A DNA stretch of 64,000 nucleotides. Source: Thioalkalivibrio sulfidiphilus HL-EbGr7 (GTDB lineage Bacteria > Pseudomonadota > Gammaproteobacteria > Ectothiorhodospirales > Ectothiorhodospiraceae). Positions 1 through 64,000 of this stretch are shown here, in pieces (position 1 is the first letter of the stretch; every line of letters starts with the position of its first letter). Location: positions 2,676,501 through 2,740,500 of the forward strand of contig NC_011901.1 of NCBI RefSeq assembly GCF_000021985.1. The letters are read 5' to 3'. The notes below the pieces were generated by a model. That model saw only the letters and a list, made by a program, of their open reading frames with translations, was not told the origin of the DNA and did not search any database. A program made the position numbers and the translations under genes.

Positions 1-226
1 AGACGACGATTACCGCCCGCCCCTGGCGGATTATTTCGACAGCCTGGAGCAGCGCTACGGCGAGGGCTTCAACTTCGAGAAGCTGAGCGACGAGGAACTG
101 ACGGAACTGGAGCGTCTGGGACGCGATGCCGTGGAGCGTGACCCGAAGGTGAGCGCCGTGGAGAAACAGAACCTGGGCATGCTGCTCAGGCTGGTGAACC
201 TGGTGCGGGAAAAGCGGGCACGCTGA
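1..226 (+). CDS. C-terminal part of a hypothetical protein
   Basis: An open frame enters from the left edge (first full codon at base 2) and stops with TGA at 224-226. The visible 74 residues are charged and probably helical, starting DDDYRPPLADYFDSLEQRYG and ending LVREKRAR. No domain is recognised and the N-terminus is outside the window. It runs convergently toward the OmpW gene, with a repeat-rich hairpin between the two stops. Confidence 0.6.
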   Translation, partial: DDDYRPPLADYFDSLEQRYGEGFNFEKLSDEELTELERLGRDAVERDPKVSAVEKQNLGMLLRLVNLVREKRAR

Positions 227-238
227 GGCGCGATTCGG

Positions 239-362
239 AATTCAAAATTCAAGATTCAAGATTCAAGATTCAAGATTCAAGATTCAAGATTCAAGATTCA
301 AGATTCAAAGGAAGAGACAGTGGTTGCCCTCCCTTTGAATCTTGAATTTTGAATGTTGAATT
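239..362. repeat. ATTCAAG tandem repeat with inverted arm
   Basis: About nine tandem copies of the heptamer ATTCAAG occupy 247-308. A 20-base spacer follows, then a reverse-complement arm at 332-362. The last 16 bases of the left arm (296-311) pair perfectly with 332-347, and the sequence beyond 347 also complements the first units near 240-253. The element therefore looks like an inverted repeat whose left arm has expanded. It lies exactly between two convergent stop codons, so the transcript would fold there. Confidence 0.85.
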
Positions 363-368
363 GGCCTT

Positions 369-1025
369 TTAGAAGCGCAGACCGCCGCCGACCATCAGGA
401 CCCAGGGGTCGATGTCCACGTCGACCTTGACGGTATCGGCGCCAGCGCGAATGGTCGCGGTGGTGTCGATCGCGATGTAGTAGGCACTGGCGCCCACGAA
501 CCAGCGATCGTTCACATCAAAATCCATCCCTGCCTGCAAGGCCCAGCCCCAGGAGTCCTTGAGGCTCACGTCCGCACCCGCGAAGTTACCTTTGCCTTTT
601 TCGTCGAAGAAGGTGGTGTAGTTGATGCCCGCACCCACATAGGGACGCCACTGACCGAAGTCCGAGAAGTGATACTGCAGAGACACGGTGGGCGGCAGGT
701 GCTTGATGGTGGCAATAGTACCCTCCCCCTGCAAACTCCCCTTGCCCTTCACGTCATGGGAAAACGGGGTGGCCGCGAGCACCTCGACACCCAGGTTCGG
801 CGTCATCATGTAGGTGAAGCTGATCCCGAGCGCAACGCCATTATCCACCTCAACCCCAGAACCCGCGATAGCAGTGCCGTTCGCGCTGACAGCCCCACTA
901 TCATCATTGGGCATCACCCAGGTCGGCCCGAAGCGCACCAGCATATCGCCCTGATCCAGGGCCATGGCAGGGGCGGCGGAAAGGGCCAGGCAGCCGGCGG
1001 CTGCGAACGCTTGCCATTTTTTCAT
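369..1025 (-). CDS. ompW: OmpW-family outer membrane protein
   Basis: This 218-residue protein begins with a signal peptide (MKKWQAFAAAGCLALSAAPAMA) and continues as an eight-strand barrel-type sequence. It contains YVGAGINYTTFF and LKDSWGWALQAGMDF, typical of OmpW, and ends in the aromatic LRF expected for outer membrane insertion. The start ATG at 1025 has a good AGGGGAG ribosome site. OmpW proteins are small porins for hydrophobic or charged small molecules and are oxygen-regulated in enterics. A perfect FNR-type box lies about 105 bases upstream here, which fits that regulation. Confidence 0.9.
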   Translation of the reverse strand: MKKWQAFAAAGCLALSAAPAMALDQGDMLVRFGPTWVMPNDDSGAVSANGTAIAGSGVEVDNGVALGISFTYMMTPNLGVEVLAATPFSHDVKGKGSLQGEGTIATIKHLPPTVSLQYHFSDFGQWRPYVGAGINYTTFFDEKGKGNFAGADVSLKDSWGWALQAGMDFDVNDRWFVGASAYYIAIDTTATIRAGADTVKVDVDIDPWVLMVGGGLRF

Positions 1026-1123
1026 GATTGCATCTCCCCTCTGAAGGAGTTGTTGGAATCCGTGTGCCACCGTCTTTGGCGGTGCGCATGGATTAACGCT
1101 AACCCTTCCCCGTTCACCAACAA

Positions 1124-1137
1124 TTGATTGGGATCAA
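1124..1137. promoter_or_regulatory. FNR/ANR/DNR-type binding site
   Basis: The sequence TTGATTGGGATCAA is a perfect match to TTGAT-N4-ATCAA. It lies between the divergent ompW and rhodanese genes. On the ompW side, a -10-like GTTAAT (plus-strand 1092-1097) places a start point about 42 bases from the box centre, the class II activation geometry. The rhodanese side fits less well. Confidence 0.75.
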
Positions 1138-1229
1138 GAAACATAAGCAAAACCTGAATCGAGCCGATAAACCTTGACCCATGCACTGCTGCGCTATGCT
1201 TGAAGCAGATCACCCCGGGAGAATGCGCC

Positions 1230-1661
1230 ATGACTGACCCTCTCACCCCCGTGGGCCTCAGCCCCCAGGAGGCCCACGACCTGGTCCACGACAACCCTCG
1301 CGCCCTGCTGGTGGACGTGCGCTCCACCATGGAATTCCTGTTCGTGGGGCATCCGATGGGGGCCATCCACATCCCCTGGATGGACGAGCCGGACTGGACC
1401 ATCAACCCGCACTTCGTCACCGAGGTGCGCAAGCTGCTGCTGGGCGGGGTGTTGTGCGAAGGGCCGGAGGACTGCGCGCCGGTGGTGCTCATCTGCCGCA
1501 GCGGCAAACGCTCCAAGGAGGCCGGCCGCGCCCTGCTGGAGGCCGGTATCCGGAAGGTATTCAACGTGAACGAGGGTTTCGAGGGGGACCTGGACGAACA
1601 GCACCACCGCTCAACCAAGGGCGGCTGGCGCTATCACGGGCTGCCGTGGGAGCAGTGTTGA
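1230..1661 (+). CDS. Rhodanese-domain protein
   Basis: This is a single rhodanese domain of 143 residues. LLVDVRSTMEFLFVGHPMGA is the N-terminal half, and CRSGKRS carries the active-site cysteine (Cys89) that would hold a persulfide. Such proteins transfer sulfane sulfur or detoxify cyanide and thiosulfate in the cytoplasm. The start at 1230 is preferred over one at 1200 because GGGAG precedes it and the domain begins soon after. It is divergent from ompW and shares the intergenic FNR-type box. Its stop is followed by a repeat element. Confidence 0.88.
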   Translation: MTDPLTPVGLSPQEAHDLVHDNPRALLVDVRSTMEFLFVGHPMGAIHIPWMDEPDWTINPHFVTEVRKLLLGGVLCEGPEDCAPVVLICRSGKRSKEAGRALLEAGIRKVFNVNEGFEGDLDEQHHRSTKGGWRYHGLPWEQC

Positions 1662-1663
1662 TT

Positions 1664-1819
1664 GAAGGTAGAAGGGTGAATTTGGAAGTGGGAAATAAAT
1701 CAAGGCCGTTCAGCTCGCCCCAACCCTCTGCCTGAGAGTAGAGGGAGTTGGTTTAATTCACACTTCCCAATTCACACTTCGTACTTCCATTCCCACTTCC
1801 CAATTCAGCCTTCCAACTT
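1664..1819. repeat. GAAGTGGGAA-family inverted repeat, locus 1
   Basis: A left arm with GGAAGTGGGAAATAAA (about 1684-1699) is answered by several inverted copies (CACTTCCCAATTCACACTTC and variants) over 1757-1819. The right arms reach into the last codons of the next gene, so that protein's C-terminus is partly encoded by repeat. The same family recurs at 14462-14600. Again it sits between convergent genes. Confidence 0.8.
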
Positions 1820-3223
1820 CAGCCCCCGACCGTTGGCCTTCTGCCGAACCAGTGCCTCAAGCTTCACCGGCACGAAGATCAGCAGCCCGTAGATCACCGC
1901 CACCAGGGCAGCGATCCAGCGCACCAGCCTGCCCGCCAGGCCCAGGGCAAACCCCAGCAGGTGCAGGGCAAGGGCTGCAAGCATGCCGAGCACGGCCCGG
2001 CCGTGGCGCAGGCAGGAGTCCAGCACCACGGCGCTCAAGGCCAGCAGCAGGGGCAGGAGCACGCCCATCACCATCTGGGTCAGGGTGGGAATCCACTGGG
2101 TCGCGGCCATCACGGGATCCGGCTCGCCGGACATGATAAGGGCCAGCCACTGGTCACGGCCCAGGAGCATGTCCCGGGAGAAGGCCAGCGCCCCCTGCAG
2201 GCTCGCCACCACCGCCAGCACCAGCAGACCGGCCCAGAACAACCGCGCCCGGCCACGCTGGTCCAGGGTCCCCAAGGCGGACACCAGGCCGCTCATCCGC
2301 CGGGTCTCGGTCATCAGCAGGCCCGCGGCGATGCCCAGGGCGATGAGCACGCCCGCGGCCACGGAGGCCAGCGGCCAGGGACCCAGGGTTTCGGTCATGC
2401 CGAAACTCTCCGCCATGGGGCGCTGGATCAGATAAAAGCTCGTCGCCGCCGCCACGGCCATGAGACCCAGCAACAGCAGGCCCAGCAGGGTTCGACCGAT
2501 GGCCCCGACACCGAGACCCGCATCCAGCTCCGGGCCGCCATCGGCCAAGGCCCGTTCCCGGGACAGCACCTCGTCCACCTGACGGCTGCGTGCGGTCACC
2601 CCCTGGATGGCCTGTTCCACGCCCCGCAGCCGCTCGCCCAGGGCACGCCAGGCGGGCAGCATGTCCCGCAACAGTTCCAGGCGCTTGCGGCTGGCCGCCT
2701 GGTATTGCTCCAGGGAGGCGCGACTGGCCCGCTGCAGACCGTCATGGATGTCTTCCAGCACCCGCGCCACCGCGGGATCCCCCTGGGGCGGGTTGGCGGC
2801 CAGGTCCGCCACGGTGCGCAGCCAGGCCGGTTCCGGCGGAGGCACGTCCTCGGTGGCGTGATAGTCCCGCTCCAGGCGCTGGATCTGGGTATGCAGGCTG
2901 TGTTGCAGGACCGGATAACCCCCCAGGTCCCGGTTCACCCGGTCATGCAGGCCGCGCAGCTCCCGGTACAGGCGCTGGTCCAGACGCTCCCGCTCCAGCC
3001 AGCGCAGGTACAGGCGCTGGCGGCGGTCCATCCAGCGGGCCGCGGCGCGCACCGAGCGGGCGCTGTAGCGCAGCATCCGGTCCACCCCGCCCAGCACGGT
3101 CGCGGCCAGGGGCTCGATCCAGCGCCGGCCGGCGTAGAGCACCACCACCAGCAGCACCAGCCAGATGATCAGAGACACCGGCAACGATTCGGCCCACAGG
3201 CCAAGCAGGGCTTCAGCGGACAT
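1805..3223 (-). CDS. Hypothetical membrane protein with N-terminal coiled coil
   Basis: The 472-residue product has one membrane segment near residues 14-32 (PVSLIIWLVLLVVVLYAG). A long Arg/Glu-rich, probably coiled-coil region follows (about 50-235). The C-terminal half has about five membrane segments, the first GRTLLGLLLLGLMAVAAATS. No enzyme motif is visible and the family is not recognised. The layout resembles a scaffold or channel-like membrane protein. The start at 3223 has AAGGAG eight bases upstream. The final residues (LKLEG) fall inside the adjoining repeat. Confidence 0.75.
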   Translation of the reverse strand: MSAEALLGLWAESLPVSLIIWLVLLVVVLYAGRRWIEPLAATVLGGVDRMLRYSARSVRAAARWMDRRQRLYLRWLERERLDQRLYRELRGLHDRVNRDLGGYPVLQHSLHTQIQRLERDYHATEDVPPPEPAWLRTVADLAANPPQGDPAVARVLEDIHDGLQRASRASLEQYQAASRKRLELLRDMLPAWRALGERLRGVEQAIQGVTARSRQVDEVLSRERALADGGPELDAGLGVGAIGRTLLGLLLLGLMAVAAATSFYLIQRPMAESFGMTETLGPWPLASVAAGVLIALGIAAGLLMTETRRMSGLVSALGTLDQRGRARLFWAGLLVLAVVASLQGALAFSRDMLLGRDQWLALIMSGEPDPVMAATQWIPTLTQMVMGVLLPLLLALSAVVLDSCLRHGRAVLGMLAALALHLLGFALGLAGRLVRWIAALVAVIYGLLIFVPVKLEALVRQKANGRGLKLEG

Positions 3224-3384
3224 GCAGACTCCTTGTTCTTGTGTGTTCCATGGGAAGAGGCCTCCCACCGCCCCGTCACCGGGGCCCCATCGGTTCGCGC
3301 ACAGATCCCATTAAAGAATTCCCGCGCGCTGCCGTAAAGCATAACAGGGGGAACAGACCACCGCCCTCACGGAGAGCCCGGACC

Positions 3385-3705
3385 ATGCACAGCAGCGAAC
3401 TGACCCACGACCGCATCACCAGCCCCGCCTACCGGGAGATCCCGGAGATGACTGCCGGCGCGGCCATCCTGGGCTTTCTGCCCGCCTTCCGGGACCTGGA
3501 CAGCCAGGAAACCCACCTCTCGGTGAACCTGGACGGCAGCCTGTCCGCCGTGCACCTGCTGGACAGCCTGCCGGATCACTGGGTGGTTGAACGGGACGAG
3601 GAAGGCCGCATCACTGCGCTCAAGGAAGGCATCATCGCGGGCTTCATGCGCCATGGGCGCTTCTTCACCCGGGCGGAGCTGGCGCGGCTGCCGTGGGATG
3701 GATGA
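3385..3705 (+). CDS. Hypothetical protein, 106 residues
   Basis: A small soluble protein with no recognised domain. It contains AGAAILGFLPAFRDLDSQETH and ends FTRAELARLPWDG. The ATG at 3385 follows a GGAGAG site. It is divergent from the membrane protein on its left and about 115 bases ahead of fabA on the same strand, so cotranscription is possible but not shown. Confidence 0.65.
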   Translation: MHSSELTHDRITSPAYREIPEMTAGAAILGFLPAFRDLDSQETHLSVNLDGSLSAVHLLDSLPDHWVVERDEEGRITALKEGIIAGFMRHGRFFTRAELARLPWDG

Positions 3706-3821
3706 AAGCGCAGAGACAAGAGACAAGATCCAAGAGGCAAGTTGAAACCCGCTCTGTGCCTTGTGTCCAAGGCCATAATCCGGTCCAATAGGCGGCTTTC
3801 TGACTGTGACCGGATGCCTTC

Positions 3822-4334
3822 ATGCGCGTAGAAAGTTTCGATCGTGACCAGCTCCTGAAATGCGGCCATGGGGAGATGTTCGGCCCCGGCAACGCCCAGT
3901 TGCCCGTGCCCAACATGCTCATGATGGATCGCATCACGCGCATCGCCGACGAGGGCGGAGCCTTCGGCAAGGGCGAGATGAAGGCCGAGCTGGACATCCA
4001 CCCGGACCTCTGGTTCTTCGAATGCCACTTCCCCGGCGACCCGGTGATGCCCGGCTGCCTGGGCCTTGACGCCATGTGGCAGCTGGTGGGTTTCTACCTG
4101 GCCTGGCTGGGCAACCCGGGCCGCGGACGGGCCCTGGGAGTGGGCGAGGTGAAGTTCACCGGCCAGGTGCTGCCCAGGGCGAAGAAGGTCACCTACCAGG
4201 TGGATGTGAAGCGCATCATCACCCGCAAGCTGATCCTGGGGATCTCCGACGGCACCGTGAGCGTCGACGGCCGTGAAATCTACACCGCCAAGGACCTGCG
4301 CGTCGGCCTGTTCACCTCCACCGACAATTTTTGA
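3822..4334 (+). CDS. fabA: 3-hydroxydecanoyl-ACP dehydratase/isomerase FabA
   Basis: FabA dehydrates 3-hydroxydecanoyl-ACP and isomerises the trans-2 product to cis-3, starting unsaturated fatty acid synthesis by the anaerobic route. The 170-residue length is normal. The active-site segment [20 protein letters not shown] contains the catalytic His69 and Asp83, a hallmark of FabA hot-dog enzymes. It is cytosolic and dimeric. The usual partner fabB is not adjacent, and the next gene is convergent. Confidence 0.97.
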
Positions 4335-4354
4335 ACCCGGCTGACCCTGAAATC

Positions 4355-4391
4355 CTGTAGGCCGGATAAGCGCAGCGCATCCGGCCTACAG
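4355..4391. repeat. REP-like hairpin
   Basis: Perfect 13-base arms CTGTAGGCCGGAT / ATCCGGCCTACAG flank an 11-base loop, very like enterobacterial REP/BIME units. A second, imperfect GTCGGGC...GCCCGCC hairpin follows at about 4401-4425. They lie between the convergent fabA and DUF3581 genes and could act as a shared terminator or mRNA stabiliser. Confidence 0.75.
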
Positions 4392-4411
4392 CGAGCGCCG
4401 TAGGTCGGGCG

Positions 4412-5125
4412 TTACAGCCCGCCCTGGTAGGCGACCTTCCAGCCCGCGTACTGATCCACCAGGGCGTCCATGTCATCCTCGTCGAATTCCCGCAGGCCGC
4501 TGAGTACCAGCTTCTTGGCGCCGGTGCCCACCTGGGCGCCGTCGGCGCGGATGCCGAAACGCAGGCTCACGTCGCCCCGCTTGCCGCTCACCACCAGGCT
4601 GGCATCCACCAGTTCCAGCTGTGGCGCAACGAAGTCCAGGTGCTTGAGATCGAAGCTCATGCCCTCGTAGATCACCAGCGGGCGTTCCGGGTTGATCATC
4701 ACGCCGTGCTCGCGCATCAGCGGCACCAGGACGCCGGGGAAGGTCTGGCCGGAGAAGGCCACGTAGCCGCGGGTGAAGCCTTCCACCAGCCCCGGATCGC
4801 GGCTCACGGCGCCTTCCCGGTCCACGTTCAGATAGCCCTTGCCGGTGGTGTCCTCAACCGCGAAGGCAGGCGCGTCGGTCTCGGGGAAACGCAGACCCAC
4901 CCCGGCGCCCACCATGCCCGTGAAGCTGAAGGCCATGCGCCGGTTCAGGCCGTAGCGGTCCAGCACCAGGGAGAACAGCAGGTCTCCCGGCACCACGAAG
5001 CGCTTGGCATCCGGGTTGTGGATGGGGTTGAAATCGCCGGCGATCTCCTTGGCAAAGCGACTGCCCTGCTCGGCACTGATGGTCACCAGGCCGTTGGCGC
5101 TGGCATGAAAGGGGGCAAGGAACAT
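4412..5125 (-). CDS. DUF3581 family protein
   Basis: A 237-residue soluble protein matching the DUF3581 family of gammaproteobacteria by overall sequence. AGDFNPIHNPDAKRFVVPGD resembles the N-terminus of MaoC/hot-dog hydratases (the pattern DxNPIH), so a fatty-acyl or CoA-linked role is plausible. Its position convergent to fabA fits that but does not prove it. The start at 5125 has GAAGGT upstream. Function is otherwise unknown. Confidence 0.72.
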   Translation of the reverse strand: MFLAPFHASANGLVTISAEQGSRFAKEIAGDFNPIHNPDAKRFVVPGDLLFSLVLDRYGLNRRMAFSFTGMVGAGVGLRFPETDAPAFAVEDTTGKGYLNVDREGAVSRDPGLVEGFTRGYVAFSGQTFPGVLVPLMREHGVMINPERPLVIYEGMSFDLKHLDFVAPQLELVDASLVVSGKRGDVSLRFGIRADGAQVGTGAKKLVLSGLREFDEDDMDALVDQYAGWKVAYQGGL

Positions 5126-5214
5126 GGCTGACCTTCGTGAATACGCATGAATCCCGGGGCAAATCGCCGGACCGGGCATTCTATACCTTCCCGGCGCCGC
5201 CGGCATGCCTGGCC

Positions 5215-5407
5215 AGGACATTGCACCAGGGATCGTGATGATCGTGACCTCAGCGCCTGTCTCTCCCTGTCAGCCTTCCTGAACAGTATAGGGCGGGCCG
5301 TACCCGCCATCAGCCGCAGGTTCACGGTCGGCAGGCGGCCACGGGCCGCCCTATGCAAGCGGGACAGAGTGCGAGACCGCAAGCACCTCGGCAGGCCGGC
5401 GGCTGCC
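5215..5407. repeat. Degenerate copy of the 12.6-kb palindromic element
   Basis: The left part (5215-5265) aligns with 12571-12622, sharing ATTGCACCA.GGATCG and the GCCTGTCTC arm. The right part (5354-5407) aligns with about 12674-12728, sharing CAAGCG.GACAG and GG.CGGCGG. The middle is replaced by a REP-like GGCGGG...CCCGCC segment, and the right terminal repeat is missing. It fills the gap between the DUF3581 gene and the next small gene. Confidence 0.6.
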
Positions 5408-5436
5408 TGGGTGCATGGTCCGGGCCAGGCGGGTGC

Positions 5437-5649
5437 TCAGGCCCCCGAACCACTCAGGCTGAACAGGTGCCAGAGCATGTAACCGCCATAGACCGCCAGC
5501 AGCATGCCCGCCAGCAGTGTGATCGGGCGCGGCCCCTTCTCGACGGGAATCTCCCGGCCCTCCCGACGCAGACGCCGATGCCACAGGAAGCGCCGGACGC
5601 GCCACCAGGCAAACCAGATCAGGGCCAGCAATGTGAGGAACTTGAGCAT
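5437..5649 (-). CDS. Small two-helix membrane protein, 70 residues
   Basis: The product starts MLKFLTLLALIWFAWWRVRR, giving one membrane helix. A basic loop follows, then a second helix around TLLAGMLLAVYGGYMLWHLF. No function can be assigned. The start at 5649 was chosen because it places the hydrophobic helix at the N-terminus. The ribosome site is weak, so a slightly longer form is possible. Confidence 0.55.
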   Translation of the reverse strand: MLKFLTLLALIWFAWWRVRRFLWHRRLRREGREIPVEKGPRPITLLAGMLLAVYGGYMLWHLFSLSGSGA

Positions 5650-5779
5650 CCGGATAAAACCTCGCGCCCTTCGGGACGGGACGGGCAGGGGCACAATGAT
5701 AAGCTATCGACCGGATCGCATCACACGAGGGCACCGGCTTGGGTCAGCACAGGCAAGGCGTTGTGCAGCGGCTGAGCGC

Positions 5780-6085
5780 CTACTGGAACTGCCCCCCGGT
5801 GATGCGCCCCGCCTCATCCAGATGCGCAAAGTAGCGGCTGTTGTTCATGCGGTATTCCCGGGTGGCGATGTCACCGGGCAGCACCAGCAGCACGTCGGGA
5901 TAGACCCTGCGGAAGTCCTCAGGACCTGGGCGCGTTGCGATGAACTGCTCGAAGGCGGCCATGTCCGTGACGAACCCGCCGCGAGGCTCGGGCAGGACGG
6001 TCTCGCCACCCTGGGACTGCATCTGGGCACAGGCCGCGAGCAGCAGGAGCACGGCCAGCGACAAGACCATTCTTTTCAACAGCAT
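5780..6085 (-). CDS. Small lipoprotein, hypothetical
   Basis: A 101-residue protein with a type II signal peptide. LAVLLLLAACAQ gives a lipobox ending in Cys18, so it is probably anchored in the outer membrane. The mature part is unrecognised. GGAGGTGG sits directly before the ATG at 6085. It is divergent from the MFS transporter gene that starts 58 bases away. Confidence 0.7.
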   Translation of the reverse strand: MLLKRMVLSLAVLLLLAACAQMQSQGGETVLPEPRGGFVTDMAAFEQFIATRPGPEDFRRVYPDVLLVLPGDIATREYRMNNSRYFAHLDEAGRITGGQFQ

Positions 6086-6143
6086 CGTTCCACCTCCGTT
6101 CATCGGTCCATGACGATCATAGACAGCGACACCTGAACACACC

Positions 6144-7346
6144 ATGAGCACGCACAACAAGCGCTGGTATCTGCGCCACCCGGTGGTAGTCATCGTGCTG
6201 GCGCAGCTGTTCGGCACCTCGCTGTGGTTCAGCGTCAACGGCGTGGCCCTGTCTCTGGAGCGCGAGACCGGGCTCACGGATGCCGGGCTGGGTCTGCTCA
6301 CCGTGGCCGTGCAGGCAGGTTTCATCACCGGCACCCTGCTGCTGGCCATCACCGGGCTGGCCGACCGCTTCCCTGCCAGCCGGCTGTTCGCCGCGGCTGC
6401 CGTGAGCGGCGCTGTCATCAATGCCGCCTTCATCCCCGTCGCCGGCGACTTCAGCCTCGCGATGGCCCTGCGCTTTGCCACCGGCCTGTGCCTGGCCGGC
6501 ATCTACCCCCTGGGCATGAAGCTGGTGGTGAGCTGGACACCCCGGCACGCGGGCCTGGCCCTGGGTTGGCTGGTGGGCATGCTCACCCTGGGCACCGCCC
6601 TGCCCCACCTGTTGCGCGGCGCCACCCTGGAACTGCCCTGGCAGGCACCGCTGCTGCTCGCCTCCCTGCTGGCCCTGTTCGCCGCCGTGATGGTGCGCGC
6701 CCTGGGCGATGGCCCGCACCTGCCCGCCACCGCCTCCGGCGGACGGCCCTGGTCCGGGCTCGCGGCATTCCGGCGCCGCCCGTTCCGTGCCGCCGCCCTG
6801 GGCTATTTCGGCCATTGCTGGGAGTTGTATGCCTTCTGGACCCTGGCGCCGCTGCTGGTATTGCGGGAACTCGGGCGTCTGGACCTTTCCCCGCAGTGGA
6901 TGCCCTGGCTGGCCTTCGGCGTCATCGGCATCGGCGCGCTGGGTTGCGTGCTGGGCGGGCGGCTAAGCCGCAGCCAGGGCAGCCTGCGCGTGGCCCGGGT
7001 CGCCCTCGGCGTGTCCGGTGCCCTGTGCCTCATCTATCCGCTGCTCGGTGAGGCCGCACCGCTCCTGCTGCTGGGTCTGCTGTTCCTCTGGGGCCTCACG
7101 GTCATCGCCGACTCCCCCCAGTTCACCACCCTCGCCTCCCTGAGCGCGCCCCGGGACCGCCTGGGTGCTGCCCTGGCCATGATGAACGCCGTGGGCTTTG
7201 CCCTCACGCTGCCGTCCATCGCGCTGGTCATGCACCTGTGGGGTGATTGGCAGCTGCTGGTGCTGTGGCTCCTGCTGCCGGGACCGGCACTGGGGATCTG
7301 GGCAATGAGCCGGGCACGGGCAGTGGATTATCAGACCCAGCGCTGA
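6144..7346 (+). CDS. Major facilitator superfamily transporter
   Basis: A 400-residue protein with about twelve membrane helices. It has a GLADRFPASRLF motif after helix 2, matching the MFS loop 2-3 signature, and GRLSRSQGSLRVAR at the equivalent point in the second half. Substrate cannot be read from sequence. The overall type resembles CynX/NimT-like or general inner-membrane exporters. Confidence 0.85.
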   Translation: MSTHNKRWYLRHPVVVIVLAQLFGTSLWFSVNGVALSLERETGLTDAGLGLLTVAVQAGFITGTLLLAITGLADRFPASRLFAAAAVSGAVINAAFIPVAGDFSLAMALRFATGLCLAGIYPLGMKLVVSWTPRHAGLALGWLVGMLTLGTALPHLLRGATLELPWQAPLLLASLLALFAAVMVRALGDGPHLPATASGGRPWSGLAAFRRRPFRAAALGYFGHCWELYAFWTLAPLLVLRELGRLDLSPQWMPWLAFGVIGIGALGCVLGGRLSRSQGSLRVARVALGVSGALCLIYPLLGEAAPLLLLGLLFLWGLTVIADSPQFTTLASLSAPRDRLGAALAMMNAVGFALTLPSIALVMHLWGDWQLLVLWLLLPGPALGIWAMSRARAVDYQTQR

Positions 7347-7350
7347 GACA

Positions 7351-7384
7351 CAAAAAAGCCCGGCCGATGCGCATCGGCCGGGCT
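7351..7384 (-). terminator. Rho-independent terminator
   Basis: A perfect 14-base palindromic stem (AGCCCGGCCGATGC / GCATCGGCCGGGCT, 7357-7384) adjoins AAAAAA at 7351-7356. Read on the minus strand this is a hairpin followed by six T, so it ends the parvulin transcript. It may also stop readthrough from the convergent MFS gene. Confidence 0.9.
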
Positions 7385-7405
7385 CGTCATGCAGGTCCTA
7401 CCGAC

Positions 7406-7687
7406 TCAATCCTGGCGGGAGGTGACCTCCAGCAGGTGATAGCCGAACTGGGTCTTCACCGGCCCCTGCACGGTGTTAACCGGCGCGGAGAACACCACCC
7501 GGTCGAACTCCGGCACCATCTGGCCGCGGCCGAAACGGCCCAGCTCACCGCCCTGCTGCCCGGAGGGGCAGGAGGAGTATTCCTTGGCCAGGGCGGCGAA
7601 ATCCTCGCCGGCCTCGATGCGGGCCTTCAGTTCATTGCAGAGTTCCTCGGAGTCCACCAGCAGGTGGCGGGCGCTTGCCATGGCCAT
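7406..7687 (-). CDS. Parvulin-type peptidyl-prolyl isomerase (PpiC-like)
   Basis: A stand-alone 93-residue parvulin domain. It starts MAMASARHLLVDSEELC and has the family motifs FAALAKEYSSCPSG, GGELGRFGRGQMVPEFD and FGYHLLEV. It catalyses cis/trans isomerisation at prolines. No signal peptide is present, so it is cytoplasmic like E. coli PpiC, whose length it matches. A strong terminator follows. Confidence 0.93.
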   Translation of the reverse strand: MAMASARHLLVDSEELCNELKARIEAGEDFAALAKEYSSCPSGQQGGELGRFGRGQMVPEFDRVVFSAPVNTVQGPVKTQFGYHLLEVTSRQD

Positions 7688-7767
7688 ATGTCTGTCCTCT
7701 ATTGATTGAATGTCCGGGGCGATTATCCCGGACCGGGGCCGCCCTGGAAACCCGCCGTTGCCCTGAC

Positions 7768-8208
7768 TCAGGGATGATTCCAGATGATCAGCGTCGCACC
7801 CGCCATCACCAGCACGCCGCCGATGGCGGCGCTGGGCGTGACATGCACCTGGCGAAACAGGAGCCAGGTGAACAGCACCACGAACAGGGGATAGGTGATC
7901 TCGATCAGGCTGGCGAGCGTCGCGTTGCGGCCGCCGATAGCCAGGAACAGCATCACCGTGGCGGCCAGGCTGGTGACCGACAGGAGCAGAATGCGCGCCC
8001 GGTCCGGCCAGTCCATGGAGGCCAGCACCAGGGCATCCCGCCACAGGGTGTCGCGAAACACCAGGGCCACCACCAGCACCGGCAGGACCGTCAGCACCAG
8101 CACCGTGACCAGGGACACGCGCTTGAGCGCATGTTCCAGCAGGGGATAGTGGATACCCCACAACAGGGCCGCGCCGAGACCGGCCGCATACCAGGGCAGT
8201 GTATTCAT
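7768..8208 (-). CDS. EamA-like small multidrug/metabolite transporter
   Basis: The 146-residue protein has about four or five membrane helices and corresponds to one EamA repeat (ALLWGIHYPLLEHALKR, then LFVVLFTWLLFRQVH). Most EamA carriers have two repeats, so this half-size form probably dimerises. Substrate unknown. The parvulin gene lies 80 bases downstream on the same strand. Confidence 0.78.
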   Translation of the reverse strand: MNTLPWYAAGLGAALLWGIHYPLLEHALKRVSLVTVLVLTVLPVLVVALVFRDTLWRDALVLASMDWPDRARILLLSVTSLAATVMLFLAIGGRNATLASLIEITYPLFVVLFTWLLFRQVHVTPSAAIGGVLVMAGATLIIWNHP

Positions 8209-8294
8209 GGTGTTGATCCTGTGCTCAGACCTGGCGGCACTATAACGAAACCGGGACCGTGCGGGAGCCCCTGCGATGAGTGCAAGAGCCTGTG

Positions 8295-8515
8295 CTCTCG
8301 CGGAGGCGCAGAGGCGCGGGGAAAAGCGCTTTGAATTTTTCCTCCGTGTCCCCGTGGCTCCGTGAGAGGACGGAGTTTTGACTTGATCCGGGAGAAAACC
8401 AATTTTCTCTCACGGAGCCACGGGGACACGGAGAGAGCCATTCAAAATAATTTCTTGGCGTCTTGGCGAGAGATCGCATTGTTTTTCTCAGCGCCTCTGC
8501 GCCTCCGCGAGAGAA
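8295..8515. repeat. Nested inverted-repeat element, copy 1
   Basis: The order is A (8295-8328, CTCTCGCGGAGGCGCAGAGG...), B (8338-8370, TCCTCCGTGTCCCCGTGGCT...), spacer, B' (8406-8438) and A' (8482-8515). A pairs with A' and B with B', so the whole 221 bases fold as a double hairpin. A motif TCTTGGCGTCTTGGCGAGAG lies between B' and A'. No reading frame is supported inside. The element occupies the whole gap between two minus-strand genes. Confidence 0.88.
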
Positions 8516-8528
8516 GAGCCTTTCCGGA

Positions 8529-8783
8529 TCAGGGCGCAGCCGGATCGAGCCATTCCAGCAGGTAGTAGAGGTACTGCCCCTCCGAGGACTTGGAGGGCCC
8601 GAGCACCTGGGCGGCGAACTGCCGGGCGGCGGGATCGGCGGCATTGAGGGCCGCCTCGGCGGATTCCATCAGTTGCACGCAGCCGGCAGGAAAGCGCTTG
8701 CGGGCACGGGCCGGCATGTACACCACCGCGTAGCGGGGCGTGGAGACGCCGGTTTCGGGATCGGGAGGGACAAGTCCGCGCAT
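8529..8783 (-). CDS. Hypothetical protein, 84 residues
   Basis: A small soluble protein starting MRGLVPPDPETGVSTPRYAV and ending LLEWLDPAAP. No domain is recognised. It is flanked on both sides by near-identical 220-base repeat copies in the same orientation. Coding is supported by normal codon use and an intact frame, but no strong ribosome site was seen. Confidence 0.55.
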   Translation of the reverse strand: MRGLVPPDPETGVSTPRYAVVYMPARARKRFPAGCVQLMESAEAALNAADPAARQFAAQVLGPSKSSEGQYLYYLLEWLDPAAP

Positions 8784-8842
8784 GGGTCGAGCCTACGGCA
8801 TCGGCGCGCGTTCGTCATCTATCTTGAACGTTGAAAGGATGA

Positions 8843-9064
8843 TTCTCTCGCGGAGGCGCGGAGGCGCAGAGAAAAGCGCTTTGAATTTTTCCTCCGTGTC
8901 CCCGTGGCTCCGTGAGAGGACGCGGTTTTGATTTGATCCGGGAGAAAACCAATTTTCTCTCACGGAGGCACGGGGTCACGGGGAGAACCATTCAAAATAA
9001 TTTCTTCGCGTCTTGGCGAAAGATCGCATTGTTTTATCAGCGCCTCTGCGCCTCCGCGAGAGAA
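8843..9064. repeat. Nested inverted-repeat element, copy 2
   Basis: This has the same A-B-spacer-B'-A' order as the copy at 8295-8515, in the same orientation and nearly base-for-base identical over most of its length. The two copies form a direct repeat around the 84-residue gene. Confidence 0.88.
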
Positions 9065-9077
9065 CAGGCTGTTGACT

Positions 9078-9623
9078 TCAGCGCCCGCCGCGCACCAGCC
9101 GCACATGATGATCCCAGTCCCGGTCGTAGCCGTCATAGGCGCCGCCGTCGCGGAACAGCACGATCCAGGCATGACGCGGGTCGCCGCGAAACGGCGTGGC
9201 GGACCAGTAGTAGCCGTCCGGGGTATCGGGAAAGAGATCCGTATCGATGGTGGGCATGGCAGAACCGGCACGGCAGCGCGCCTCCCGACCCTCGCCTTCC
9301 ATGCCCTCGGAACAGCGGATCAGACTGCGCAGCTCGTCGATCTCCGGCAGACGCCAGTCATCAAAACCGGCGTGGCTGAGGTCCTCGCCCGCGACACGGG
9401 CCGCGTCCCAGCCGTACTCGCCGAGGGCGCCGGCACAGCGCCCGTTCTCCCAGCGCTGGCCCAGACTGCATCGCATCCACATCAGCCCCGTCTGGTGATC
9501 GATCACGACGGTATCCTCCAAGCTCTGGAAACGACCCTCATCGGCCGCTGCTGCCACGCCCGGCAGCAGCGAAGTCAGCAGCAAGGCGACGAGCGCGCGA
9601 GAAGCCCGGTTGAAACAGTCCAT
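9078..9623 (-). CDS. Secreted DUF1566-domain protein
   Basis: A 181-residue protein with a signal peptide (LVALLLTSLLPGVAAA). It carries the DUF1566 pattern: DHQTGLMWMRC, then AGFDDWRLPEIDELRSLI, then GYYWSATPF. DUF1566 domains are found in secreted and surface proteins and resemble the C-type-lectin-like formylglycine-enzyme fold. Its exact role is unknown. Four cysteines in the mature part could form disulfides in the periplasm. The start at 9623 gives the best signal peptide. Confidence 0.8.
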   Translation of the reverse strand: MDCFNRASRALVALLLTSLLPGVAAAADEGRFQSLEDTVVIDHQTGLMWMRCSLGQRWENGRCAGALGEYGWDAARVAGEDLSHAGFDDWRLPEIDELRSLIRCSEGMEGEGREARCRAGSAMPTIDTDLFPDTPDGYYWSATPFRGDPRHAWIVLFRDGGAYDGYDRDWDHHVRLVRGGR

Positions 9624-9752
9624 GAATAACCCCGGCAGCCCATGACTGCCTGAGTATAACCGCGCGCATGGGGCTGTCACCCGTGAGCCCAATGACCTGA
9701 CCCGTCGGGTGACGGACGCTTCAGCCACGCACGGTCACTGTCCCGGCACGGA

Positions 9753-10193
9753 TCACACCACCCGCTTCTGCCCCCGGTAGACCAGTACGCGGCGCGGAGG
9801 GGCATCCGGCTGCGCCTGCTCAGGCCCAGGCGCGACAGGGGCGGCCTCGGGTGACGGCGCCGCCGGCTGCTCGTCGCGTACCCGCTGCCCCCGGTAGACC
9901 TTGCCGGGACGAAAGCCCACCTGCCGCTCGTGCAGGGGCGGACTGAAACCGGGGCGCAGGCGCGCGCGCAGCGCGTTCACCAGCGAGTCCGGGTTGCTGC
10001 GACTGAGCGCCTCGCACACCGCCTCGGCCATCATGTCCGCCTTGCGATCTCGACATTCACGGGTGGCGTCCAGCAGCTGCACCCAGGGCTGCTCTGCCGC
10101 CATGTCCACGTGCACATCGTGATCCGAGGCCAGCAGGCGCCGCAGCTGGATCATGAGTCGCATGGCTTCGGGGGAGAGGTGCAGGTCGGTCAT
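9753..10193 (-). CDS. Hypothetical protein with two VYRGQ motifs
   Basis: A 146-residue soluble protein. The N-terminal half is helical (MTDLHLSPEAMRLMIQLRRL). The C-terminal half is Pro/Ala-rich with two repeats of VYRGQ (GKVYRGQRVRDEQ, then LVYRGQKRVV at the end). No family recognised. The ATG at 10193 is the only start that gives a well-formed N-terminus. Confidence 0.6.
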   Translation of the reverse strand: MTDLHLSPEAMRLMIQLRRLLASDHDVHVDMAAEQPWVQLLDATRECRDRKADMMAEAVCEALSRSNPDSLVNALRARLRPGFSPPLHERQVGFRPGKVYRGQRVRDEQPAAPSPEAAPVAPGPEQAQPDAPPRRVLVYRGQKRVV

Positions 10194-10669
10194 GGTCTGG
10201 TCTGGCCCTGTGCGGTTGGAATCCGGGTGCGGATGCCGGGCACCGGCATCACAGCCCATCAGCAAAGCAAGAACCGAACCAGTATTTTTTTAGGGGAATC
10301 GCAACCGGCAGGGCTGGACATGCGCTTCAAGAGATGCGGGTCTCGCAAACCTGTCCCACGCCGTTGTCTTCCAGGGGCAGCACAACCGCAGGTCGGCCTT
10401 CAGGCCGACAGCCGCTGCCCGGTCAGACACCGCATGTCGGGCTGAAGCCCGACCCACAAGCACGCAGGCAGACCGGCGTGACAGGCCGGGAGGACGCCAT
10501 GCTGCAACAGGTGATTCAGTACGAAGGCGCTAGAACCGGTTCCGACAACTGGATTGATGCCGGTTTCCATTGCGTCTTTTGGGTATTGGCGAACACACAA
10601 ACGCGTGGCTGACATGCCCGATCAGCGCGCAGGACGCACCATGACGAGGCACGGCGTGGTACAGGTGGC
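10194..10669. other. Intergenic region with REP-like hairpins
   Basis: No supported gene was found in these 476 bases. Two eight-base-arm hairpins stand out: GTCGGCCTTCAGGCCGAC at 10392-10409 and GTCGGGCTGAAGCCCGAC at 10436-10453, which are related to each other in inverted form. A T7 run lies near 10285. The upstream region of the 9753-10193 gene must lie in the left end. Confidence 0.6.
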
Positions 10670-11422
10670 TTATTCCAGGGACCAGTCCTCGGTGCCCTTT
10701 TCCATGGCGGCGATGGGATGCTCGAAGAGCACCATCATGCGCACCTCGCCCAGCTGGATGATGTCGTGATGCTTGAGCGCGCGCGTGCCCTCGGCCACGG
10801 CCTCGCCGTTGACCAGCACCAGGCCGTCGTTGACCTCGATGACCCGAAGCATCAGTCCGCCAGCCTCGCGCACCAGCGCCACCACCTCCTGCCCCGGCTG
10901 GCCGAGGGCAGTGACGGTGTTGATGAGATCGAGATGCCGGCCCTGATTGCGGCCGCTCATGAAGCGCAGGCGCAGGGAGAGTTCCGCCGGATTGGACGGG
11001 ACACCGGCACGCAGCTTGCGGATGTGCTGGGTGGCCTTCCCGCCCACGGGGCCGGGGGGCATCCCGGGCGTGTTCACGCGCAGGATCTGGGTGGGCGGCC
11101 CGCTGTCCTGGGTCTCCGGCTCGTCGGTGCCCACCTGCTCATCGGTCTCGAAGCGCAACTGGCAATTGCCGATCACGATGATGTCGCCGTTCTCCAGGGC
11201 ACGGCGGGTGACGCGCTTGCCGTTGACGGAGCTGCCGTTGGTGCTGCCCAGGTCCTCGAGCACCGCCAGGCCGTAGGCGTGGTGAATGCGCGCGTGGTGA
11301 CCGCTGACGGTGCGGTCGGGCAGCACGATGTCATTGTCTTCCTTGCGCCCGATGCGGGTCGTGCCCGGGGCGAGCTCGTGCACGGCGATCAGGCTGTCCT
11401 TGTGGTGTATATGCAGTTTCAT
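10670..11422 (-). CDS. FHA-domain protein
   Basis: A 250-residue soluble protein. The first FHA domain (about 1-95) shows GTTRIGRKEDNDIVLPDRTV, SGHHARI and LGSTNGSSVNG, the full phosphothreonine-binding signature. A second, weaker FHA-like unit (about 150-240) has NDGLVLVNGEAV and the IIQLGEVRM strand but lacks the clear Ser-Arg-His loop. Such proteins read Ser/Thr phosphorylation. No kinase is next to it. It lies just downstream of the LysR gene on the same strand. Confidence 0.88.
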   Translation of the reverse strand: MKLHIHHKDSLIAVHELAPGTTRIGRKEDNDIVLPDRTVSGHHARIHHAYGLAVLEDLGSTNGSSVNGKRVTRRALENGDIIVIGNCQLRFETDEQVGTDEPETQDSGPPTQILRVNTPGMPPGPVGGKATQHIRKLRAGVPSNPAELSLRLRFMSGRNQGRHLDLINTVTALGQPGQEVVALVREAGGLMLRVIEVNDGLVLVNGEAVAEGTRALKHHDIIQLGEVRMMVLFEHPIAAMEKGTEDWSLE

Positions 11423-11472
11423 CATGGGCGGATCCAGGGGCGCATGAATGCGTTCATCATTCTGACATCTTT

Positions 11473-12486
11473 TCAGGGGTAGGAGCGGTCGTGGCCGGTG
11501 AAATCGACACTCTGCTCCACCATGTCCGCGACGCGGCCCGTGCCCAGCATGCGCATCTGGTCGGCGTGCCGGCAGCGGGTGAAGTCCGGGTCCATGAGCT
11601 CCAGGAAGGAGCAGGCCTGGGGTGACAGGAACTTGCCCTTGCGCATCACCACGCCGTAGGTGCGCCTGGGGAAGTAGTCGCTCAGCGGAATGGCGGCCAG
11701 CTTCTCCTCGCCGGTCAGGCAGATGCTGGTGACGATGGACACGCCCATGTCCAGTTCCACGAACTTCTTGATCACCTCCCAGCCGCCGGCCTCCAGCACC
11801 ACGTGGTAATCCAGGCCGTGCTGATGAAACACCAGGTCCACGATCGACCAGGTGGAGAGATGCCGCGGCGGCAGGATCAGCCCGCAGGGGGAGACGTCCT
11901 CCAGGCTCACCTTCTTTTTCTTCGCCAGGGGATGGTTGAGGGCGGTGATGAGCATGGGCTCGTAGGTGAAGATGGGGTGGTAGTGCATGTCCTCGGGCAC
12001 GTCGATCATGGAGCCCACGGCGAAGTCCACCTCGCCCGCACGCAGCATCTTCAGGCCGTCCCGGCCGGTGACGTTGTGCAGGTGCAGCTTCACCGCCGGG
12101 TAACGCTCGCTGAAACGCTTCACGTACTCGGGCAGCAGGTAAAGGATGGTGGATTCCCCCGCCGCCAGGTCCAGGCTGCCCTGGCCCGCCTCGCCCAGGC
12201 GCGCGGCGAACACCTCCGGCAGGTGGTCCATGCCCTCCACCAGGGGCAGGCTGGTCTCCAGCAGCACCTGGCCGGCCGCGGTCAGCTCGATGCGCGGGCC
12301 GCGGCGCTCGAACAGCAGCACGTTAAGGTCCTGCTCCAGCCCCTTGATCAGCAGCGACACCGAGGGTTGACTCACGCACAGGCGCTCGGCGGCCCGGGAG
12401 ATGCTGCCGGTCTGGGCCGCCTGGCAGAAGGCACGCAGCTGGCGCAGGCGGTTGGGGGTGGCGGGGGGCGCGGCGGATCGGCTCAT
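11473..12486 (-). CDS. LysR-family transcriptional regulator
   Basis: A 337-residue LysR protein. The winged helix is at about 12-75 (FCQAAQTGSISRAAERLCVS, QPSVSLLIKGLEQDL), followed by a periplasmic-binding-protein-like effector domain. The effector type resembles the CysB/CbbR group. It is divergent from aceB, with a palindromic element between them, so control of the glyoxylate genes is plausible but unproven. The ATG at 12486 is chosen. A TTG eight codons upstream (12510) is possible. Confidence 0.88.
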   Translation of the reverse strand: MSRSAAPPATPNRLRQLRAFCQAAQTGSISRAAERLCVSQPSVSLLIKGLEQDLNVLLFERRGPRIELTAAGQVLLETSLPLVEGMDHLPEVFAARLGEAGQGSLDLAAGESTILYLLPEYVKRFSERYPAVKLHLHNVTGRDGLKMLRAGEVDFAVGSMIDVPEDMHYHPIFTYEPMLITALNHPLAKKKKVSLEDVSPCGLILPPRHLSTWSIVDLVFHQHGLDYHVVLEAGGWEVIKKFVELDMGVSIVTSICLTGEEKLAAIPLSDYFPRRTYGVVMRKGKFLSPQACSFLELMDPDFTRCRHADQMRMLGTGRVADMVEQSVDFTGHDRSYP

Positions 12487-12566
12487 GGACTGCCAGTCCT
12501 CATTGATCAATTTAATAGTCAGTATAGATTGAATAAGCTAGTCAAATAGTGGCGGGTTTTCTACCC

Positions 12567-12829
12567 TAGCCCGGATATTGCACCAAGGATCGCGAATGAT
12601 TGTGGTCTCTCGGCCTGTCTCGCGCCGCCTCTGGAAGGAGAAGCCGTAGCCATAGCTACGGTTCGACTGAAGAGCAAGCGAGACAGGCCGAGAGGCCGCA
12701 GGCATCGCGATAGGTCGGCGGCGTGGCAGAGACTGCTGTTGCGGCTTTGTAGCCAGTTGGGCTTATTGATGCATGCAATTCAAACGCTTACACAAAGCCG
12801 CCGACCGCCTTGGTGCAATATCCGGGTTA
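12567..12829. mobile_element. MITE-like palindromic element, 263 bp
   Basis: Terminal inverted repeats of 22 bases at 12567-12588 and 12808-12829 differ at one position (core GGATATTGCACCAAGG). Inside are two further nested pairs: TCTCGGCCTGTCTCGC near 12608-12623 with its complement near 12678-12694, and GGTCGGCGGC at 12713-12722 with GCCGCCGACC at 12798-12807. A small GTAGC.CATA.GCTAC-type hairpin sits near the middle. No transposase is encoded. It lies between the LysR gene and aceB, so it forms part of their promoter region. A degenerate copy is at 5215-5407. Confidence 0.8.
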
Positions 12830-12878
12830 AGTCGAACCACAAACCAGAATAAACCGACCGACGGCAGGAGGAACCACC

Positions 12879-14459
12879 ATGCACGAGGCCGTGAGCTTCA
12901 CCGCCCCCATCGAGGGCTTCGAGGACCTGTTCACCCCCGAGGCCGTGGACTTCCTGGTGGCCCTGCACGAGCGCTTCGCCCCCCGGGTGGATGCCCTGCT
13001 GGCCGCCCGAAAGGCGCGCCAGGCCCGCTTCGATGCCGGCGAACTGCCGGACTTCCTGGCCGAGACCCGGGAGATCCGCGCCGCCGACTGGACCGTCGGC
13101 ACCATCCCCGAGGACCTGCGCGACCGGCGCGTGGAAATCACCGGTCCCACGGACCGCAAGATGCTCATCAATGCGCTGAACAGCGGCGCGAAATGCTTCA
13201 TGGCCTGCCTGGAGGACGCCCACGCCCCCACCTGGCGCAACGGCCTGGAGGGCCAGGTGAACCTGCACGACGCGGTCACGCGCAGCATCGACTTCACCTC
13301 CCCGGAGGGCAAGCACTACACGCTCAATGACCAGACCGCGGTACTGATCGTGCGCCCCCGGGGCTGGCACCTGCCGGAGAAGCACATGCGGGTGAACGGT
13401 CGCGCCATTCCCGGCGCCCTGTTCGACTTCGGCCTGTACTTCTTCCACAACGCCCGCACCCTGCTGGACCAGGGCACCGGCCCCTACTTCTACCTGCCCA
13501 AGCTCCAGGCCCACACCGAGGCGCGGCTGTGGAACGAGGTGTTCCTGTTTGCCCAGGAGCGCCTCGGCATCCCCGCCGGGACCATCAAGGTCACGGTGCT
13601 CATCGAGACCCTCCCGGCGGTGTTCGAGCTGGACGAGATCCTCTGGGAACTGAAGGACCACATCGTCGGCCTGAACTGCGGCCGCTGGGATTACATCTTC
13701 AGCTACATCAAGACCTTCCGGAATCACCCCGACCGGCTGCTGCCGGACCGCGCCCAGGTGAGCATGACCGTGCCCTTCATGCGCGCCTATTCCCAGCTGG
13801 TGATCAAGACCTGCCACCGCCGCGGCGCCTTCGCCATGGGCGGCATGGCTGCGCAGATCCCGGTGCGCGGCGACGAGGCCGCCAACGAGACGGCGTTTGC
13901 CAAGGTGCGGGCCGACAAGGAGCGGGAGGCGAAGGACGGCCATGACGGCACCTGGGTGGCGCACCCCGGACTGGTGCCCGTGGCCATGGAGGTGTTCAAC
14001 ACGCACATGCCCGAGGCCAACCAGCTGTCGCGCCAGCGTCCCGACGTGAACCCCGGCCGCGACGAACTGATCGCCGTGCCCGAGGGCACGATCACCGAGG
14101 CGGGGCTGCGCAACAACATCAACGTGGCCATCCAGTACATGGCCGCCTGGCTGGGCGGGCGGGGTGCGGTGCCCATCCACAACCTCATGGAAGACGCCGC
14201 CACCGCCGAGATCTCCCGCTGCCAGATCTGGCAGTGGATCCGCCATCCGGGCGGCGTGCTGGACGACGGTCGGCGCGTGAGCCTGGAGATGGTCGAGCGG
14301 CTCATCCCCGAGGAGATGGAGACGATCCGCCAGGAGGTGGGTGATGAGGCCTTCGCGTCAGGCCACTATCAACTCGCCGCGAAGCTGTTCGCGGACATCA
14401 CGAAGGCGGAGGAACTGGCGGATTTCCTGACGCTGATTGCGTACGAACATTTGGAGTGA
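12879..14459 (+). CDS. aceB: Malate synthase A
   Basis: Malate synthase condenses glyoxylate with acetyl-CoA, the second step of the glyoxylate bypass. The 526-residue length fits isoform A. Visible signatures are EDAHAPTWRNGLEGQVNL, IETLPAVFELDEIL, LNCGRWDYIFSYIKTFR and the catalytic region NLMEDAATAEISRCQIWQW. AGGAGG lies eight bases before the ATG. It is close to aceA and aceK but on a separate transcript, with the palindromic element in its leader. Confidence 0.97.
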   Translation: MHEAVSFTAPIEGFEDLFTPEAVDFLVALHERFAPRVDALLAARKARQARFDAGELPDFLAETREIRAADWTVGTIPEDLRDRRVEITGPTDRKMLINALNSGAKCFMACLEDAHAPTWRNGLEGQVNLHDAVTRSIDFTSPEGKHYTLNDQTAVLIVRPRGWHLPEKHMRVNGRAIPGALFDFGLYFFHNARTLLDQGTGPYFYLPKLQAHTEARLWNEVFLFAQERLGIPAGTIKVTVLIETLPAVFELDEILWELKDHIVGLNCGRWDYIFSYIKTFRNHPDRLLPDRAQVSMTVPFMRAYSQLVIKTCHRRGAFAMGGMAAQIPVRGDEAANETAFAKVRADKEREAKDGHDGTWVAHPGLVPVAMEVFNTHMPEANQLSRQRPDVNPGRDELIAVPEGTITEAGLRNNINVAIQYMAAWLGGRGAVPIHNLMEDAATAEISRCQIWQWIRHPGGVLDDGRRVSLEMVERLIPEEMETIRQEVGDEAFASGHYQLAAKLFADITKAEELADFLTLIAYEHLE

Positions 14460-14461
14460 AA

Positions 14462-14600
14462 CGTAAGTACGAAGTGTGAATTGGGAAGTGGGAAAGGAAG
14501 TAGGAAGTGTGAATTGAGAAGTGCGAAGTAAAACCTTCTCCCTCTACCTCAGGGAGGGTGGTTTTCTTTCCCACTTCCCAATTCACACTTCCTACTTCAG
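14462..14600. repeat. GAAGTGGGAA-family inverted repeat, locus 2
   Basis: Two tandem left arms (14468-14490 and 14500-14527, core GAAGTGTGAATTGGGAAGTG) face one right arm at about 14570-14597, across a spacer with a CCTCAGGGAGG hairpin. The right arm overlaps the final codons of the RraA-like gene. It lies between the convergent aceB and rraA genes and matches the family at 1664-1819. Confidence 0.85.
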
Positions 14601-15077
14601 CACCACCACCCCGTCCTCATCCGCAAACACCCGCTCCCCCGGCCGGAAGGTGATGGCCCCGAAGCTCACCGGCACGTTCACCGCACCCTCGCCGCGCTTC
14701 TCGCTCTTGCGGGGATGGGTGCCCAGGGCCTTCACGCCGATGGGCAGGGTGACGATCACCGCCACGTCGCGGATGCAGCCGTTGACGATCACCCCCGCCC
14801 AGCCGTTGTCGAGCGCCGTCTGGGCCAGCATGTCGCCGAACAGGGCGCAGCGCAGGGAGCCGCCGCCGTCCACCACCAGCACCTTGCCCCGGCCCTCCGC
14901 CTCCAGGGTCTGGCGCACCAGCACGTTGTCCTCGAAGCAGCGCACCGTGACGATCTCCCCGGAGAAGGCGGTGATGCCGCCGTAATCGCCGAAGTGGGTC
15001 TCGCACACGCCCGCCGCCTCGCCGTGCTGGTCGCACAGATCGGCGGTGGCGGTCAATCCGTAGGCTGCAGGTTCCAT
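14592..15077 (-). CDS. rraA: RraA-family protein
   Basis: The 161-residue length equals that of E. coli RraA, the RNase E inhibitor. Family motifs are [49 protein letters not shown] and [14 protein letters not shown]. The GCIRD segment with DGGGS matches members with 4-hydroxy-4-methyl-2-oxoglutarate aldolase activity, so the biochemical role is uncertain. GAGGG precedes the start. A hairpin separates it from aceA upstream. Confidence 0.85.
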
Positions 15078-15099
15078 GGGCTTGCCCTCGCAAAACGGC

Positions 15100-15145
15100 G
15101 CCGTCGCGCCTCACGACTTCAATGATAGTCGTAAGGCGCGACGGC
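15100..15145 (-). terminator. Strong hairpin between aceA and rraA
   Basis: Nineteen-base arms (GCCGTCGCGCCT.ACGACT and complement, one mismatch) surround an eight-base loop, twelve bases past the aceA stop. No long T run follows, so it may be an attenuating or stabilising hairpin rather than a full terminator. Confidence 0.65.
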
Positions 15146-15156
15146 GGCAGGACGCG

Positions 15157-16473
15157 TCAGTGGGTTTCCTCGAACTGGGCCTCTTCGGTGGAGCCGGTCA
15201 GGGCCGTCACCGAGGACGCGCCGCCCTGGATGGTGGTGGTCACGTCGTCGAAGTAGCCGGCACCCACCTCCTGCTGGTGGGAGACGAAGGTATAACCACG
15301 CTCACGGGCGGCGAACTCGGGCTCCTGCACCTTCTCCACGTAGTGGCGCATGCCCTCGCCCCGGGCGTAGTCATAGGCCAGGTCGTACATGTTGAACCAC
15401 ATGCTGTGGATGCCGGCCAGGGTGATGAACTGGTACTTGTAGCCGTACTCGGAGAGCTTGTCCTGGAAGCCGGCGATGGTCTTCATGTCCAGGTTCTTCT
15501 TCCAGTTGAAGGACGGCGAGCAGTTGTAGGCCAGCAGCTGGTCCGGGTTCTTCGCCCGCACCGCCTCGGCGAACTCCCGGGCGAAGCCCAGATCCGGCGT
15601 GCCGGTCTCGCACCACACCAGGTCCGCGTAGGGGGCATAGGCGACGCCGCGGCTGATGGCCTGCTCCAGGCCGTTCTTCACCCGGTAGAAGCCCTCATTG
15701 GTGCGCTCGCCGGTGACGAAGGGCCGGTCATTGTCGTCCACGTCGGAGGTGAGCAGGTTGGCGGCCTCGGCGTCGGTGCGCGCCAGCAGCACGGTGGGCA
15801 CGCCCATCACGTCGGCAGCCAGGCGCGCGGCGATGAGCTTCTGCACCGCCTCCTGGGTGGGCACCAGCACCTTGCCGCCCATGTGGCCGCATTTCTTCAC
15901 CGCCGCCAGCTGGTCCTCGAAGTGCACCCCGGAGGCCCCGGCGGTGATCATGTTCTTCATCAGCTCGAAGGCGTTGAGCACGCCGCCGAAACCCGCCTCG
16001 GCATCCGCCACGATGGGCAGGAAGAAGTCCACCCCGTTCTCGTCCTCGGGGGAGATACCGCGGCTCCACTGGATCTCGTCGGCGCGCTTGAAGGTGTTGT
16101 TGATACGCCGCACCACCGTGGGCACGGAGTCGTAGGCGTACAGGGACTGGTCCGGGTACATGGTCTCGGAGCTGTTGTTGTCCGCCGCCACCTGCCAGCC
16201 GGAGAGATAGATGGCCTCCACGCCTGCCTTGGCCTGCTGCAGGGCCTGGCCGGCGGTGAGCGCGCCCAGGCAGTTCACGTAACCCTTCTTCGCTTCACCG
16301 TTGACCAGGCGCCAGAGCTTCTCGGCGCCACGCCGGGCGATGGTGTATTCCGGCTGCAGGGAACCACGCAGACGCACCACGTCGGCGGCGCTGTAGCCCC
16401 GGGCAACGCCCTGCCAGCGGGGGTTCTCCGCCCAGTCCCGCTCCAGGGCCTTGATCTGCTGTTCTCTGTTCAT
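15157..16473 (-). CDS. aceA: Isocitrate lyase
   Basis: Isocitrate lyase splits isocitrate into succinate and glyoxylate. The 438-residue protein is of the short, enterobacterial-type class. It contains the catalytic loop KKCGHMGGK (Cys195), the metal-site region [12 protein letters not shown] and [20 protein letters not shown] precedes the ATG. It is divergent from aceK by 221 bases, which must hold both promoters, and is the partner enzyme of aceB nearby. Confidence 0.98.
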
Positions 16474-16694
16474 GGTCTCGTCCTCGTCTGCTGGTGGTTT
16501 GCTGTCGTTATGGCTCGCGCAGCAGGGCTGCGCGGCGCGCTTTTCAAGCGCATGACAGCGACACTACCCCAGCCCCGACGACTGAAACAGAGGTCAATTT
16601 CCAATGGTAAGCATTAAAAAATCCAATAAACACGCCCGTCATTCTTGTCTAGACTGAATGCTATCCCCTCCGACTGCGGGAGCATCTGCTGCGC
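16474..16694. promoter_or_regulatory. aceA/aceK divergent promoter region
   Basis: This 221-base gap separates divergent aceA and aceK. Its AT-rich part (about 16590-16670) holds AAGCATTAAAAAATCCAAT and TTCTTGTCTAGACTGAATG. It must carry the promoters, but no confident -35/-10 pair or operator could be assigned by eye. Confidence 0.5.
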
Positions 16695-18464
16695 ATGATC
16701 GACAAGGCCCAACAACTGGCCCGCTCCATCCTCACCGGTTTTGAGCGCCACTTCTCCTTCTTCCAGGAGATCACCAGCGGTGCCCGGGAGCGATTCGAGG
16801 AGGCGGACTGGGAGGCGGCGCGCCACGCCGCCGCCAAGCGCATCAGCTTCTATGACCAGCGGGTGCGCGAGACCATCGACAAGCTGCGCACCAGTTTCGG
16901 CATCCAGGCACTGGACGAGCCCCTGTGGCAGGAGGTCAAGACCGTCTACACCGGGCTGCTCAAGCAGCACAGCCGTCCGGAGCTGGCGGAGACCTTCTAC
17001 AACTCGGTGTTCTGCCAGCTGTTCGAGCGCAAGTACTTCAACAACCGCAACATCTTCGTGGAGTCGGTGGCCGACCGCGCGGCCCTGGCCAGCCGCTACC
17101 GGGGATTCATGTCCTTCCACCCCCGTGACGGGGGGCTTGAGACCTGCGCCTGGGAGATCCTCTCCGCCTTCTATTTCAACGTGCCCTACGAGGACATCGA
17201 CCGGGATGCCCGGCGCATCGCCGAGGCCCTGCGCGCCCGCTCACCACTGGCCGGCGGCGACCTGCACCAGGTGCGCATCGACGTCATGGAGTTCCCGTTC
17301 TTCCGCAACAAGGGGGCCTACCTGATCGGACGCGTGGTACGCGGCGCGGAGGCCCACCCCTTCATCGTGCCGCTGATCAACAACGAGCACGGCGGCATCT
17401 ACGCCGACACCCTGCTCACCACCGAGGAGCGGGCCGAGGCGGTGTTCAGCTTCGCCCGGGCCTACTTCCTGGTGAAGACCCCGGTGCCGGCGGCCACGGT
17501 GAGCTTCCTCAAGGACCTGATGCCGGAGAAGCCCATCGCCGAGCTGTACATGGCCATCGGCTTCCACAAGCAGGCCAAGAACGAGTTCTACCGCGACTTC
17601 CTGCATCACCTGGAGCAGACCGACGACGCCTTCCAGATGGCCCCCGGCACGCCGGGCCTGGTGATGACCGTGTTCACCCTGCCCTCCTACCCTTACGTGT
17701 TCAAGGTGATCCGCGACCACTTCGCGCCCCAGAAACAGGTGACCGCCGACCTGGTGCGCAAGCGCTATCAGCAGGTGAAGATGCACGACCGCGTGGGACG
17801 CATGGCCGACACCCTGGAATTCTCCGACGTGGCCTTCCCCCTGGACCGTTTCCCGCCGGAGCTGATCGAGGCCTTCCGCGAACAGATCGCCTCCAAGATG
17901 GAGATCGACGGCGATCTGCTGTTCATCCGACACCTGTACATCGAGAAGCGCATGGCGCCGCTCAACCTCTACCTGGAGCAGGCGGATCCCCAGGAGATGC
18001 GCGAGGCCCTGGACGACTGGGGACGCGCCATCAAGCAGCTCATGGCGGTGAACATCTTCCCCGGCGACCTGCTGTTCAAGAACTTCGGCGTGACCTGCGC
18101 CGGCAAGGTGGTGTTCTACGACTACGACGAGATCTGCTACCTGACCGAGTGCAACTTCCGCAGGATCCCGCCGCCGCGCACCCCCGAGGACGAACTGAGC
18201 GCCGAGCCCTGGTATTCCGTGGGCCCCAACGACATCTTCCCCGAGGAGTTCCCCACCTTCCTCACCACCGACCCGGCCCAGCGGCGTCTGCTGAAGGAGC
18301 TGCATCCGGAGCTGTTCGACTACCGCTACTGGCAGGCACGCCAGGCGGAGGTGGAGCGCGGCGTGTACGGCGACGTGTTCCCCTATCCGCGACGCCTGCG
18401 CTTCCCGCGCCCGGAAGGCAGCGCCGTCAAGCAACAGGAAGAGGCGCTGACCGCCGAACCCTGA
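16695..18464 (+). CDS. aceK: Isocitrate dehydrogenase kinase/phosphatase
   Basis: AceK phosphorylates isocitrate dehydrogenase to divert carbon into the glyoxylate bypass, and reverses it. The 589-residue length is normal. Signatures include FVIDVMEFPFF-like RIDVMEFPFFRNKGAYLIGR, the nucleotide-binding region and IFPGDLLFKNFGVT with VVFYDYDEICYLTECNFR near the C-terminus, typical of the kinase active site. GGGAG precedes the ATG. Its presence alongside aceA and aceB shows that post-translational control of the branch point is retained. Confidence 0.97.
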   Translation: MIDKAQQLARSILTGFERHFSFFQEITSGARERFEEADWEAARHAAAKRISFYDQRVRETIDKLRTSFGIQALDEPLWQEVKTVYTGLLKQHSRPELAETFYNSVFCQLFERKYFNNRNIFVESVADRAALASRYRGFMSFHPRDGGLETCAWEILSAFYFNVPYEDIDRDARRIAEALRARSPLAGGDLHQVRIDVMEFPFFRNKGAYLIGRVVRGAEAHPFIVPLINNEHGGIYADTLLTTEERAEAVFSFARAYFLVKTPVPAATVSFLKDLMPEKPIAELYMAIGFHKQAKNEFYRDFLHHLEQTDDAFQMAPGTPGLVMTVFTLPSYPYVFKVIRDHFAPQKQVTADLVRKRYQQVKMHDRVGRMADTLEFSDVAFPLDRFPPELIEAFREQIASKMEIDGDLLFIRHLYIEKRMAPLNLYLEQADPQEMREALDDWGRAIKQLMAVNIFPGDLLFKNFGVTCAGKVVFYDYDEICYLTECNFRRIPPPRTPEDELSAEPWYSVGPNDIFPEEFPTFLTTDPAQRRLLKELHPELFDYRYWQARQAEVERGVYGDVFPYPRRLRFPRPEGSAVKQQEEALTAEP

Positions 18465-18477
18465 TTAATAAAACATG

Positions 18478-18774
18478 TTCTCTCGCGGAGGCGCAGAGAC
18501 GCAGAGAAAAATTAAGAAAGTGTTATTTCTCTGCGCCTCTGCGAGAAAACGTTTGTAATCAATCGAAGCAATCGCAATTCCGTCCTCTCACGGGAACATG
18601 GGGTCACGGAATTTTTTCATCTCTGATCATTTCTCAGCGCCTCTGCGCCTCCGCGAGAGAACGGGGTTTATTCGCACATCGAAGCAACCAAATCCTCATC
18701 CTCTCACGGAGCCACAGAGACACGGGGAATGCTTGAGCACTCAAACTCCGTGGCTCCGCGTCCCCGTGAGAGGA
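18478..18774. repeat. Nested inverted-repeat element, copy 3 (expanded)
   Basis: The same family as 8295-8515 and 8843-9064, but rearranged. A-type arms occur at 18478-18512, at about 18525-18547 (inverted) and at 18632-18663 (inverted). B-type arms (CTCTCACGG...) occur near 18592, at 18700-18729 and, inverted, at 18747-18774. It fills the gap between the convergent aceK and methyltransferase genes. No gene was seen in it. Confidence 0.85.
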
Positions 18775-18796
18775 TCGCTTTTCAGCGCATCGACAC

Positions 18797-19444
18797 TCAC
18801 TTCGAAACAGGACGCCGAAACAGCACCACGTCCCCCGCGTGCAGATGCAGTTCGAGCCCCAGCCGGCGCGCGAGCCACTGGATCACCGCCGGACTGTAGA
18901 AACACACATGGGTGGGGTCGTTCTTGTATTGCCAGCCGGGGAACTTCTCTAAAGACACCCGCATACGGGTCATCACCGCCAGCCAGCCGCCCGGGCGCAG
19001 CAGCTGCACCAGCCGCGGCCAGTCACGGGCGGGCTCATGGAAATGCTCCACCACCTCGGTGCAGGTGACGAAGTCGTAGCGGCGTTCCAGCACACGCGCA
19101 TCGGGGGCATACAGGGGATCGTAGAGCGCCACCTCGAAACCCGACTCGACCAGCATCATCGACAGCGCAGGCCCCGGACCGCAGCCGAAGTCGAGCCCGG
19201 ACATGCCGGGCTCCAGGCGCTCGATCAGCGGACCGGTCAGGCGTGACAGGAAACGCCGGTAACCGGGATCGTCGGGATCGTTCTCGTGCAGGTCGTAGAT
19301 GGCCCGTTCTTCATCCGGGGATGGATGGGTTACCGGGTCGACGAACAGCAGGTCGCAGGCCGGGCAGCGGAAGAAGTCCCGGTACTGGTCTGCCGTGTAC
19401 CAGGGGGCGATCGCGGTACACAGGGGGCAGCTCAGCTCACGCAT
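18797..19444 (-). CDS. SAM-dependent methyltransferase with N-terminal zinc ribbon
   Basis: A 215-residue protein. The N-terminus has CPLCTAI and FRCPACDLLFV, a four-cysteine zinc ribbon. A class I methyltransferase fold follows, with LDFGCGPGPALSMML as the SAM-binding loop and YDFVTCTEVVEHF as motif II. This arrangement is found in small-molecule or sugar methyltransferases, but the substrate is unknown. The ATG overlaps the stop of the DUF488 gene (8-base overlap), implying coupled translation. It is the last gene of a three-gene operon. Confidence 0.85.
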   Translation of the reverse strand: MRELSCPLCTAIAPWYTADQYRDFFRCPACDLLFVDPVTHPSPDEERAIYDLHENDPDDPGYRRFLSRLTGPLIERLEPGMSGLDFGCGPGPALSMMLVESGFEVALYDPLYAPDARVLERRYDFVTCTEVVEHFHEPARDWPRLVQLLRPGGWLAVMTRMRVSLEKFPGWQYKNDPTHVCFYSPAVIQWLARRLGLELHLHAGDVVLFRRPVSK

Positions 19445-19853
19445 CATCACCCCGGTAACACACCGGCGAGGCCGGCTCGTTGGCCCGCGCCTCCTCGGCC
19501 AGTTCCTCCAGCAGCACCTCCCGCAACACCACCGCGTTGTTGTGCTCGCCATCCCGCGCCGCGAACAGCAGGGTCACCGTGCCCGCGCGGCAGTGCGCCA
19601 GCAGCGTCTCGACGGCCTCGGGCACCCTGGCGATCTCGTCCCGGTAGCGGGCACGGAATGCCTCCCACCGGGCGGGCTCGTGAGCGAACCAGCGGCGCAG
19701 TTCATGGGACGGTGCGATCTCGCGAAGCCACAGATCCACCTTTGCATCCGCCTTGCGCACACCGCGCGGCCAGATCCGATCCACGAGCACACGCAGTCCA
19801 TTGTCAGCCCCCGGAGCGGCGTAGATACGCTTCAGAGCGATGCGCTCGGTCAT
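19437..19853 (-). CDS. DUF488-family protein
   Basis: The 138-residue protein matches the YeaO-like DUF488 group: VLVDRIWPRGVRKADAKVDL, LREIAPSHELRRWFAHEP and TLLFAARDGEHNNAVVL. Members are small cytosolic proteins of unknown activity, often next to regulators. The ATG overlaps the upstream TetR stop (ATGA), and its own stop overlaps the next gene. It is clearly the middle of a coupled operon. Confidence 0.88.
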   Translation of the reverse strand: MTERIALKRIYAAPGADNGLRVLVDRIWPRGVRKADAKVDLWLREIAPSHELRRWFAHEPARWEAFRARYRDEIARVPEAVETLLAHCRAGTVTLLFAARDGEHNNAVVLREVLLEELAEEARANEPASPVCYRGDDA

Positions 19854-20455
19854 TGCGCCGGCCTTCCGCCCGCGACGCCCGCAAGCCACTCCATCACCAG
19901 TGCGGCCTTGGCCGCGTCGTCGAGGCCCCGTGTGTCCAGTGTCTGCCAGGTGTGGAAACGCAGCGCCAGCGCCAGGGTATCGGCCAGGCGCTCACGACGG
20001 CGGCCACGCAGCCGCCAGCCGCGCAGCAAGGCCTGAAGATAGGCATCCAGCCAGGTCTCGAATCCGGCCATGGGCCCCTGCAGCGCCGGAACCTCCCCGA
20101 CGTCGCGGTAGGAGACAGCCCACATCCGCTGCGTCCTTGCGTAATAGGCATACAAGGCCTCGAGACCCTGCCGTGTGCGCGCCACGGGATCGGACACCCC
20201 TTCGAATTCAGCCGCATCTGGCGGTGGATTGCGCTGCAGCCAGGTGGACGTGCAGGCCTCGAACAGGCTCGCATCGTCCGGATAATGGCGGTACACGGTC
20301 AGACGCTGAACGCCCGCCCGTTCAGCGATGGCGCTGACGGTGGCGTTGCGCGGCCCCAGGTCCCGGTGCACCTCGATCATGGCATCGACGATGCGCGCCC
20401 GCGTGTCCTCCTGCGCCTCGGCCCGCTTTCGGAGTGTGTATCTGCGAGTTCCCAT
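19850..20455 (-). CDS. TetR-family transcriptional regulator
   Basis: A 201-residue regulator. The helix-turn-helix is at about 20-65 (ATVSAIAERAGVQRLTVYRH, then YPDDASLF), with a TetR ligand-binding helical domain after it. It is divergent from the metallo-beta-lactamase gene at 20613. The gap holds a candidate operator at 20522-20539. A TetR protein of this type usually represses its own operon and the divergent gene. A start four codons upstream (20467) is possible. Confidence 0.9.
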   Translation of the reverse strand: MGTRRYTLRKRAEAQEDTRARIVDAMIEVHRDLGPRNATVSAIAERAGVQRLTVYRHYPDDASLFEACTSTWLQRNPPPDAAEFEGVSDPVARTRQGLEALYAYYARTQRMWAVSYRDVGEVPALQGPMAGFETWLDAYLQALLRGWRLRGRRRERLADTLALALRFHTWQTLDTRGLDDAAKAALVMEWLAGVAGGRPAQ

Positions 20456-20521
20456 ATCAGTGATCATAGATGTTCATCGAAAATTTGACAAGCCTCAAGA
20501 TCGGGACTAGCCTCCCCTTAT

Positions 20522-20539
20522 GTGAACAATACTGTTTAC
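20522..20539. promoter_or_regulatory. Candidate TetR operator
   Basis: GTGAACA-ATAC-TGTTTAC is an inverted repeat with six of seven arm bases matching, centred in the gap between the TetR gene and the divergent hydrolase gene. It is the only clear palindrome there. Confidence 0.6.
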
Positions 20540-20612
20540 TGAAATAGGCCTCGCGAGCAGACGCCAGACCCCTCGCCTTCACCTCCTTAACACGCCGCGG
20601 AGGAACATCCCG

Positions 20613-21404
20613 ATGACCGCACAACCCATGATCACCCAGACCCCTGTCACCCCGGACGTGGACGCCCTCGGCACGTGGCTGCCCGTGCCGGGCTACGGCG
20701 TGCTGGCCGTCAATGCCTTCGTGATCCGCGCCACCCGACCGGTGCTGGTGGACACAGGCCCCGCAGTACTTGGAGACGCGTTTATCCAGGCCCTGGAGAG
20801 GGCCATCGATCCGGCGCGGCTCGAGTGGATCTGGCTGACCCACCCGGACCCGGACCATGTGGGCAATCTGGCCGCAGTGCTGCAACGCGCACCCCGAGCC
20901 AGGGTCGTTACCACCTTCCTCGGCATGGGCAAGCTGGGCCTGCTGGGGCTGCCGGTGGATCGGGTCCACCTGCTCAACCCCGGTCAGTCCCTGGATGTGG
21001 GCGAGCGCAGACTGCTGGCCGTGGCGCCGCCCGTGTTCGACGCGCCGGAATCCACGGGCCTGTTCGATCCGTCCACGGGCGCGCTGTTCAGCGCCGACTG
21101 CTTCGGCGCCCTTTTGCCGGCGCCGGCGGCGGGTGCGGCGGACGTGGCGCCGGAGCTGCTGCGCGCCGGCATGATCGGCTGGGCCACGGTGGATGCCCCG
21201 TGGCTGCACCGGGTTGATCGGGGCCGTTTCCGGGAGAGCCTCCAGGCCGTCGCCGACCTGCAGCCGAAACGCATCCTCAGCAGCCACCTGCCGCCGGCCA
21301 GCAACATGACCGCCACCCTGCTGGGCAATCTGGCGGACGCCCCGGATGCCCCGCCCTTCGTCGGCCCCGATCAGGCCGCGCTGGAGCAGATGCTGGCGGC
21401 CTGA
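20613..21404 (+). CDS. Metallo-beta-lactamase-fold hydrolase
   Basis: A 263-residue protein. The metal motif THPDPDHVGN gives His77, Asp79, Asp81 and His82. The family's usual HxHxDH is here HxDxDH, closer to the HxExD pattern of flavodiiron-type domains. VLVDTGP precedes it, and SADCFGALLP and SSHLPPAS provide later ligands. A C-terminal flavodoxin is absent. Reaction unknown: either a thioester/lactone hydrolase or an oxygen/NO-linked diiron site. GGAGG precedes the ATG. Its divergence from the TetR operon suggests shared control. Confidence 0.85.
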   Translation: MTAQPMITQTPVTPDVDALGTWLPVPGYGVLAVNAFVIRATRPVLVDTGPAVLGDAFIQALERAIDPARLEWIWLTHPDPDHVGNLAAVLQRAPRARVVTTFLGMGKLGLLGLPVDRVHLLNPGQSLDVGERRLLAVAPPVFDAPESTGLFDPSTGALFSADCFGALLPAPAAGAADVAPELLRAGMIGWATVDAPWLHRVDRGRFRESLQAVADLQPKRILSSHLPPASNMTATLLGNLADAPDAPPFVGPDQAALEQMLAA

Positions 21405-21435
21405 GCGAACGCGCCAGCATCACGCTGCGCGCGAA

Positions 21436-21513
21436 GCCCAAGGGGCGCCCCAGGCGCCCCTTGGGCAGCACACCGGAACCCGACCACGTCCAGGGCGGCG
21501 GGCATGGCCCGCC
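21436..21513. repeat. Two hairpins downstream of the hydrolase gene
   Basis: A perfect 14-base stem with a three-base loop lies at 21436-21466 (GCCCAAGGGGCGCC / complement). A seven-base-arm REP-like hairpin GGCGGGC-ATG-GCCCGCC follows at 21497-21513. They may end the hydrolase transcript. The rest of the 296-base gap up to 21701 shows no gene. Confidence 0.7.
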
Positions 21514-21700
21514 CTATGAATCGTCTGACTTGCGTTGCCTTGCATACTGGCGGGAACTTGGCTGTCGCGCCTGTTTCCATGAATCAAGCTGCATGTTGAA
21601 TCCATCGACAGTACCCGCAGATCTCAACGGATGATCCCGGCGGGTCCCGGGACTACAATCCCTCGGACGCGCAGCAGCTAACCGACGGGGCAGCCTCCCA

Positions 21701-23137
21701 ATGCACTTCCAACGGGTTCTCGAGCAGTTCCGGTCCGTGGTGCCTGCGGTGGAGTTCTGGTCCCTGCGCCTGGTTCAGGAAGAGACTGAGACCCTGCGCC
21801 TGCGCACCGGCGTGGTGGAGCCTCCCGTCCGATCCCTGGACCGCGGCGCTCATATCACGCTCATGGACCGGGGCGGCCTCGCCTATGGGGCCACCAGCGA
21901 TCTCACCCCCGCCGGCCTGCGCGCCGCCTGCGAGCAGGCCATGGCCTGGCTGGAGAACAGCCGCCATCACCCGCTCTTCGACACCGGCTGCGTTCCCCGG
22001 CCCGAGCGCTCGGGTACCTACTCGAGTCCCGTGGAGATCCCCTGGGATGAGTGGCCGCTGCAGGAGAAGCTGGAGCGCCTTGGCCATATCGATCGGGCAC
22101 TGGCCATCCACGAGGCCATCGTCGACCGGCAGGTGCAGCTGACCCGTCGGCATCTGGCGCTGCATTTCCTGACCAGTGACGGGGTCGAGATCGTTCAGCA
22201 CCAGCACATCCTCTTGCCGGGCTATGCGGTCGCGGCGAACCGCGGCGCCCAGACCCAGGTGCGCACCGGCGGTGGCTGGGGATCGGGGGGCCAGGGCGGC
22301 CTGGAGCTGCTGGATCGCTTTCACTTCCATGAAGACGCCTCCCGCACGGCCAACGAGGCGCTCACCCTGCTGGATGCCCCCGAGTGTCCCGAGGCCGTCG
22401 CCTCGATCCTGCTCATGCCCAGCCAGATGATGCTGCAGATCCACGAAAGCATCGGCCACCCCCTGGAGCTGGACCGGATCCTCGGTGACGAACGCAACTA
22501 TGCGGGTGGAAGTTTCGTCACGCCCGATATGTTCGGTCATTACCGCTACGGTTCGGCACTGCTCAATGTCACCTTCGATCCGGCCCTGCCCGGCGAGCTG
22601 GCCGGCTACGGATACGATGACGAGGGCACGCCCGCCAGGCGCGAATACCTGATCCGCAACGGCATCCTGGAGCGCCCCTTGGGCGGGGCGCTCTCCTCGG
22701 CGCGGGCGGGCCTGCCCGGGGTCGCCACCGCGCGGGCCTGCGCCTGGAACCGTCCGCCCATCGATCGCATGGCCAACCTGAACCTGGAGCCGGGGTCATC
22801 CCGCCTGGAGGACCTGATCGCCTCGGTGGAGTTCGGCGTGCTCATGGACACCAACCGATCCTGGTCCATCGACGACCGGCGCAACAAGTTCCAGTTCGGC
22901 TGCGAACTGGGGCGCATCATCCGTGACGGCGCGTTGCAGGAGGTGGTCCGCAACCCCTGCTACCGGGGCATCTCTTCGGAGTTCTGGCGCAAGCTCGCCG
23001 GGGTGGGCGCGGCCGACGGCGTGGAGGCCTGGGGCACGCCCTCCTGCGGCAAGGGCGAACCCAACCAGATGATCCACGTGGGCCATGCATCGCCACCCTG
23101 CCTGTTTCACAACGTGGAGGTGTTCGGTGGCGACTGA
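21701..23137 (+). CDS. TldD/PmbA-family metalloprotease, TldD-like
   Basis: A 478-residue protein. QIHESIGHPLELDRIL contains the HExxxH zinc motif (His248, Glu249, His253) that marks the catalytic TldD subunit. GSFVTPDMFGHYRYGS and GYDDEGTPARREYLIRNG are further family signatures. TldD and PmbA act as a heterodimer that degrades unfolded peptides and matures microcin and CcdA. The following PmbA-like gene starts inside its 3' end, so the two are translationally coupled. These are likely paralogues outside the canonical tldD/pmbA loci, but that cannot be shown here. Confidence 0.9.
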   Translation: MHFQRVLEQFRSVVPAVEFWSLRLVQEETETLRLRTGVVEPPVRSLDRGAHITLMDRGGLAYGATSDLTPAGLRAACEQAMAWLENSRHHPLFDTGCVPRPERSGTYSSPVEIPWDEWPLQEKLERLGHIDRALAIHEAIVDRQVQLTRRHLALHFLTSDGVEIVQHQHILLPGYAVAANRGAQTQVRTGGGWGSGGQGGLELLDRFHFHEDASRTANEALTLLDAPECPEAVASILLMPSQMMLQIHESIGHPLELDRILGDERNYAGGSFVTPDMFGHYRYGSALLNVTFDPALPGELAGYGYDDEGTPARREYLIRNGILERPLGGALSSARAGLPGVATARACAWNRPPIDRMANLNLEPGSSRLEDLIASVEFGVLMDTNRSWSIDDRRNKFQFGCELGRIIRDGALQEVVRNPCYRGISSEFWRKLAGVGAADGVEAWGTPSCGKGEPNQMIHVGHASPPCLFHNVEVFGGD

Positions 23138-24456
23138 TCCGGAGGAGCATTTCCGCACCCTGGCGACGCGGGGCCTTCGCGGGACTGCGGGACGACGAGG
23201 TGCTGCTCCTCAACCTGGCGGCGGAGGACAGCGACTTTGTGCGCATCAGCCGGGCGCAGATTCGCCAGGCGGGACATGTGCGCCAGCAGTCCCTGGCACT
23301 GACACTGATCAGCCGTGGCCGCACCGCGAGCGCCACACTCGCCCTTACCGGGCACCCGGAGACGGACGCCGCGCAGCTCATCGACAGCCTCGGTGATCTG
23401 CGTGCGTACCTCGGGCATCTGCCCGAGGACCCCCACCTCCATTACGCCACCGTGCGCCAGGACACCCGGCACGAGGGCGAGCACCGACTGCCACCGCCGG
23501 GTGACGCCGTGGCGCACTGGCTGGAGGCAGCCCGGGGCCTGGACCTCGCCGGGCTCTGGGCCAGCGGGCGCATGGTGCGCGGCTTTGCCAATTCCCTGGG
23601 CCAGTACAACTGGCACAGCGACTGGAGCTTCAACGCCGACTGGAGCGTGCACGGCGGCGCCGATGTGGCGGTGAAGCAGCACCATGCCGGTCGCGCCCAT
23701 GACCCCGACGCCATCGCCCGGCTGCTGGCCGAGGCCCGCGACACCCTCGCGCTGCTGGGCCGCGCGCCCAAGCGGCTCTCCCCGGGGCGCTACCGCGTCT
23801 ACCTGGCTCCCTCGGCGGTGCACGAACTCATGGCCCTGCTGGGCTGGGGCGGCTTCGGGCTCAAGAGTCACCGCACCCGCCAGACCCCGCTGATCCGCAT
23901 GGTGCGGGAGGGCCTCGAACTGGATCCACGGGTCAGCCTCCGGGAGCACCACGGGGACGGACTCGCACCCCGATTCACCCCCGAGGGGTTCGTCAAGCCC
24001 GATCGGGTGGAACTCATCACCCGGGGGCGCTACGGGGAGTGCCTGGCCGACGCCCGCAGCGCCCGTGAGTACGGGGAAGCGGTGAACTGCACCCGGGAGG
24101 CGCCTGAGTCGCTGGAGATGGCGGGCGGGGCGTTGCCCGAGGATCAGGTGCTCTCGGCGCTCGGCACGGGCGTCTACATCAGCGACCTCTGGTACTGCAA
24201 TTACTCCGACCGCAACCATTGCCGTATCACCGGCATGACGCGCTTCGCCTGCCTCTGGGTGGAGCACGGGCAAGCGGTCGCGCCAGTCAACGTCATGCGC
24301 TTCGACGAGAGCCTGTTTCACATCCTCGGGGATCGCCTGGAGGCCATCACCGCCGAGCGTCACCAGATCCTGGACAACGCCACCTACGAGAGGCGTTCCC
24401 AGGCCAGCGCGCGCCTGCCCGGCTTGCTGGTGGACGGCTTCACTTTCACCCTGTAG
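23127..24456 (+). pseudogene. TldD/PmbA-family protein, PmbA-like, single-base frameshift
   Basis: The natural start is GTG at 23127, with GGAGGTG six bases upstream, overlapping the TldD stop by 11 bases. The frame VATDPEEHFRTLATR runs to a GGGG at 23170-23173. Removing one G restores AFAGLRDDEVLLLNLAAEDS, which then continues uninterrupted to 24456. The span is 443 codons plus one base, so exactly one base is surplus. The protein (about 442 residues) lacks a zinc motif, as PmbA subunits do. It may be a sequencing error, a recent mutation or a switchable tract. Without the shift only about 418 residues from GTG 23200 would be made. Confidence 0.8.
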
Positions 24457-24506
24457 AGGGCACGCCCCCTCGATCTCCCGATCGGCATCCGGCGACGCCG
24501 GGCAAA

Positions 24507-24529
24507 AAGATGTATGCTTTCTGCATGTT
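24507..24529. promoter_or_regulatory. NsrR-type operator
   Basis: The half-sites AAGATGTAT (24507-24515) and TGCATGTT (24522-24529) align to the 11-1-11 NsrR consensus, with mismatches only in the centre and at one base near the right end. It ends 48 bases before the nnrS start codon. nnrS is a known target of this NO-sensing repressor in other bacteria. Confidence 0.75.
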
Positions 24530-24577
24530 AATAACCCGGCCCAGGATCCAGGGCCTGCCCACGCTTGGAAGATCGCC

Positions 24578-25771
24578 ATGCTGACCATCGAGCCCCCCGG
24601 CCAATACCGCATCTCCCTGCTTCACCTGGGCTTTCGCCCCTTCTTCCTGCTGGCCGGTGCGTTCTCGGTGGTCTCCACACTCCTCTGGGCCTGGCTCTAC
24701 CACGGCGGCGGGACCGCGCCATCGCTGGCCCTGTCGCCCATGACATGGCACGCCCACGAGATGATCTTCGGCTACGGTCTCGCCGTGGTGGCTGGTTTTC
24801 TGCTCACGGCAGTGCGCAACTGGACCGGCGTGCAGACCCTCAACGGCATGCCGCTGCTCCTGCTGGCGCTGTGCTGGCTCGGGGCACGGGTCCTGGGGCT
24901 GATCCCCCATGGCGGCGCCCTGGCAGTCATGGCGGTCCTGGACCTGGGCTTCAACCTCGCCCTGGTGCTGGCCGTCGCGCGCCCGGTGGCCAGGGCCCGT
25001 CAATGGGGCCAGGGCGGGGTCGTTGCCATCCCACTGTTCCTGGCACTTGCGAACGGGCTGTTCTATCTGGGCGCCCTGGGCAGACTGCCCCAGGGCACCC
25101 AGGCGGGCCTCTACCTGGGCCTGTACCTGCTGGTGCTGCTGATCATGGTCATGGGACGCAGGGTCGTGCCGTTCTTCATCGAGAAGGGGCTGGGTGAGAA
25201 CATCAGGATCAGGGAACGCGCCTGGCTGGACCAGGCCATCGTCATCTCCCTGGCCCTGTTCATCCTCGCCGAGGTGTTCATGTCATGGGGCCAGGCTGCC
25301 GCCTGGCTGGCGGTGCCGGTGTTTCTGCTGCAGGTGCTGCGCCTCTACGACTGGCACACGCCCGGGATCTGGAAAAAGCCGCTGCTCTGGAGCCTGTACC
25401 TGGCCTTTGTCTGGATCGCCGCCGGGTTTGGCCTCAAGGCCGCCGTCCTGATCATGCCGCTGAACCCGTTTCTTGCCACCCATGCCCTGGCCTATGGCGG
25501 CATCGGCCTGATCACCCTGAGCATGATGAGCCGCGTGAGCCTGGGACACACGGGACGCAATGTGTTCGAACCGCCGCCGATCCTCGGCTGGTTGTTTGCC
25601 GTGCTGGTGGTGGGCGCCGTGATCCGGGTTCTGTTGCCCCTGGGCCTGCCGACGCACCATGGTCTGTGGATCGGCGCCTCCCAGGCCCTGTGGGCGGTGG
25701 CCTTCGGCGGATTCGTCTGGATCTATGCGCCCATGCTGATCAGACCCCGCATCGATGGCCGCTATGGTTGA
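24578..25771 (+). CDS. nnrS: NnrS family protein
   Basis: A 397-residue membrane protein with about twelve helices. It carries the NnrS signatures RISLLHLGFRPFFLLAGAFS, TWHAHEMIFGYGLAVVAGFL, MGRRVVPFFIEKG and HALAYGGIGLITLSMMSRVS. NnrS is a haem- and copper-containing inner membrane protein that protects cells from nitric oxide stress. Its position just before the nos cluster fits a denitrification island. A near-consensus NsrR operator sits in its leader. Confidence 0.95.
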   Translation: MLTIEPPGQYRISLLHLGFRPFFLLAGAFSVVSTLLWAWLYHGGGTAPSLALSPMTWHAHEMIFGYGLAVVAGFLLTAVRNWTGVQTLNGMPLLLLALCWLGARVLGLIPHGGALAVMAVLDLGFNLALVLAVARPVARARQWGQGGVVAIPLFLALANGLFYLGALGRLPQGTQAGLYLGLYLLVLLIMVMGRRVVPFFIEKGLGENIRIRERAWLDQAIVISLALFILAEVFMSWGQAAAWLAVPVFLLQVLRLYDWHTPGIWKKPLLWSLYLAFVWIAAGFGLKAAVLIMPLNPFLATHALAYGGIGLITLSMMSRVSLGHTGRNVFEPPPILGWLFAVLVVGAVIRVLLPLGLPTHHGLWIGASQALWAVAFGGFVWIYAPMLIRPRIDGRYG

Positions 25772-25804
25772 GCAGACGCCTTCACAATCATCCCCGGAGA
25801 TCCC

Positions 25805-26494
25805 ATGACGCCACGCGATGATGACCTGATCGAGGCCTACACCCGCCCCCGGGTGGTGGCCTGTACCCTCTGGCTGCACGGACTCGGGGTGAACGCGGCG
25901 GACATGGACGGCATCATCAGCCGGATGCGCAGATCCTGGGAACTGGGTCTGCATCACGTCGCCCCCAATGCCCCCCTCAGGCCGATCACGGTCAACGCCG
26001 GCCGGCATACCCGGGCGTGGTTCGATGTCACCGGAGATCCCGCTGATACGCCCGTGGACCGCGAGGGCATCGAGGAGAGCACGCGGCACATCCACCGCCT
26101 GCTGGACCGTGAGCGGGCACGGGGCATTGCTTCACGGCACACGATTCTGGGTGGCTTCTCCCAGGGCGGCGCCCTGGCCCTGCATGCGGGACTGCGTTAT
26201 CCCCACGGGCTGGGCGGCATCGTCGTGCTCTCCGGGGAACTGCTGCTTGCCGATGAGCTGATCCATGAACGCGACCCGGCAAACATCCACACCCCCGTGC
26301 TGATGATCCATGGCAGGGACGACCCGATCATCCCCCTGCAGGAGGCCAGGCACGGCCGCGACCTTCTGGTCGAATCCGGCCACCCCGTGACCTGGCACGA
26401 ACTGCCCATGGGACACGGCGTGCTGCCTGAGGAGATCGAGATCATCGATGCGTGGTCGTATGCGATGCTCGCGCCCGCGGCTGCCGAAGGCTGA
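25805..26494 (+). CDS. Carboxylesterase / phospholipase-family hydrolase
   Basis: A 229-residue alpha/beta hydrolase of the acyl-protein-thioesterase/EstB type. The nucleophile is in GFSQGGAL, the acid in IHGRDDPIIP and the histidine in LPMGHGVLPEE. An early LWLHGLGVNAADM gives the oxyanion region. It hydrolyses carboxyl esters in the cytoplasm. GGAGATCCC precedes the ATG. It follows nnrS by 33 bases and may be cotranscribed. Confidence 0.92.
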   Translation: MTPRDDDLIEAYTRPRVVACTLWLHGLGVNAADMDGIISRMRRSWELGLHHVAPNAPLRPITVNAGRHTRAWFDVTGDPADTPVDREGIEESTRHIHRLLDRERARGIASRHTILGGFSQGGALALHAGLRYPHGLGGIVVLSGELLLADELIHERDPANIHTPVLMIHGRDDPIIPLQEARHGRDLLVESGHPVTWHELPMGHGVLPEEIEIIDAWSYAMLAPAAAEG

Positions 26495-26506
26495 CAGGCA
26501 AGCCGG

Positions 26507-26848
26507 CTAGTGAAAGTCCCGGTTGGGCAGCAGCCAGCTCGTGTCCGGTCGGTGGCCGGCCCGCACAGCCACCCGATAGCCCTCGCTGAAGCCCTTGAGC
26601 ACGTCATCCAGGGCCTCCTGGAGCGAGCCATAGCGCTGAATATCCGACACCTCCGGGGTGGCCATGCCGGGCGTCTGCAGGTAGTGACTCTGCTCGGTCT
26701 CGAACCAGTCCTGCCCGACCCCCTGGTAGAAGCGCACCCGTATCAGTTCCGGGATCCCGTCGAGCGCGAAGGCGTATTCGTCCACCAGCCGCCTTGCCCA
26801 GTGGATGCCCGCTCGCCTGAAGCTGTCACCGATTGAATCGCCGCTCAT
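26507..26848 (-). CDS. Hypothetical protein, 113 residues
   Basis: A soluble protein starting MSGDSIGDSFRRAGIHWARR, with two tryptophans and an acidic/basic mix. No domain is recognised. It is convergent with the esterase gene and divergent from nosR. The FNR-like box at 26909-26922 lies about 60 bases upstream and could serve it as well as nosR. On this strand a TATAAC sequence (plus 26877-26882) lies near -10 distance from the box. Confidence 0.6.
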   Translation of the reverse strand: MSGDSIGDSFRRAGIHWARRLVDEYAFALDGIPELIRVRFYQGVGQDWFETEQSHYLQTPGMATPEVSDIQRYGSLQEALDDVLKGFSEGYRVAVRAGHRPDTSWLLPNRDFH

Positions 26849-26908
26849 ACTTGCCAACCCCCATATCCCATCTATTGTTATAGATTAAATACACCTATTT
26901 GCCCCCGG

Positions 26909-26922
26909 TTGATCCAGGTCAA
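26909..26922. promoter_or_regulatory. FNR/NNR-like box
   Basis: TTGATCCAGGTCAA differs from TTGAT-N4-ATCAA at one base. It lies about 80 bases before the likely nosR start and about 60 before the divergent gene. No ideal -10 is found at class II spacing on the nosR side, so which gene it controls is open. Confidence 0.55.
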
Positions 26923-27000
26923 CGCCGGGCAGTGCCCGAGGTGTGCCGGATGATCAGGGGTTATCCATTGATGAGGGGAGGTCCCGCACGGAGGGTCTGC

Positions 27001-29145
27001 ATGCCTGCCTGCGCCGCCCTGGCAGGGCTGCTCCTGGTGATCGGCATATTGCTGGCGTCCCCGGCGCACGGCGAGATCAGTCCATTCTTCCCCGAGGCCG
27101 ACCGCCTGGGTGACCCTACCGGCGACCCGCCCGCCATTCCCGTGTTCCGGGGCGACGAGCAGATCGGACTGTTGTTCGAGACCCGGCACGTGACCCCCAT
27201 CCCCGCCTACTCGGGACTGCCGGTCAACATGCTGGTGGGCCTGGACATGAAGGGCGAGATCACCGGGGTGCGGGTCATCGAGCACAGCGAGCCCATCATG
27301 CTGGTGGGCATCCCCGAGTCGCGCCTGGCGGACTTCGTCAATCAGTACGTGACCCGCACCGTGAGTGACCGGGTGCGGGTCGGGCTGTCACCGCGTCAGC
27401 GTGAGGGCTATACCTACGTGGACGCGGTCTCCGGCGCCACCGTCACGGTGGTGGTGATGGGCGAATCCATCATGCGCGGCGCGCGCATGATGGCCGTGGC
27501 CCACGGGCTGGTGGCGCCCGGCGCCGGGGCAGCTGAACCGGCCAGGGTGCGCACCGGGGACTTCGAGCCAGCGGACTGGGAGACCCTGCTGAGCACCGGG
27601 GCGGTGGCGCACCGGCATCTCACCCGGGGTGAAGTGGACGCGGCGTTCGTGGGCACGGAGGCCGAGCACGTGGACCGGGCACCGCCCGGGGCAGAGGAAG
27701 AAACCTTCATCCATCTCTACGCCGCCTACCTCAACGCGCCCACGGTGGGACGCAACCTGCTCGGGGAGGCGCTGCACCGGCAGCTCATGGAACGGCTTGC
27801 GGAAGGCGAGCACGCCATCATTCTCATGGCCGAGGGCATTTACTCGTTCAAGGGCTCCGGCTTCGTGCGCGGCGGCATCTTCGACCGCATCCAGCTGCTG
27901 CAGGCCGAACGCGCCTTCCAGTTCCGCGACACGGACCTGATCCGCGCCCCGCGCCTGGCGCTGGACGGCGTGCCGCGCTTCGGTGAACGGGAGATCTTCG
28001 TGGTGCGAGCCGAACACGGTTTCGACCCGGGACGGCCCTGGGAGATCGAGCTGCTGGTCAGACGCCAGGTGGGTGCACTGGACTCCGCGTTCGTCAACTT
28101 CAGCCTCGAATACCTGCCGCCCAGGGCGTTCTTCGACTACCCGGAACCACCGCCACAACTCGCACACGAAGACCGCCCGCTGTGGATCTCGGTCTGGGAG
28201 GACCGGGTGATGCAGATCGTCGTGCTGAGCGCGGGCCTGCTGCTGCTCACCTTCATCCTGATGTTTCAGGACGTACTGGCCAGACGCCCACGCCTGCTGA
28301 ACCACATCCGTCATGGCTTTCTGATCTACACGGTGGTTTTCATCGGCTGGTATGCCCTGGCGCAGCTGTCCGTGGTCAACATCTTCAGCTTCACCCATGC
28401 CCTGTTCACGGACTTCCAGTGGGGCACCTTCCTCATGGACCCGATGATGTTCATGCTCTGGAGCTTCGTGGCCGTCACCCTGCTGCTCTGGGGCCGAGGA
28501 GTCTACTGCGGCTGGCTGTGCCCCTTCGGCGCCATGCAGGAACTCATCAACGAGGTGTCCCGCAAGTTCAGGGTGCCGCAGTACGAGCTCCCCTGGGCCG
28601 TGCACGAGCGACTCTGGTCCATCAAGTACCTGATACTGCTCGGCCTGTTCGGCATCTCCCTGCACTCCATGGCGAGCGCGGAGATCTATGCCGAGGTGGA
28701 GCCCTTCAAGACCGCGGTCACCATGCGCTTTCAGCGCGAGTGGGGTTTCGTGCTCTACGCGGGCATCCTGCTCGCCATCTCGGTGGTGAACCGCAAATTC
28801 TTCTGCCGCTACCTGTGTCCGCTGGGTGCGGGTCTCGCCATCCCCGCGCGCATCCGCCTGTTCGACTGGCTCAAGCGTCACAAGGAGTGCGGATCGCCTT
28901 GCCAGATCTGCGCCAATGAATGCGAGGTCAAGGCCATCCACCCGGACGGCCGCATCAACGCCAACGAGTGTCACTACTGTCTCGACTGCCAGGTCACCTA
29001 CTGGAACGATCGCAAATGCCCGCCCATGGTTGCCCGCCGCAAGCGGCGTGAGAAGGCGGCAACGATTTCCCTTGCACGACTGGGCAACGGCCTCCCGGAT
29101 ACCCAGGCCGAACAGAAGACATCACAGGCGCCTACCGGCCCGTGA
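27001..29145 (+). CDS. nosR: NosR, transmembrane flavoprotein for N2O reduction
   Basis: NosR feeds electrons to nitrous oxide reductase and is needed for nosZ expression. The 714-residue protein has a signal peptide (LAGLLLVIGILLASPAHG). It continues with a periplasmic FMN-binding domain carrying SGAT near residue 143 (threonine links FMN) and then several helices with CGWLCPFGAMQE (about 502) and CRYLCP (about 601). A ferredoxin-like tail ends the protein with CGSPCQICANEC (about 629) and CHYCLDC (about 657). The start at 27001 is chosen because GGAGGG sits just before it. Upstream starts would extend past the signal peptide. Confidence 0.96.
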   Translation: MPACAALAGLLLVIGILLASPAHGEISPFFPEADRLGDPTGDPPAIPVFRGDEQIGLLFETRHVTPIPAYSGLPVNMLVGLDMKGEITGVRVIEHSEPIMLVGIPESRLADFVNQYVTRTVSDRVRVGLSPRQREGYTYVDAVSGATVTVVVMGESIMRGARMMAVAHGLVAPGAGAAEPARVRTGDFEPADWETLLSTGAVAHRHLTRGEVDAAFVGTEAEHVDRAPPGAEEETFIHLYAAYLNAPTVGRNLLGEALHRQLMERLAEGEHAIILMAEGIYSFKGSGFVRGGIFDRIQLLQAERAFQFRDTDLIRAPRLALDGVPRFGEREIFVVRAEHGFDPGRPWEIELLVRRQVGALDSAFVNFSLEYLPPRAFFDYPEPPPQLAHEDRPLWISVWEDRVMQIVVLSAGLLLLTFILMFQDVLARRPRLLNHIRHGFLIYTVVFIGWYALAQLSVVNIFSFTHALFTDFQWGTFLMDPMMFMLWSFVAVTLLLWGRGVYCGWLCPFGAMQELINEVSRKFRVPQYELPWAVHERLWSIKYLILLGLFGISLHSMASAEIYAEVEPFKTAVTMRFQREWGFVLYAGILLAISVVNRKFFCRYLCPLGAGLAIPARIRLFDWLKRHKECGSPCQICANECEVKAIHPDGRINANECHYCLDCQVTYWNDRKCPPMVARRKRREKAATISLARLGNGLPDTQAEQKTSQAPTGP

Positions 29146-29168
29146 CCCCGAAGTGAGGAGATGACGTC

Positions 29169-31055
29169 ATGACCAAGAAAAACGATCAAGGCACTATCGA
29201 GAACCCCCAACGCCGGCAATTCCTGGGCGCGACGGCGGCCATCGGAGCCCTGGGCGCGGCAGGCGCAAGCGGCACCGGCCTGCTCATGGGCAGCCGACCC
29301 ACTGCCGCGGCCCAGGGCAGCAACGGCTATTCCGTGCCGCTTGGCGAACTGGACGACTACTACGGCTTCTGGAGCGGCGGACACTCCGGCGAGGTGCGCA
29401 TCCTGGGGGTGCCTTCCATGCGCGAGATCATGCGTATCGCCGTGTTCAACTTTGACAGCGCCACCGGCTGGGGCCAGACCAACGAAAGCAAGCGCGTCCT
29501 GGGCAGCGACTTCATCAACGGCGACACCCATCACGTTCACCTGAGCTACGTCAACGGCACCTACGATGGCAGGTTCGCCTTCACCAATGACAAGCTGAAC
29601 ACCCGGGTTGCCCGCATCCGCCTGGACGTGATGAAGACCGACAAGATCACCCACATCCCCAACGTGCAGGCGATCCACGGCATCAATCCCCAGCGCTGGC
29701 CCAGGACCGAGTACCTGCTCGCCGCCGGCGAGATGATCGCCCCCCTGCCCAACGACGGGCGCCACATGGACGAGCCGGAGCACTACTGGACGCTGCTCAG
29801 TTCCCTCGACGCGGAAACCATGGAGATCCGCTGGCAGCTGTGGGTGGACGGCAACATGGACAACCTGGTCACCGACTACACGGGCAAGTACGCAGGCGCC
29901 AGCTGCTACAACTCCGAGCGTGGCATGACCCTGGCGGAGAAGATGGGCTCGGAGCGTGACTGGGCGGTGTTCTTCAACATCCCGGCCATCGAGGCGGCCG
30001 TCGCGGCGGGGGACTACACCACCATCGGTGACTCCAGGATCCCGGTGGTGGACGGGCGTGGCGCCGATAAGGGCGGCTCCAAGTACACACTCTACGTACC
30101 GATCCCCAGAAGTCCGCACGGCATCAACGCCACCCCGGACAAGAAGTACGTGGTGGTCTCCGGGAAGCTCTCGCCCACCGTATCCGTGGTGGAGTGGAGC
30201 AAGGTGGACGACTGGTTCAACGGCAAGATCAGTGACCCCCGGGATACCATCGTGGCGGAACCCGAGGTGGGCCTGGGTCCACTGCATACCACCTTCGACG
30301 GACGGGGCGATGCCTACACCAGCCTGTTCCTGGACAGCCAGGTGGTGAAATGGAACATCGACGACGCCATACGGGCCTACAAGGGCGAGCAGGTCAATTA
30401 CATCCGCCAGAAGCTGGACGTTCACTACCAGGTCGGACACATCATGGCCAGCATGTGCGAGACGGTGGAAGCGGATGGACGCTGGCTGGTGTCCCTGAAC
30501 AAGTTCTCCAAGGATCGTTTCATTCCCGCCGGACCCCTGCGTCCGGAGAACGACCAGCTCATCGACATCTCCGGAGCGCAGATGAAACTGGTGCATGACG
30601 GCCCCACCTACCCGGAGCCCCATGACTCGCTCATGGTCAGACGTGACCTGATCAACCCCATTGCCATCTGGAAGCGGGACGACCCGTTCTTCGCTGAAAC
30701 CGTGGCCATGGCCAGGGCGGATGGCGTCAATCTGGAGCAGGACAACAAGGTCATCCGCGACGGCAACAAGGTCCGCGTCTACATGACCTCCGTCGCGCCC
30801 TCCTTCGGCCTGGATCATTTCCGCGTCAAGCTGGGCGATGAGGTCACCGTGGTGGTCACCAATCTCGACAACATCGAGGATCTCAGCCACGGTTTCGCCC
30901 TGGTCAACTACGGCGTCAACTTCGAGATCAGCGCGCACCAGACCGCCTCGGCCACCTTCATCGCCGACAAGCCCGGGGTGTACTGGTATTACTGCAGCTG
31001 GTTCTGCCACGCGCTGCACATGGAAATGGCGGGTCGCATGATGGTCGAGGCCTGA
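29169..31055 (+). CDS. nosZ: Nitrous oxide reductase
   Basis: NosZ reduces N2O to N2 in the periplasm. The 628-residue length and a Tat signal (RRQFLGATAAIGALGAAGASG) place it in the Tat-exported clade I. The CuA site shows as CSWFCHALHMEM with Cys609, Cys613, His617 and Met620. NGDTHHVHLSY supplies CuZ histidines. Twenty-three bases separate it from nosR, with GAGGAG before the ATG. A perfect GC hairpin follows its stop. Confidence 0.98.
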   Translation: MTKKNDQGTIENPQRRQFLGATAAIGALGAAGASGTGLLMGSRPTAAAQGSNGYSVPLGELDDYYGFWSGGHSGEVRILGVPSMREIMRIAVFNFDSATGWGQTNESKRVLGSDFINGDTHHVHLSYVNGTYDGRFAFTNDKLNTRVARIRLDVMKTDKITHIPNVQAIHGINPQRWPRTEYLLAAGEMIAPLPNDGRHMDEPEHYWTLLSSLDAETMEIRWQLWVDGNMDNLVTDYTGKYAGASCYNSERGMTLAEKMGSERDWAVFFNIPAIEAAVAAGDYTTIGDSRIPVVDGRGADKGGSKYTLYVPIPRSPHGINATPDKKYVVVSGKLSPTVSVVEWSKVDDWFNGKISDPRDTIVAEPEVGLGPLHTTFDGRGDAYTSLFLDSQVVKWNIDDAIRAYKGEQVNYIRQKLDVHYQVGHIMASMCETVEADGRWLVSLNKFSKDRFIPAGPLRPENDQLIDISGAQMKLVHDGPTYPEPHDSLMVRRDLINPIAIWKRDDPFFAETVAMARADGVNLEQDNKVIRDGNKVRVYMTSVAPSFGLDHFRVKLGDEVTVVVTNLDNIEDLSHGFALVNYGVNFEISAHQTASATFIADKPGVYWYYCSWFCHALHMEMAGRMMVEA

Positions 31056-31063
31056 GCCCTTGC

Positions 31064-31091
31064 GGGCCGGCTCCCGTGCGGGAGCCGGCCC
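31064..31091 (+). terminator. Hairpin after nosZ
   Basis: A 12-base perfect stem (GGGCCGGCTCCC / complement) with a four-base loop, nine bases after the nosZ stop. No T run follows, so it more likely stabilises the upstream nosRZ mRNA and reduces, rather than stops, transcription into nosDFY. Confidence 0.75.
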
Positions 31092-31106
31092 GATGGCAGA
31101 CACGCG

Positions 31107-32420
31107 ATGATCGAACTGCGCACCTGGGCAATCTGCATCCTGCTTGCGCTGTTGCTCCTGCCCTACACGGCATGGGCGCAGATCCGTCACATCAGTCCAC
31201 TGGAGGGTCCCTTGCAGAAACACCTGGACGCCGCGGAGCCCGGGGCGGTTCTGCTGCTCGAGCCCGGCGTCTATCAGGGCGGTGTCGTCATAGACCGCCC
31301 GCTCACCCTCAAGGGCATGCCCGGGGCCATCATCGATGCCCAGGGCGTGGGCGACGTCATCCGGGTCCGGGCGGAGCGAGTACGCATCGAAGGACTGACC
31401 CTGCGCAATTCCGGCTTCAACCTGACGCACATGAATGCGGGCATCCATGCAGAACGCAGCGCCCACCACCTGCATGCGGAAGACAACACCCTGGAGAATG
31501 TCGCCTTCGGGCTGTGGCTGTGGCACTTGCGCGGTCCGCAGATCATCAACAACCGCATCCAGGGAAACCCCTCGGTGCGTTCCCAGGACCGGGGCGACGG
31601 CATCCGGCTGTTCAACGTGGATGACGGGCTGGTGGCCGGCAACGAGATCCGTCTCGCCCGGGACGGGGTCTACATCGATACCAGCCGGCACGTGGAGTTT
31701 CGCAACAATCGCTTCGCGGACCTGCGCTACGGCATCCATTACATGTATTCCCATCATGGCCTGATCATCAACAATCACACCACCCGCACCCGCAGTGGTT
31801 ATGCACTGATGAGTTCAAACCACCTGCAGGTCGTGGGCAATCGTTCCGAGCAGGACCGCAATTACGGTTTTCTCATGAACTTCGTCAATCACTCCGTGCT
31901 CGAGAACAACGTGGTCAACGGCATCACCGGATGGTCCGGCTCGGAGGTCCGCGACCATGGCGTCACCCTGGGTGCCGAAGGCAAAGCGATCTTCATCTAC
32001 AACGCCTATGCCAACGTGATCCGCGACAACGTCTTCGCCAACAGCGAGATCGGCATCCATCTGACCGCGGGATCCGAGAACAACCGCATCCACAGCAACA
32101 GCTTCGTCAACAACCGCACCCAGGTGATGTACGTGGCCAACCGCCGCCAGGACTGGTCTCATGATGGCCTGGGCAATTACTGGAGTGACTACCTGGGCTG
32201 GGATCTCACGGGCGACGGCATCGGCGATCAGCCCTATGAGCCCAACGATGCCGTGGACAAACTGCTGTGGATGTACCCCATGGCGCGTGTGCTCATGAAC
32301 AGCCCATCCGTGCAACTGCTACGCTGGGTGCAGCGGGCCTTTCCGGTGCTCCGCCCGCCCGGCGTCCAGGACAGCGCCCCCCTGATGCGTCCAACCCGTT
32401 CACTGGAGGAGCTGGGATGA
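31107..32420 (+). CDS. nosD: NosD, periplasmic maturation protein
   Basis: NosD takes part in assembling the CuZ copper-sulfur centre of NosZ with the NosFY transporter. The 437-residue protein has a signal peptide (LALLLLPYTAWA). A right-handed beta-helix follows, made of repeats such as IINNRIQGNPS, VEFRNNRFADLRYGIHYMYS and NRIHSNSFVNNRTQ, typical of the family. Its stop overlaps the nosF ATG. Confidence 0.96.
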   Translation: MIELRTWAICILLALLLLPYTAWAQIRHISPLEGPLQKHLDAAEPGAVLLLEPGVYQGGVVIDRPLTLKGMPGAIIDAQGVGDVIRVRAERVRIEGLTLRNSGFNLTHMNAGIHAERSAHHLHAEDNTLENVAFGLWLWHLRGPQIINNRIQGNPSVRSQDRGDGIRLFNVDDGLVAGNEIRLARDGVYIDTSRHVEFRNNRFADLRYGIHYMYSHHGLIINNHTTRTRSGYALMSSNHLQVVGNRSEQDRNYGFLMNFVNHSVLENNVVNGITGWSGSEVRDHGVTLGAEGKAIFIYNAYANVIRDNVFANSEIGIHLTAGSENNRIHSNSFVNNRTQVMYVANRRQDWSHDGLGNYWSDYLGWDLTGDGIGDQPYEPNDAVDKLLWMYPMARVLMNSPSVQLLRWVQRAFPVLRPPGVQDSAPLMRPTRSLEELG

Positions 32421-33349
32421 GTCCCGTGGTACAGATGGAGCAGGTCGGACGGCGCTTCGGGGCCGTGCAGGCCCTGAAGGGTCTGAGCCTTGGCCTGGAG
32501 CAGGGCGAGGTCCTCGGCCTGCTGGGCCACAACGGGGCCGGCAAGTCCACGCTGATGAAACTGGTGCTGGGCATCCTCGCGCCCAGTTCCGGACGCGTGG
32601 CCGTGCTTGGGCAGGACCCGCGCGGCCGTCACGCCCGCAACCTGCGCCTCAAGCTCGGTTACCTGCCGGAGAACGTGAGCTTTTATGACAACCTCAGCGG
32701 ACGCGAGGTGCTTCACTACTTCTCCCGCCTGAAGCGGGTGCCCGTCGCGGAGGCGGACCGGGTGCTTGAACGGGTCGGTCTTGCCCAGGCTTCACGGCGC
32801 CGGATACGCACCTACTCCAAGGGCATGCGCCAGCGACTCGGTCTTGCCCAGGCGCTGCTCGGCGCACCGCAACTGCTGTTGCTGGACGAACCGACCGTGG
32901 GCCTCGACCCCATGGCGGTGCGCGACGTCTACGGCATGATTGATGAACTGCGTGCCGCGGGCACCAGCGTGATCCTCAGCTCCCACGTGCTCCCCGGCGT
33001 CGAACGCCACATCGACCGGGTCGCCATCCTATGCGAGGGGCGCCTCCTGGCCCTGGGCAGCATCGATGCCCTGCGCGAAGCAGCGGGTCTTCCCCTGCGC
33101 ATCCAGGCACGCGGCGACCAGCTCTCCGACGCCCTGCGCCAACGGCTTGCGGAACAGGGCGCACAGGTCGTGGGCAACGGCGACGGACGGCTGCACCTGA
33201 GTACCCGGCCAGACGCAAAGCTCGCGGTACTGAGGACCCTGCTCGAGGATGAGCGCCTGCGCGATGTCAGCCTGGAGCCGCCCAGCCTGGACGCACTCTA
33301 TGCCCATTTCGACGCCGTGGGCCGCGCAGGAGACAGGGTCGATGCGTGA
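32417..33349 (+). CDS. nosF: NosF, ABC transporter ATPase
   Basis: A 310-residue ATP-binding subunit. It has the Walker A GHNGAGKST (37-45), the signature YSKGMRQRLGLAQ and the Walker B LLLLDEPTVGLDP. With NosY it forms the transporter thought to supply sulfur for the CuZ centre. Its ATG overlaps nosD (ATGA), and its end overlaps nosY by eight bases. Confidence 0.97.
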   Translation: MSPVVQMEQVGRRFGAVQALKGLSLGLEQGEVLGLLGHNGAGKSTLMKLVLGILAPSSGRVAVLGQDPRGRHARNLRLKLGYLPENVSFYDNLSGREVLHYFSRLKRVPVAEADRVLERVGLAQASRRRIRTYSKGMRQRLGLAQALLGAPQLLLLDEPTVGLDPMAVRDVYGMIDELRAAGTSVILSSHVLPGVERHIDRVAILCEGRLLALGSIDALREAAGLPLRIQARGDQLSDALRQRLAEQGAQVVGNGDGRLHLSTRPDAKLAVLRTLLEDERLRDVSLEPPSLDALYAHFDAVGRAGDRVDA

Positions 33350-34172
33350 GGTCTTCATCGTCGCCGGCAAGGAATTCCGGGATGGCATGCGCAACCGCTG
33401 GATCCTGGCCATCACCCTGGCCTTCGCACTGCTCGCCATGGGGCTCGCCTGGTTCGGCGCCGCCGCCTCCGGCGGCGTCGGTTTCACACGCATCTCCACC
33501 ACCATCGTCAGCCTGGCAAGCCTGGCCGTTTTCCTGATCCCGCTCATCGCGCTGATGCTGGCCTACGACAGCATCGTGGGCGAAGAGGAAAAGGGCACCC
33601 TGCTGCTGCTCATGACCTACCCGCTGAGTCGCACCGGACTGCTGGCGGGCAAGTTCCTGGGCCACGGCGCCATACTCGCCCTGTCCACGCTGCTGGGATT
33701 CGGCATCGCCGCGGTGCTGATCGTCACGCTGGCGGAGCAGGCCACCTTCGCCAACCTGTCCGGGCCCTTCTCCCTGTTCATCCTCAGCGCGATCCTGCTC
33801 GGTCTGGTGTTCCTCGCCCTGGCCTACCTGGTGAGCGTGCTGACCCGTGACAAGGCCCGGGCCGCGGGCCTGGCCCTGCTGACCTGGTTCATGTTCGTGC
33901 TGGTCTACGATCTGACGCTGCTGGGCGTGCTGGTAGGCACCCAGGGCAGGCTGGACGGCGATGTCTTCAGGGTGCTGCTGCTGCTCAATCCCACCGATGT
34001 CTTTCGCCTGGTGAACCTGATCGGCTTCGAGGAGACCGCGGCCAGCAGCGGTCTGCTGAGCGTCTTCCAGGACCAGGACTATCCCCTGCCGCTGCTGCTC
34101 GGGATCCTGGTGGCCTGGATCCTCGTGCCCCTGGCCGCCGCCGCGGCCCTGTTCTCCGCGCGGCGGACCTGA
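33342..34172 (+). CDS. nosY: NosY, ABC transporter permease
   Basis: A 276-residue ABC-2 type membrane protein with about six helices. It starts MREVFIVAGKEFRDGMRNRW and contains YDSIVGEEEKGTLLLLMTYP, the conserved family loop. It is the membrane partner of NosF. GGAGACAGG precedes the ATG inside the nosF 3' end. Confidence 0.96.
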   Translation: MREVFIVAGKEFRDGMRNRWILAITLAFALLAMGLAWFGAAASGGVGFTRISTTIVSLASLAVFLIPLIALMLAYDSIVGEEEKGTLLLLMTYPLSRTGLLAGKFLGHGAILALSTLLGFGIAAVLIVTLAEQATFANLSGPFSLFILSAILLGLVFLALAYLVSVLTRDKARAAGLALLTWFMFVLVYDLTLLGVLVGTQGRLDGDVFRVLLLLNPTDVFRLVNLIGFEETAASSGLLSVFQDQDYPLPLLLGILVAWILVPLAAAAALFSARRT

Positions 34173-34220
34173 AGGCACACCCCGCAGCTTCTCCATGACC
34201 GTACACAGGACCCTGTCACC

Positions 34221-34736
34221 ATGAGCACGCGACGCCAGATCCTCATCCTCCTCGCCGGACTCCCGGGCCTCGGCCTGATCGCCTGCGGACGCGAACCGGA
34301 CAGCCAGGTCACCGCCTGCCCTCCGATCCCCCTCAGCGACGAACACGAATGCGCCCTGTGCGGCATGATCGTGGTCCACTTTCCCGGACCCAAGGGACAG
34401 GCATGCCTGCGCGACGGACGCGTGCTGACCTTCTGCTCGGTGCATGATCTGCTGGCGTGGGCCTGGCAACCCGAATCTGCCCCTGCCCTCGGTGCGCTCC
34501 ACGTGCACGACCTGTCGCGCACCGAGTGGGCTCATCCCTCGGACGACGCCTACATGAATGCCCGGGACGCCCTCTACGTGGTGGGACACGATCAGCAAGG
34601 CGCCATGGGACACTCGCCCGCGCCGTTCTCGCGCCAGGCCGACGCGGAGTCGTTCATGGCCCGCCATGGTGGTCATGTGCTCGCGTTCGACCAGCTCGAC
34701 TGGGACAGCATCCGCGACGAAATCACCGGGCATTGA
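34221..34736 (+). CDS. nosL: NosL, copper chaperone lipoprotein
   Basis: A 171-residue lipoprotein (lipobox LGLIAC). It contains the NosL signature ECALCGMIV and FCSVHDLLAWAW. NosL delivers Cu(I) to apo-NosZ in the periplasm. It closes the nosRZDFYL order. No nosX/apbE-type flavin transferase for NosR is visible in the window, so that function must lie elsewhere. Confidence 0.95.
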   Translation: MSTRRQILILLAGLPGLGLIACGREPDSQVTACPPIPLSDEHECALCGMIVVHFPGPKGQACLRDGRVLTFCSVHDLLAWAWQPESAPALGALHVHDLSRTEWAHPSDDAYMNARDALYVVGHDQQGAMGHSPAPFSRQADAESFMARHGGHVLAFDQLDWDSIRDEITGH

Positions 34737-34821
34737 TCGAAATCATACGGACCCGCCGGACGGCGGCAGGAACTCGCTGCCGGACGTTGACGCGCACGGT
34801 ATCGTGGACTAGTGAATCTCC

Positions 34822-36351
34822 ATGTCCGCACCCGTTGATCACACTGTCCTGCAGGCCATCGCCAACGGCGTCGCCGCCGAGACCGGCGAGGCCTTCTTCG
34901 ACGCCCTGGTCCAGCACCTGGCCGGCGCCCTCAATGTGCAATCCGCCTGGGTCACCGAATGGCACCCGGAAGCATCACGCCTGCGCGCCCTGTCCTTCTG
35001 GTCCAGGGGCCGATTTGTGCCCGACTACGAGTACCCCATCCACGGCACCCCCTGTGAAGCGGTGATCAGCGGGCAACGTCTGGTGGTGGTGCCGGAGCGG
35101 GTGGTGGAACTCTACCCGGATGACCCGGACCTGCCCGGCCAGGACGCGGTGAGCTACATGGGCATGCCCCTGCGCGATACGGACGGCACGGTGCTCGGCA
35201 ACCTGGCCGTGCTGGACAGCCGGCCCCTTGAGGCGGATGCCACCTGCCAGGCGGTGTTCGGCATCTTCGGCGCCCGGGCGGCCGCGGAACTGGCCCGCCT
35301 GCGCCGGGACCGCAGGCTGCGCGCGCTCAACGACGAGGCCGCCGCCCTGCGCGCGGAGCTGGGCAGCCTGCGCGGCTTCGAGGAGATCCTCGGCGAGAGC
35401 GCCGCCCTGCGGCGCCTGCTGGCGGACATCGGGCGCGTCGCCCCCAGCGAGGCCACGGTGCTGATCACCGGCGAGACCGGCACCGGCAAGGAACTCATCG
35501 CCCGGGCCATTCATCGCCACAGCCGGCGCAGTCAGGGACCGCTCATCAAGGTGAACTGCGCCGCCATCACCGCCACGCTGCAGGAGAGCGAATTCTTCGG
35601 TCACGAGAAAGGCGCCTTCACCGGTGCCGCCCAGCGCCGGGACGGACGCTTCAAGCTGGCCGACGGCGGCACCCTGTTCCTGGACGAGGTGGGCGAGATG
35701 CCCCTGGACCTGCAGGCCAAGCTCCTGCGGGTGCTGCAGGAGGGTGAGTTCGAGCCGGTGGGCAGCGGGCGCACCGTGCGGGTGGACGTGCGCGTGATCG
35801 CCGCCACCCACCGGGATCTGACGCAGATGGTGCGCGAGGGCGGTTTCCGCGAGGACCTGCTCTACCGGCTCAACGTGTTTCCCCTGCATGCGCCGCCGCT
35901 GCGGGAGCGGGGCGAGGACGTGGTGCTGCTCGCCGAGGCCATCGCCACGCGCCTGGCACGCCAGGAGGGTGCGACCCTCGCGCCGCTCTCCCCGGCGGAC
36001 CGCGCCCGACTCAAGGCCCACCCCTGGCCCGGCAACGTACGGGAACTGGAGAACGTCATTGAACGGGCCTGGATCACCGGCACCGACACCCCGGACGGAC
36101 GCGTGCTGAACCTGGTACGGGCACTGCCGGGCTCGGAGGTCACGCCCCGCACCCCCGGCCTCGCGGCCGATCCCGACGCGGTGTTCACCGCCGCCGAGAT
36201 GCTGCAGATGGAGCGCAGCAACATCGAGCGCGCCCTGGTCAGCTGCCAGTGGAAACTCTCCGGGGTGGGCGGTGCGGCGCGGCTGCTGGGCCTGCATCCC
36301 AACACCCTGGCCTCGCGCATGAAGTCCCTGGGCATCCGGCGCCCCGACTGA
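34822..36351 (+). CDS. Sigma-54 enhancer-binding regulator (GAF-AAA+-Fis), NorR-like
   Basis: The 509-residue protein has an N-terminal GAF-type sensor (about 15-165), then a AAA+ domain with Walker A GETGTGKE (about 216), [15 protein letters not shown] (about 257-267, the sigma-54 contact loop) and a Fis-type helix-turn-helix at the end ([20 protein letters not shown]). This is the domain plan of NorR and FhlA. No norVW is adjacent. Instead the next gene (OsmC family) has a -24/-12 promoter and two palindromes, so this is the likely activator of that gene. The sensed signal is unknown. Its place beside nos suggests NO or redox. Confidence 0.92.
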
Positions 36352-36363
36352 ACCGGGTCTGAG

Positions 36364-36379
36364 TCACGAGATCCCGTGG
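36364..36379. promoter_or_regulatory. Upstream activating site 1
   Basis: TCACG-AGATCC-CGTGG, a palindrome with the same arm and spacer lengths as the site at 36403-36418 and 39 bases from it. It lies just after the activator gene's stop and about 110 bases before the -24 element. Confidence 0.6.
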
Positions 36380-36400
36380 GAATCGGGCCTTCCCGGCGCC

Positions 36401-36420
36401 TGTCACGGGATATCGTGACA
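36401..36420. promoter_or_regulatory. Upstream activating site 2
   Basis: TGTCACGGGATATCGTGACA has perfect seven-base arms around six bases. It lies about 54 bases before the -24 element and probably binds the adjacent sigma-54 activator. Confidence 0.75.
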
Positions 36421-36473
36421 CTCAATCCGCCCCGATCTGTCGCAAGCCTTTGAATACACGAAGCTTCGCTCCG

Positions 36474-36489
36474 TGGCACGGCGGTTGCA
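36474..36489 (+). promoter_or_regulatory. Sigma-54 (-24/-12) promoter
   Basis: TGGCACG-GCGG-TTGCA matches the RpoN consensus at every key base, with correct spacing. Transcription would begin near 36501, about 50 bases before the OsmC-family ATG. Confidence 0.88.
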
Positions 36490-36550
36490 CCTGTGAAGAC
36501 GTGGTCCACCCGGACCCGACATTCACAAGTCAACCCCGAAGGAGATCGTC

Positions 36551-37114
36551 ATGGACATGCAAACCCGCACCACCATCAACGGCCTGGACAAGCAGCAGAT
36601 GATGGACACCATCGCCGCCATCCAGGGTCAACCGGCACTGGCCCAGTTCCGCTTCCGCGCCCGCAACCGATGGGTCAGCGGCGGCGAGAACCGCTCCAGC
36701 ATCCGCGACTTCTACGGCGCCGGCGCCGAGGACAGCTCACGCACCGAGGCCTTCGAATTCACCAACGGCGAGCCGCCGGTGCTGCTCGGCCACAACGAGG
36801 GCGCCAACCCGGTGGAGTACCTGCTGCACGCCCTGGCCGGTTGCGTCACCACCACCCTGGTACTGCACGCCGCGGCCCGGGGCATCGAGATCCGGGAACT
36901 GTCCACGGAGCTGGAGGGCGACATCGACCTGCACGGCCTGCTGGGCCTGGACGAGGGCGTCGTGCCCGGTTACCGAGAGATCCGCATCGGCCTGCACGTG
37001 AAGGCCGACTGCCCGGACGAGGAACTGGACGCCCTGATCGAGTACGCCAAGGCCCACTCGCCGGTGTGCAACACCGTGTGCCGGCCGGTGCCGGTGGCAC
37101 TGCGCCGGGTCTGA
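36551..37114 (+). CDS. OsmC/Ohr-family protein
   Basis: The 187-residue protein has the OsmC fold signatures NPVEYLLHALAGCVTTTLVLHA and HSPVCNTVCRPV. The two cysteines in AGC and SPVC form the peroxidatic/resolving pair of thiol hydroperoxidases. It probably reduces organic hydroperoxides or handles reactive nitrogen or sulfur species. GAAGGAG precedes the ATG. Control by sigma-54 and the upstream activator is clear from the promoter, which is unusual for an OsmC gene. Confidence 0.9.
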   Translation: MDMQTRTTINGLDKQQMMDTIAAIQGQPALAQFRFRARNRWVSGGENRSSIRDFYGAGAEDSSRTEAFEFTNGEPPVLLGHNEGANPVEYLLHALAGCVTTTLVLHAAARGIEIRELSTELEGDIDLHGLLGLDEGVVPGYREIRIGLHVKADCPDEELDALIEYAKAHSPVCNTVCRPVPVALRRV

Positions 37115-37125
37115 GTCTCACCACG

Positions 37126-37156
37126 AAAAAGGGGCGGCGTGTCACCACGCCGCCCC
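37126..37156. terminator. Bidirectional terminator
   Basis: Stem GGGGCGGCGTG / CACGCCGCCCC (37131-37156) with loop TCAC. AAAAA on its left gives a T5 tract on the minus strand. It separates the convergent OsmC and Gln/Arg-rich protein genes. Confidence 0.88.
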
Positions 37157-37188
37157 TCTCACGCAAACATCAGATTTCTGAGCGAGGC

Positions 37189-37668
37189 TTACTCGCCGGA
37201 GCGATCCCAGAAGCGCCACCACTTCCTGCGGTGCTCTTCCCGGGCCGCCTGGCCCTGCTCGGAGCCGCGGCCCAGTTCACGCTGCTCCTGCTCCATCACG
37301 CGCTCACGCTGCTGTTCCATGCCCCGGTTGTCCTGGGGACCGGCGCCGTTCTGACGCTCCTGGGTCTCCTGGCGGATCTGCTCCCGGGCGCGCTCGGCCT
37401 GCTCCTTATCGGCCTCGTTCTCGCGCACCTGCTCGCGAACCCGCTCCTCGACACGCGCGGGATCATCCTGGGCCTGACCACGGCCGGCACCTGCGCCGCC
37501 CATGCCGCCACCCATGCCGCCACCCTGGCCCTGGGCGAGGATCAGGGCGTCACGCGCCTGTTCCATGCCCTGCCCCGCGCCACCGGGACCCGCGGCCCAC
37601 AGGGGCGCGGCCATCAGGGCGGTGCCGAGCAGGGCACCGATCATCACTGCGGATCTTTTCATCTTCAT
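37189..37668 (-). CDS. Secreted Gln/Glu/Arg-rich protein, hypothetical
   Basis: A 159-residue protein. The signal peptide is MKMKRSAVMIGALLGTALMA with cleavage after LWAA. A glycine/methionine stretch (GGGMGGGMGG) follows, then a highly charged helical region, probably coiled coil (VEERVREQVRENEADKEQAE), ending in a basic aromatic patch RRKWWRFW. It is likely periplasmic. Function unknown. AGAGGAG lies about ten bases before the ATG. Confidence 0.7.
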   Translation of the reverse strand: MKMKRSAVMIGALLGTALMAAPLWAAGPGGAGQGMEQARDALILAQGQGGGMGGGMGGAGAGRGQAQDDPARVEERVREQVRENEADKEQAERAREQIRQETQERQNGAGPQDNRGMEQQRERVMEQEQRELGRGSEQGQAAREEHRRKWWRFWDRSGE

Positions 37669-37783
37669 TGCATGGCTCCTCTTGCCAGGAAAACAGGGCG
37701 CTGTTCCGCGCCCATTAATAAAATTGTGAACTGCCGCCGCAGGAATATCTGAAACCTTCATTCCAGAATCACGTACCCGCAGC

Positions 37784-38785
37784 TCAAGGGTGTGTTGCCA
37801 GGAAATTCTGATCCGCAACGTCTGCCCCGTTGATCACGACAGGACCCGTCCAGCCATCCGGACTGAGGCTGAAGTAGTTCCATATATCCCTGGCCAGCAC
37901 GGTGTAGCTGCCATTGGGCAGGGCAAGCCGGTAGGCGCCGGTGTTGTCCGTGAATTGGGTGACATCTGTGTCGGATGCATCGCTCACATTCACCATCATG
38001 CCGGACAGAACGCCGCCGGACTCGAGCTGGACGAGACCCGAGAGGAACCAGGCGGGGGTGGAGAAATCCAGATCACTCACATCGGCACCCTGGGGAATCA
38101 CCGTCTGCTCCTCGGGCGTGAAGTCGTAGGGGATCGGCGAGGACGGGGTGATGGTGTAACCCATGTTGCTGCGCGCGCAGCTGAAGCGATAACTGCCATC
38201 AAGAGAGGTCACGGTACGGCGCGTCGTGCTGCCGTCGGACAAGATCAGATCAATCTGGGACTCCCGGAAAGACAGGCCGATACCCGCATCCGTTTTTACG
38301 GTGCCCGACAGGCTGAAGCTGCGCTCCGGGTGATCGATGGTGAGGGTGTCCGTGCCGGTACGGCCATCCGGGTCCGTGGCCGTGATCCTGATCTCGTTGA
38401 ACCCCACCTCCATGGGCACCGTCGCCCACCAGACATGATTGCAGGGCACGGGCGTACCCAGGATGTAGCAGATGCTGGCACTCTGCGTGGCCGGCCCGCT
38501 CTGCCCGGTGGCCGCGTTGTACCAGGTGACCGTGACACCAGTGATCACACTGCCATCAAAACCCACCGCCGACCAGTCGGGGCTGATGAAGGCCTCGCCG
38601 AACAGGTAGGCCTCGTTGCAGTAGTCCGTGAAGCTGGGATCGGTGGTCGGCGAGGTGATGGTCACCCAGCCGCCGCTGGGAAGCGGCGGCTCATCATCGC
38701 CACCGCCGCCGCCACATCCTGACTGTAGGAGCAGAACACCCAGGCACAAAGCCAGGGCAGACAGGGAACGAATGGGGAAACCCAC
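37784..38785 (-). CDS. Lipoprotein with carboxypeptidase-regulatory-like domains
   Basis: The 333-residue protein starts at GTG 38785 and has a lipobox LLLQSGC followed by a glycine linker. The body consists of Ig-like and CarboxypepD_reg-like beta units, for example FSLSGTVKTDAGIGL with SLDGSYRFSCARS, and FLSGLVQLESGGVLSGMMV with NTGAYRLALPNGSYTV. Such lipoproteins are surface-exposed adhesion or structural proteins. A GAGGA site supports the GTG start. The exact role is unknown. Confidence 0.78.
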   Translation of the reverse strand: MGFPIRSLSALALCLGVLLLQSGCGGGGGDDEPPLPSGGWVTITSPTTDPSFTDYCNEAYLFGEAFISPDWSAVGFDGSVITGVTVTWYNAATGQSGPATQSASICYILGTPVPCNHVWWATVPMEVGFNEIRITATDPDGRTGTDTLTIDHPERSFSLSGTVKTDAGIGLSFRESQIDLILSDGSTTRRTVTSLDGSYRFSCARSNMGYTITPSSPIPYDFTPEEQTVIPQGADVSDLDFSTPAWFLSGLVQLESGGVLSGMMVNVSDASDTDVTQFTDNTGAYRLALPNGSYTVLARDIWNYFSLSPDGWTGPVVINGADVADQNFLATHP

Positions 38786-38909
38786 GGCGCCGGGTCCTCG
38801 GAGGTCAAGTCAGATCAGGGAAGCCGTCAGAGCTGCAACGGGGAGAGATCAAGCATCCAGGGGCACATCATTTCCCCCGGGGATCAGCGCTGTCCATTGG
38901 ACCAAGGTA

Positions 38910-39947
38910 CTACTCGATGCCGTAGACCCGCCCCAGGTCCCGGAAGCGCTGCCGGTAACGGGACGGCGTCACGCCGGTGCGGCGCTTGAACAGGCGGCGG
39001 AAGAAGGCGGCGTCCTCGTAGCCCACCGCCCGGGCCACGTCGTCGGTGGGCTGGTCGCTGCTCTCCAGCAGCTGCTTGGCCTCCTCGATGCGCAGGGTCT
39101 GCACGTAGTCCACCGGCGCGTAGCCGGTGGCGGCGCGGAAGCGGCGTGTGAAGGTGCGCTCGGTCAGGCCCGACAGGGCCACCATGCGCGCCACCGGGTG
39201 GGGCTCGTCGTAATGCTCGGCGAGCCAGGTCTGGCAGCGCTCGATCACCGCGTCCTCGTGGCGCCGCGGCCGGATCATGGCGGAGAACGGCAGTTGCCCC
39301 TCGCTGCGGTCGCCGATCAGGAACAGCTTGGCCATGCGCACCGCCTCCGCATCGCCGCAGTAGCGCCGCACCAGGTACAGGGCCAGTTCCTCCCAGGAGG
39401 CCATGCCGCCGCAGGTCACCAGCCGGTGATCCGGCCCCGCCGGTGACAGGATGCGTTCGGGCCGCAGCTGCACCGCCGGGTAGTACTCGGCGAACAGGCC
39501 GGTGGCGCTCCAGTGGCTGGTCGCCTCCTGACCTTCCAGCAGACCCGCCTCGGCCAGCACCACGGAGCCGGTGCACACCGAGCACACGGTGGCACCCGCC
39601 TCGTAGGCCTGGCGTATCCAGTGCGCGGCCTCTGGCCAACGGCCACGTGGATCCTCATAGGGCGGGAGGTTGAGGTCGGTGATGATCACCACATCCGGGC
39701 GTGGCCATTCGGCGAAGCTGGCCTGGGGGGTCAAAGGAAGGCCCACGCCGCACTCAAACGACTGCCTGCTCGCGGCGACAATGCGCACCGACAGCGGGCT
39801 GGCGCTGACCGCCTCGCCGGTGAACACCGGCCAGGCACGGCCTGCAGCGCCGAGCACCTCGTAGAGGCCATACAGAGCCGTGGGCGTGCTCTCGGGCAAC
39901 GCCACCAGGCACACGTTCACCGTTGCGGGTGCTGGGCGGGTCTCCAT
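38910..39947 (-). CDS. GlxA-type transcriptional regulator (DJ-1/PfpI plus AraC)
   Basis: The 345-residue protein has an N-terminal DJ-1/PfpI-like domain with VCSVCTGSVVLAEAGLL at the nucleophile elbow. Two AraC helix-turn-helix units form the C-terminus (VARMVALSGLTERTFTRRF, then ARAVGYEDAAFFRRLFKRR). These regulators bind metabolites rather than acting as proteases. It is divergent from the methyltransferase at 40061, its likely target. Confidence 0.9.
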   Translation of the reverse strand: METRPAPATVNVCLVALPESTPTALYGLYEVLGAAGRAWPVFTGEAVSASPLSVRIVAASRQSFECGVGLPLTPQASFAEWPRPDVVIITDLNLPPYEDPRGRWPEAAHWIRQAYEAGATVCSVCTGSVVLAEAGLLEGQEATSHWSATGLFAEYYPAVQLRPERILSPAGPDHRLVTCGGMASWEELALYLVRRYCGDAEAVRMAKLFLIGDRSEGQLPFSAMIRPRRHEDAVIERCQTWLAEHYDEPHPVARMVALSGLTERTFTRRFRAATGYAPVDYVQTLRIEEAKQLLESSDQPTDDVARAVGYEDAAFFRRLFKRRTGVTPSRYRQRFRDLGRVYGIE

Positions 39948-40060
39948 GCACGGGAATATGGCCGGAAAGGCCCGCTTGTGTCCATTGCGCCTCTCATCAC
40001 GGTGGCCTCGCCGGCCCATGCTGTCTCCACGCCAGACTGATACCGGAGGAGCACAGCGCC

Positions 40061-41152
40061 ATGAACCAGACAGCCCAGAAACTCGATACCGCCTACGACC
40101 CCGAACGGGCCCAGGCCTTCGCGGACCGCATCGCGCAACTGATCAACGACGGCGCCGTGGCCGTGATGATCTCCCTGGGTCATCGCGCCGGGCTGTTCGA
40201 AGCCCTCGCCAGCCTGCCGCCCAGCGACAGCCACACCATCGCCCGGCGCGCAGGCCTTGCCGAACGCTACGTGCGCGAATGGCTCGCCGCGCTGGTCACC
40301 GGCGGCATCGTGGACTACGACCCGGCCACCCGCCGCTATGCCCTGCCCGGCGAACACGGCGCCTGCCTGACCCGCGATGCGCCGCTCGGCAACCTGGCGG
40401 TCTACGCCCAGCACGTGGCGCTCATGGGCCAGGTGCAGGACCACATCCTGGAACGCTTTCGCAGCGGCGATGGCACCCGCTATGAGGACTACCCCTGCTT
40501 CCATCACATGATGGCCGAGGACAGCGGCCAGACCGTGGTGGCGCAGCTGTTCGAACAGATCCTGCCGCTGGTCCCCGGCCTGCGGGAACGTCTGGAACGG
40601 GGCATCGCCGTGCTGGACGCCGGCTGCGGCCGGGGTGAGGCGCTCATCGCCCTGGCCCGGCACTTCCCCGAGAGCCGCTTCACCGGCTACGACCTGTGCA
40701 GCGATGCCATCGAGGACGCCGCCCGCGCGGCACGGGATGCGGGACTGGACAACCTGAGCTTCGGGGTGCGCGATCTCACGGACTTCGACGAGCAGGCGCG
40801 CTACGACCTGGTGACCTCCTTTGATGCGGTACACGACCAGAAGGCGCCTGCGGACCTGATCCGGCGCCTGCACCGCTCGCTGCGTTCACAGGGCACCTAC
40901 CTGATGCAGGACATCGGCGGCTCGGCGCAGCTGGAGAACAACCTGGACTTCCCCATGGCCGCGTTCCTGTACGCCATCTCCTGCGTGCACTGCACGCCGG
41001 TCTCGCTGGGACAGGGCGGCGAGGGGCTGGGCACCATGTGGGGCTGGGAGACCGCCGAGGCGATGCTCATGGATGCGGGCTTTGACAGGGTCACGCGCCA
41101 CGTACTGCCCCACGACCCCATGAACGTCTGGTTCGTGTCGCACAAGGGCTGA
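40061..41152 (+). CDS. SAM-dependent methyltransferase with winged-helix N-terminus
   Basis: A 363-residue protein. The first 110 residues are a winged-helix dimerisation module like that of plant-type O-methyltransferases (RRAGLAERYVREWLAALVTG). A class I methyltransferase follows, with VLDAGCGRGEALIALAR for SAM binding. A similar architecture is found in the Rv2258c group. Substrate unknown. GGAGGAG lies ahead of the ATG. It is divergent from the GlxA-type regulator. Confidence 0.88.
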   Translation: MNQTAQKLDTAYDPERAQAFADRIAQLINDGAVAVMISLGHRAGLFEALASLPPSDSHTIARRAGLAERYVREWLAALVTGGIVDYDPATRRYALPGEHGACLTRDAPLGNLAVYAQHVALMGQVQDHILERFRSGDGTRYEDYPCFHHMMAEDSGQTVVAQLFEQILPLVPGLRERLERGIAVLDAGCGRGEALIALARHFPESRFTGYDLCSDAIEDAARAARDAGLDNLSFGVRDLTDFDEQARYDLVTSFDAVHDQKAPADLIRRLHRSLRSQGTYLMQDIGGSAQLENNLDFPMAAFLYAISCVHCTPVSLGQGGEGLGTMWGWETAEAMLMDAGFDRVTRHVLPHDPMNVWFVSHKG

Positions 41153-41250
41153 TTGCGGATGCTCATGGGGCCGGGCGGGATCCACCCTGCCCCTCGGCGT
41201 ATCGCAATGCAGCACCCGCATGAAGGGCAGGCCCATGCAATAATTACTGA

Positions 41251-42507
41251 ATGGATGAACTTGCACCCTTCTACACACTCGCCATCTCGCTGGCCTTGGG
41301 GTTGCTGATCGGCCTTGAGCGTGGCTGGCATGAACGCGAACAGGCCGAAGGGCACCGGGTCGCCGGGATACGCACCTATGCCCTCATCGGCCTGCTGGGC
41401 GGAGTCTGGGGCCTGTTGTCACAGGAACTCGGGAATCTCCTGCTGGCCATTGCCTTCACGGCCGTGGCCGTTGTGCTGGTCGCCGCCCATGCCATCAGCC
41501 AGCGCGAGGATCCGGATATCGGCATCACCGGTGTCATCGCCGGTCTGCTCACATTCGCCTTCGGCGCCATGGCAACACTCGACCTGATTGCCCCTGCGGC
41601 CGCCGGCGCGGTGGTCACGACCCTGTTGCTGGGCATCAAGCCGACACTCCACGACTGGGTTGCCCGGCTGGAGCGCAGGGAACTGCTCGCGACACTCAAG
41701 CTGCTGCTCATCTCCGTGGTAATCCTGCCCCTGCTGCCGAACGAAGGCTACGGCCCCTGGTCGTCACTCAATCCGTATCGGATCTGGTGGATGGTGGTGA
41801 TCATCGCGAGCATCTCCTTTGCCGGTTATTTCGCCATGAAGATCATCGGCGAACGCAAGGGTATCCTGTTCACCGGGCTGTTCGCGGGCCTGGCTTCGTC
41901 CACCGCCGTCACACTCAATTTCTCCCGTCTGGCCAAACAAACCAAAAACAAGGAGAACGTCTTGGCGGCAGGCATCCTGGTCGCCTGCGCCACCATGTTC
42001 CCGCGCATCCTCGTGGTCAGCGGTATCTTCAGCTGGACGCTGGCAACGACACTGCTGGCCCCCGTTCTCGCCATGGCATTGGTGACCTATACCGCCGCAT
42101 GGCTATTCTGGCGCCGGGGAGAAGATAGCGCCTCCAGTGGCGAGACCCGCCTGAAGAACCCCTTCGAACTCAGGCCTGCGCTGAGCTTCGCGGCGTTGCT
42201 GGTACTGATCATGCTGCTGTCCAGGGCGCTGTCGGATCAATTCGGCGACCTGGGTATCTACCTGCTGGCCGCCTTCTCCGGGGCCTCGGATGTGGATGCC
42301 ATCACCCTGTCGCTGGCCGACATGGCCGGCACCGACCTGAACACCTCAACCGCGGCGCTGGCCATTCTGATCGCCAGCTTCAGCAACTCGATGATCAAGG
42401 CAGGTGTGTCGTTGGGCATCGGCGGGACAGCCCTGGGTGCACGGGTCGGGCTGAGCCTGCTCACGGCGGTGATTGTCGGCTATGCCGCCTGGTGGTTTGT
42501 TTCCTGA
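41251..42507 (+). CDS. MgtC/SapB plus DUF4010 membrane protein
   Basis: A 418-residue protein with about twelve helices. The N-terminal part is MgtC-like (SLALGLLIGLERGWHERE, GIRTYALIGLLGGVWG, DIGITGVIAGLLTF), followed by a DUF4010 domain (GLFAGLASSTAVTLNFSRLA, AAFSGASDVDAITLSLADM). Members are inner-membrane proteins of unknown transport role, sometimes linked to Mg2+ or stress. Confidence 0.9.
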   Translation: MDELAPFYTLAISLALGLLIGLERGWHEREQAEGHRVAGIRTYALIGLLGGVWGLLSQELGNLLLAIAFTAVAVVLVAAHAISQREDPDIGITGVIAGLLTFAFGAMATLDLIAPAAAGAVVTTLLLGIKPTLHDWVARLERRELLATLKLLLISVVILPLLPNEGYGPWSSLNPYRIWWMVVIIASISFAGYFAMKIIGERKGILFTGLFAGLASSTAVTLNFSRLAKQTKNKENVLAAGILVACATMFPRILVVSGIFSWTLATTLLAPVLAMALVTYTAAWLFWRRGEDSASSGETRLKNPFELRPALSFAALLVLIMLLSRALSDQFGDLGIYLLAAFSGASDVDAITLSLADMAGTDLNTSTAALAILIASFSNSMIKAGVSLGIGGTALGARVGLSLLTAVIVGYAAWWFVS

Positions 42508-42572
42508 AGCCGGGATACGCAACCGCATGCCCAGCACTCAGTAAAGCCCACCGCCAGTCCGCCAGGCGATGT

Positions 42573-43204
42573 CTACTTGAACTTGGAAGACATCTCCTGA
42601 CCGGCCTGCTGCATGGGGACGATGGAGAGTCCGCTGGCATCGTCCATCTCAAGCATGCAGCGGGCGGAATCGATACCCAAGGGAAAGTCCTGGCGCAGGG
42701 GTGCGACGGTCTGGTGGATCTCCGACATGGTATGCACGAAGCCACCGCCGATGGAGAAACAGGGCTCGCCGAGCACCACGCTACATGCGTGATCGCGCAA
42801 CTCGGACAGCAGGCCATTGGGACACTGCGGCAACAATTCGCCCCGGTCTAAGACGATGTCCGATCGGCCACGAAACCCACGTCTTTGCGACCCCCCATGG
42901 GAACGGCCGTGGCCACGCGCAGACGCGCCACTAGGTCATCCATGTTCTCGTCTGCCACACCACGGGGGTTTTAACCATGAAACCGCCCCAGCAGCACCGC
43001 CCGATCCGTGGCGTGTCCCTGCCCTGTGTAGGCCAGAGAGCCCTTGAGCACGCAGCGCAGCGACAGCCCCTGAAGGCCGGGCTGGTCGGCGAGCTGCTCG
43101 CGGATGCGTCTGGAGAATGCGCCGGCGGCCACCATGGGCCCCATGGTGTGTGAACTGGAGGGCCCGATACCGATCTTGAACAGGTCCAGCACGCTGATGA
43201 ACAT
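42573..43204 (-). pseudogene. sdaA: Decayed L-serine dehydratase
   Basis: A clear sdaA start (AGGAGGT then ATG at 43204) encodes [20 protein letters not shown] and continues to [18 protein letters not shown] at 42971-42973 then interrupts it. Homology resumes in frame (ENMDDLVARLR), shifts frame near 42885 and continues as DIVLDRGELLPQCPNGLL, then EPCFSIGGGFV and CMLEMDDASGLSI, before a final stop at 42573. The catalytic alpha domain with its Fe-S cysteines is missing. L-serine dehydratase would deaminate serine to pyruvate, but this copy cannot be functional. Confidence 0.85.
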
Positions 43205-43265
43205 GGCGACCTCCTGTAGCAGACTTTGGGGCGCCCATACCTGCCCCGAGCCTGGCACCCCGGAT

Positions 43266-44228
43266 TCAGGCGAAGACCGTGAAACTGGCCACCAGGTAAG
43301 CGATGTAGGCCGTCAACAGCACGCCGCCTTCCAGGCGCGACAGTCGCATGCCCGTGTAGAGGAATAGCATGAGCAGACCGGCCGAGGCGAGCATGACCCA
43401 TTGATCGAAGGCCAGGACCCGGGCATGCACCGGCAGGGGCTGCAGCAGCGCCGAGACGCCCAGGATGCCCAGCAGATTGAAGATATTGCTGCCGAGGATG
43501 TTGCCCACCGCCACGTCCGCATGACGCCGGATCGCGGCAATCACCGAGACCGCGAGTTCCGGAAGCGATGTGCCCACCGCCACCAGCGTCAGGCCGATGA
43601 CCGCTTCCGGAATACCCAGCTGCGCTGAGAGATCCACGGCGCCTCTGAGCAGCAGACGGGACCCCACCACCAGGCACACAAGGCCGAGCACCAGGGCCAT
43701 CACCACTGCCGGGATGGAACGGGGCAAGAGGGAAAGCTCCTCGGCCTCCTGTGCATGAACCTGCGCCGCAGGTGAATGCGCCCGGGACTCGGTTCGGTAG
43801 GCGAGAACAAGATAGACCGCCAGACCACCCAGCAGGATCACCGCATCGGTTCGCGCCAGCGCGCTGCCCCAGACCAGGAGCAGGAACAGCAGACTCGCCA
43901 GGATCACCGTCATGCCATCTCGCATCAAGGCGGAACGCCGCGTGGCGAGCGGAGAGATCAGGGCACACAAACCGAGGATCAACAGGATGTTGCCGATATT
44001 GCTGCCCACCACGTTACCGATGGCGATGTCGGGCTGCTGATTGAGCGCAGCGTCCACAGAGACCACCAGCTCCGGCGCCGAGGTACCGAAGCCCACGATC
44101 ACCAGTCCCGCCAGCAGGGGGGAAACCCCGAGCCGCTTCGCGGCCGCCAGGGCGCCGCGCACCACCGCCTCACCCCCCAAAGTGAGGAGCCCGATACCCG
44201 CCAGGATGAGCAGCACGTCAACGAGCAT
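43266..44228 (-). CDS. Calcium/sodium antiporter (YrbG/CaCA family)
   Basis: A 320-residue membrane protein with ten helices and the two inverted alpha repeats of the CaCA superfamily: [16 protein letters not shown] with [16 protein letters not shown], and [16 protein letters not shown] with [16 protein letters not shown]. It exchanges Na+ or H+ for Ca2+ across the inner membrane. It is the last gene of the opgG operon, with its ATG two bases after the opgH stop. A TTG at 44234, better spaced from GGAG, is an alternative start. Confidence 0.93.
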
Positions 44229-44230
44229 GA

Positions 44231-46381
44231 TCAAGACCGCTCCGAGATGACCGGGCCGTCCGTCCCGGCCTCCGCCTCATGGCTGTGCGACCAGGTGCGA
44301 ATGTAGCGCGACAGTGCCTGCCCCCACCAGGCATCGGGCGAGGACTTCCAGGCCCGTTCATGCAGCGTCGCCAGCGCGCCGGCGTCATCGCCGAGCTGAC
44401 ACAACTCCTTGCGGCTCAGCGAAGCGGGACCCTCGGACAGGCAGCGCTCCAGGAGCACCCGCAGGTGACGTACGCGTGCACCGTGTCGGACCGTGCGGCA
44501 ACAGGCGCGATGCATCCGGTTGACCTGCGGGTCGAGCACGGCCCGTTCGAAGGCAGGGGCCCCGTCCCCGGGGAGCAACGCAGGCGCGTCTTCATGGGCC
44601 CCCATGGGACGAGGATGGGCGACACGCAGCAGGCCCCGCTCATGCAGCCAGCGACCGGCCCGGACGCGCCCAAGCAGGACCGAGGTCGGGGCGGCAAGCA
44701 TCAGAGGCACGGCCACCGGCAAGGTCCAGTAAAAAAATGCAGGATCGAGCCACCAGGCAAAACCGGCCCAGCCCAGCGCCAGCAGTGTACCGGGCGCCTG
44801 ATTGGCGAAGGCGTCGCGCCATCCGGTCTCATCGCTGCGGTTCTGGCCCGCCCAGCGCAGGGTGGTGTTGAACAGTGCCTCCAGCACATAGCGGGTATGC
44901 GCCAGCATGCGGATCGGCGCGAGCAGTGCGGACACCAGGCTCTCCAGCAGGATGCTGGCAGTCAGGCCCGCCGCGCCACCATGGGCATGCTGGCGCCTGT
45001 CGAGCAGCGCATCCGATGCCGCCAGCAGCTTGGGAAAAAACAACAGCAACAGGGTCACACCCACCAGGGCAAGCGCGCCCACCGGATCCCATTCCGGCCA
45101 GACGGGAAACGGGCTGTAAGGGACCGGGAAATAATCGATGGGCAGCAGCGTGAGGCGTGCCGCGGCGATGGTGGTCAGCACCAGGAAGGCAAACCACAGG
45201 GGCGAGGCCAGGTAGGACATGACGCCGTTGAGCAGGGCCATGCGGTGCGCCAGCCGCAGACCCGGCTCGGTCAGCAGGATCCAGAGGTGCTGCAGGTTGC
45301 CCTTGGCCCAGCGCCGGTCGCGGGTCAGTTCCTCCACCAGGGCGGGCGGCGATTCCTCGTAACTGCCGGAGAGTCCCGGTTCCAACCAGACCTCCTGGCC
45401 GGCGCGTCCCATGTAGGCCGCCTCGACGAAGTCGTGGCTGCTGATCGGCCCGCTGAACAGACCCGGGCCGTTGAGTTTTCTCAGCCCGCAATGGGACATG
45501 AAGGCCGCGTTGCGGATGATGGCATTGTGTCCCCAGTAGGCCGCTTCGCCCAGCTGGTAGGCCGCCAGGCCGCTGGTGAAGATCGGACCGTAGACCTGGC
45601 TGGCAAACTGCTGCACCCGGGCGAAGGGGGATTCGGCGTTGGCGATGGCCGGGCTGGTCTGGAGGATGCCCACGCGCGGCTCCCGCTCCATGAGGCGCAC
45701 CATGTTCACCAGGGTCTCGCCTGCCATGAGGCTGTCGGCATCCAGCACGACCATGTAACGGTAGGCACGGCCCCAGCGGCGCAGAAAATCGGCGATGTTG
45801 CCGCTCTTGTAATGCAGGTTCACGGGGCGACGGCGATAGAACAGGCGCCCCTCCGCACCCAGTTCCCGGCACAGGCGATACCAGGCCTCCCGTTCCGCAA
45901 GCCACACCTGCGGATCCCGGCTGTCGGAGAGGATGAAGAAATCAAAGGCGTCCAGGGCACCGGTCCGCTCCAGGGACTGGTAACAGGCGCGCAGCCCGTT
46001 GAGGGTGCGCTCCACGGGCTCATGGTAGATGGGCATCACCACGGCCGTGCGCGCCAGCGGGACGGCTTCGAGCGTCGCCGGCGGATGCCGGTTCAGCAGT
46101 GACCAGCGGTCCCCGCCCCGGCGCCGCAGCACGAAGCCGGTCACGGCAATCCAGAAACCCACCGAGATCCAGGCAAACAGCAGGGCGAACAGCACCAGCA
46201 GGCCGACCTCGACCGGGTTGCCGCCGTGGTAGGGCAGAACACCCTTGAAGTGGATCGTGGCGTAGACGGTCTGCGCGAGCACGACCGTGGTCAGACTCAG
46301 ACGCCTGAACAGCGCGACCCGGCGCCAGGCCGGTCTGCTGCCGGGTTTGTCCTGCCCGGTTTGCCCGGGATCATGGCGCAT
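44231..46381 (-). CDS. opgH: Glucan biosynthesis glucosyltransferase H
   Basis: OpgH polymerises UDP-glucose into the beta-1,2 backbone of osmoregulated periplasmic glucans and exports it. The 716-residue protein has membrane segments at both ends and a GT2 domain: TAVVMPIYHEPVERTLNGL, VVLDADSLMAG, then SHDFVEAAYMGRAGQEVWL and ELTRDRRWAKGNLQHL (the QxxRW-like motif as RRWAKGN). It overlaps the small upstream gene by 11 bases. A start at 46381 is the first ATG giving the normal N-terminus. Confidence 0.95.
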   Translation of the reverse strand: MRHDPGQTGQDKPGSRPAWRRVALFRRLSLTTVVLAQTVYATIHFKGVLPYHGGNPVEVGLLVLFALLFAWISVGFWIAVTGFVLRRRGGDRWSLLNRHPPATLEAVPLARTAVVMPIYHEPVERTLNGLRACYQSLERTGALDAFDFFILSDSRDPQVWLAEREAWYRLCRELGAEGRLFYRRRPVNLHYKSGNIADFLRRWGRAYRYMVVLDADSLMAGETLVNMVRLMEREPRVGILQTSPAIANAESPFARVQQFASQVYGPIFTSGLAAYQLGEAAYWGHNAIIRNAAFMSHCGLRKLNGPGLFSGPISSHDFVEAAYMGRAGQEVWLEPGLSGSYEESPPALVEELTRDRRWAKGNLQHLWILLTEPGLRLAHRMALLNGVMSYLASPLWFAFLVLTTIAAARLTLLPIDYFPVPYSPFPVWPEWDPVGALALVGVTLLLLFFPKLLAASDALLDRRQHAHGGAAGLTASILLESLVSALLAPIRMLAHTRYVLEALFNTTLRWAGQNRSDETGWRDAFANQAPGTLLALGWAGFAWWLDPAFFYWTLPVAVPLMLAAPTSVLLGRVRAGRWLHERGLLRVAHPRPMGAHEDAPALLPGDGAPAFERAVLDPQVNRMHRACCRTVRHGARVRHLRVLLERCLSEGPASLSRKELCQLGDDAGALATLHERAWKSSPDAWWGQALSRYIRTWSHSHEAEAGTDGPVISERS

Positions 46382-46625
46382 ATCCGAGACTGCCTCGCCG
46401 CAGTGCGGGACACAGGGGCGGGACGCCGGGCTCCGGCGCGGGGAAGCGCGCGGGCAGTCGATCCATGACCCTCTCGAGCAGATCCTGCTCACCCTCTGTT
46501 TCCGCCAGCGCCTCCTGGATCAACCCGAGCAGGGAGATCATCACCTCCCGGCTGAGCGGTATGCCGCTCAGTCCCAGGTAGGCCAGCCCCCGCGCCAGGG
46601 CCTGTTCGCTCAGGGTCGCGGTCAT
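46371..46625 (-). CDS. Small ORF between opgG and opgH, hypothetical
   Basis: An 84-residue protein (MTATLSEQALARGLAYLGLS ... LRRGSLGYAP), mostly helical with a proline-rich tail. Its ATG overlaps the opgG stop (ATGA), and its stop overlaps the opgH start, so it is translationally coupled to both. No family recognised. The position suggests an accessory to glucan synthesis. Confidence 0.7.
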   Translation of the reverse strand: MTATLSEQALARGLAYLGLSGIPLSREVMISLLGLIQEALAETEGEQDLLERVMDRLPARFPAPEPGVPPLCPALRRGSLGYAP

Positions 46626-48211
46626 CGCCGCCGCCCGGAGATCAGGATGTCGTTGTCCGGCGGCAGGCGGTAGGTCCAGGTCTCGGTCACGGGCTGGCCA
46701 TCGTGGGCCAGGAAGGCACGCAGCGACAGGGCACGATCCCGGGCCGGCCTGGCCAGCAGCGACAGCCGCCAGGCCTGTGCCGCCGGGTTGTATTCCACGA
46801 AGTGCTCGATGACCTCGCCGCCATCCAGGGCCGTGACTGAACTGCTCAGCGTCGCCGTGGGGCGCAGCCTGTCCAGCGGACCCCCGCGAAAATCCACGAC
46901 GACCCGGTAGGCCCCTTCCACGTTGCCGCCACCGATGATGCTCCCGTCGCCCACGAAGGTGTTCACGGCCTGGCCAGTGGGGCTGGGGGCCACCCCCGGC
47001 CCGCCGATATCCAGCTGGTAGTCCAGACGCAGGGACGCGCCGGGTGCCAGCGGTTCGGCGGGGCTCCAGAACGCCACCATGTTGTCGTTGGTTTCCGTGT
47101 TGGTGGGCAGCTGCGTGAGGACCACGCGTCCCGGTCCCCAGTCACCCCGGGCCGTCACCCAGGCGCTGGGGCGCTGGTCGTAGCGGGCGCCCAGGTCCTG
47201 GTAGTTGTCAAACCGGGTGTCCCGTTGCAGCAAACCGAAACCGCGGACCCCCTCGGTCTGGAAGACGTCCATCTCCAGTCGCCGGGGGTTGATCAGCGGG
47301 CGCCACAGCCACTCGCCGCTGACCCCGTCATGGATCAGCAAACCGTCGGAATCATGCACCTCGGGGCGCCACTCGCCGACGGGGCGGGCGGTGTTCTCGC
47401 CATAGAAGAACATGCTGGTCAGCGGCGCGAGCCCCAGCAGTTCGATCCTGTCCCGTGCGAACACCACGGACTTGACCTGAATCCGGGTACTCTCGCCCGG
47501 CGTGACATCAAACTGGTAGGCCCCGGTGACGCGCTTGCCGTCCAGCAGGGCATAGAAACGCATGCTGTCGGCCTGGGGCGAGGGGCGCACCAGCCAGAAC
47601 GCGGTGAAGGACGGGAATTCCTCGCCGCCGGGAAGGCCGGTGTCAACGGCAATGCCCCGGGCGGACAGCCCCCAGGCATTGTCCCTGCCCACACCGCGAA
47701 AATAACTGGCGCCGGCGAACACCAGGAACTGGTTCTGCTCGCCGCGGGCCTTGAGGGGGTAGGTCAGCTTGAAGCCCGCATAGCCCAGGTTCGGCGGAAC
47801 GCGCTTCTCCAGCTCCGGATTCGAGAAGTCAAAGTAGGACTTGCGATACGGCAGCCGGTGCACGCCCTCGGCATCCACCACGTGTATCTCGACCGGGTGG
47901 GTGTAGAACAGTCCCGGCGGGAACAGCATCACCTGGAAACGGGAATTGCTCTCCCGCCATAGGCTGCGCGCCTCGTCGAAACGAATGCCCTGATAGGCAT
48001 CGTAGTCGAGTTCCCGCATGAAACGGGGAATAGGGGTGGGCGGCACGTAGGCCTGGCCGGCCAGTTGCTGAGCCCGGGCCACTACCTCCTCGAAGGCGAA
48101 GGCATCGACCCTGCCAGCAGCCAATATGAAACAGAGACACAAGAGCAAGGCGAACACTGGCCGGGGCACCCGGCCAGACAAAAAAGCACGAACAATGGAC
48201 CCAGACACCAT
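46622..48211 (-). CDS. opgG: Glucan biosynthesis protein G
   Basis: OpgG is the periplasmic protein needed to finish and release osmoregulated glucans. The 529-residue protein has a signal peptide (ALLLCLCFILAAGRVDA). The conserved MdoG beta-sandwich signatures are FEEVVARAQQLAGQAY, GLSARGIAVDTGLPGGEEFP, SMFFYGENTARP and GEWLWRPLINPRRLEMDVF. It is the first gene of the opgG-small ORF-opgH-antiporter unit. Confidence 0.95.
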   Translation of the reverse strand: MVSGSIVRAFLSGRVPRPVFALLLCLCFILAAGRVDAFAFEEVVARAQQLAGQAYVPPTPIPRFMRELDYDAYQGIRFDEARSLWRESNSRFQVMLFPPGLFYTHPVEIHVVDAEGVHRLPYRKSYFDFSNPELEKRVPPNLGYAGFKLTYPLKARGEQNQFLVFAGASYFRGVGRDNAWGLSARGIAVDTGLPGGEEFPSFTAFWLVRPSPQADSMRFYALLDGKRVTGAYQFDVTPGESTRIQVKSVVFARDRIELLGLAPLTSMFFYGENTARPVGEWRPEVHDSDGLLIHDGVSGEWLWRPLINPRRLEMDVFQTEGVRGFGLLQRDTRFDNYQDLGARYDQRPSAWVTARGDWGPGRVVLTQLPTNTETNDNMVAFWSPAEPLAPGASLRLDYQLDIGGPGVAPSPTGQAVNTFVGDGSIIGGGNVEGAYRVVVDFRGGPLDRLRPTATLSSSVTALDGGEVIEHFVEYNPAAQAWRLSLLARPARDRALSLRAFLAHDGQPVTETWTYRLPPDNDILISGRRR

Positions 48212-48323
48212 AATCTGATGCGCCCCTCCCCAGGGCCCTGAGAAAACCGCAATTTTTACGGCGGCACTAGCTTAGACCATCCGCGGGGATGCGCATACTG
48301 GGGAAGGCTCAAGGAAGGACGCG

Positions 48324-48647
48324 TCAGCGGTAATACACCTCGCTGCTGGACACCTCCCCGGAAGTATCCAGCCGCAGGCAGTCGATGTGCGGGGCGCGGC
48401 TCAGGATGTAGGCGGCCATGACGCGGCCGAGGTTGTGGTCTTCCTGTTCCAGGGCCGTGAGCAGCTTGTCGCCGACGATCTTGATGCGGTCCTCGACGCT
48501 GGGCTCGGCCACCCAGTCTCGGCCCATCTGCCAGCCGCCGTCCATGTCCCGGTCCATGCGGTCGAACACCTCGCCGGCGCCGGCGATGATCTCGTCGGGC
48601 ACGTTCAGGGTGTACTCGTCCTGGTCGATGATGACCTTCAGTTCCAT
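48324..48647 (-). CDS. Hypothetical protein, 107 residues
   Basis: A soluble acidic protein starting MELKVIIDQDEYTLNVPDEI and ending SGEVSSSEVYYR. No domain is recognised. AGGACG precedes the ATG. It lies 41 bases downstream of the pterin dehydratase gene on the same strand and is probably cotranscribed with it. Confidence 0.68.
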   Translation of the reverse strand: MELKVIIDQDEYTLNVPDEIIAGAGEVFDRMDRDMDGGWQMGRDWVAEPSVEDRIKIVGDKLLTALEQEDHNLGRVMAAYILSRAPHIDCLRLDTSGEVSSSEVYYR

Positions 48648-48688
48648 GCTTGCGTCCTGTGGGTGATGCGGGCGGTCCTGTCGCGGTA

Positions 48689-49024
48689 TCAGACCAGGGC
48701 GTCGGTCTTGGCCGCCATGATGTAGTCGTTGCGGTGCAGGCCGCGGATCTTGTGGGACCACCAGTTCACGGTCACCTTGCCCCACTCGGTGAGGATGGCG
48801 GGATGATGGCCGGCGGACTCCGCCAGCTCACCCACCCGGTTGGTGAAGGCCAGGGCAGCGACGAAGTTGTCGAACTTGAACTGGCGCTCCAGCTGCTTCA
48901 CGCCGTCAACCTCCACCACCTTCCACTCGGGCACTTCCTGGCCCAGGGTCTGCATCTCCTCCTCGGTCACCGTCGGCGCGCCGACGCGACAGGCCTCACA
49001 GGTCTCAGCGGTCAATCCAGCCAT
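48689..49024 (-). CDS. phhB: 4a-hydroxytetrahydrobiopterin dehydratase
   Basis: This enzyme dehydrates the carbinolamine form of pterin, recycling the cofactor of aromatic hydroxylases. It is also linked to molybdopterin chemistry. The 111-residue length is typical. The active-site segment [20 protein letters not shown] and [19 protein letters not shown] are diagnostic. GAGGAG lies eight bases before the ATG. No phenylalanine hydroxylase is adjacent. Confidence 0.95.
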
Positions 49025-49178
49025 GGTTCGTCTCCTCGGGAAATCGCTCAATTTAGATACCATAGCAGACGCGCGAGATGCAGACACCGCCCCCGATGGG
49101 GGAGACAAAGCCCACAGGATGCGTACAGGAAAGGGAGCGCGCGCCGGGCGGGACTTCATCCTGCCCGGCGCCAGGGTT

Positions 49179-49631
49179 TCAGGGACGGATCAGCACGTAG
49201 CCCTGTTCCGTGAGGTCGATCATGCGCACCACGCCAGCGTCCACCTTGACGGCGTTGGCGTTGAGCTCGGGCTCGTAGCCCAGGGTGCGGGTCATGTTGG
49301 AGAAGGTGTTCAGGCAGGCGGCGAAGCGCACGCCGCTCTGCTCCGCCATGCTGTTGATGCGCTCGTCATTGGGATTGCCCTTGATGAGCATGTTCAACCC
49401 AGGCCCGAAGGCCACGATCTCCACGTCCACCTTGTCGGGCCCGTAGTGACGGATCAGGTTGTTGGCCACATTGAGCACCAGGGTCTGGCGCTGCACCGAG
49501 TCCTCGCTGATCTGCAGGACCACGCGCTTCTCGGCAAAGGGCTTGGCCTCGGTATCGGCGGCGAAAGAGACAGCGGAAAAAGACGCGACCAGGAAAACCA
49601 GCAACAGCAGGGAAACGAGACGGCTAGGCAT
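49179..49631 (-). CDS. Periplasmic DsrE-family protein
   Basis: The 150-residue protein has a signal peptide ([20 protein letters not shown]) and a DsrE/F-like fold ([47 protein letters not shown]). One conserved-position cysteine is present in AACLN. DsrE-like proteins bind or relay sulfur, and the exported form occurs in sulfur oxidisers. A start 12 codons upstream (49667) is possible, but 49631 gives the better signal peptide. Confidence 0.82.
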
Positions 49632-49785
49632 ACGGGAAAACCTCGCATGTAAGGGATGATTCAGCATTCCATGCCAGGGCGGACCGCAGATGAATACCGG
49701 GCTTTCGAAGTCTGATCATAAACGTACTGACGGCCCGTGGACTACGGAATATTGATCCGTGCACCGGCGTCGCCGGGCCCCGCAT

Positions 49786-50229
49786 TCAACGCTTGGCAAG
49801 CAGCCGGTCCAGCTGATTGGCGAAGGCCTGGCGGTCCTTCTGGTTGAGCGCCGGCGGACCGCCGGACTGGATACCGCTGGCGCGCAGGGTGTCCATGAAG
49901 TCGCGCATGTTGAGCCGCGCGCCGATGTTCTCCCGGGTGTGCAGCTCGCCCCGGGGACTCAGGGCATGGCCTCCCTTGGCGATCACCTCCGCCGCCAGGG
50001 GGATATCGCTGGTGATCACCAGGTCGCCCGCGCTGACACGCCTGACGATCTCGTTGTCCGCCACGTCGAAGCCCGCAGAGACCTGCAAGCTGCGGATATG
50101 GGGGGACGGCGGCACCTTGACCGGCTGGTTGGCCACCAGGGTCAGCGCCACGCCGGTACGCTGCGCGGCACGGAACAGGATCTCCCGGATCACCCCGGGA
50201 CAGGCATCGGCGTCCACCCAGATCTTCAT
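49786..50229 (-). CDS. YaiI/YqxD family protein (DUF188)
   Basis: A 147-residue cytosolic protein of the NYN/PIN-like DUF188 family: [54 protein letters not shown]. Conserved aspartates suggest a nuclease-like metal site, but no activity is established for the family. Confidence 0.93.
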
Positions 50230-50256
50230 GCCACGCCGGGCCCCTGGATGTGAAGC

Positions 50257-51255
50257 TCAGCCATGTGCCGCGCCCTGGCACCAGCCCTCGGCGTAGTCCG
50301 GCAACCGCTGACGCAGGGCCGCCAGTCGCGCCTGGTCCAGCAATCCCGCCTGCGCCAGGACACAGGCACGCATGAGGCTGACGGCCTGTTCAAGCATGGC
50401 CGCCTCCGGATGGCTGCAACGCGCGCCCGTCCGGCAGGAGAGCACGTGGGCCGTGTGCTCGGGCAGTCCCCAGTGACGCACGATGGCGACCGTGTAGCGT
50501 CGTGACAGGGATTCCAGGCCGCTGAGAAACGCCCCGCTGGGCACGGCAGCGGTCAGGCTGCCCACGCCCCTGAGCAGGGCCATCAGGCCGCTGGCATGGG
50601 TGAGCCCGGCCAGGTAGAGCGCGAAGCCATGGGCCGAGCCTGTCCTGCTCGCCGCCAAGCGCATGGCCATGGCCACGTCCAGGCTCTGGGACCAGAGCCC
50701 CTTGACGGCCTCCCCGTCCAGGCGACGATCACGGTTGAAGTTCACGATGGGGCTGATGGCGGCGGCGGCGATCACCTCACGCATGCCGGAAAGGCCCAGG
50801 ATGACCACCGCCTGTTCCAGGCTCTCGATGGGCTCCCGGCGCACCCGCAGGGCCGGCCCGTTGACCACGCCGAGCACGTTGGCGGCGAACACCGGATCGG
50901 TCTCCAGCAGGGCGGCCAGCGCCCGTGCATTGCCCTTGCCCGGATCATTGATGGCAGCCAGCAGGCGCGGCATCAGCGACGGCAGGCGCGGCACCTGTTC
51001 CAGCAGACTCGCGTGCCTGGAACGCAGCTCCTCATCGCGCTGCCGCAGCCAGGCGGCCTCGTCCTCCCGCAGGGCGGCATCGGCATCGACGGCGGCGCGG
51101 AACAGCCTGGCCAGGTAACGCAGCTGGATCTCGGCGTCTTCGGGGACGGCGGCCGCAGCCGGCGCCGCGCCGCTCTCCGGGGCCTGCGCGCGCGCAGCCG
51201 TCAGCGTGAACCCCTCGGGCTCCGGTTTGTGTTTGCGTCTGAACCAGGAAAACAT
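50257..51255 (-). CDS. HDOD-domain protein
   Basis: A 332-residue protein. A short basic/Pro-Ala leader (about 1-60) is followed by an HDOD domain (about 95-290): LPSLMPRLLAAINDPG, LLETDPVFAANVLGVVNGP, LEQAVVILGLSGMREVIAAA. HDOD proteins are non-catalytic HD-like signalling modules, often tied to cyclic-di-GMP. It is 27 bases upstream of the YaiI gene on the same strand. Confidence 0.88.
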   Translation of the reverse strand: MFSWFRRKHKPEPEGFTLTAARAQAPESGAAPAAAAVPEDAEIQLRYLARLFRAAVDADAALREDEAAWLRQRDEELRSRHASLLEQVPRLPSLMPRLLAAINDPGKGNARALAALLETDPVFAANVLGVVNGPALRVRREPIESLEQAVVILGLSGMREVIAAAAISPIVNFNRDRRLDGEAVKGLWSQSLDVAMAMRLAASRTGSAHGFALYLAGLTHASGLMALLRGVGSLTAAVPSGAFLSGLESLSRRYTVAIVRHWGLPEHTAHVLSCRTGARCSHPEAAMLEQAVSLMRACVLAQAGLLDQARLAALRQRLPDYAEGWCQGAAHG

Positions 51256-51468
51256 CGACCCGCCTACCCCCACCAGGCCCGCTCCAGGGCCCGCCCCCAA
51301 TGGCGCTTGTTTGGTGAAGACTATAGCGCGAACAGGTCCTGAACCGCAGCAAGCAGGCCCTGCGGCACATCCCTGAAAGGCGGGTTCAGATCCGGCCTAG
51401 GACCGGACACAGGCAATGCCCCGAGCCGGGCGGAGCTCTAGACCGGGGATTCGGTAGGCAATCCGGTT

Positions 51469-52206
51469 TCAGAACCGGTAAGAGACCCCGAAGATGGCGA
51501 TGGCCCGGTGACGGTCTTCGGTCAGCGGGCTGTCGGCCACGCTGTCGCCGTAGCGGGTGCCTGCGAGTACGCCCTGGAATGACACCCGCGGTGTGATGGG
51601 CGCCACCATGCGCGCACCGTAGACCAGGTTCCAGACATCGGAGCCCGAGTAGGCGGGCCTGCCGGAGACGGCCTCGGCATCACGCACGCCGTAGTAGTAG
51701 TCCACGAGATCCGCGCTCATCCATTCCACGCCCGCGTAGGGCACGAACAGGAGGCTTCGCATGGAGCCGAACACGTAGCCCACCGTGCCCGTGACCGTCT
51801 GGCCATCGTTGCGGCCCAGGGCATCGGTGGTGGCGAGCGCGGTGTACTGCCACGGGCCCACGCGTACGGTGTGGCGCAGGCCCGCGTCCAGGGAATTGCG
51901 CCGCGAAGTCATGCCCTCCAGGAAGGGATCGTCCGTGCCCTTGAAACCGTCCAGCCGGGGACGCGCGAACAGGGTGGTGCTGTGCTGTTGCGTGTCGTAC
52001 AGGCGCACGCCGGCCTCGATGCCGCGGAAATAGACCCGCTCGCCGGAGTAGGTGATCAGGGGCACCACGAAGGGATCGCTGTCGGCGCCCTTCTGGATGG
52101 CGTCACGGGCGATGACGCCCACGCCCAATTCCCATTGGGCCTGGACCTGGGGAATGGTCAGCAGCAGGGTGAGCATCGCCCATATCAAGGTGCGTGGGTG
52201 GGTCAT
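51469..52206 (-). CDS. MipA/OmpV-family outer membrane protein
   Basis: The 245-residue protein has a signal peptide (LIWAMLTLLLTIPQVQA) and a barrel-type body with FVVPLITYSGERVYFRG and RPAYSGSDVWNLVYGARM. It ends in the aromatic FGVSYRF. MipA proteins scaffold murein enzymes, and OmpV proteins are porin-like. AAGGATC precedes the ATG. Confidence 0.9.
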   Translation of the reverse strand: MTHPRTLIWAMLTLLLTIPQVQAQWELGVGVIARDAIQKGADSDPFVVPLITYSGERVYFRGIEAGVRLYDTQQHSTTLFARPRLDGFKGTDDPFLEGMTSRRNSLDAGLRHTVRVGPWQYTALATTDALGRNDGQTVTGTVGYVFGSMRSLLFVPYAGVEWMSADLVDYYYGVRDAEAVSGRPAYSGSDVWNLVYGARMVAPITPRVSFQGVLAGTRYGDSVADSPLTEDRHRAIAIFGVSYRF

Positions 52207-52347
52207 GGTGAGATCCTTTAAGGAAGGCAGTGGCCGTCTTTGTCGACAGATTGGGCAGTCTTACCTTCCCAATGACAGTACAACGGCTGGACAGTTCAAA
52301 GGGTCCGGCCCGTCATAGCAACAACGCAGCTCCGGATCGGCCAGGGA

Positions 52348-52770
52348 TCAGTCCAGGCGTTCAGCAAAGTGCAGGCTGGTCATCTGCAGCCCCTCGCGCA
52401 GGTAGAAACGGTGGGCATCCTCGCGCTGCACGCCCGAATCCAGGTGCAGCTGGACGCAGCCCTCGCGGCGGGCCTCGGCGCGCAGCCAGGCGAGCATCCG
52501 GGTCCCGTAGCCCCGGGAACGGGCGCTCTCCAGGGTCACCAGGTCATCCACGTACAGGTGTCTCCCCCAGGCCAGGTTGTCTCCCAGGCGATAGCCGGCC
52601 ACGGTCACCACCTGGCCATCCGCCTCGAGCATGGCGAGGCGATAGCCGCCGGCCTGCTGGCGTCGCACCCGGGCGATGAAATCTTCCGGATCAAGCTGAG
52701 GGCGAAGCGCGCGCATCACCGGGTAGCAGGCGACCAGATCGGCCTCTTCGCTGGCGTGACGGATGTTCAT
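52348..52770 (-). CDS. GNAT-family N-acetyltransferase
   Basis: A 140-residue GNAT fold. LYVDDLVTLESARSRGYGTR is the acetyl-CoA-binding motif A, and LDSGVQREDAHRFYLREG is motif B. Substrate unknown. Its ATG overlaps the stop of the diguanylate cyclase gene by four bases, making it the last gene of the YeeE-TusA-GGDEF unit. Confidence 0.92.
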   Translation of the reverse strand: MNIRHASEEADLVACYPVMRALRPQLDPEDFIARVRRQQAGGYRLAMLEADGQVVTVAGYRLGDNLAWGRHLYVDDLVTLESARSRGYGTRMLAWLRAEARREGCVQLHLDSGVQREDAHRFYLREGLQMTSLHFAERLD

Positions 52771-54473
52771 GACGGGCTGCCGATGGCCCGCGTGATGACC
52801 CGGTTGCGTCCCTGGCGCTTGGCCTCGTACAGGGCGCGGTCCGCCAGGGCCATGGCCACGTCGAGCCCGAGCATGGCGGGATCGCAGTCGGCGATCCCGG
52901 CGCTCAGGGTCACGCTGAGATCCAGGCCCGTGTCGCAGTGCATGACCCGGGTACGGATGCGTTCCACGATCTCCCGGGCATGGGCCACGCTCACGTCCAC
53001 CAGCAGCAGGCCGAATTCCTCGCCGCCCAGTCGGCCCACCAGGTCGGCATCGCGCAGTTCCTTGACGAGCACGCGGCTGACCAGCTCCAGGATGCGGTCC
53101 CCCGCGGCGTGGCCGTGGGTATCGTTGACGTCCTTGAAGTGATCCAGGTCCAGCATGGCGACGACCGTGGCGTAGCCGGCGCGCCGCGAGCGGCCCAGTT
53201 CCCGCTCGGCGGCCTCGAAGAAGCTTCGCCGGTTGGCGAGCCCGGTCAGCGGGTCGGTGGTGGCCAGGTGCGCCAGCTGTTGATTGAGGGATTCCAGTGC
53301 CGCGGTCCGCTCCTGCACCCGCCGCTCCAGTTGATGCTTGGCCTCCAGCAGGCGCTCCTCGCGGTCGTCGATGCGCTCCAGCATGGTGTTCACGCCCCGG
53401 GTGATCACGTCCAGCTCCGAGACCCCGGTGGTGGGCAGGCGACGGAACTCCCCCCGGCTCACGTCGTCCAGCCGGCTGACGATCTGCAACACCGGCCGCA
53501 GCAGGCTGCGCTGCATGATCACGCGGGCCACCAGGAAGGCCAGCACCCCGAGCACCACGGCCAGCAGCAGGGCGAATCCCACCGAGCTCATCAGCAGCCG
53601 CTCCTGACCGCTGCGGTCATAGGCGACCAGGGTGATGAGACTGTCGGTCTCGGCGCCGTCCGCGTCCACCCGGCGCAGATGCTCATAGACAGCCTGGACG
53701 CCGTTGTCCTGCAGCACCACGCGACCGTGGCCTCGCAAGGCCTCCAGCACATGACTGTCGAGGCGGCGCCCTTCCCGCCACAGGGACCAGCCGCCGTACT
53801 CGGTGGCGATGAACAGGTCGAAATCCGTCACATGCCCATTGTCCGCGGTGCCCAGCCGCAGCAGGTCCCCGAACAGGAACTGGTCCATGCGCGGGCTCAC
53901 CTCGGTCTGCAGGTAGTCGCGCAGGTCCACCGCCGCCTCCAGGATGTAGTCCCGGTCACGGGGGCCGTAGTAGGCGTATTTGTACAGCCGACCGGTGTGG
54001 ATGGAGGCATTGAACCGGTCCGCGTTGATCTGGCCGCTGCCGTAGAGGCGCTCGAACATCTGTCGCATGCCCTCGCCGGCGGCCGCCAGTTCAAGGCCCA
54101 GGTCCGGCGCGAAATTGGTGGCCGCGACACGGCCCGCGCGGTCGATGAGGTAGAGGTAGGAGACCCCATGGCGCTCGCTGAGCAGATCCAGCTGCTCGGG
54201 CGTGGCGCCCAGGGGGTCATCGACCATGGCCTCGAGCTCCTCTGCCACCCGGGGCAGGATGCCCTCCAGGCGGCGGTTCAGGCCCTGCTCCTGTTCCGCA
54301 AGCAACAGGTCGAAGGCATGGAAACGATCCCGGAGCTGATCGTGCAGCCTGGAGACATGCGCATCGCTGCTGGCCACCAGCTCCCTGTACATCGACAGGG
54401 CCACCACCAGGGCCGTGCCCAGGGAGGCCAGCAGGATGGCCAGAAACAGCAGGATGCTCAGCTGACGTCGCAC
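52767..54473 (-). CDS. Membrane diguanylate cyclase
   Basis: The 568-residue protein has an N-terminal helix and a periplasmic sensor of about 270 residues with CHASE-like features (DRAGRVAATNFAPDLGLELA). A second helix (LLLAVVLGVLAFLVARVIM), a HAMP-like linker with coiled coil, and a GGDEF domain with the active motif RLGGEEFGLLL (about 478-488) complete it. It should make cyclic di-GMP in response to a periplasmic signal. Translation starts at GTG 54473, directly after the previous gene's TAA. Confidence 0.93.
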   Translation of the reverse strand: MRRQLSILLFLAILLASLGTALVVALSMYRELVASSDAHVSRLHDQLRDRFHAFDLLLAEQEQGLNRRLEGILPRVAEELEAMVDDPLGATPEQLDLLSERHGVSYLYLIDRAGRVAATNFAPDLGLELAAAGEGMRQMFERLYGSGQINADRFNASIHTGRLYKYAYYGPRDRDYILEAAVDLRDYLQTEVSPRMDQFLFGDLLRLGTADNGHVTDFDLFIATEYGGWSLWREGRRLDSHVLEALRGHGRVVLQDNGVQAVYEHLRRVDADGAETDSLITLVAYDRSGQERLLMSSVGFALLLAVVLGVLAFLVARVIMQRSLLRPVLQIVSRLDDVSRGEFRRLPTTGVSELDVITRGVNTMLERIDDREERLLEAKHQLERRVQERTAALESLNQQLAHLATTDPLTGLANRRSFFEAAERELGRSRRAGYATVVAMLDLDHFKDVNDTHGHAAGDRILELVSRVLVKELRDADLVGRLGGEEFGLLLVDVSVAHAREIVERIRTRVMHCDTGLDLSVTLSAGIADCDPAMLGLDVAMALADRALYEAKRQGRNRVITRAIGSPS

Positions 54474-56738
54474 TTACCTGCCCCCTGGAACCCTAACAGC
54501 ACTCGACGCGCTGTCCGGCGCCGCTTGCCGGACTGAATCCGCGTGTAAGCGCTCCAGCGAGACGGGGTCCAGGGGCCTGGCATAGCGATATCCCTGCAAG
54601 CGCTCACAACCGATGGCCAGCAGATAGTCTTCCTGCTCTTCGGTTTCCACGCCCTCGGCCACCGTGGCGAGCCCCAGCCGGTGGGCCATGGCGATGATGG
54701 TTTCCACGATGGCACAGTCACCGGGATCCCCCGGCACATCCTTGATGAAGGATCTGTCGATCTTGAGCATGTCGATGGGCAGCTGCTTGAGGTAGGCCAG
54801 AGACGAGTAGCCGGTGCCGAAGTCATCGATGGCGATACGCACCCCCTGCTGACGCAGGCGCAGCAGTACCCTGCGGCAGGCCTCGTAGTCCTGCATGAGC
54901 ACGTTCTCCGTCAATTCGATCTGCAGGTGTCTGCCTTCCAGACCGTGCTCGTCCAGGGCCTCGAACAATCCGTCCACGAATCCGGGGTCGAACAACTCGA
55001 TCCCCGAGGTGTTGATGGAGACGTAATCCAGCTCCATGCCCCGCTCGCGCCAGAGGCGGAACTGCCCGATGGCCGTGCGGGCCATCCACCCGCCCAGCGG
55101 CAGGATGAGCTTGGTCTCCTCGGCCAGGCGGATGAAACTGCAGGGCGCTATCTCGCCCCGCTCCGCATGCCGCCAGCGCGCCAGGGCCTCCACCGCCACC
55201 ATCCGGCCCTGTGCCAGATCGATCACCGGCTGGTAATGCACCTGCAGCTGATTTTCACGCAAGGCCTGACGCAGCGCAGTCTCCAGCGCCAGCCTTTCGT
55301 CGACGGCCTCGGCCAGGTCCTGGCTGAACTTGCAGAACCCGTCGCGCCCGAAGTCCTTGACCCGGTACATGGCGGCATCTGCATTCTTCAACAGGGTCAC
55401 CGGGTCTTCGCCGTCCTCCGGGTAAAGAGTGATACCGATGCTGCAACCGATGTGCAGTTCGGTCTCTTCCAGGAAGAAGGGCTGTCGCATGGCATGCACC
55501 AGCTTCTCGGCAAGCAACTCCGCCTCGCCGGCGTTATGAATACCCTCGACCAGCACTACGAACTCGTCACCGCCCAGGCGGGCGATGGTGTCCGACTTGC
55601 GCACCAGCCCCCGCAACCGCCTGGCCACCTGCACCAGCAGCCTGTCGCCAAGCTGATGACCCAGGCTGTCGTTGATGGTCTTGAACCGGTCCAGGTCGAT
55701 GAACAGCAGGCCGAAGTGCGCCTGGTTGCGCACCGCCCAGTCGATGGCATGCTCGAGCCGTGCCGTGAACAGCAGCCGATTGGGAAGCTCGGTGAGCGGG
55801 TCGTGGTGGGCCAGAAAGTCCAACCGGCTCTGGGTCTCCTTGATGGACGAGATATCGGTGACGATGGTGATGTAGTGACTCACCGCGCCCTGGGTGTCGC
55901 GCACCACGCTGATGGTCTGCAGCAAGGGAATGACGCGGCCGTCACGGGTACGATCCAGGATCTCGCCCCGCCAGTGTCCCCGGACCTCCAGCGTCTTGCT
56001 GATATCCGCATAGAAGGCCGCATCATGATGGCCTGACTTGAGCATGCGAGGCGTCCGGCCCAGGAGTTCCCCGTCGCTGTACCCGGTGATCCGGCAGTAG
56101 GCCTCGTTGACCTGCAGAAAACGCATTCTGCTGTCGGTGATGGCGATCCCTTCCGCCGTGCTCTCGAAGACCTTGCCATACAGACCAAGGCTTGCCTCCG
56201 TCTTCTTCTGTTGCGTGACGTCGAAACAGATGACCACCTTCTTGATGCTGTTCTGATGGGCGTCGGTGATATCGGAGACGATGATCTGAAGATGACGGCC
56301 GTCCACCTCTATCGTCTGTCCACGCCCCCTGCCCGACATCACCTGCTGCTGTATTTCCCTGTCGCAGGGACACAATTCCGCCAGCGGTCTTCCGATCAGC
56401 ATCTGGGCATCCAGATCTCCGAACAGCCACTCCCGGGCCTGCCGGTTGCAATCATCGATGCTGCCATCGTGGTTGACCACCACGACGGCGGCATCCATGG
56501 AATCGAAAATGGCCCGGATCTCCTGACGCGCCACATCGAGTTTCTGATTGGTGTCATGGAGGTGGGAGAGGATCTGCCCGAAGGCATCGCTGACGATGCC
56601 GATGGGATCCAGGTCGATGAGGGTGCGATCATCCAGCTCTTCAGGGCGCAGCGGCAGGGTGCCGATCAGGGTCAGCATCTGATCGATCTTGGCCCGGATA
56701 TAGGTGATCGCCTTGTAGTACTCCGACTGGTAGTCCAT
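54474..56738 (-). CDS. PAS-PAS-GGDEF-EAL protein
   Basis: A 754-residue cytosolic protein. PAS 1 is at about 85-195 (IFDSMDAAVVVVNHDGSIDD), PAS 2 at about 200-310, GGDEF at about 325-480 with intact ARLGGDEFVVLVEG, and EAL at about 500-740 with AVEALARWRH, ELTENVLMQ and DDFGTGYSSLAYLKQ. Both catalytic signatures are intact, so it could make or degrade cyclic di-GMP. It starts 16 bases after tusA. A GTG at 56744 with better ribosome spacing is an alternative start. Confidence 0.95.
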   Translation of the reverse strand: MDYQSEYYKAITYIRAKIDQMLTLIGTLPLRPEELDDRTLIDLDPIGIVSDAFGQILSHLHDTNQKLDVARQEIRAIFDSMDAAVVVVNHDGSIDDCNRQAREWLFGDLDAQMLIGRPLAELCPCDREIQQQVMSGRGRGQTIEVDGRHLQIIVSDITDAHQNSIKKVVICFDVTQQKKTEASLGLYGKVFESTAEGIAITDSRMRFLQVNEAYCRITGYSDGELLGRTPRMLKSGHHDAAFYADISKTLEVRGHWRGEILDRTRDGRVIPLLQTISVVRDTQGAVSHYITIVTDISSIKETQSRLDFLAHHDPLTELPNRLLFTARLEHAIDWAVRNQAHFGLLFIDLDRFKTINDSLGHQLGDRLLVQVARRLRGLVRKSDTIARLGGDEFVVLVEGIHNAGEAELLAEKLVHAMRQPFFLEETELHIGCSIGITLYPEDGEDPVTLLKNADAAMYRVKDFGRDGFCKFSQDLAEAVDERLALETALRQALRENQLQVHYQPVIDLAQGRMVAVEALARWRHAERGEIAPCSFIRLAEETKLILPLGGWMARTAIGQFRLWRERGMELDYVSINTSGIELFDPGFVDGLFEALDEHGLEGRHLQIELTENVLMQDYEACRRVLLRLRQQGVRIAIDDFGTGYSSLAYLKQLPIDMLKIDRSFIKDVPGDPGDCAIVETIIAMAHRLGLATVAEGVETEEQEDYLLAIGCERLQGYRYARPLDPVSLERLHADSVRQAAPDSASSAVRVPGGR

Positions 56739-56754
56739 TCCCACGCCGCTCACC

Positions 56755-57009
56755 TTAAACCGCTCCACGCAGGCAGATCCGGTAGCCTTCCGGGATGTGT
56801 GTCACTTCCGCGATGTAGCCCATCTTGTCCACGGCGGCGGGAATAGTACTGGTGGCCTGCCGGTCGTCGGTGATCACGACGATCTCCAGGCTGCCGCTGC
56901 GTACCGCCTCGCCGTATCGGTTGAGCTCCTTCAGGGCCAACAACAGACAGGAGGGACAGATCTGCCCCCTGATATCAAGCACGACATTGTCCTGTGCACG
57001 CTCGGCCAT
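56755..57009 (-). CDS. TusA/SirA-like sulfur carrier with CPSC motif
   Basis: An 84-residue TusA-fold protein (NVVLDIRGQICPSCLLLALK, later TIPAAVDKMGYIAEV). TusA proteins carry persulfide sulfur on the first cysteine of CPxP. Here the motif is CPSC, with a second cysteine replacing the proline. Its ATG overlaps the YeeE stop (TGATG), matching the usual pairing of YeeE transporters with a TusA partner. Without correcting the upstream frameshift it would read as a fusion to YeeE. Confidence 0.82.
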   Translation of the reverse strand: MAERAQDNVVLDIRGQICPSCLLLALKELNRYGEAVRSGSLEIVVITDDRQATSTIPAAVDKMGYIAEVTHIPEGYRICLRGAV

Positions 57010-58122
57010 CAGCGAATCACTACCCTGGACAGCAGCCTGCTGCCAATCCACGCCCCCGGCACCAGGCCGAGCAGAAACAGCAGACTCTGCATGGGCCAGT
57101 ATGGGAACCCCGCCCCACAGATGCCAGATGTTGCACCCCGGGACCATGCGCGAGGCGGCGCCCAGCAGAATCCCTCCCAACAGGGCCGAGGCATACTGGC
57201 GGGCGGGGATGCGATAGCGCAAGCGCCACTCGCCCACACTCAGGGCGGAGGCGGCGGCCCCCAGGACGATACCGGCGATCAGCGGATACTGGATGGCGGC
57301 AATGGCATCCAGCTGCGGGCCCGCCCCGCCCTGCACCGCAGAGTCCGCGAACGGCGGGGTGTAGTTCAGCCCCTGCGCCTGGAAGAAGGCGAGACTGGAG
57401 ACCCGTTCGGGCAGCACCAGGGATTCCAGGGTGGCGCCAAGCTTTGCGTAGGAGGTGGTGATACCCAGGGGCATGCCGATCACATACCAGGAGATGAGGC
57501 CCAGGGCCGCCAGCACCAGGGCCGCCTGCCAGGGCGCGATGTGGCCCCGGGCAAAGGCCGGCCGGCTGAGCAGACCAAGATGCTGGCATCGCACCAGGTA
57601 GACCAGCCCGAGCAGGGCCAGGGGCAGGATCAGATAGCCGGGCTGCAGACCCAACAGTTGCGGCAGGGTGACCGCCGAATGCAGCATCGTGGAGCGCGCC
57701 AGGTCACTCCACCAGGGATGCCATTCGGCGTAGAGCGCGGAGCCGACCAGCAGGCCCACGAAGGCGACCGCGGCCACCACGCTGCCCGCCCCCAGCTTGT
57801 AGAGGGTCCCCACGACGCAGCCACCCGCCAGGACCATGCCGATGCCAAACAGCACGCCAGCCACCAAAGTGGTCAGTGAAGCGGGACCCAGGAGCGGGAA
57901 GGGATAGGGGGTAAGCTGTCCGCCAAGGCGGGCAAGCTCGAAGGCGAACATGCTCACCACCACCAGCAGCACGAGCATGCGCAGCAGGAACCGGTCATTC
58001 ACCAGGAACAGGTCACGGAACATGGCCGTGACACAGAAATCGGAACGATGCATCACGAAACCGGCGACCAGGCCGATCACAGCCGAGGTGACGATGATCA
58101 GTGTGTAAGGGGATTCACCCAT
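57009..58122 (-). pseudogene. YeeE/YedE sulfur transporter with single-base frameshift
   Basis: A membrane protein of about 370 residues. The family cysteines show in MHRSDFCVTAMFRDLF, VLAGGCVVGTLYKLGAGS and MVPGCNIWHLWGG, as in YeeE/TsuA thiosulfate channels. At two G4 runs (57108-57116) the frame should change. Dropping one G gives the natural last helix FPYWPMQSLLFLLGLVPGAW and a stop at 57009. As written, the frame enters a hydrophilic linker and runs into TusA. The span is 371 codons plus one base. It is the first gene of a five-gene unit. Confidence 0.8.
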
Positions 58123-58372
58123 GCAGTTCCATACCCGTCGGTCCCTCGCGCACTTCCGTATGAGATCTATCACGGACTCGCCGACTGTCCAGGTCATCGC
58201 GGCTGTCGTGAATGACTGGGGCCAGATACCATGGGTAATCCCCGGACAGTGGCCTCAATCGCACACGATAACCGCACTCCGCGATGGGATATGGCCCGCC
58301 TGTCGGGGATTCTCAGCCGCTGAGCCCGACAGCGCCAGGTGTCGGGAATGTTCGGTGAACCCTGCGCGTCCG
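58123..58372. other. Leader of the YeeE operon with hairpin
   Basis: No gene was seen. A hairpin CTGTCGGG...CTCAG / CTGAG.CCCGACAG spans about 58300-58332. This stretch must hold the promoter of the YeeE unit, but no confident -35/-10 pair was identified. Confidence 0.5.
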
Positions 58373-58617
58373 GGGCGAGTTGGGACACCCATCATCCTGG
58401 ACCTCAATCCAGCCGGGGCGAGTTGGGACACCCATCATCCTGGACCTCAATCCAGCAGAACCTCATCACCCACGCGCACGCGGCCTGCCAGACGGAACCT
58501 CATCGGGGCGAGTTGGGACACCCATCATCCGGGCGAGTTGGGACACCCATCATCCTGAGACGGGCGAGTTGGGACACCCATCATCCTGAGACGGGCGAGT
58601 TGGGACACCCATCATCC
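58373..58617. repeat. Six copies of a 25-bp direct repeat
   Basis: The unit beginning GGGCGAGTTGGGACACCC occurs unchanged at 58373-58397, 58416-58440, 58506-58530, 58531-58555, 58562-58586 and 58593-58617. Copy spacing is irregular (0 to 65 bases between copies). Between copies 2 and 3 lies a 50-base duplicate of the 3' end of the MOSC gene (58441-58496 versus 58618-58671). Confidence 0.9.
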
Positions 58618-58623
58618 TGGACC

Positions 58624-59475
58624 TCAATCCAGCAGAACCTCATCACCCACGCGCACGCGGCCTGCCAGACGGGTCTCCCCGTACACGCCCACGTTCTGAT
58701 CCGCCTCCCGGACAACCGTGCGCAGGATGGCGGTGTCGGCGTCGAAATCGGCCTGGGCGCGGGTGATGGCGCCGCAACGGGGCGTGGTGCCGACACACTC
58801 CAGGCTCACATCCCCGATGCGCAGCCGCCGGCCGATCCAGTCCTGCTCCACCAGGCCCTCCAGCCCGGGTTCGGTCTCGATGAGGACATTGGGGCGAAAG
58901 CGTCGCCTGTCCCAGTCTGCGCCGGGATGGAGCCCTTTGAGGTGCCTGAGCGAGGCGGTGGTGAGCAGGTGCAGGGTGGTGACCACGAAGAAGCTGCCGG
59001 GCACCGAGACGTGATCCACCAGGGGTTCGGGGAGCTGGTCCAGGGCCGGCAGCGGTTCGCCCGGCTCGCGCTCGAAGGTGGCCGCCAGTTCCTCGAGCCA
59101 GCTGTGCGCGTCGGGCTTGTAGCGCCGGTAGAAGGCACTGTCCGAGGCGGGTCTCAGGGCCTGCAGGGTGGACGCACGGCCCACCAGGGCCGAGAGGCGC
59201 TCGTCGATCTCCGCGCTGTCGCTGCCCAGCACCGAGCCGTCGGGAAAACGCACCTCAACCTCACCGCCTCCCCCGGGGCGACAGCGTGCCGAGCAGCGCA
59301 GCAGGTCCGGACGGGTCTTGCAGCTCTGCACCTCCTCACGCGCCTCGTCGCGCAGGGCCCAGATCCGGTCACCCTCCAGACCCCGCTCGCCCAGGGCGCA
59401 GTCCTCGAGCCGCTCCCCCGCCATGCCCTTGACCGGGTAACGCCAGATTTCACCGATCCTGCCCACCTTGATCAT
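58624..59475 (-). CDS. MOSC-domain protein
   Basis: The 283-residue protein has an N-terminal MOSC_N beta-barrel (IGEIWRYPVKGMAGERLEDC) and a C-terminal MOSC domain (RRFRPNVLIET, CGAITRAQ). The cysteine in TPRCGAI matches the molybdenum-binding position of mARC-type enzymes. Relatives reduce N-hydroxylated compounds or carry sulfur. GGGGAG precedes the ATG. Its 3' end is duplicated inside the adjoining repeat cluster. Confidence 0.88.
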   Translation of the reverse strand: MIKVGRIGEIWRYPVKGMAGERLEDCALGERGLEGDRIWALRDEAREEVQSCKTRPDLLRCSARCRPGGGGEVEVRFPDGSVLGSDSAEIDERLSALVGRASTLQALRPASDSAFYRRYKPDAHSWLEELAATFEREPGEPLPALDQLPEPLVDHVSVPGSFFVVTTLHLLTTASLRHLKGLHPGADWDRRRFRPNVLIETEPGLEGLVEQDWIGRRLRIGDVSLECVGTTPRCGAITRAQADFDADTAILRTVVREADQNVGVYGETRLAGRVRVGDEVLLD

Positions 59476-59769
59476 GCTGTCTCTCCCCGCCGGGATGCCG
59501 GGCCCTCCGGCACCCTCCAGGCCTGGCCAAACACAAGGCAAGATACGTTCCACGCCCTGCCCGGTGGGCCACGCACCGCCTAACCGGGGGACGCATGGCC
59601 CGGCCGCGCGGCAAGGCCGTGTGCAGAGGCACCGGATTGGTGCGCAAAACCCTGCAAAAACAAGGTAAATCGCTACACCCCCATGACCGTACGGACCGGG
59701 GGGCAGACTTGACCCCGGGGAGCCGCGGGCTTACGGTTTCAGCATCAGGCAATCCCGGAGGCATAGCCC
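59476..59769. other. Intergenic region
   Basis: This divergent gap of 294 bases contains no supported gene and no clear repeat. It must include the MOSC promoter and that of the small membrane protein at 59770, but neither could be pinpointed. Confidence 0.5.
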
Positions 59770-60075
59770 ATGCACCTCACCGAACGTTTGAACACACTTG
59801 TTGGCGACCAGCGCTTCATGCTCTCCGCCCTGGTGCTGGCCACCGGGCTGCTACTGACCCTGCAGAACCCCATGGCCCGTGATTCCGCCGCGGAACTGAT
59901 CTCCCGGGTCCAGGTGCCGGACATCTCCCAGGTGTTCGAGATGCGGCCCCAGACCCCGCCGCCCATGGTGGAAGGGGATCAGCTGATGTCCGAGGAGATC
60001 GAGGAGATGCAGGTCCCCCTGGTCTCCGATCGCGACACCGCCCGCAACAGCGAACTGTTCCGGCGCCCGCAGTAG
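59770..60075 (+). CDS. Small membrane-anchored protein, hypothetical
   Basis: A 101-residue protein with one helix (MLSALVLATGLLLTLQNPM) and an acidic, proline-containing tail (RPQTPPPMVEGDQLMSEEIE). It is probably anchored by its N-terminus with the tail outside. Unknown family. GGAGG precedes the ATG. A strong terminator follows. Confidence 0.65.
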   Translation: MHLTERLNTLVGDQRFMLSALVLATGLLLTLQNPMARDSAAELISRVQVPDISQVFEMRPQTPPPMVEGDQLMSEEIEEMQVPLVSDRDTARNSELFRRPQ

Positions 60076-60108
60076 GCGTCAGCCAGCGTCCATCAATACC
60101 GCTAACAC

Positions 60109-60139
60109 AAGGCCATGCCCGATCGGGCATGGCCTTTTT
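60109..60139 (+). terminator. Rho-independent terminator
   Basis: Stem AAGGCCATGCCC / GGGCATGGCCTT with loop GATC, followed by a run of T to 60139. It ends the transcript of the small membrane protein. Confidence 0.92.
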
Positions 60140-60189
60140 CATGGCCTGCCCCTGAGAGGGCAACCAGCCCGAGCACATGGAGGCGCAAC

Positions 60190-60675
60190 ATGAACACATC
60201 CCTTGCATCGATTTCCCTGATCCTGCCCCTGGTTCTTGTCCTCGCCTTGGCCCTGGCCGCCCCGGCCGGTGCGCAGATCTACCGCTGGGTGGACGAGCAG
60301 GGCCAGGTCCACTTCGGCGACTGTGCACCGCCGCGCTGCAATTCCACCGAGGTCCGCATGGCACCGGGGCCCAGCCAGGAACAGCTGGAGCGCGCCCGGG
60401 AGGAACGGGAGAGACAGCGCGAGGCGCGCGAGCAGCGGGAACTGATCCAGAGACAGGTGCAGGAGGCGGAACGTCGCGAGCAACAGCAGCAGGAACGCCA
60501 GCAGGCACAGCGCCGCAGCTACTGCCAGCAGGCCCGCAGCGAGCTCAGGATCCTGGAGACGCCCCGCCCGGTGTTTCACGTGGACGAGAAAGGTGAGCGC
60601 GTCTACCTGGACGACGCGACACGCAGCACGCAGATCCAGCAGGCCAGGGGGAATGTCGCACGATTCTGCGACTAG
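60190..60675 (+). CDS. DUF4124-domain protein
   Basis: A 161-residue secreted protein with signal peptide LPLVLVLALALAAPAGAQ. The DUF4124 motif is IYRWVDEQGQVHFGDCAP, followed by a long Glu/Arg/Gln coiled coil and a short C-terminal domain. It resides in the periplasm, and its function is unknown. Cys pairs flank the coiled coil. GGAGGCG precedes the ATG. Confidence 0.88.
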   Translation: MNTSLASISLILPLVLVLALALAAPAGAQIYRWVDEQGQVHFGDCAPPRCNSTEVRMAPGPSQEQLERAREERERQREAREQRELIQRQVQEAERREQQQQERQQAQRRSYCQQARSELRILETPRPVFHVDEKGERVYLDDATRSTQIQQARGNVARFCD

Positions 60676-60684
60676 CGTCCTGCA

Positions 60685-61881
60685 TCAGGGATTTTGACCG
60701 GACTGCGCAGTGCCTGTAGGCGGCGGAGAGAGAGGAAAAACCTCGGGCGCATCGGGAAGGCTTTCCAGGTACAAAGACCGGCTCGGGAAGGCGAAGCCTG
60801 TGCCCGCGCTCTCGACGATCTCCTTGATGGCGTAGGCCAGGCGTTCCTTGATCTCCAGCCAGTCGCCCCAGACCGTGGTGGTGGTAAAGCAGTACACCAG
60901 GATGTCGATGGAGCTGTCATTGAAGGAGTCTATGCGCACGAAAGTCGGCACATCATCTGGCTTTGCGAATTCCTCGTTTTCCAGAATATATCTCTCGATG
61001 CCGTCTCTGATCTGCTTGAGCTGCTCAAGGGTGGTTCTGTACTCAACACCAAGCATCCAGCGGATACGACGGTGGCTCATGCGTGAGAAATTCGTGACCG
61101 CGCTGTCCGCGAGGCGGGCATTGGGGACATAGACGGGGGCACGATCGAACCGACGTACCGTGGTGGTACGAAACCCGATCTGCTGGACCGTTCCCTCCAC
61201 TACGCCATCCACATGGATCCAGTCCCCGGGCTGGAAACGACGTTCGCCGATCACGAAAAGGCCTGCAATCAGATTCTTGAACAGGTCCTGAGCACCCAGC
61301 GCGAGGGCGACACCGAACAGGCCGAGGCCGGCGATGATCGGCCCCACCGCAATCCCCCAGAGTTCCAATATTGTGGCTACGCCCAGCACCACAAAAGCAA
61401 TCTTCGCCGCTTTGACAATCCAGTCGACCATCGGACGTGTGAGCACACCCTCTGCCTTGAGCAGCAGAGAACCCACAGGGGTCGTAATGCGGTAAAAGGC
61501 CCAGAAAAGCGTAAACGCGATCAGGGTGCGATTGAGGTTGTAAAACACCTCGCGCTTACCCTCGTCGACCTCAAGCACACTCAGAGCAAAAAACACTCCC
61601 ATCACTACCGGAATGAACCGGATTGGGTCGTACAGCGCGTTAATGATACGGTCATCCAGATTTGATCTGGTTCGCGAGGCTGCCCGCTCAAGCGCACGCA
61701 AAAGAAAACGACTTAAGACATTCCTCAACAGCAGGAATAACAGGAATATTGAAAGAGCAATCAGAGTGTCTGAAATATTGATGCCAAACACGCCCTCACG
61801 CCATACCTGTGTGACAAGCTCCCAGAATTCCCCAAATGTGGCGATATCCATCGAATCCAGTTTCCCGATCAGTTCAGACAC
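60685..61881 (-). CDS. MscS-family mechanosensitive channel
   Basis: A 398-residue protein with about five helices. The pore-lining helix is VGPIIAGLGLFGVALALGAQ, followed by the MscS beta domain (FKNLIAGLFVIGERRFQPGD, WIHVDGVVEGTVQQIGFRTT, YVPNARLADSAVTNFSRM). It releases solutes on hypo-osmotic shock. The GTG start at 61881 lacks a good ribosome site. An ATG at 61851 is an alternative. It is convergent with the DUF4124 gene. Confidence 0.93.
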   Translation of the reverse strand: MSELIGKLDSMDIATFGEFWELVTQVWREGVFGINISDTLIALSIFLLFLLLRNVLSRFLLRALERAASRTRSNLDDRIINALYDPIRFIPVVMGVFFALSVLEVDEGKREVFYNLNRTLIAFTLFWAFYRITTPVGSLLLKAEGVLTRPMVDWIVKAAKIAFVVLGVATILELWGIAVGPIIAGLGLFGVALALGAQDLFKNLIAGLFVIGERRFQPGDWIHVDGVVEGTVQQIGFRTTTVRRFDRAPVYVPNARLADSAVTNFSRMSHRRIRWMLGVEYRTTLEQLKQIRDGIERYILENEEFAKPDDVPTFVRIDSFNDSSIDILVYCFTTTTVWGDWLEIKERLAYAIKEIVESAGTGFAFPSRSLYLESLPDAPEVFPLSPPPTGTAQSGQNP

Positions 61882-62009
61882 TCACGACCGGGAAGACTAC
61901 CACTGGTGGCACGAGGACACACCCGCCTCCGCGGAGGATCATGGAGACTGCCCCCTGCCCGAGCCGCAGCATTGTGCTTGCCCCCGTTCGGTAATTCCCT
62001 AGGGTCAGG

Positions 62010-62774
62010 TCACGGCACGTAGATCATCTTTCGAGTCATACCCCCATCCACCACGAAGTTCTGCCCGGTGATGAAGCCTGCGTCAGGCGAAAGCAGGAAT
62101 GCCACCAATGCGGCGATATCCTGTGGCCGACCTACCCGACCCACGGGATGCTGCTCATGGTCCACTGCCCTATGATCAGCAGGATGTCGGTCGGAGCGCT
62201 TGCGCCATTCACTGACATCGATCCAGCCCGGGCTGACGGCATTGACCCGGATCTCCGGCCCCAGGCTCATGGCCAGGGCATGGGTCAGGGCCACCAGCCC
62301 GCCCTTGCTCGCCACATAGGCCTCGGTGTCGGGTTCCGACTGCAGGGCGCGGGTGGAGGCGATGTTGACGATGGCGCCCCGGGTCCGGCGCAGATGGGGG
62401 GCGGCGTGTTTCACGGTGAGGAAGGCGCCGGTGAGATTGGTCGTGATCACGCGCTGCCAGTCCGCCAGCGACAGCGACTCGACCGGACCCAGGAAGGGAT
62501 CGGCGATGCCGGCGTTGTTGACCACCCCGTCGAGACGCCCGAAGGCCTCGACCGTGGCCGCGATGCTGCCGGCCACCGCGGACTCGTCACGCACGTCCGA
62601 GTGCAGAAAGCGCAGCGAATCCCCGGCCCCCAGCTCCTCCAGGCATTCCTGTCCCGCCTCGGCGTCGATGTCCGAGATGACCACCGCATAGCCTTCTCCA
62701 AGCAGGTGGGCAGCGATCCCCTTGCCGATGCCCTGGGCACCGCCGGTGACATAGACCACGCGTCTGCTGCTCAT
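62010..62774 (-). CDS. Short-chain dehydrogenase/reductase
   Basis: A 254-residue SDR. The nucleotide-binding site is [14 protein letters not shown] is present, and the catalytic residues are Ser140 with Tyr153 and Lys157 in AYVASKGG. A variable loop rich in His (about 195-215) covers the active site. Substrate unknown. It ends in [15 protein letters not shown], typical of classical SDRs. GGAGAGAG precedes the ATG. Confidence 0.92.
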
Positions 62775-62803
62775 CAGGCTCTCTCCGGGTTCGGGATTCG
62801 GTT

Positions 62804-63328
62804 TCAGGGCGCGCGCCCGGGTTCGGCCTTCCGGGCCTTGAGTGCTTCCATGTGCTCGATGAGTCCGTCGGTGGTCTCCTTGAGCAATTCCAGTTCCTCG
62901 ACGGACAGATCGTCGAGCCTTTCCAGGTTGTACTCGATGGTGTCGATGATCTGCTTCGCGGGGCGTTGCAGCGGGCGCATGAAGTAGGCCGTGACCGTGG
63001 CCACGATGGTGCCGAAGAACAGCACCGAGCCCAGCACGATCCAGAGCGCGCCGATGAATCGCGCCGTGCCCGTCACGGGGGTGTCCGCGATGCCGGCGGT
63101 GGAGAAGGCCGCCACGCCCCAGTAGAGCGCCGCGCCGTAGCCATCGATGGATGATCCGTCCGCAGCGCGCTCGGCCAGGAGCATGCCTGCGGCGAACAGC
63201 AACCACAGCCCCACGAGCAGCAACAACATCCACACGAACGGCGTATGGAACATCACGTCGCGCAGGAAGCGCTGCAGGCGTTTGCGATGTCTGTGTGTCA
63301 CAGGCCTGAATATACGCCCATTTGGCAT
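62804..63328 (-). CDS. Ion-channel-family protein with atypical filter
   Basis: A 174-residue protein with two helices ([20 protein letters not shown] and [20 protein letters not shown]) around a pore loop [20 protein letters not shown]. Potassium channels have TVGYGD-like filters. Here TAGIAD stands in that place, so selectivity may differ. An acidic helical tail follows. It lies 29 bases upstream of the SDR gene on the same strand. The start at 63328 is likely, with a weak ribosome site. Confidence 0.72.
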
Positions 63329-63483
63329 GGGCAACAGCGGCCCGCGGCAGTGACCCGCCGCAGCTTCTATACTTTTGAATTGTACCCACACCCCGCCGTC
63401 CGGCCAGCCAGGCACGGTGCCGGGCTTGTTCCCCAGGGATGACCAGAGGAGGACACACGCACCATCCAACCGGAGGAATCATC

Positions 63484-63960
63484 ATGACTGCACACGTCTG
63501 TCGTCAGTGCAGTGCCGATGTCTCGGTACTGCGACTGGATCGCGTCGAGGGCGAGAACAGCGGCATCCACGTCACCATCGAGGGCCTGCCCGTCCTGGAC
63601 TGCAGCAACGGCCACCGGCGCTTTCCCACGCCGGACTTCCCGCTTGAATTCATCCGCCACCTGGTGGAATCCGAGGCCCTGGATGGCGTCACGCCCGCCG
63701 TTCAGAAGGGCCTGTTCCGCAAGCGCCTGCTCTGCCCAGCCTGCGGCAAGGAACTCTCCTCGGTGGCCGAAGACCGGCGCAACGGCCGCGCGCACGTAGC
63801 GGTGCCGGAAGGAGACCCGGTGGCGGTGGAAGTGATCGTGCCCCTGTATCGCTGCCCGGCCTGCGACAAGCAGGCCAGCGAACCGGAGTCGGGGCTTCAG
63901 CGCGATGTCATGCAGGCGGTGGCCAACGCGTTTCGCAGCGCGGAGATCCCGCCGGGCTAA
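63484..63960 (+). CDS. Zinc-ribbon protein, hypothetical
   Basis: A 158-residue protein with CRQC near the start, a lone CSNGHRR, CPACGKE in the middle and CPACDKQ near the end. This spacing suggests two zinc ribbons. No family name can be given. CGGAGG precedes the ATG. It is divergent from the ion-channel gene. Confidence 0.68.
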
Positions 63961-64000
63961 TCCGATTCGCCCAGGGTGGTGGTCAGGGAGATCCGCTCGC
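63957..64000 (-). CDS. Possible C-terminal end of a minus-strand gene
   Basis: An open frame on the minus strand enters from the right edge and ends [13 protein letters not shown] with TAG at 63957-63959, overlapping the previous stop by three bases. Only 13 residues are visible, so coding is tentative. Confidence 0.3.
   Translation of the reverse strand, partial: ERISLTTTLGESD

Follow-up and report, generated by a model that had tools for sequence, protein, structure and literature searches.

The window, a stretch of 64,000 nucleotides from Thioalkalivibrio sulfidiphilus HL-EbGr7, carries on its minus strand genes for a YeeE-family transporter, a TusA-like protein, a PAS-PAS-GGDEF-EAL protein (hereafter the sensor), a membrane HAMP-GGDEF protein, and a GNAT protein, in this order (Table 1). 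Pfam assignments (Sulf_transp plus TusA, PAS/PAS/GGDEF/EAL, HAMP-GGDEF, and acetyltransferase) bear out the five-gene order given in the first-pass annotation, which had also listed YeeE and TusA as separate genes; in this assembly, the two lie in one joined ORF. Regarding the junctions, the ORFs and the sequence revealed that the yeeE stop and the tusA start have one base in common (TGATG at 57011-57007), that the tusA stop at 56755 is followed by the sensor start at GTG 56753 with a gap of +1, that the GGDEF-protein gene starts at 54473 with a gap of 0 from the sensor stop at 54474, and that the GGDEF-protein and GNAT genes overlap by 4 bases. Alignment with the congeners T. sulfidiphilus ALJ17 and T. 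denitrificans ALJD favors GTG 56753 as the sensor start; GTG 56768 is also possible and would make the sensor overlap tusA. Among the proteins tested, the GGDEF protein and the YeeE portion of the joined ORF show hydrophobic segments of the membrane type, which are absent from the sensor and the GNAT protein. No sigma-70-type promoter was found between 51400 and 58900, a result that says little about separate promoters, as only 0.9 would be expected by chance.

Table 1. Features of the locus, with positions in the window.
Feature	Position	Strand	Basis
yeeE, YeeE/YedE family membrane sulfur transporter (Sulf_transp)	57009..58122	-	PF04143 E 1.4e-43; ATG 58122
Extra base, CCC versus CC	57093..57095	-	DNA alignment with two congeners; ORF listing
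tusA-like sulfur carrier, 84 aa, CPSC replacing CPxP	56755..57009	-	PF01206 E 1.3e-9 in joined ORF; alignment A4
Cytoplasmic sensor: N-terminal domain, PAS, PAS, GGDEF, EAL	54474..56753	-	Pfam; alignment with ALJ17 and ALJD; no membrane segment
N-terminal domain without a name, ~78 residues before first PAS	56469..56732	-	Alignment A6
First PAS with C133 and C135 (LCPCD)	56217..56495	-	Model pLDDT 78; PAS matches in PDB; A7
GGDEF and EAL output domains	54573..55811	-	PF00990 E 1.5e-50, PF00563 E 6.2e-74
Membrane HAMP-GGDEF protein, accessory	52767..54473	-	PF00672, PF00990
GNAT acetyltransferase, accessory	52348..52770	-	PF00583 E 3.1e-13

The transporter gene and its frame break

The Sulf_transp match of the window YeeE reaches 150 bits against a cut-off of 27, which places the protein in the YeeE/YedE family, and three cysteine columns (C26, C98, and C326), in keeping with the three conserved cysteines of long family members, are invariant in the 17 relatives of alignment A5. 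The listed ORF runs from YeeE into TusA (480 aa) because yeeE contains one extra base: positions 57095-57093 read CCC, against CC in each of the two congeners. The last YeeE helix consequently lies in another frame (ORF 57009-57239), and the original-frame stop is at 57011-57009. The gene is intact in ALJ17, as a 408-aa ORF or 370 aa counted from its MDDSP start, and in ALJD (370 aa). The extra base may be a sequencing error or a real mutation, two cases that are indistinguishable here. According to excerpts of PMC11073785, the thiosulfate uptake proteins TsuA and TsuB (YeeE and YeeD) form a single polypeptide in some Corynebacterium. A true fusion of this kind was rejected for the window, since the final YeeE helix does not share the reading frame; the joined ORF differs from a clean fusion in being the product of a frame break.

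Conservation of the three-gene core

The sensor opens with an unnamed N-terminal domain, which is linked to YeeE and TusA well beyond the window. In named records, TusA and a sensor with this domain come next in 16 of 17 YeeE relatives (L054, with 39 residues matched, was left out); the 17th contig stops after YeeE, and in its genome the domain lies at the end of a different contig. All 17 genomes hold one clear copy of the domain apiece, and wherever a third gene is present (16 loci), it encodes a signalling protein of the PAS or N-terminal-domain type. In the G793 class, which is centred on Desulfuromonadales, the domain lies beside a YeeE-TusA pair in 88 of 95 places, a total that retains L170 with its weak 23-bit match: the pair is just upstream on the same strand in 85 places and just downstream in three, while one place has TusA only, two are at contig ends, and four are unlinked. 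The sensor gene directly follows tusA at the 16 named loci and at 85 of these 95 places. For the G790 class, both YeeE and TusA are present at 26 of the 30 loci examined, out of 38 places of which eight had no locus. One sensor gene of G798, split over two contigs, counts as two places (L157 and L168), and the named loci L050, L051, and L047 are from genomes G793, G794, and G790 and thus recur in the class samples. In the reverse comparison, at E up to 1e-70, all 84 genomes that have this type of YeeE also have the domain, which directly adjoins 85 of 90 YeeE places; mostly 8 candidates per genome were scored, and YeeE counts may therefore be low. At 27 control loci with YeeE of other types, mostly of one family and covering 1.5 kb to each side, the domain was found at none and a GGDEF domain nearby at one.

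In G159, the domain lies beside two split YeeE halves instead, and three loci have the genes in a different order. Second copies of the domain without YeeE or TusA occur at L143 and L165, the latter on a contig that ends right after the sensor, where a downstream pair would be invisible; L169 is a lone copy without either. Named hosts include Thioalkalivibrio, Thiobacillaceae, Sulfuritalea, and Desulfobulbaceae, which are sulfur-metabolism groups. Among Myxococcota, the domain was detected in one of 235 genomes only (L042), so that contamination or transfer is possible and this occurrence may not indicate a spread to the phylum. Linkage inside one class is partly a matter of inheritance, which the Fisher value calculated for the reverse comparison does not take into account. 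The first-pass annotation had joined sulfur import to cyclic-di-GMP control and had named a lack of conserved linkage as evidence against this; the neighborhood comparison revealed such linkage for YeeE, TusA, and the sensor. The pairing of sulfur import with signalling thus holds as a conserved arrangement, but its restriction to cyclic-di-GMP does not, as the sensors of many relatives carry a histidine kinase or lack an output domain.

The HAMP-GGDEF and GNAT genes are local additions. They follow the core in one of 16 loci (L037; L038 and L042 end less than 400 bases after the sensor), and a search of 40 relatives for the sensor part of the membrane GGDEF protein, with E up to 1e-20, detected it in the genomes of the window and ALJ17 and not in the other 38. 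The five genes, originally proposed as one compact unit, are together seen only here and in ALJ17. It is accordingly doubtful that all five, including the membrane GGDEF protein and the GNAT protein, act as one functional unit, an idea that would be compatible with a sensory module formed by the first three and is favored by the junctions of 0 and -4 bases, by their retention in ALJ17, and by L041, where a different membrane-type dCache-GGDEF gene follows the core.

The sensor and its exchangeable outputs

The N-terminal domain is characterized by the motif YIRxKxDQxLxxxGTxPLxPEELDDxTLIxLDPIGI (alignment A6) and is predicted to be helical. It gave no acceptable match in Pfam, NCBIfam, or the PDB, where the best sequence had an E value of 0.59. 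The best NCBIfam match of the window sensor is DibA, with 646 bits against a cut-off of 980, and the N-terminal domain is outside this match because the match starts only at residue 162. DibA, DosP, and PA0861 are PAS-GGDEF-EAL enzymes with the same output part. A structure model of the sensor from the single sequence was useless (pLDDT 43); with alignment A7, the model reached the pLDDT given in Table 1, and its PAS part matched PDB structures including the gas sensors FixL and DosP as well as PA0861. The first-PAS cysteine at C133 is invariant in the 16 rows of A7. A PAS cysteine is not universal, as L052 is without the first PAS and residues 96-135 contain no cysteine in three of 95 scorable proteins, including the doubtful L170. 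The window sensor, a putative diguanylate cyclase/phosphodiesterase, has intact GGDEF and EAL motifs, which the alignment shows as RLGGDEF and VEAL; a plain EAL was seen in 26 of 35 EAL-domain proteins with a crude first-match pattern.

The output of the sensor varies among relatives between GGDEF-EAL, histidine kinase, and PAS only, the last including a class of ~300-aa proteins that consist of the N-terminal domain and PAS domains without an output domain. On the YeeE tree built with FastTree, the output class changes at least eight times; the tree has 99 rows, seven of them without a usable label and two genes present twice (L050/L071 and L051/L072), and FastTree issued long-branch warnings, for L127 and L122 among others. 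An importer, a carrier, and a sensor that stay side by side while the output is swapped suggest a plug-in system reporting imported sulfur. The flow of information could also be the reverse, with the sensor reading another cue (redox, a ligand, or a PAS cofactor) and controlling YeeE-TusA, for example by an N-terminal domain that keeps TusA off YeeE. The gas sensors among the PAS matches agree with such a scheme, and the ~300-aa proteins fit an N-terminal domain that itself acts on TusA or YeeE. However, GGDEF-EAL or kinase outputs, which are present in 61 of 74 complete proteins of the G793 class (L170 not counted), would be needless for a pure transport gate, and all 49 GGDEF proteins scanned have an intact motif; we consider reverse control unlikely.

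The TusA-like carrier

The TusA-like proteins of the module carry CPSC or CP[SA][TSAC], in contrast to the CPxP of TsuB. CPxP was found in none of the partners in three sets (0/17 in alignment A4, 0/89, and 0/28), two of which have three genes in common. No natural fusion of TusA with the N-terminal domain occurred among 99 loci scanned, 90 of which had TusA, and a TusA profile search at 0.001 returned nothing real, as did the search of the N-terminal domain against PDB sequences. The pair scores far under the cut-offs of the TsuA and TsuB models: the ALJ17 YeeE reached 124.7 of 400 bits and 70.3 of 645 bits with TsuA models, and the ALJ17 TusA-like protein 12.1 of 147.5 bits with the TsuB/YeeD model. 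Among the closest NCBIfam matches are also selenium proteins, namely YedF for the ALJ17 TusA-like protein (a slight match, E 1.1e-4) and the YedE/FdhT selenium transporter model for the YeeE proteins (E 1.3e-29 and 1.4e-32, about as good as TsuA). A system for selenite or selenide instead of sulfur is nevertheless improbable, given that all these scores are far under the curated cut-offs and that the named hosts belong to sulfur-metabolism groups.

Proposed function and relation to known systems

Judging from gene arrangement and domain content, the first three genes probably constitute a transporter-coupled sensory module that reports imported sulfur through TusA. YeeE would import reduced sulfur, as thiosulfate, polysulfide, or another form of sulfane sulfur, and the dedicated TusA-like carrier would accept it at the inner membrane face, with its CPx[C/T/S/A] cysteine as the acceptor. 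The N-terminal domain of the sensor would then read loaded or unloaded TusA, presumably by docking of the carrier, and the sulfur, as a putative persulfide signal, might be passed on to a cysteine in the first PAS domain. The state of TusA would set the output, which is c-di-GMP turnover here and a histidine kinase elsewhere; the direction of the response, like the substrate, is a matter of inference. The link between import and signalling is most simply accounted for by a sulfur signal. Counting against this proposal are the broken yeeE of the window, the domain copies that have no YeeE or TusA beside them, the exceptions to the PAS cysteine, the share of EAL-domain proteins in which no plain EAL was seen, and the selenium proteins among the closest matches.

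The nearest known system in function is SoxT1B with SoxR. In the available parts of PMC11582611, SoxT1B is described as the signal unit for SoxR in Hyphomicrobium denitrificans, with TusA as a proposed go-between, and sulfur sensing outside the cell by regulators is called poorly understood. In both systems, a YeeE-family transporter is encoded beside a cytoplasmic regulator; the receiver there is the transcriptional repressor SoxR, whereas the module has a PAS protein that shares the N-terminal domain and has c-di-GMP enzymes or a kinase as its output. TsuA-TsuB likewise combines YeeE with a TusA-like partner in neighboring genes, and YeeD binds YeeE and has a cysteine that is modified by thiosulfate (excerpts of PMC11073785). 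YeeE and TusA also occur together in sulfur bacteria in the YTD/DsrEFH type II cluster, as far as portions of PMC13293266, PMC13047784, and PMC8780430 describe it, but this pair is joined with DsrE-type sulfur transferases, in place of a sensor. SqrR of Rhodobacter capsulatus is a persulfide-responsive regulator that affects c-di-GMP; in contrast to the module, it works through transcription, affecting GGDEF-EAL genes, and without a transporter (partial text of PMC9143464). Bulk sulfur import for energy metabolism, with the signalling gene as a co-transcribed passenger in an inherited gene order, would agree with the metabolic contexts of TsuA-TsuB and YTD (PMC11073785 and PMC13293266, in part) and with bulk import by the YeeE-like SoxT1A (PMC11582611, in part), but is very unlikely, as the window's class and two sampled delta-type classes retain the linkage despite the output swaps and three permuted loci, and as a domain common to linked sensors only is unexpected for a passenger.

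No description of a YeeE-TusA-sensor module was found in open PMC papers, searched partly by titles, and no open PMC paper was found that treats YeeE, TusA, and GGDEF together; PMC8542988 mentions YeeE once and TusA once. Tentatively, the module reported here could represent an undescribed modular system, in which YeeE, a dedicated non-CPxP TusA, and a new small receiver domain would relay to any fused output, in sulfur oxidisers as well as in sulfur- and sulfate-reducing lineages. The N-terminal domain provides a sequence handle for such sensors, and TusA together with the ~78 residues forms a pair that is testable in vitro. If the proposal is true, one small domain would mark the sensors reading out a sulfur importer, and sulfur supply would be tied, depending on the lineage, to c-di-GMP signalling or to two-component control.

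Organization of the locus and extent of the conserved unit

The minus strand of the window carries, in this order, ORFs assigned by Pfam to a YeeE-type sulfur transporter, a TusA-like protein, a PAS-PAS-GGDEF-EAL sensor, a membrane HAMP-GGDEF protein and a GNAT acetyltransferase. The first-pass annotation had described these five genes as one compact unit of sulfur importer and cyclic-di-GMP enzymes (52348-58122), and their order and tight packing are borne out: yeeE and tusA overlap by one base at stop and start, the gap from tusA to the sensor gene is +1, given the GTG start suggested by alignment with a sister strain, and the gaps are 0 from the sensor gene to the GGDEF gene and -4 from the latter to GNAT. 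The host genome is a single contig of 3,464,554 bases, and the closest relatives bearing the locus are Thioalkalivibrio sulfidiphilus ALJ17 and T. denitrificans ALJD, both placed in the host's genus. DNA comparison with both congeners revealed one additional C in the window, because of which YeeE and TusA are listed as a single 480-aa ORF; the last YeeE helix sits in a different frame. The 17 relatives in the YeeE alignment have no break at the corresponding protein position, and the extra C may be an assembly error or else a mutation. Between the MOSC gene and yeeE lies a tandem array of a 31-43 base unit (GGGCGAGTTGGGACACCCATCATCCT...), in which, by eye, the end of the MOSC gene is also repeated.

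Coordinates of features in the window and in two related loci
Feature	Source	Position	Strand
yeeE	window	57009..58122	-
tusA	window	56755..57009	-
Sensor gene	window	54474..56753	-
Sensor start (GTG), suggested	window	56753	-
N-terminal domain	window	56469..56732	-
Additional C	window	57095-57093	
Tandem array	window	58370-58619	
Split YeeE-like halves and domain	L076 (genome G159)	5784-9358	
Sensor, first frame	L076	7132-7623	
Sensor, second frame	L076	7634-9358	
Domain-PAS-GGDEF-EAL-CZB fusion	L052	9351-11627	

Scanning the YeeE alignment against one genome per species (GTDB 220) gave 18 loci with 17 full relatives, the record titles of which name Thioalkalivibrio, Gammaproteobacteria, Rhodocyclaceae, Thiobacillaceae, Sulfuritalea, Gallionellaceae, Burkholderiales, Desulfobulbaceae, Desulfuromonadales, a Deltaproteobacteria MAG and one Myxococcota MAG. 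YeeE is followed by TusA and then the sensor in 16 of the 17 relatives, the contig of the 17th stopping after YeeE. The linkage of the proposed five-gene unit holds for this three-gene core but not for its last two members: L037 is the only one of 16 loci in which the GGDEF protein and GNAT come after the core, and two of the 16 stop within 400 bases past the sensor. In L041, a dCache-GGDEF gene occupies the position after the core. Of 40 relatives, two have the membrane GGDEF protein's sensor part (E up to 1e-20), namely the window's genome and that of ALJ17. The membrane GGDEF and GNAT genes are local additions.

The N-terminal domain and its linkage to YeeE

The part common to the sensors is the stretch before the first PAS, which is retained even in L052, where the first PAS is missing; there it is directly fused to one PAS, GGDEF, EAL and a chemoreceptor zinc-binding (CZB) domain. 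Each of the 17 named-locus genomes has a single clear copy, one of them with a second match (E 9.7e-4). The alignment of 17 rows has 20 invariant columns, including Y11, R13, K15, G24, E32-L33-D34, L38-I39 and D42-P-I-G-I46. Pfam gave no match to cut-off for five examples (best E 0.039), NCBIfam only weak matches in four examples (best E 0.0049, 17 bits of 47), and a PDB sequence search nothing (best E 0.59). A structure model from 16 sequences (pLDDT 78, pTM 0.56) places a helix at 2-22, a loop containing a short helix at 35-40 and a long helix at 43-78 running into the PAS fold; among known structures it matches PAS sensors, WalK, CitA, FixL and DosP for example.

Whole-genome searches with a profile of the domain detected it in 3/369 genomes of the window's class (G160 with the complete core, G159 with a variant), 1/398 of the window's phylum, its own, 1/235 of the phylum to which the Myxococcota MAG belongs (the MAG's own genome), 89/244 of the class of G793 (a Desulfuromonadales MAG, source of locus L050) and 34/242 of the class of G790 (a Desulfobulbaceae MAG, source of locus L047). 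At the 95 places in the G793 class, YeeE and TusA lie immediately upstream on the same strand in 85 and immediately downstream, in permuted order, in 3; one has TusA alone, 2 are at contig ends, and 4, including a weak 23-bit match, have neither. In 86 loci, 28-175 bases separate the stop codon of tusA from the codon at which the aligned domain begins. Conversely, this YeeE type (E up to 1e-70) was found in 84 genomes of the class, all within the domain's 89, and 85 of its 90 places are no more than 3.5 kb from the domain, always on the same strand (85/85). Among the other five, G846 has a second YeeE copy without the domain, and the remaining four are partial matches or come from genomes where YeeE or the domain ends at or near a contig end. 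For the G790 class, loci at 30 of the 38 places were counted: 26 have both genes upstream, 2 TusA alone (one with only 526 bases upstream), 1 a contig end and 1 neither. Within 1.5 kb of 27 YeeE loci of other types, drawn from relatives of the window's genome and mostly from one family, the domain occurred in none, TusA in 2 and GGDEF in 1. The Fisher value for the linkage, 4.6e-60, ignores kinship and is not to be taken at face value; stronger points are the lineage spread, the permuted order and the G159 locus, in which the domain comes after two split YeeE halves in place of a full YeeE. No TusA match was found in that locus, its sensor spans two frames, and the halves are PmpB/PmpA-like by their lengths (names as in PMC11582611).

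Four loci (L166, L169, L171 and L172) carry, upstream of the sensor or TusA, a gene beginning IRVYYEDTDAxGVVYHANY or similar, which we take to resemble a YbgC-type thioesterase.

Sensor outputs and the TusA motif

Named-locus sensors are PAS-GGDEF-EAL proteins in 13/16 cases and histidine kinases in 3 (L046, L050 and L051). The 74 complete sensors of the G793 class, a count without 20 sensors truncated where the locus or contig stops and without the doubtful L170, comprise 38 histidine kinases, 4 kinases with receiver, 19 GGDEF-EAL proteins and 13 without output domain. On a FastTree of 99 YeeE proteins (92 labelled rows, two genes in twice, some long branches), the output class changes at least 8 times. 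Kinase parts lie within 1.5 kb in 28/30 G790-class loci. The GGDEF motif is intact in 49/49 GGDEF proteins; by a crude pattern, plain EAL is present in 26 of 35 EAL proteins, while 4 show different residues and 5 give no match.

Most output-less sensors are about 300 aa, with the N-terminal domain and two PAS (checked by Pfam in L098, L140 and L169). No output domain was found in L095, L098, L104, L120, L136, L140, L142, L145, L149, L166 and L169, all of about this length, whereas L081 and L130, also among the 13, may be broken genes.

CPxP is a motif described for TusA-family proteins (PMC11073785), and it is absent from all 134 TusA rows examined (three genes counted twice). The named loci have CPSC (16/17) or CPST (1/17), the G793 class (n=89) CPST 41, CPSS 20, CPSA 8, CPAT 7, CPAC 7, CPSC 4 and CPAS 2, and the G790 class (n=28) CPAC 13, CPST 8, CPSC 4, CPAT 2 and CPSS 1. 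Two further TusA-like proteins in the window's genome have CPHP and CPKP.

Proposed signalling route

In the most likely route, a sulfur species would enter through YeeE and be picked up by TusA at the inner face, and the N-terminal domain of the sensor would read TusA. Two described systems support this: thiosulfate modifies the cysteine of YeeD, a protein that docks onto YeeE (PMC11073785), and SoxT1B of the YeeE family serves SoxR as a signal unit, TusA being the proposed intermediate (PMC11582611). Onward transfer of sulfur to a first-PAS cysteine is only a guess, and no requirement of this route, because the cysteine position varies and some proteins have none: all 16 rows of the sensor alignment share C133 of the window protein, and one or more cysteines are present in this stretch in 92/95 scorable proteins. 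The first PAS has C-x3/4-C-x7-9-C in 56/95 scorable sensors (mostly L071-L173), possibly a metal or iron-sulfur site. A fair rival is the reverse flow, in which the sensor gates import; it is favoured by the output-less proteins of about 300 aa, which may act directly on TusA or YeeE. Less probably, the substrate may be selenium instead of sulfur.

The YeeE-TusA pair is known as TsuA-TsuB (PMC11073785), beside soxSRT genes (PMC11582611) and in the YTD/DsrEFH type II cluster (PMC13293266, PMC13047784 and PMC8780430), and SqrR is a known link from persulfide to c-di-GMP (PMC9143464). Among the matches listed from the open PMC literature, none was found to describe YeeE-TusA together with this sensor domain. 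We infer the mechanism by which the core would work, and the core itself would represent a new form of transporter-coupled sulfur signalling.
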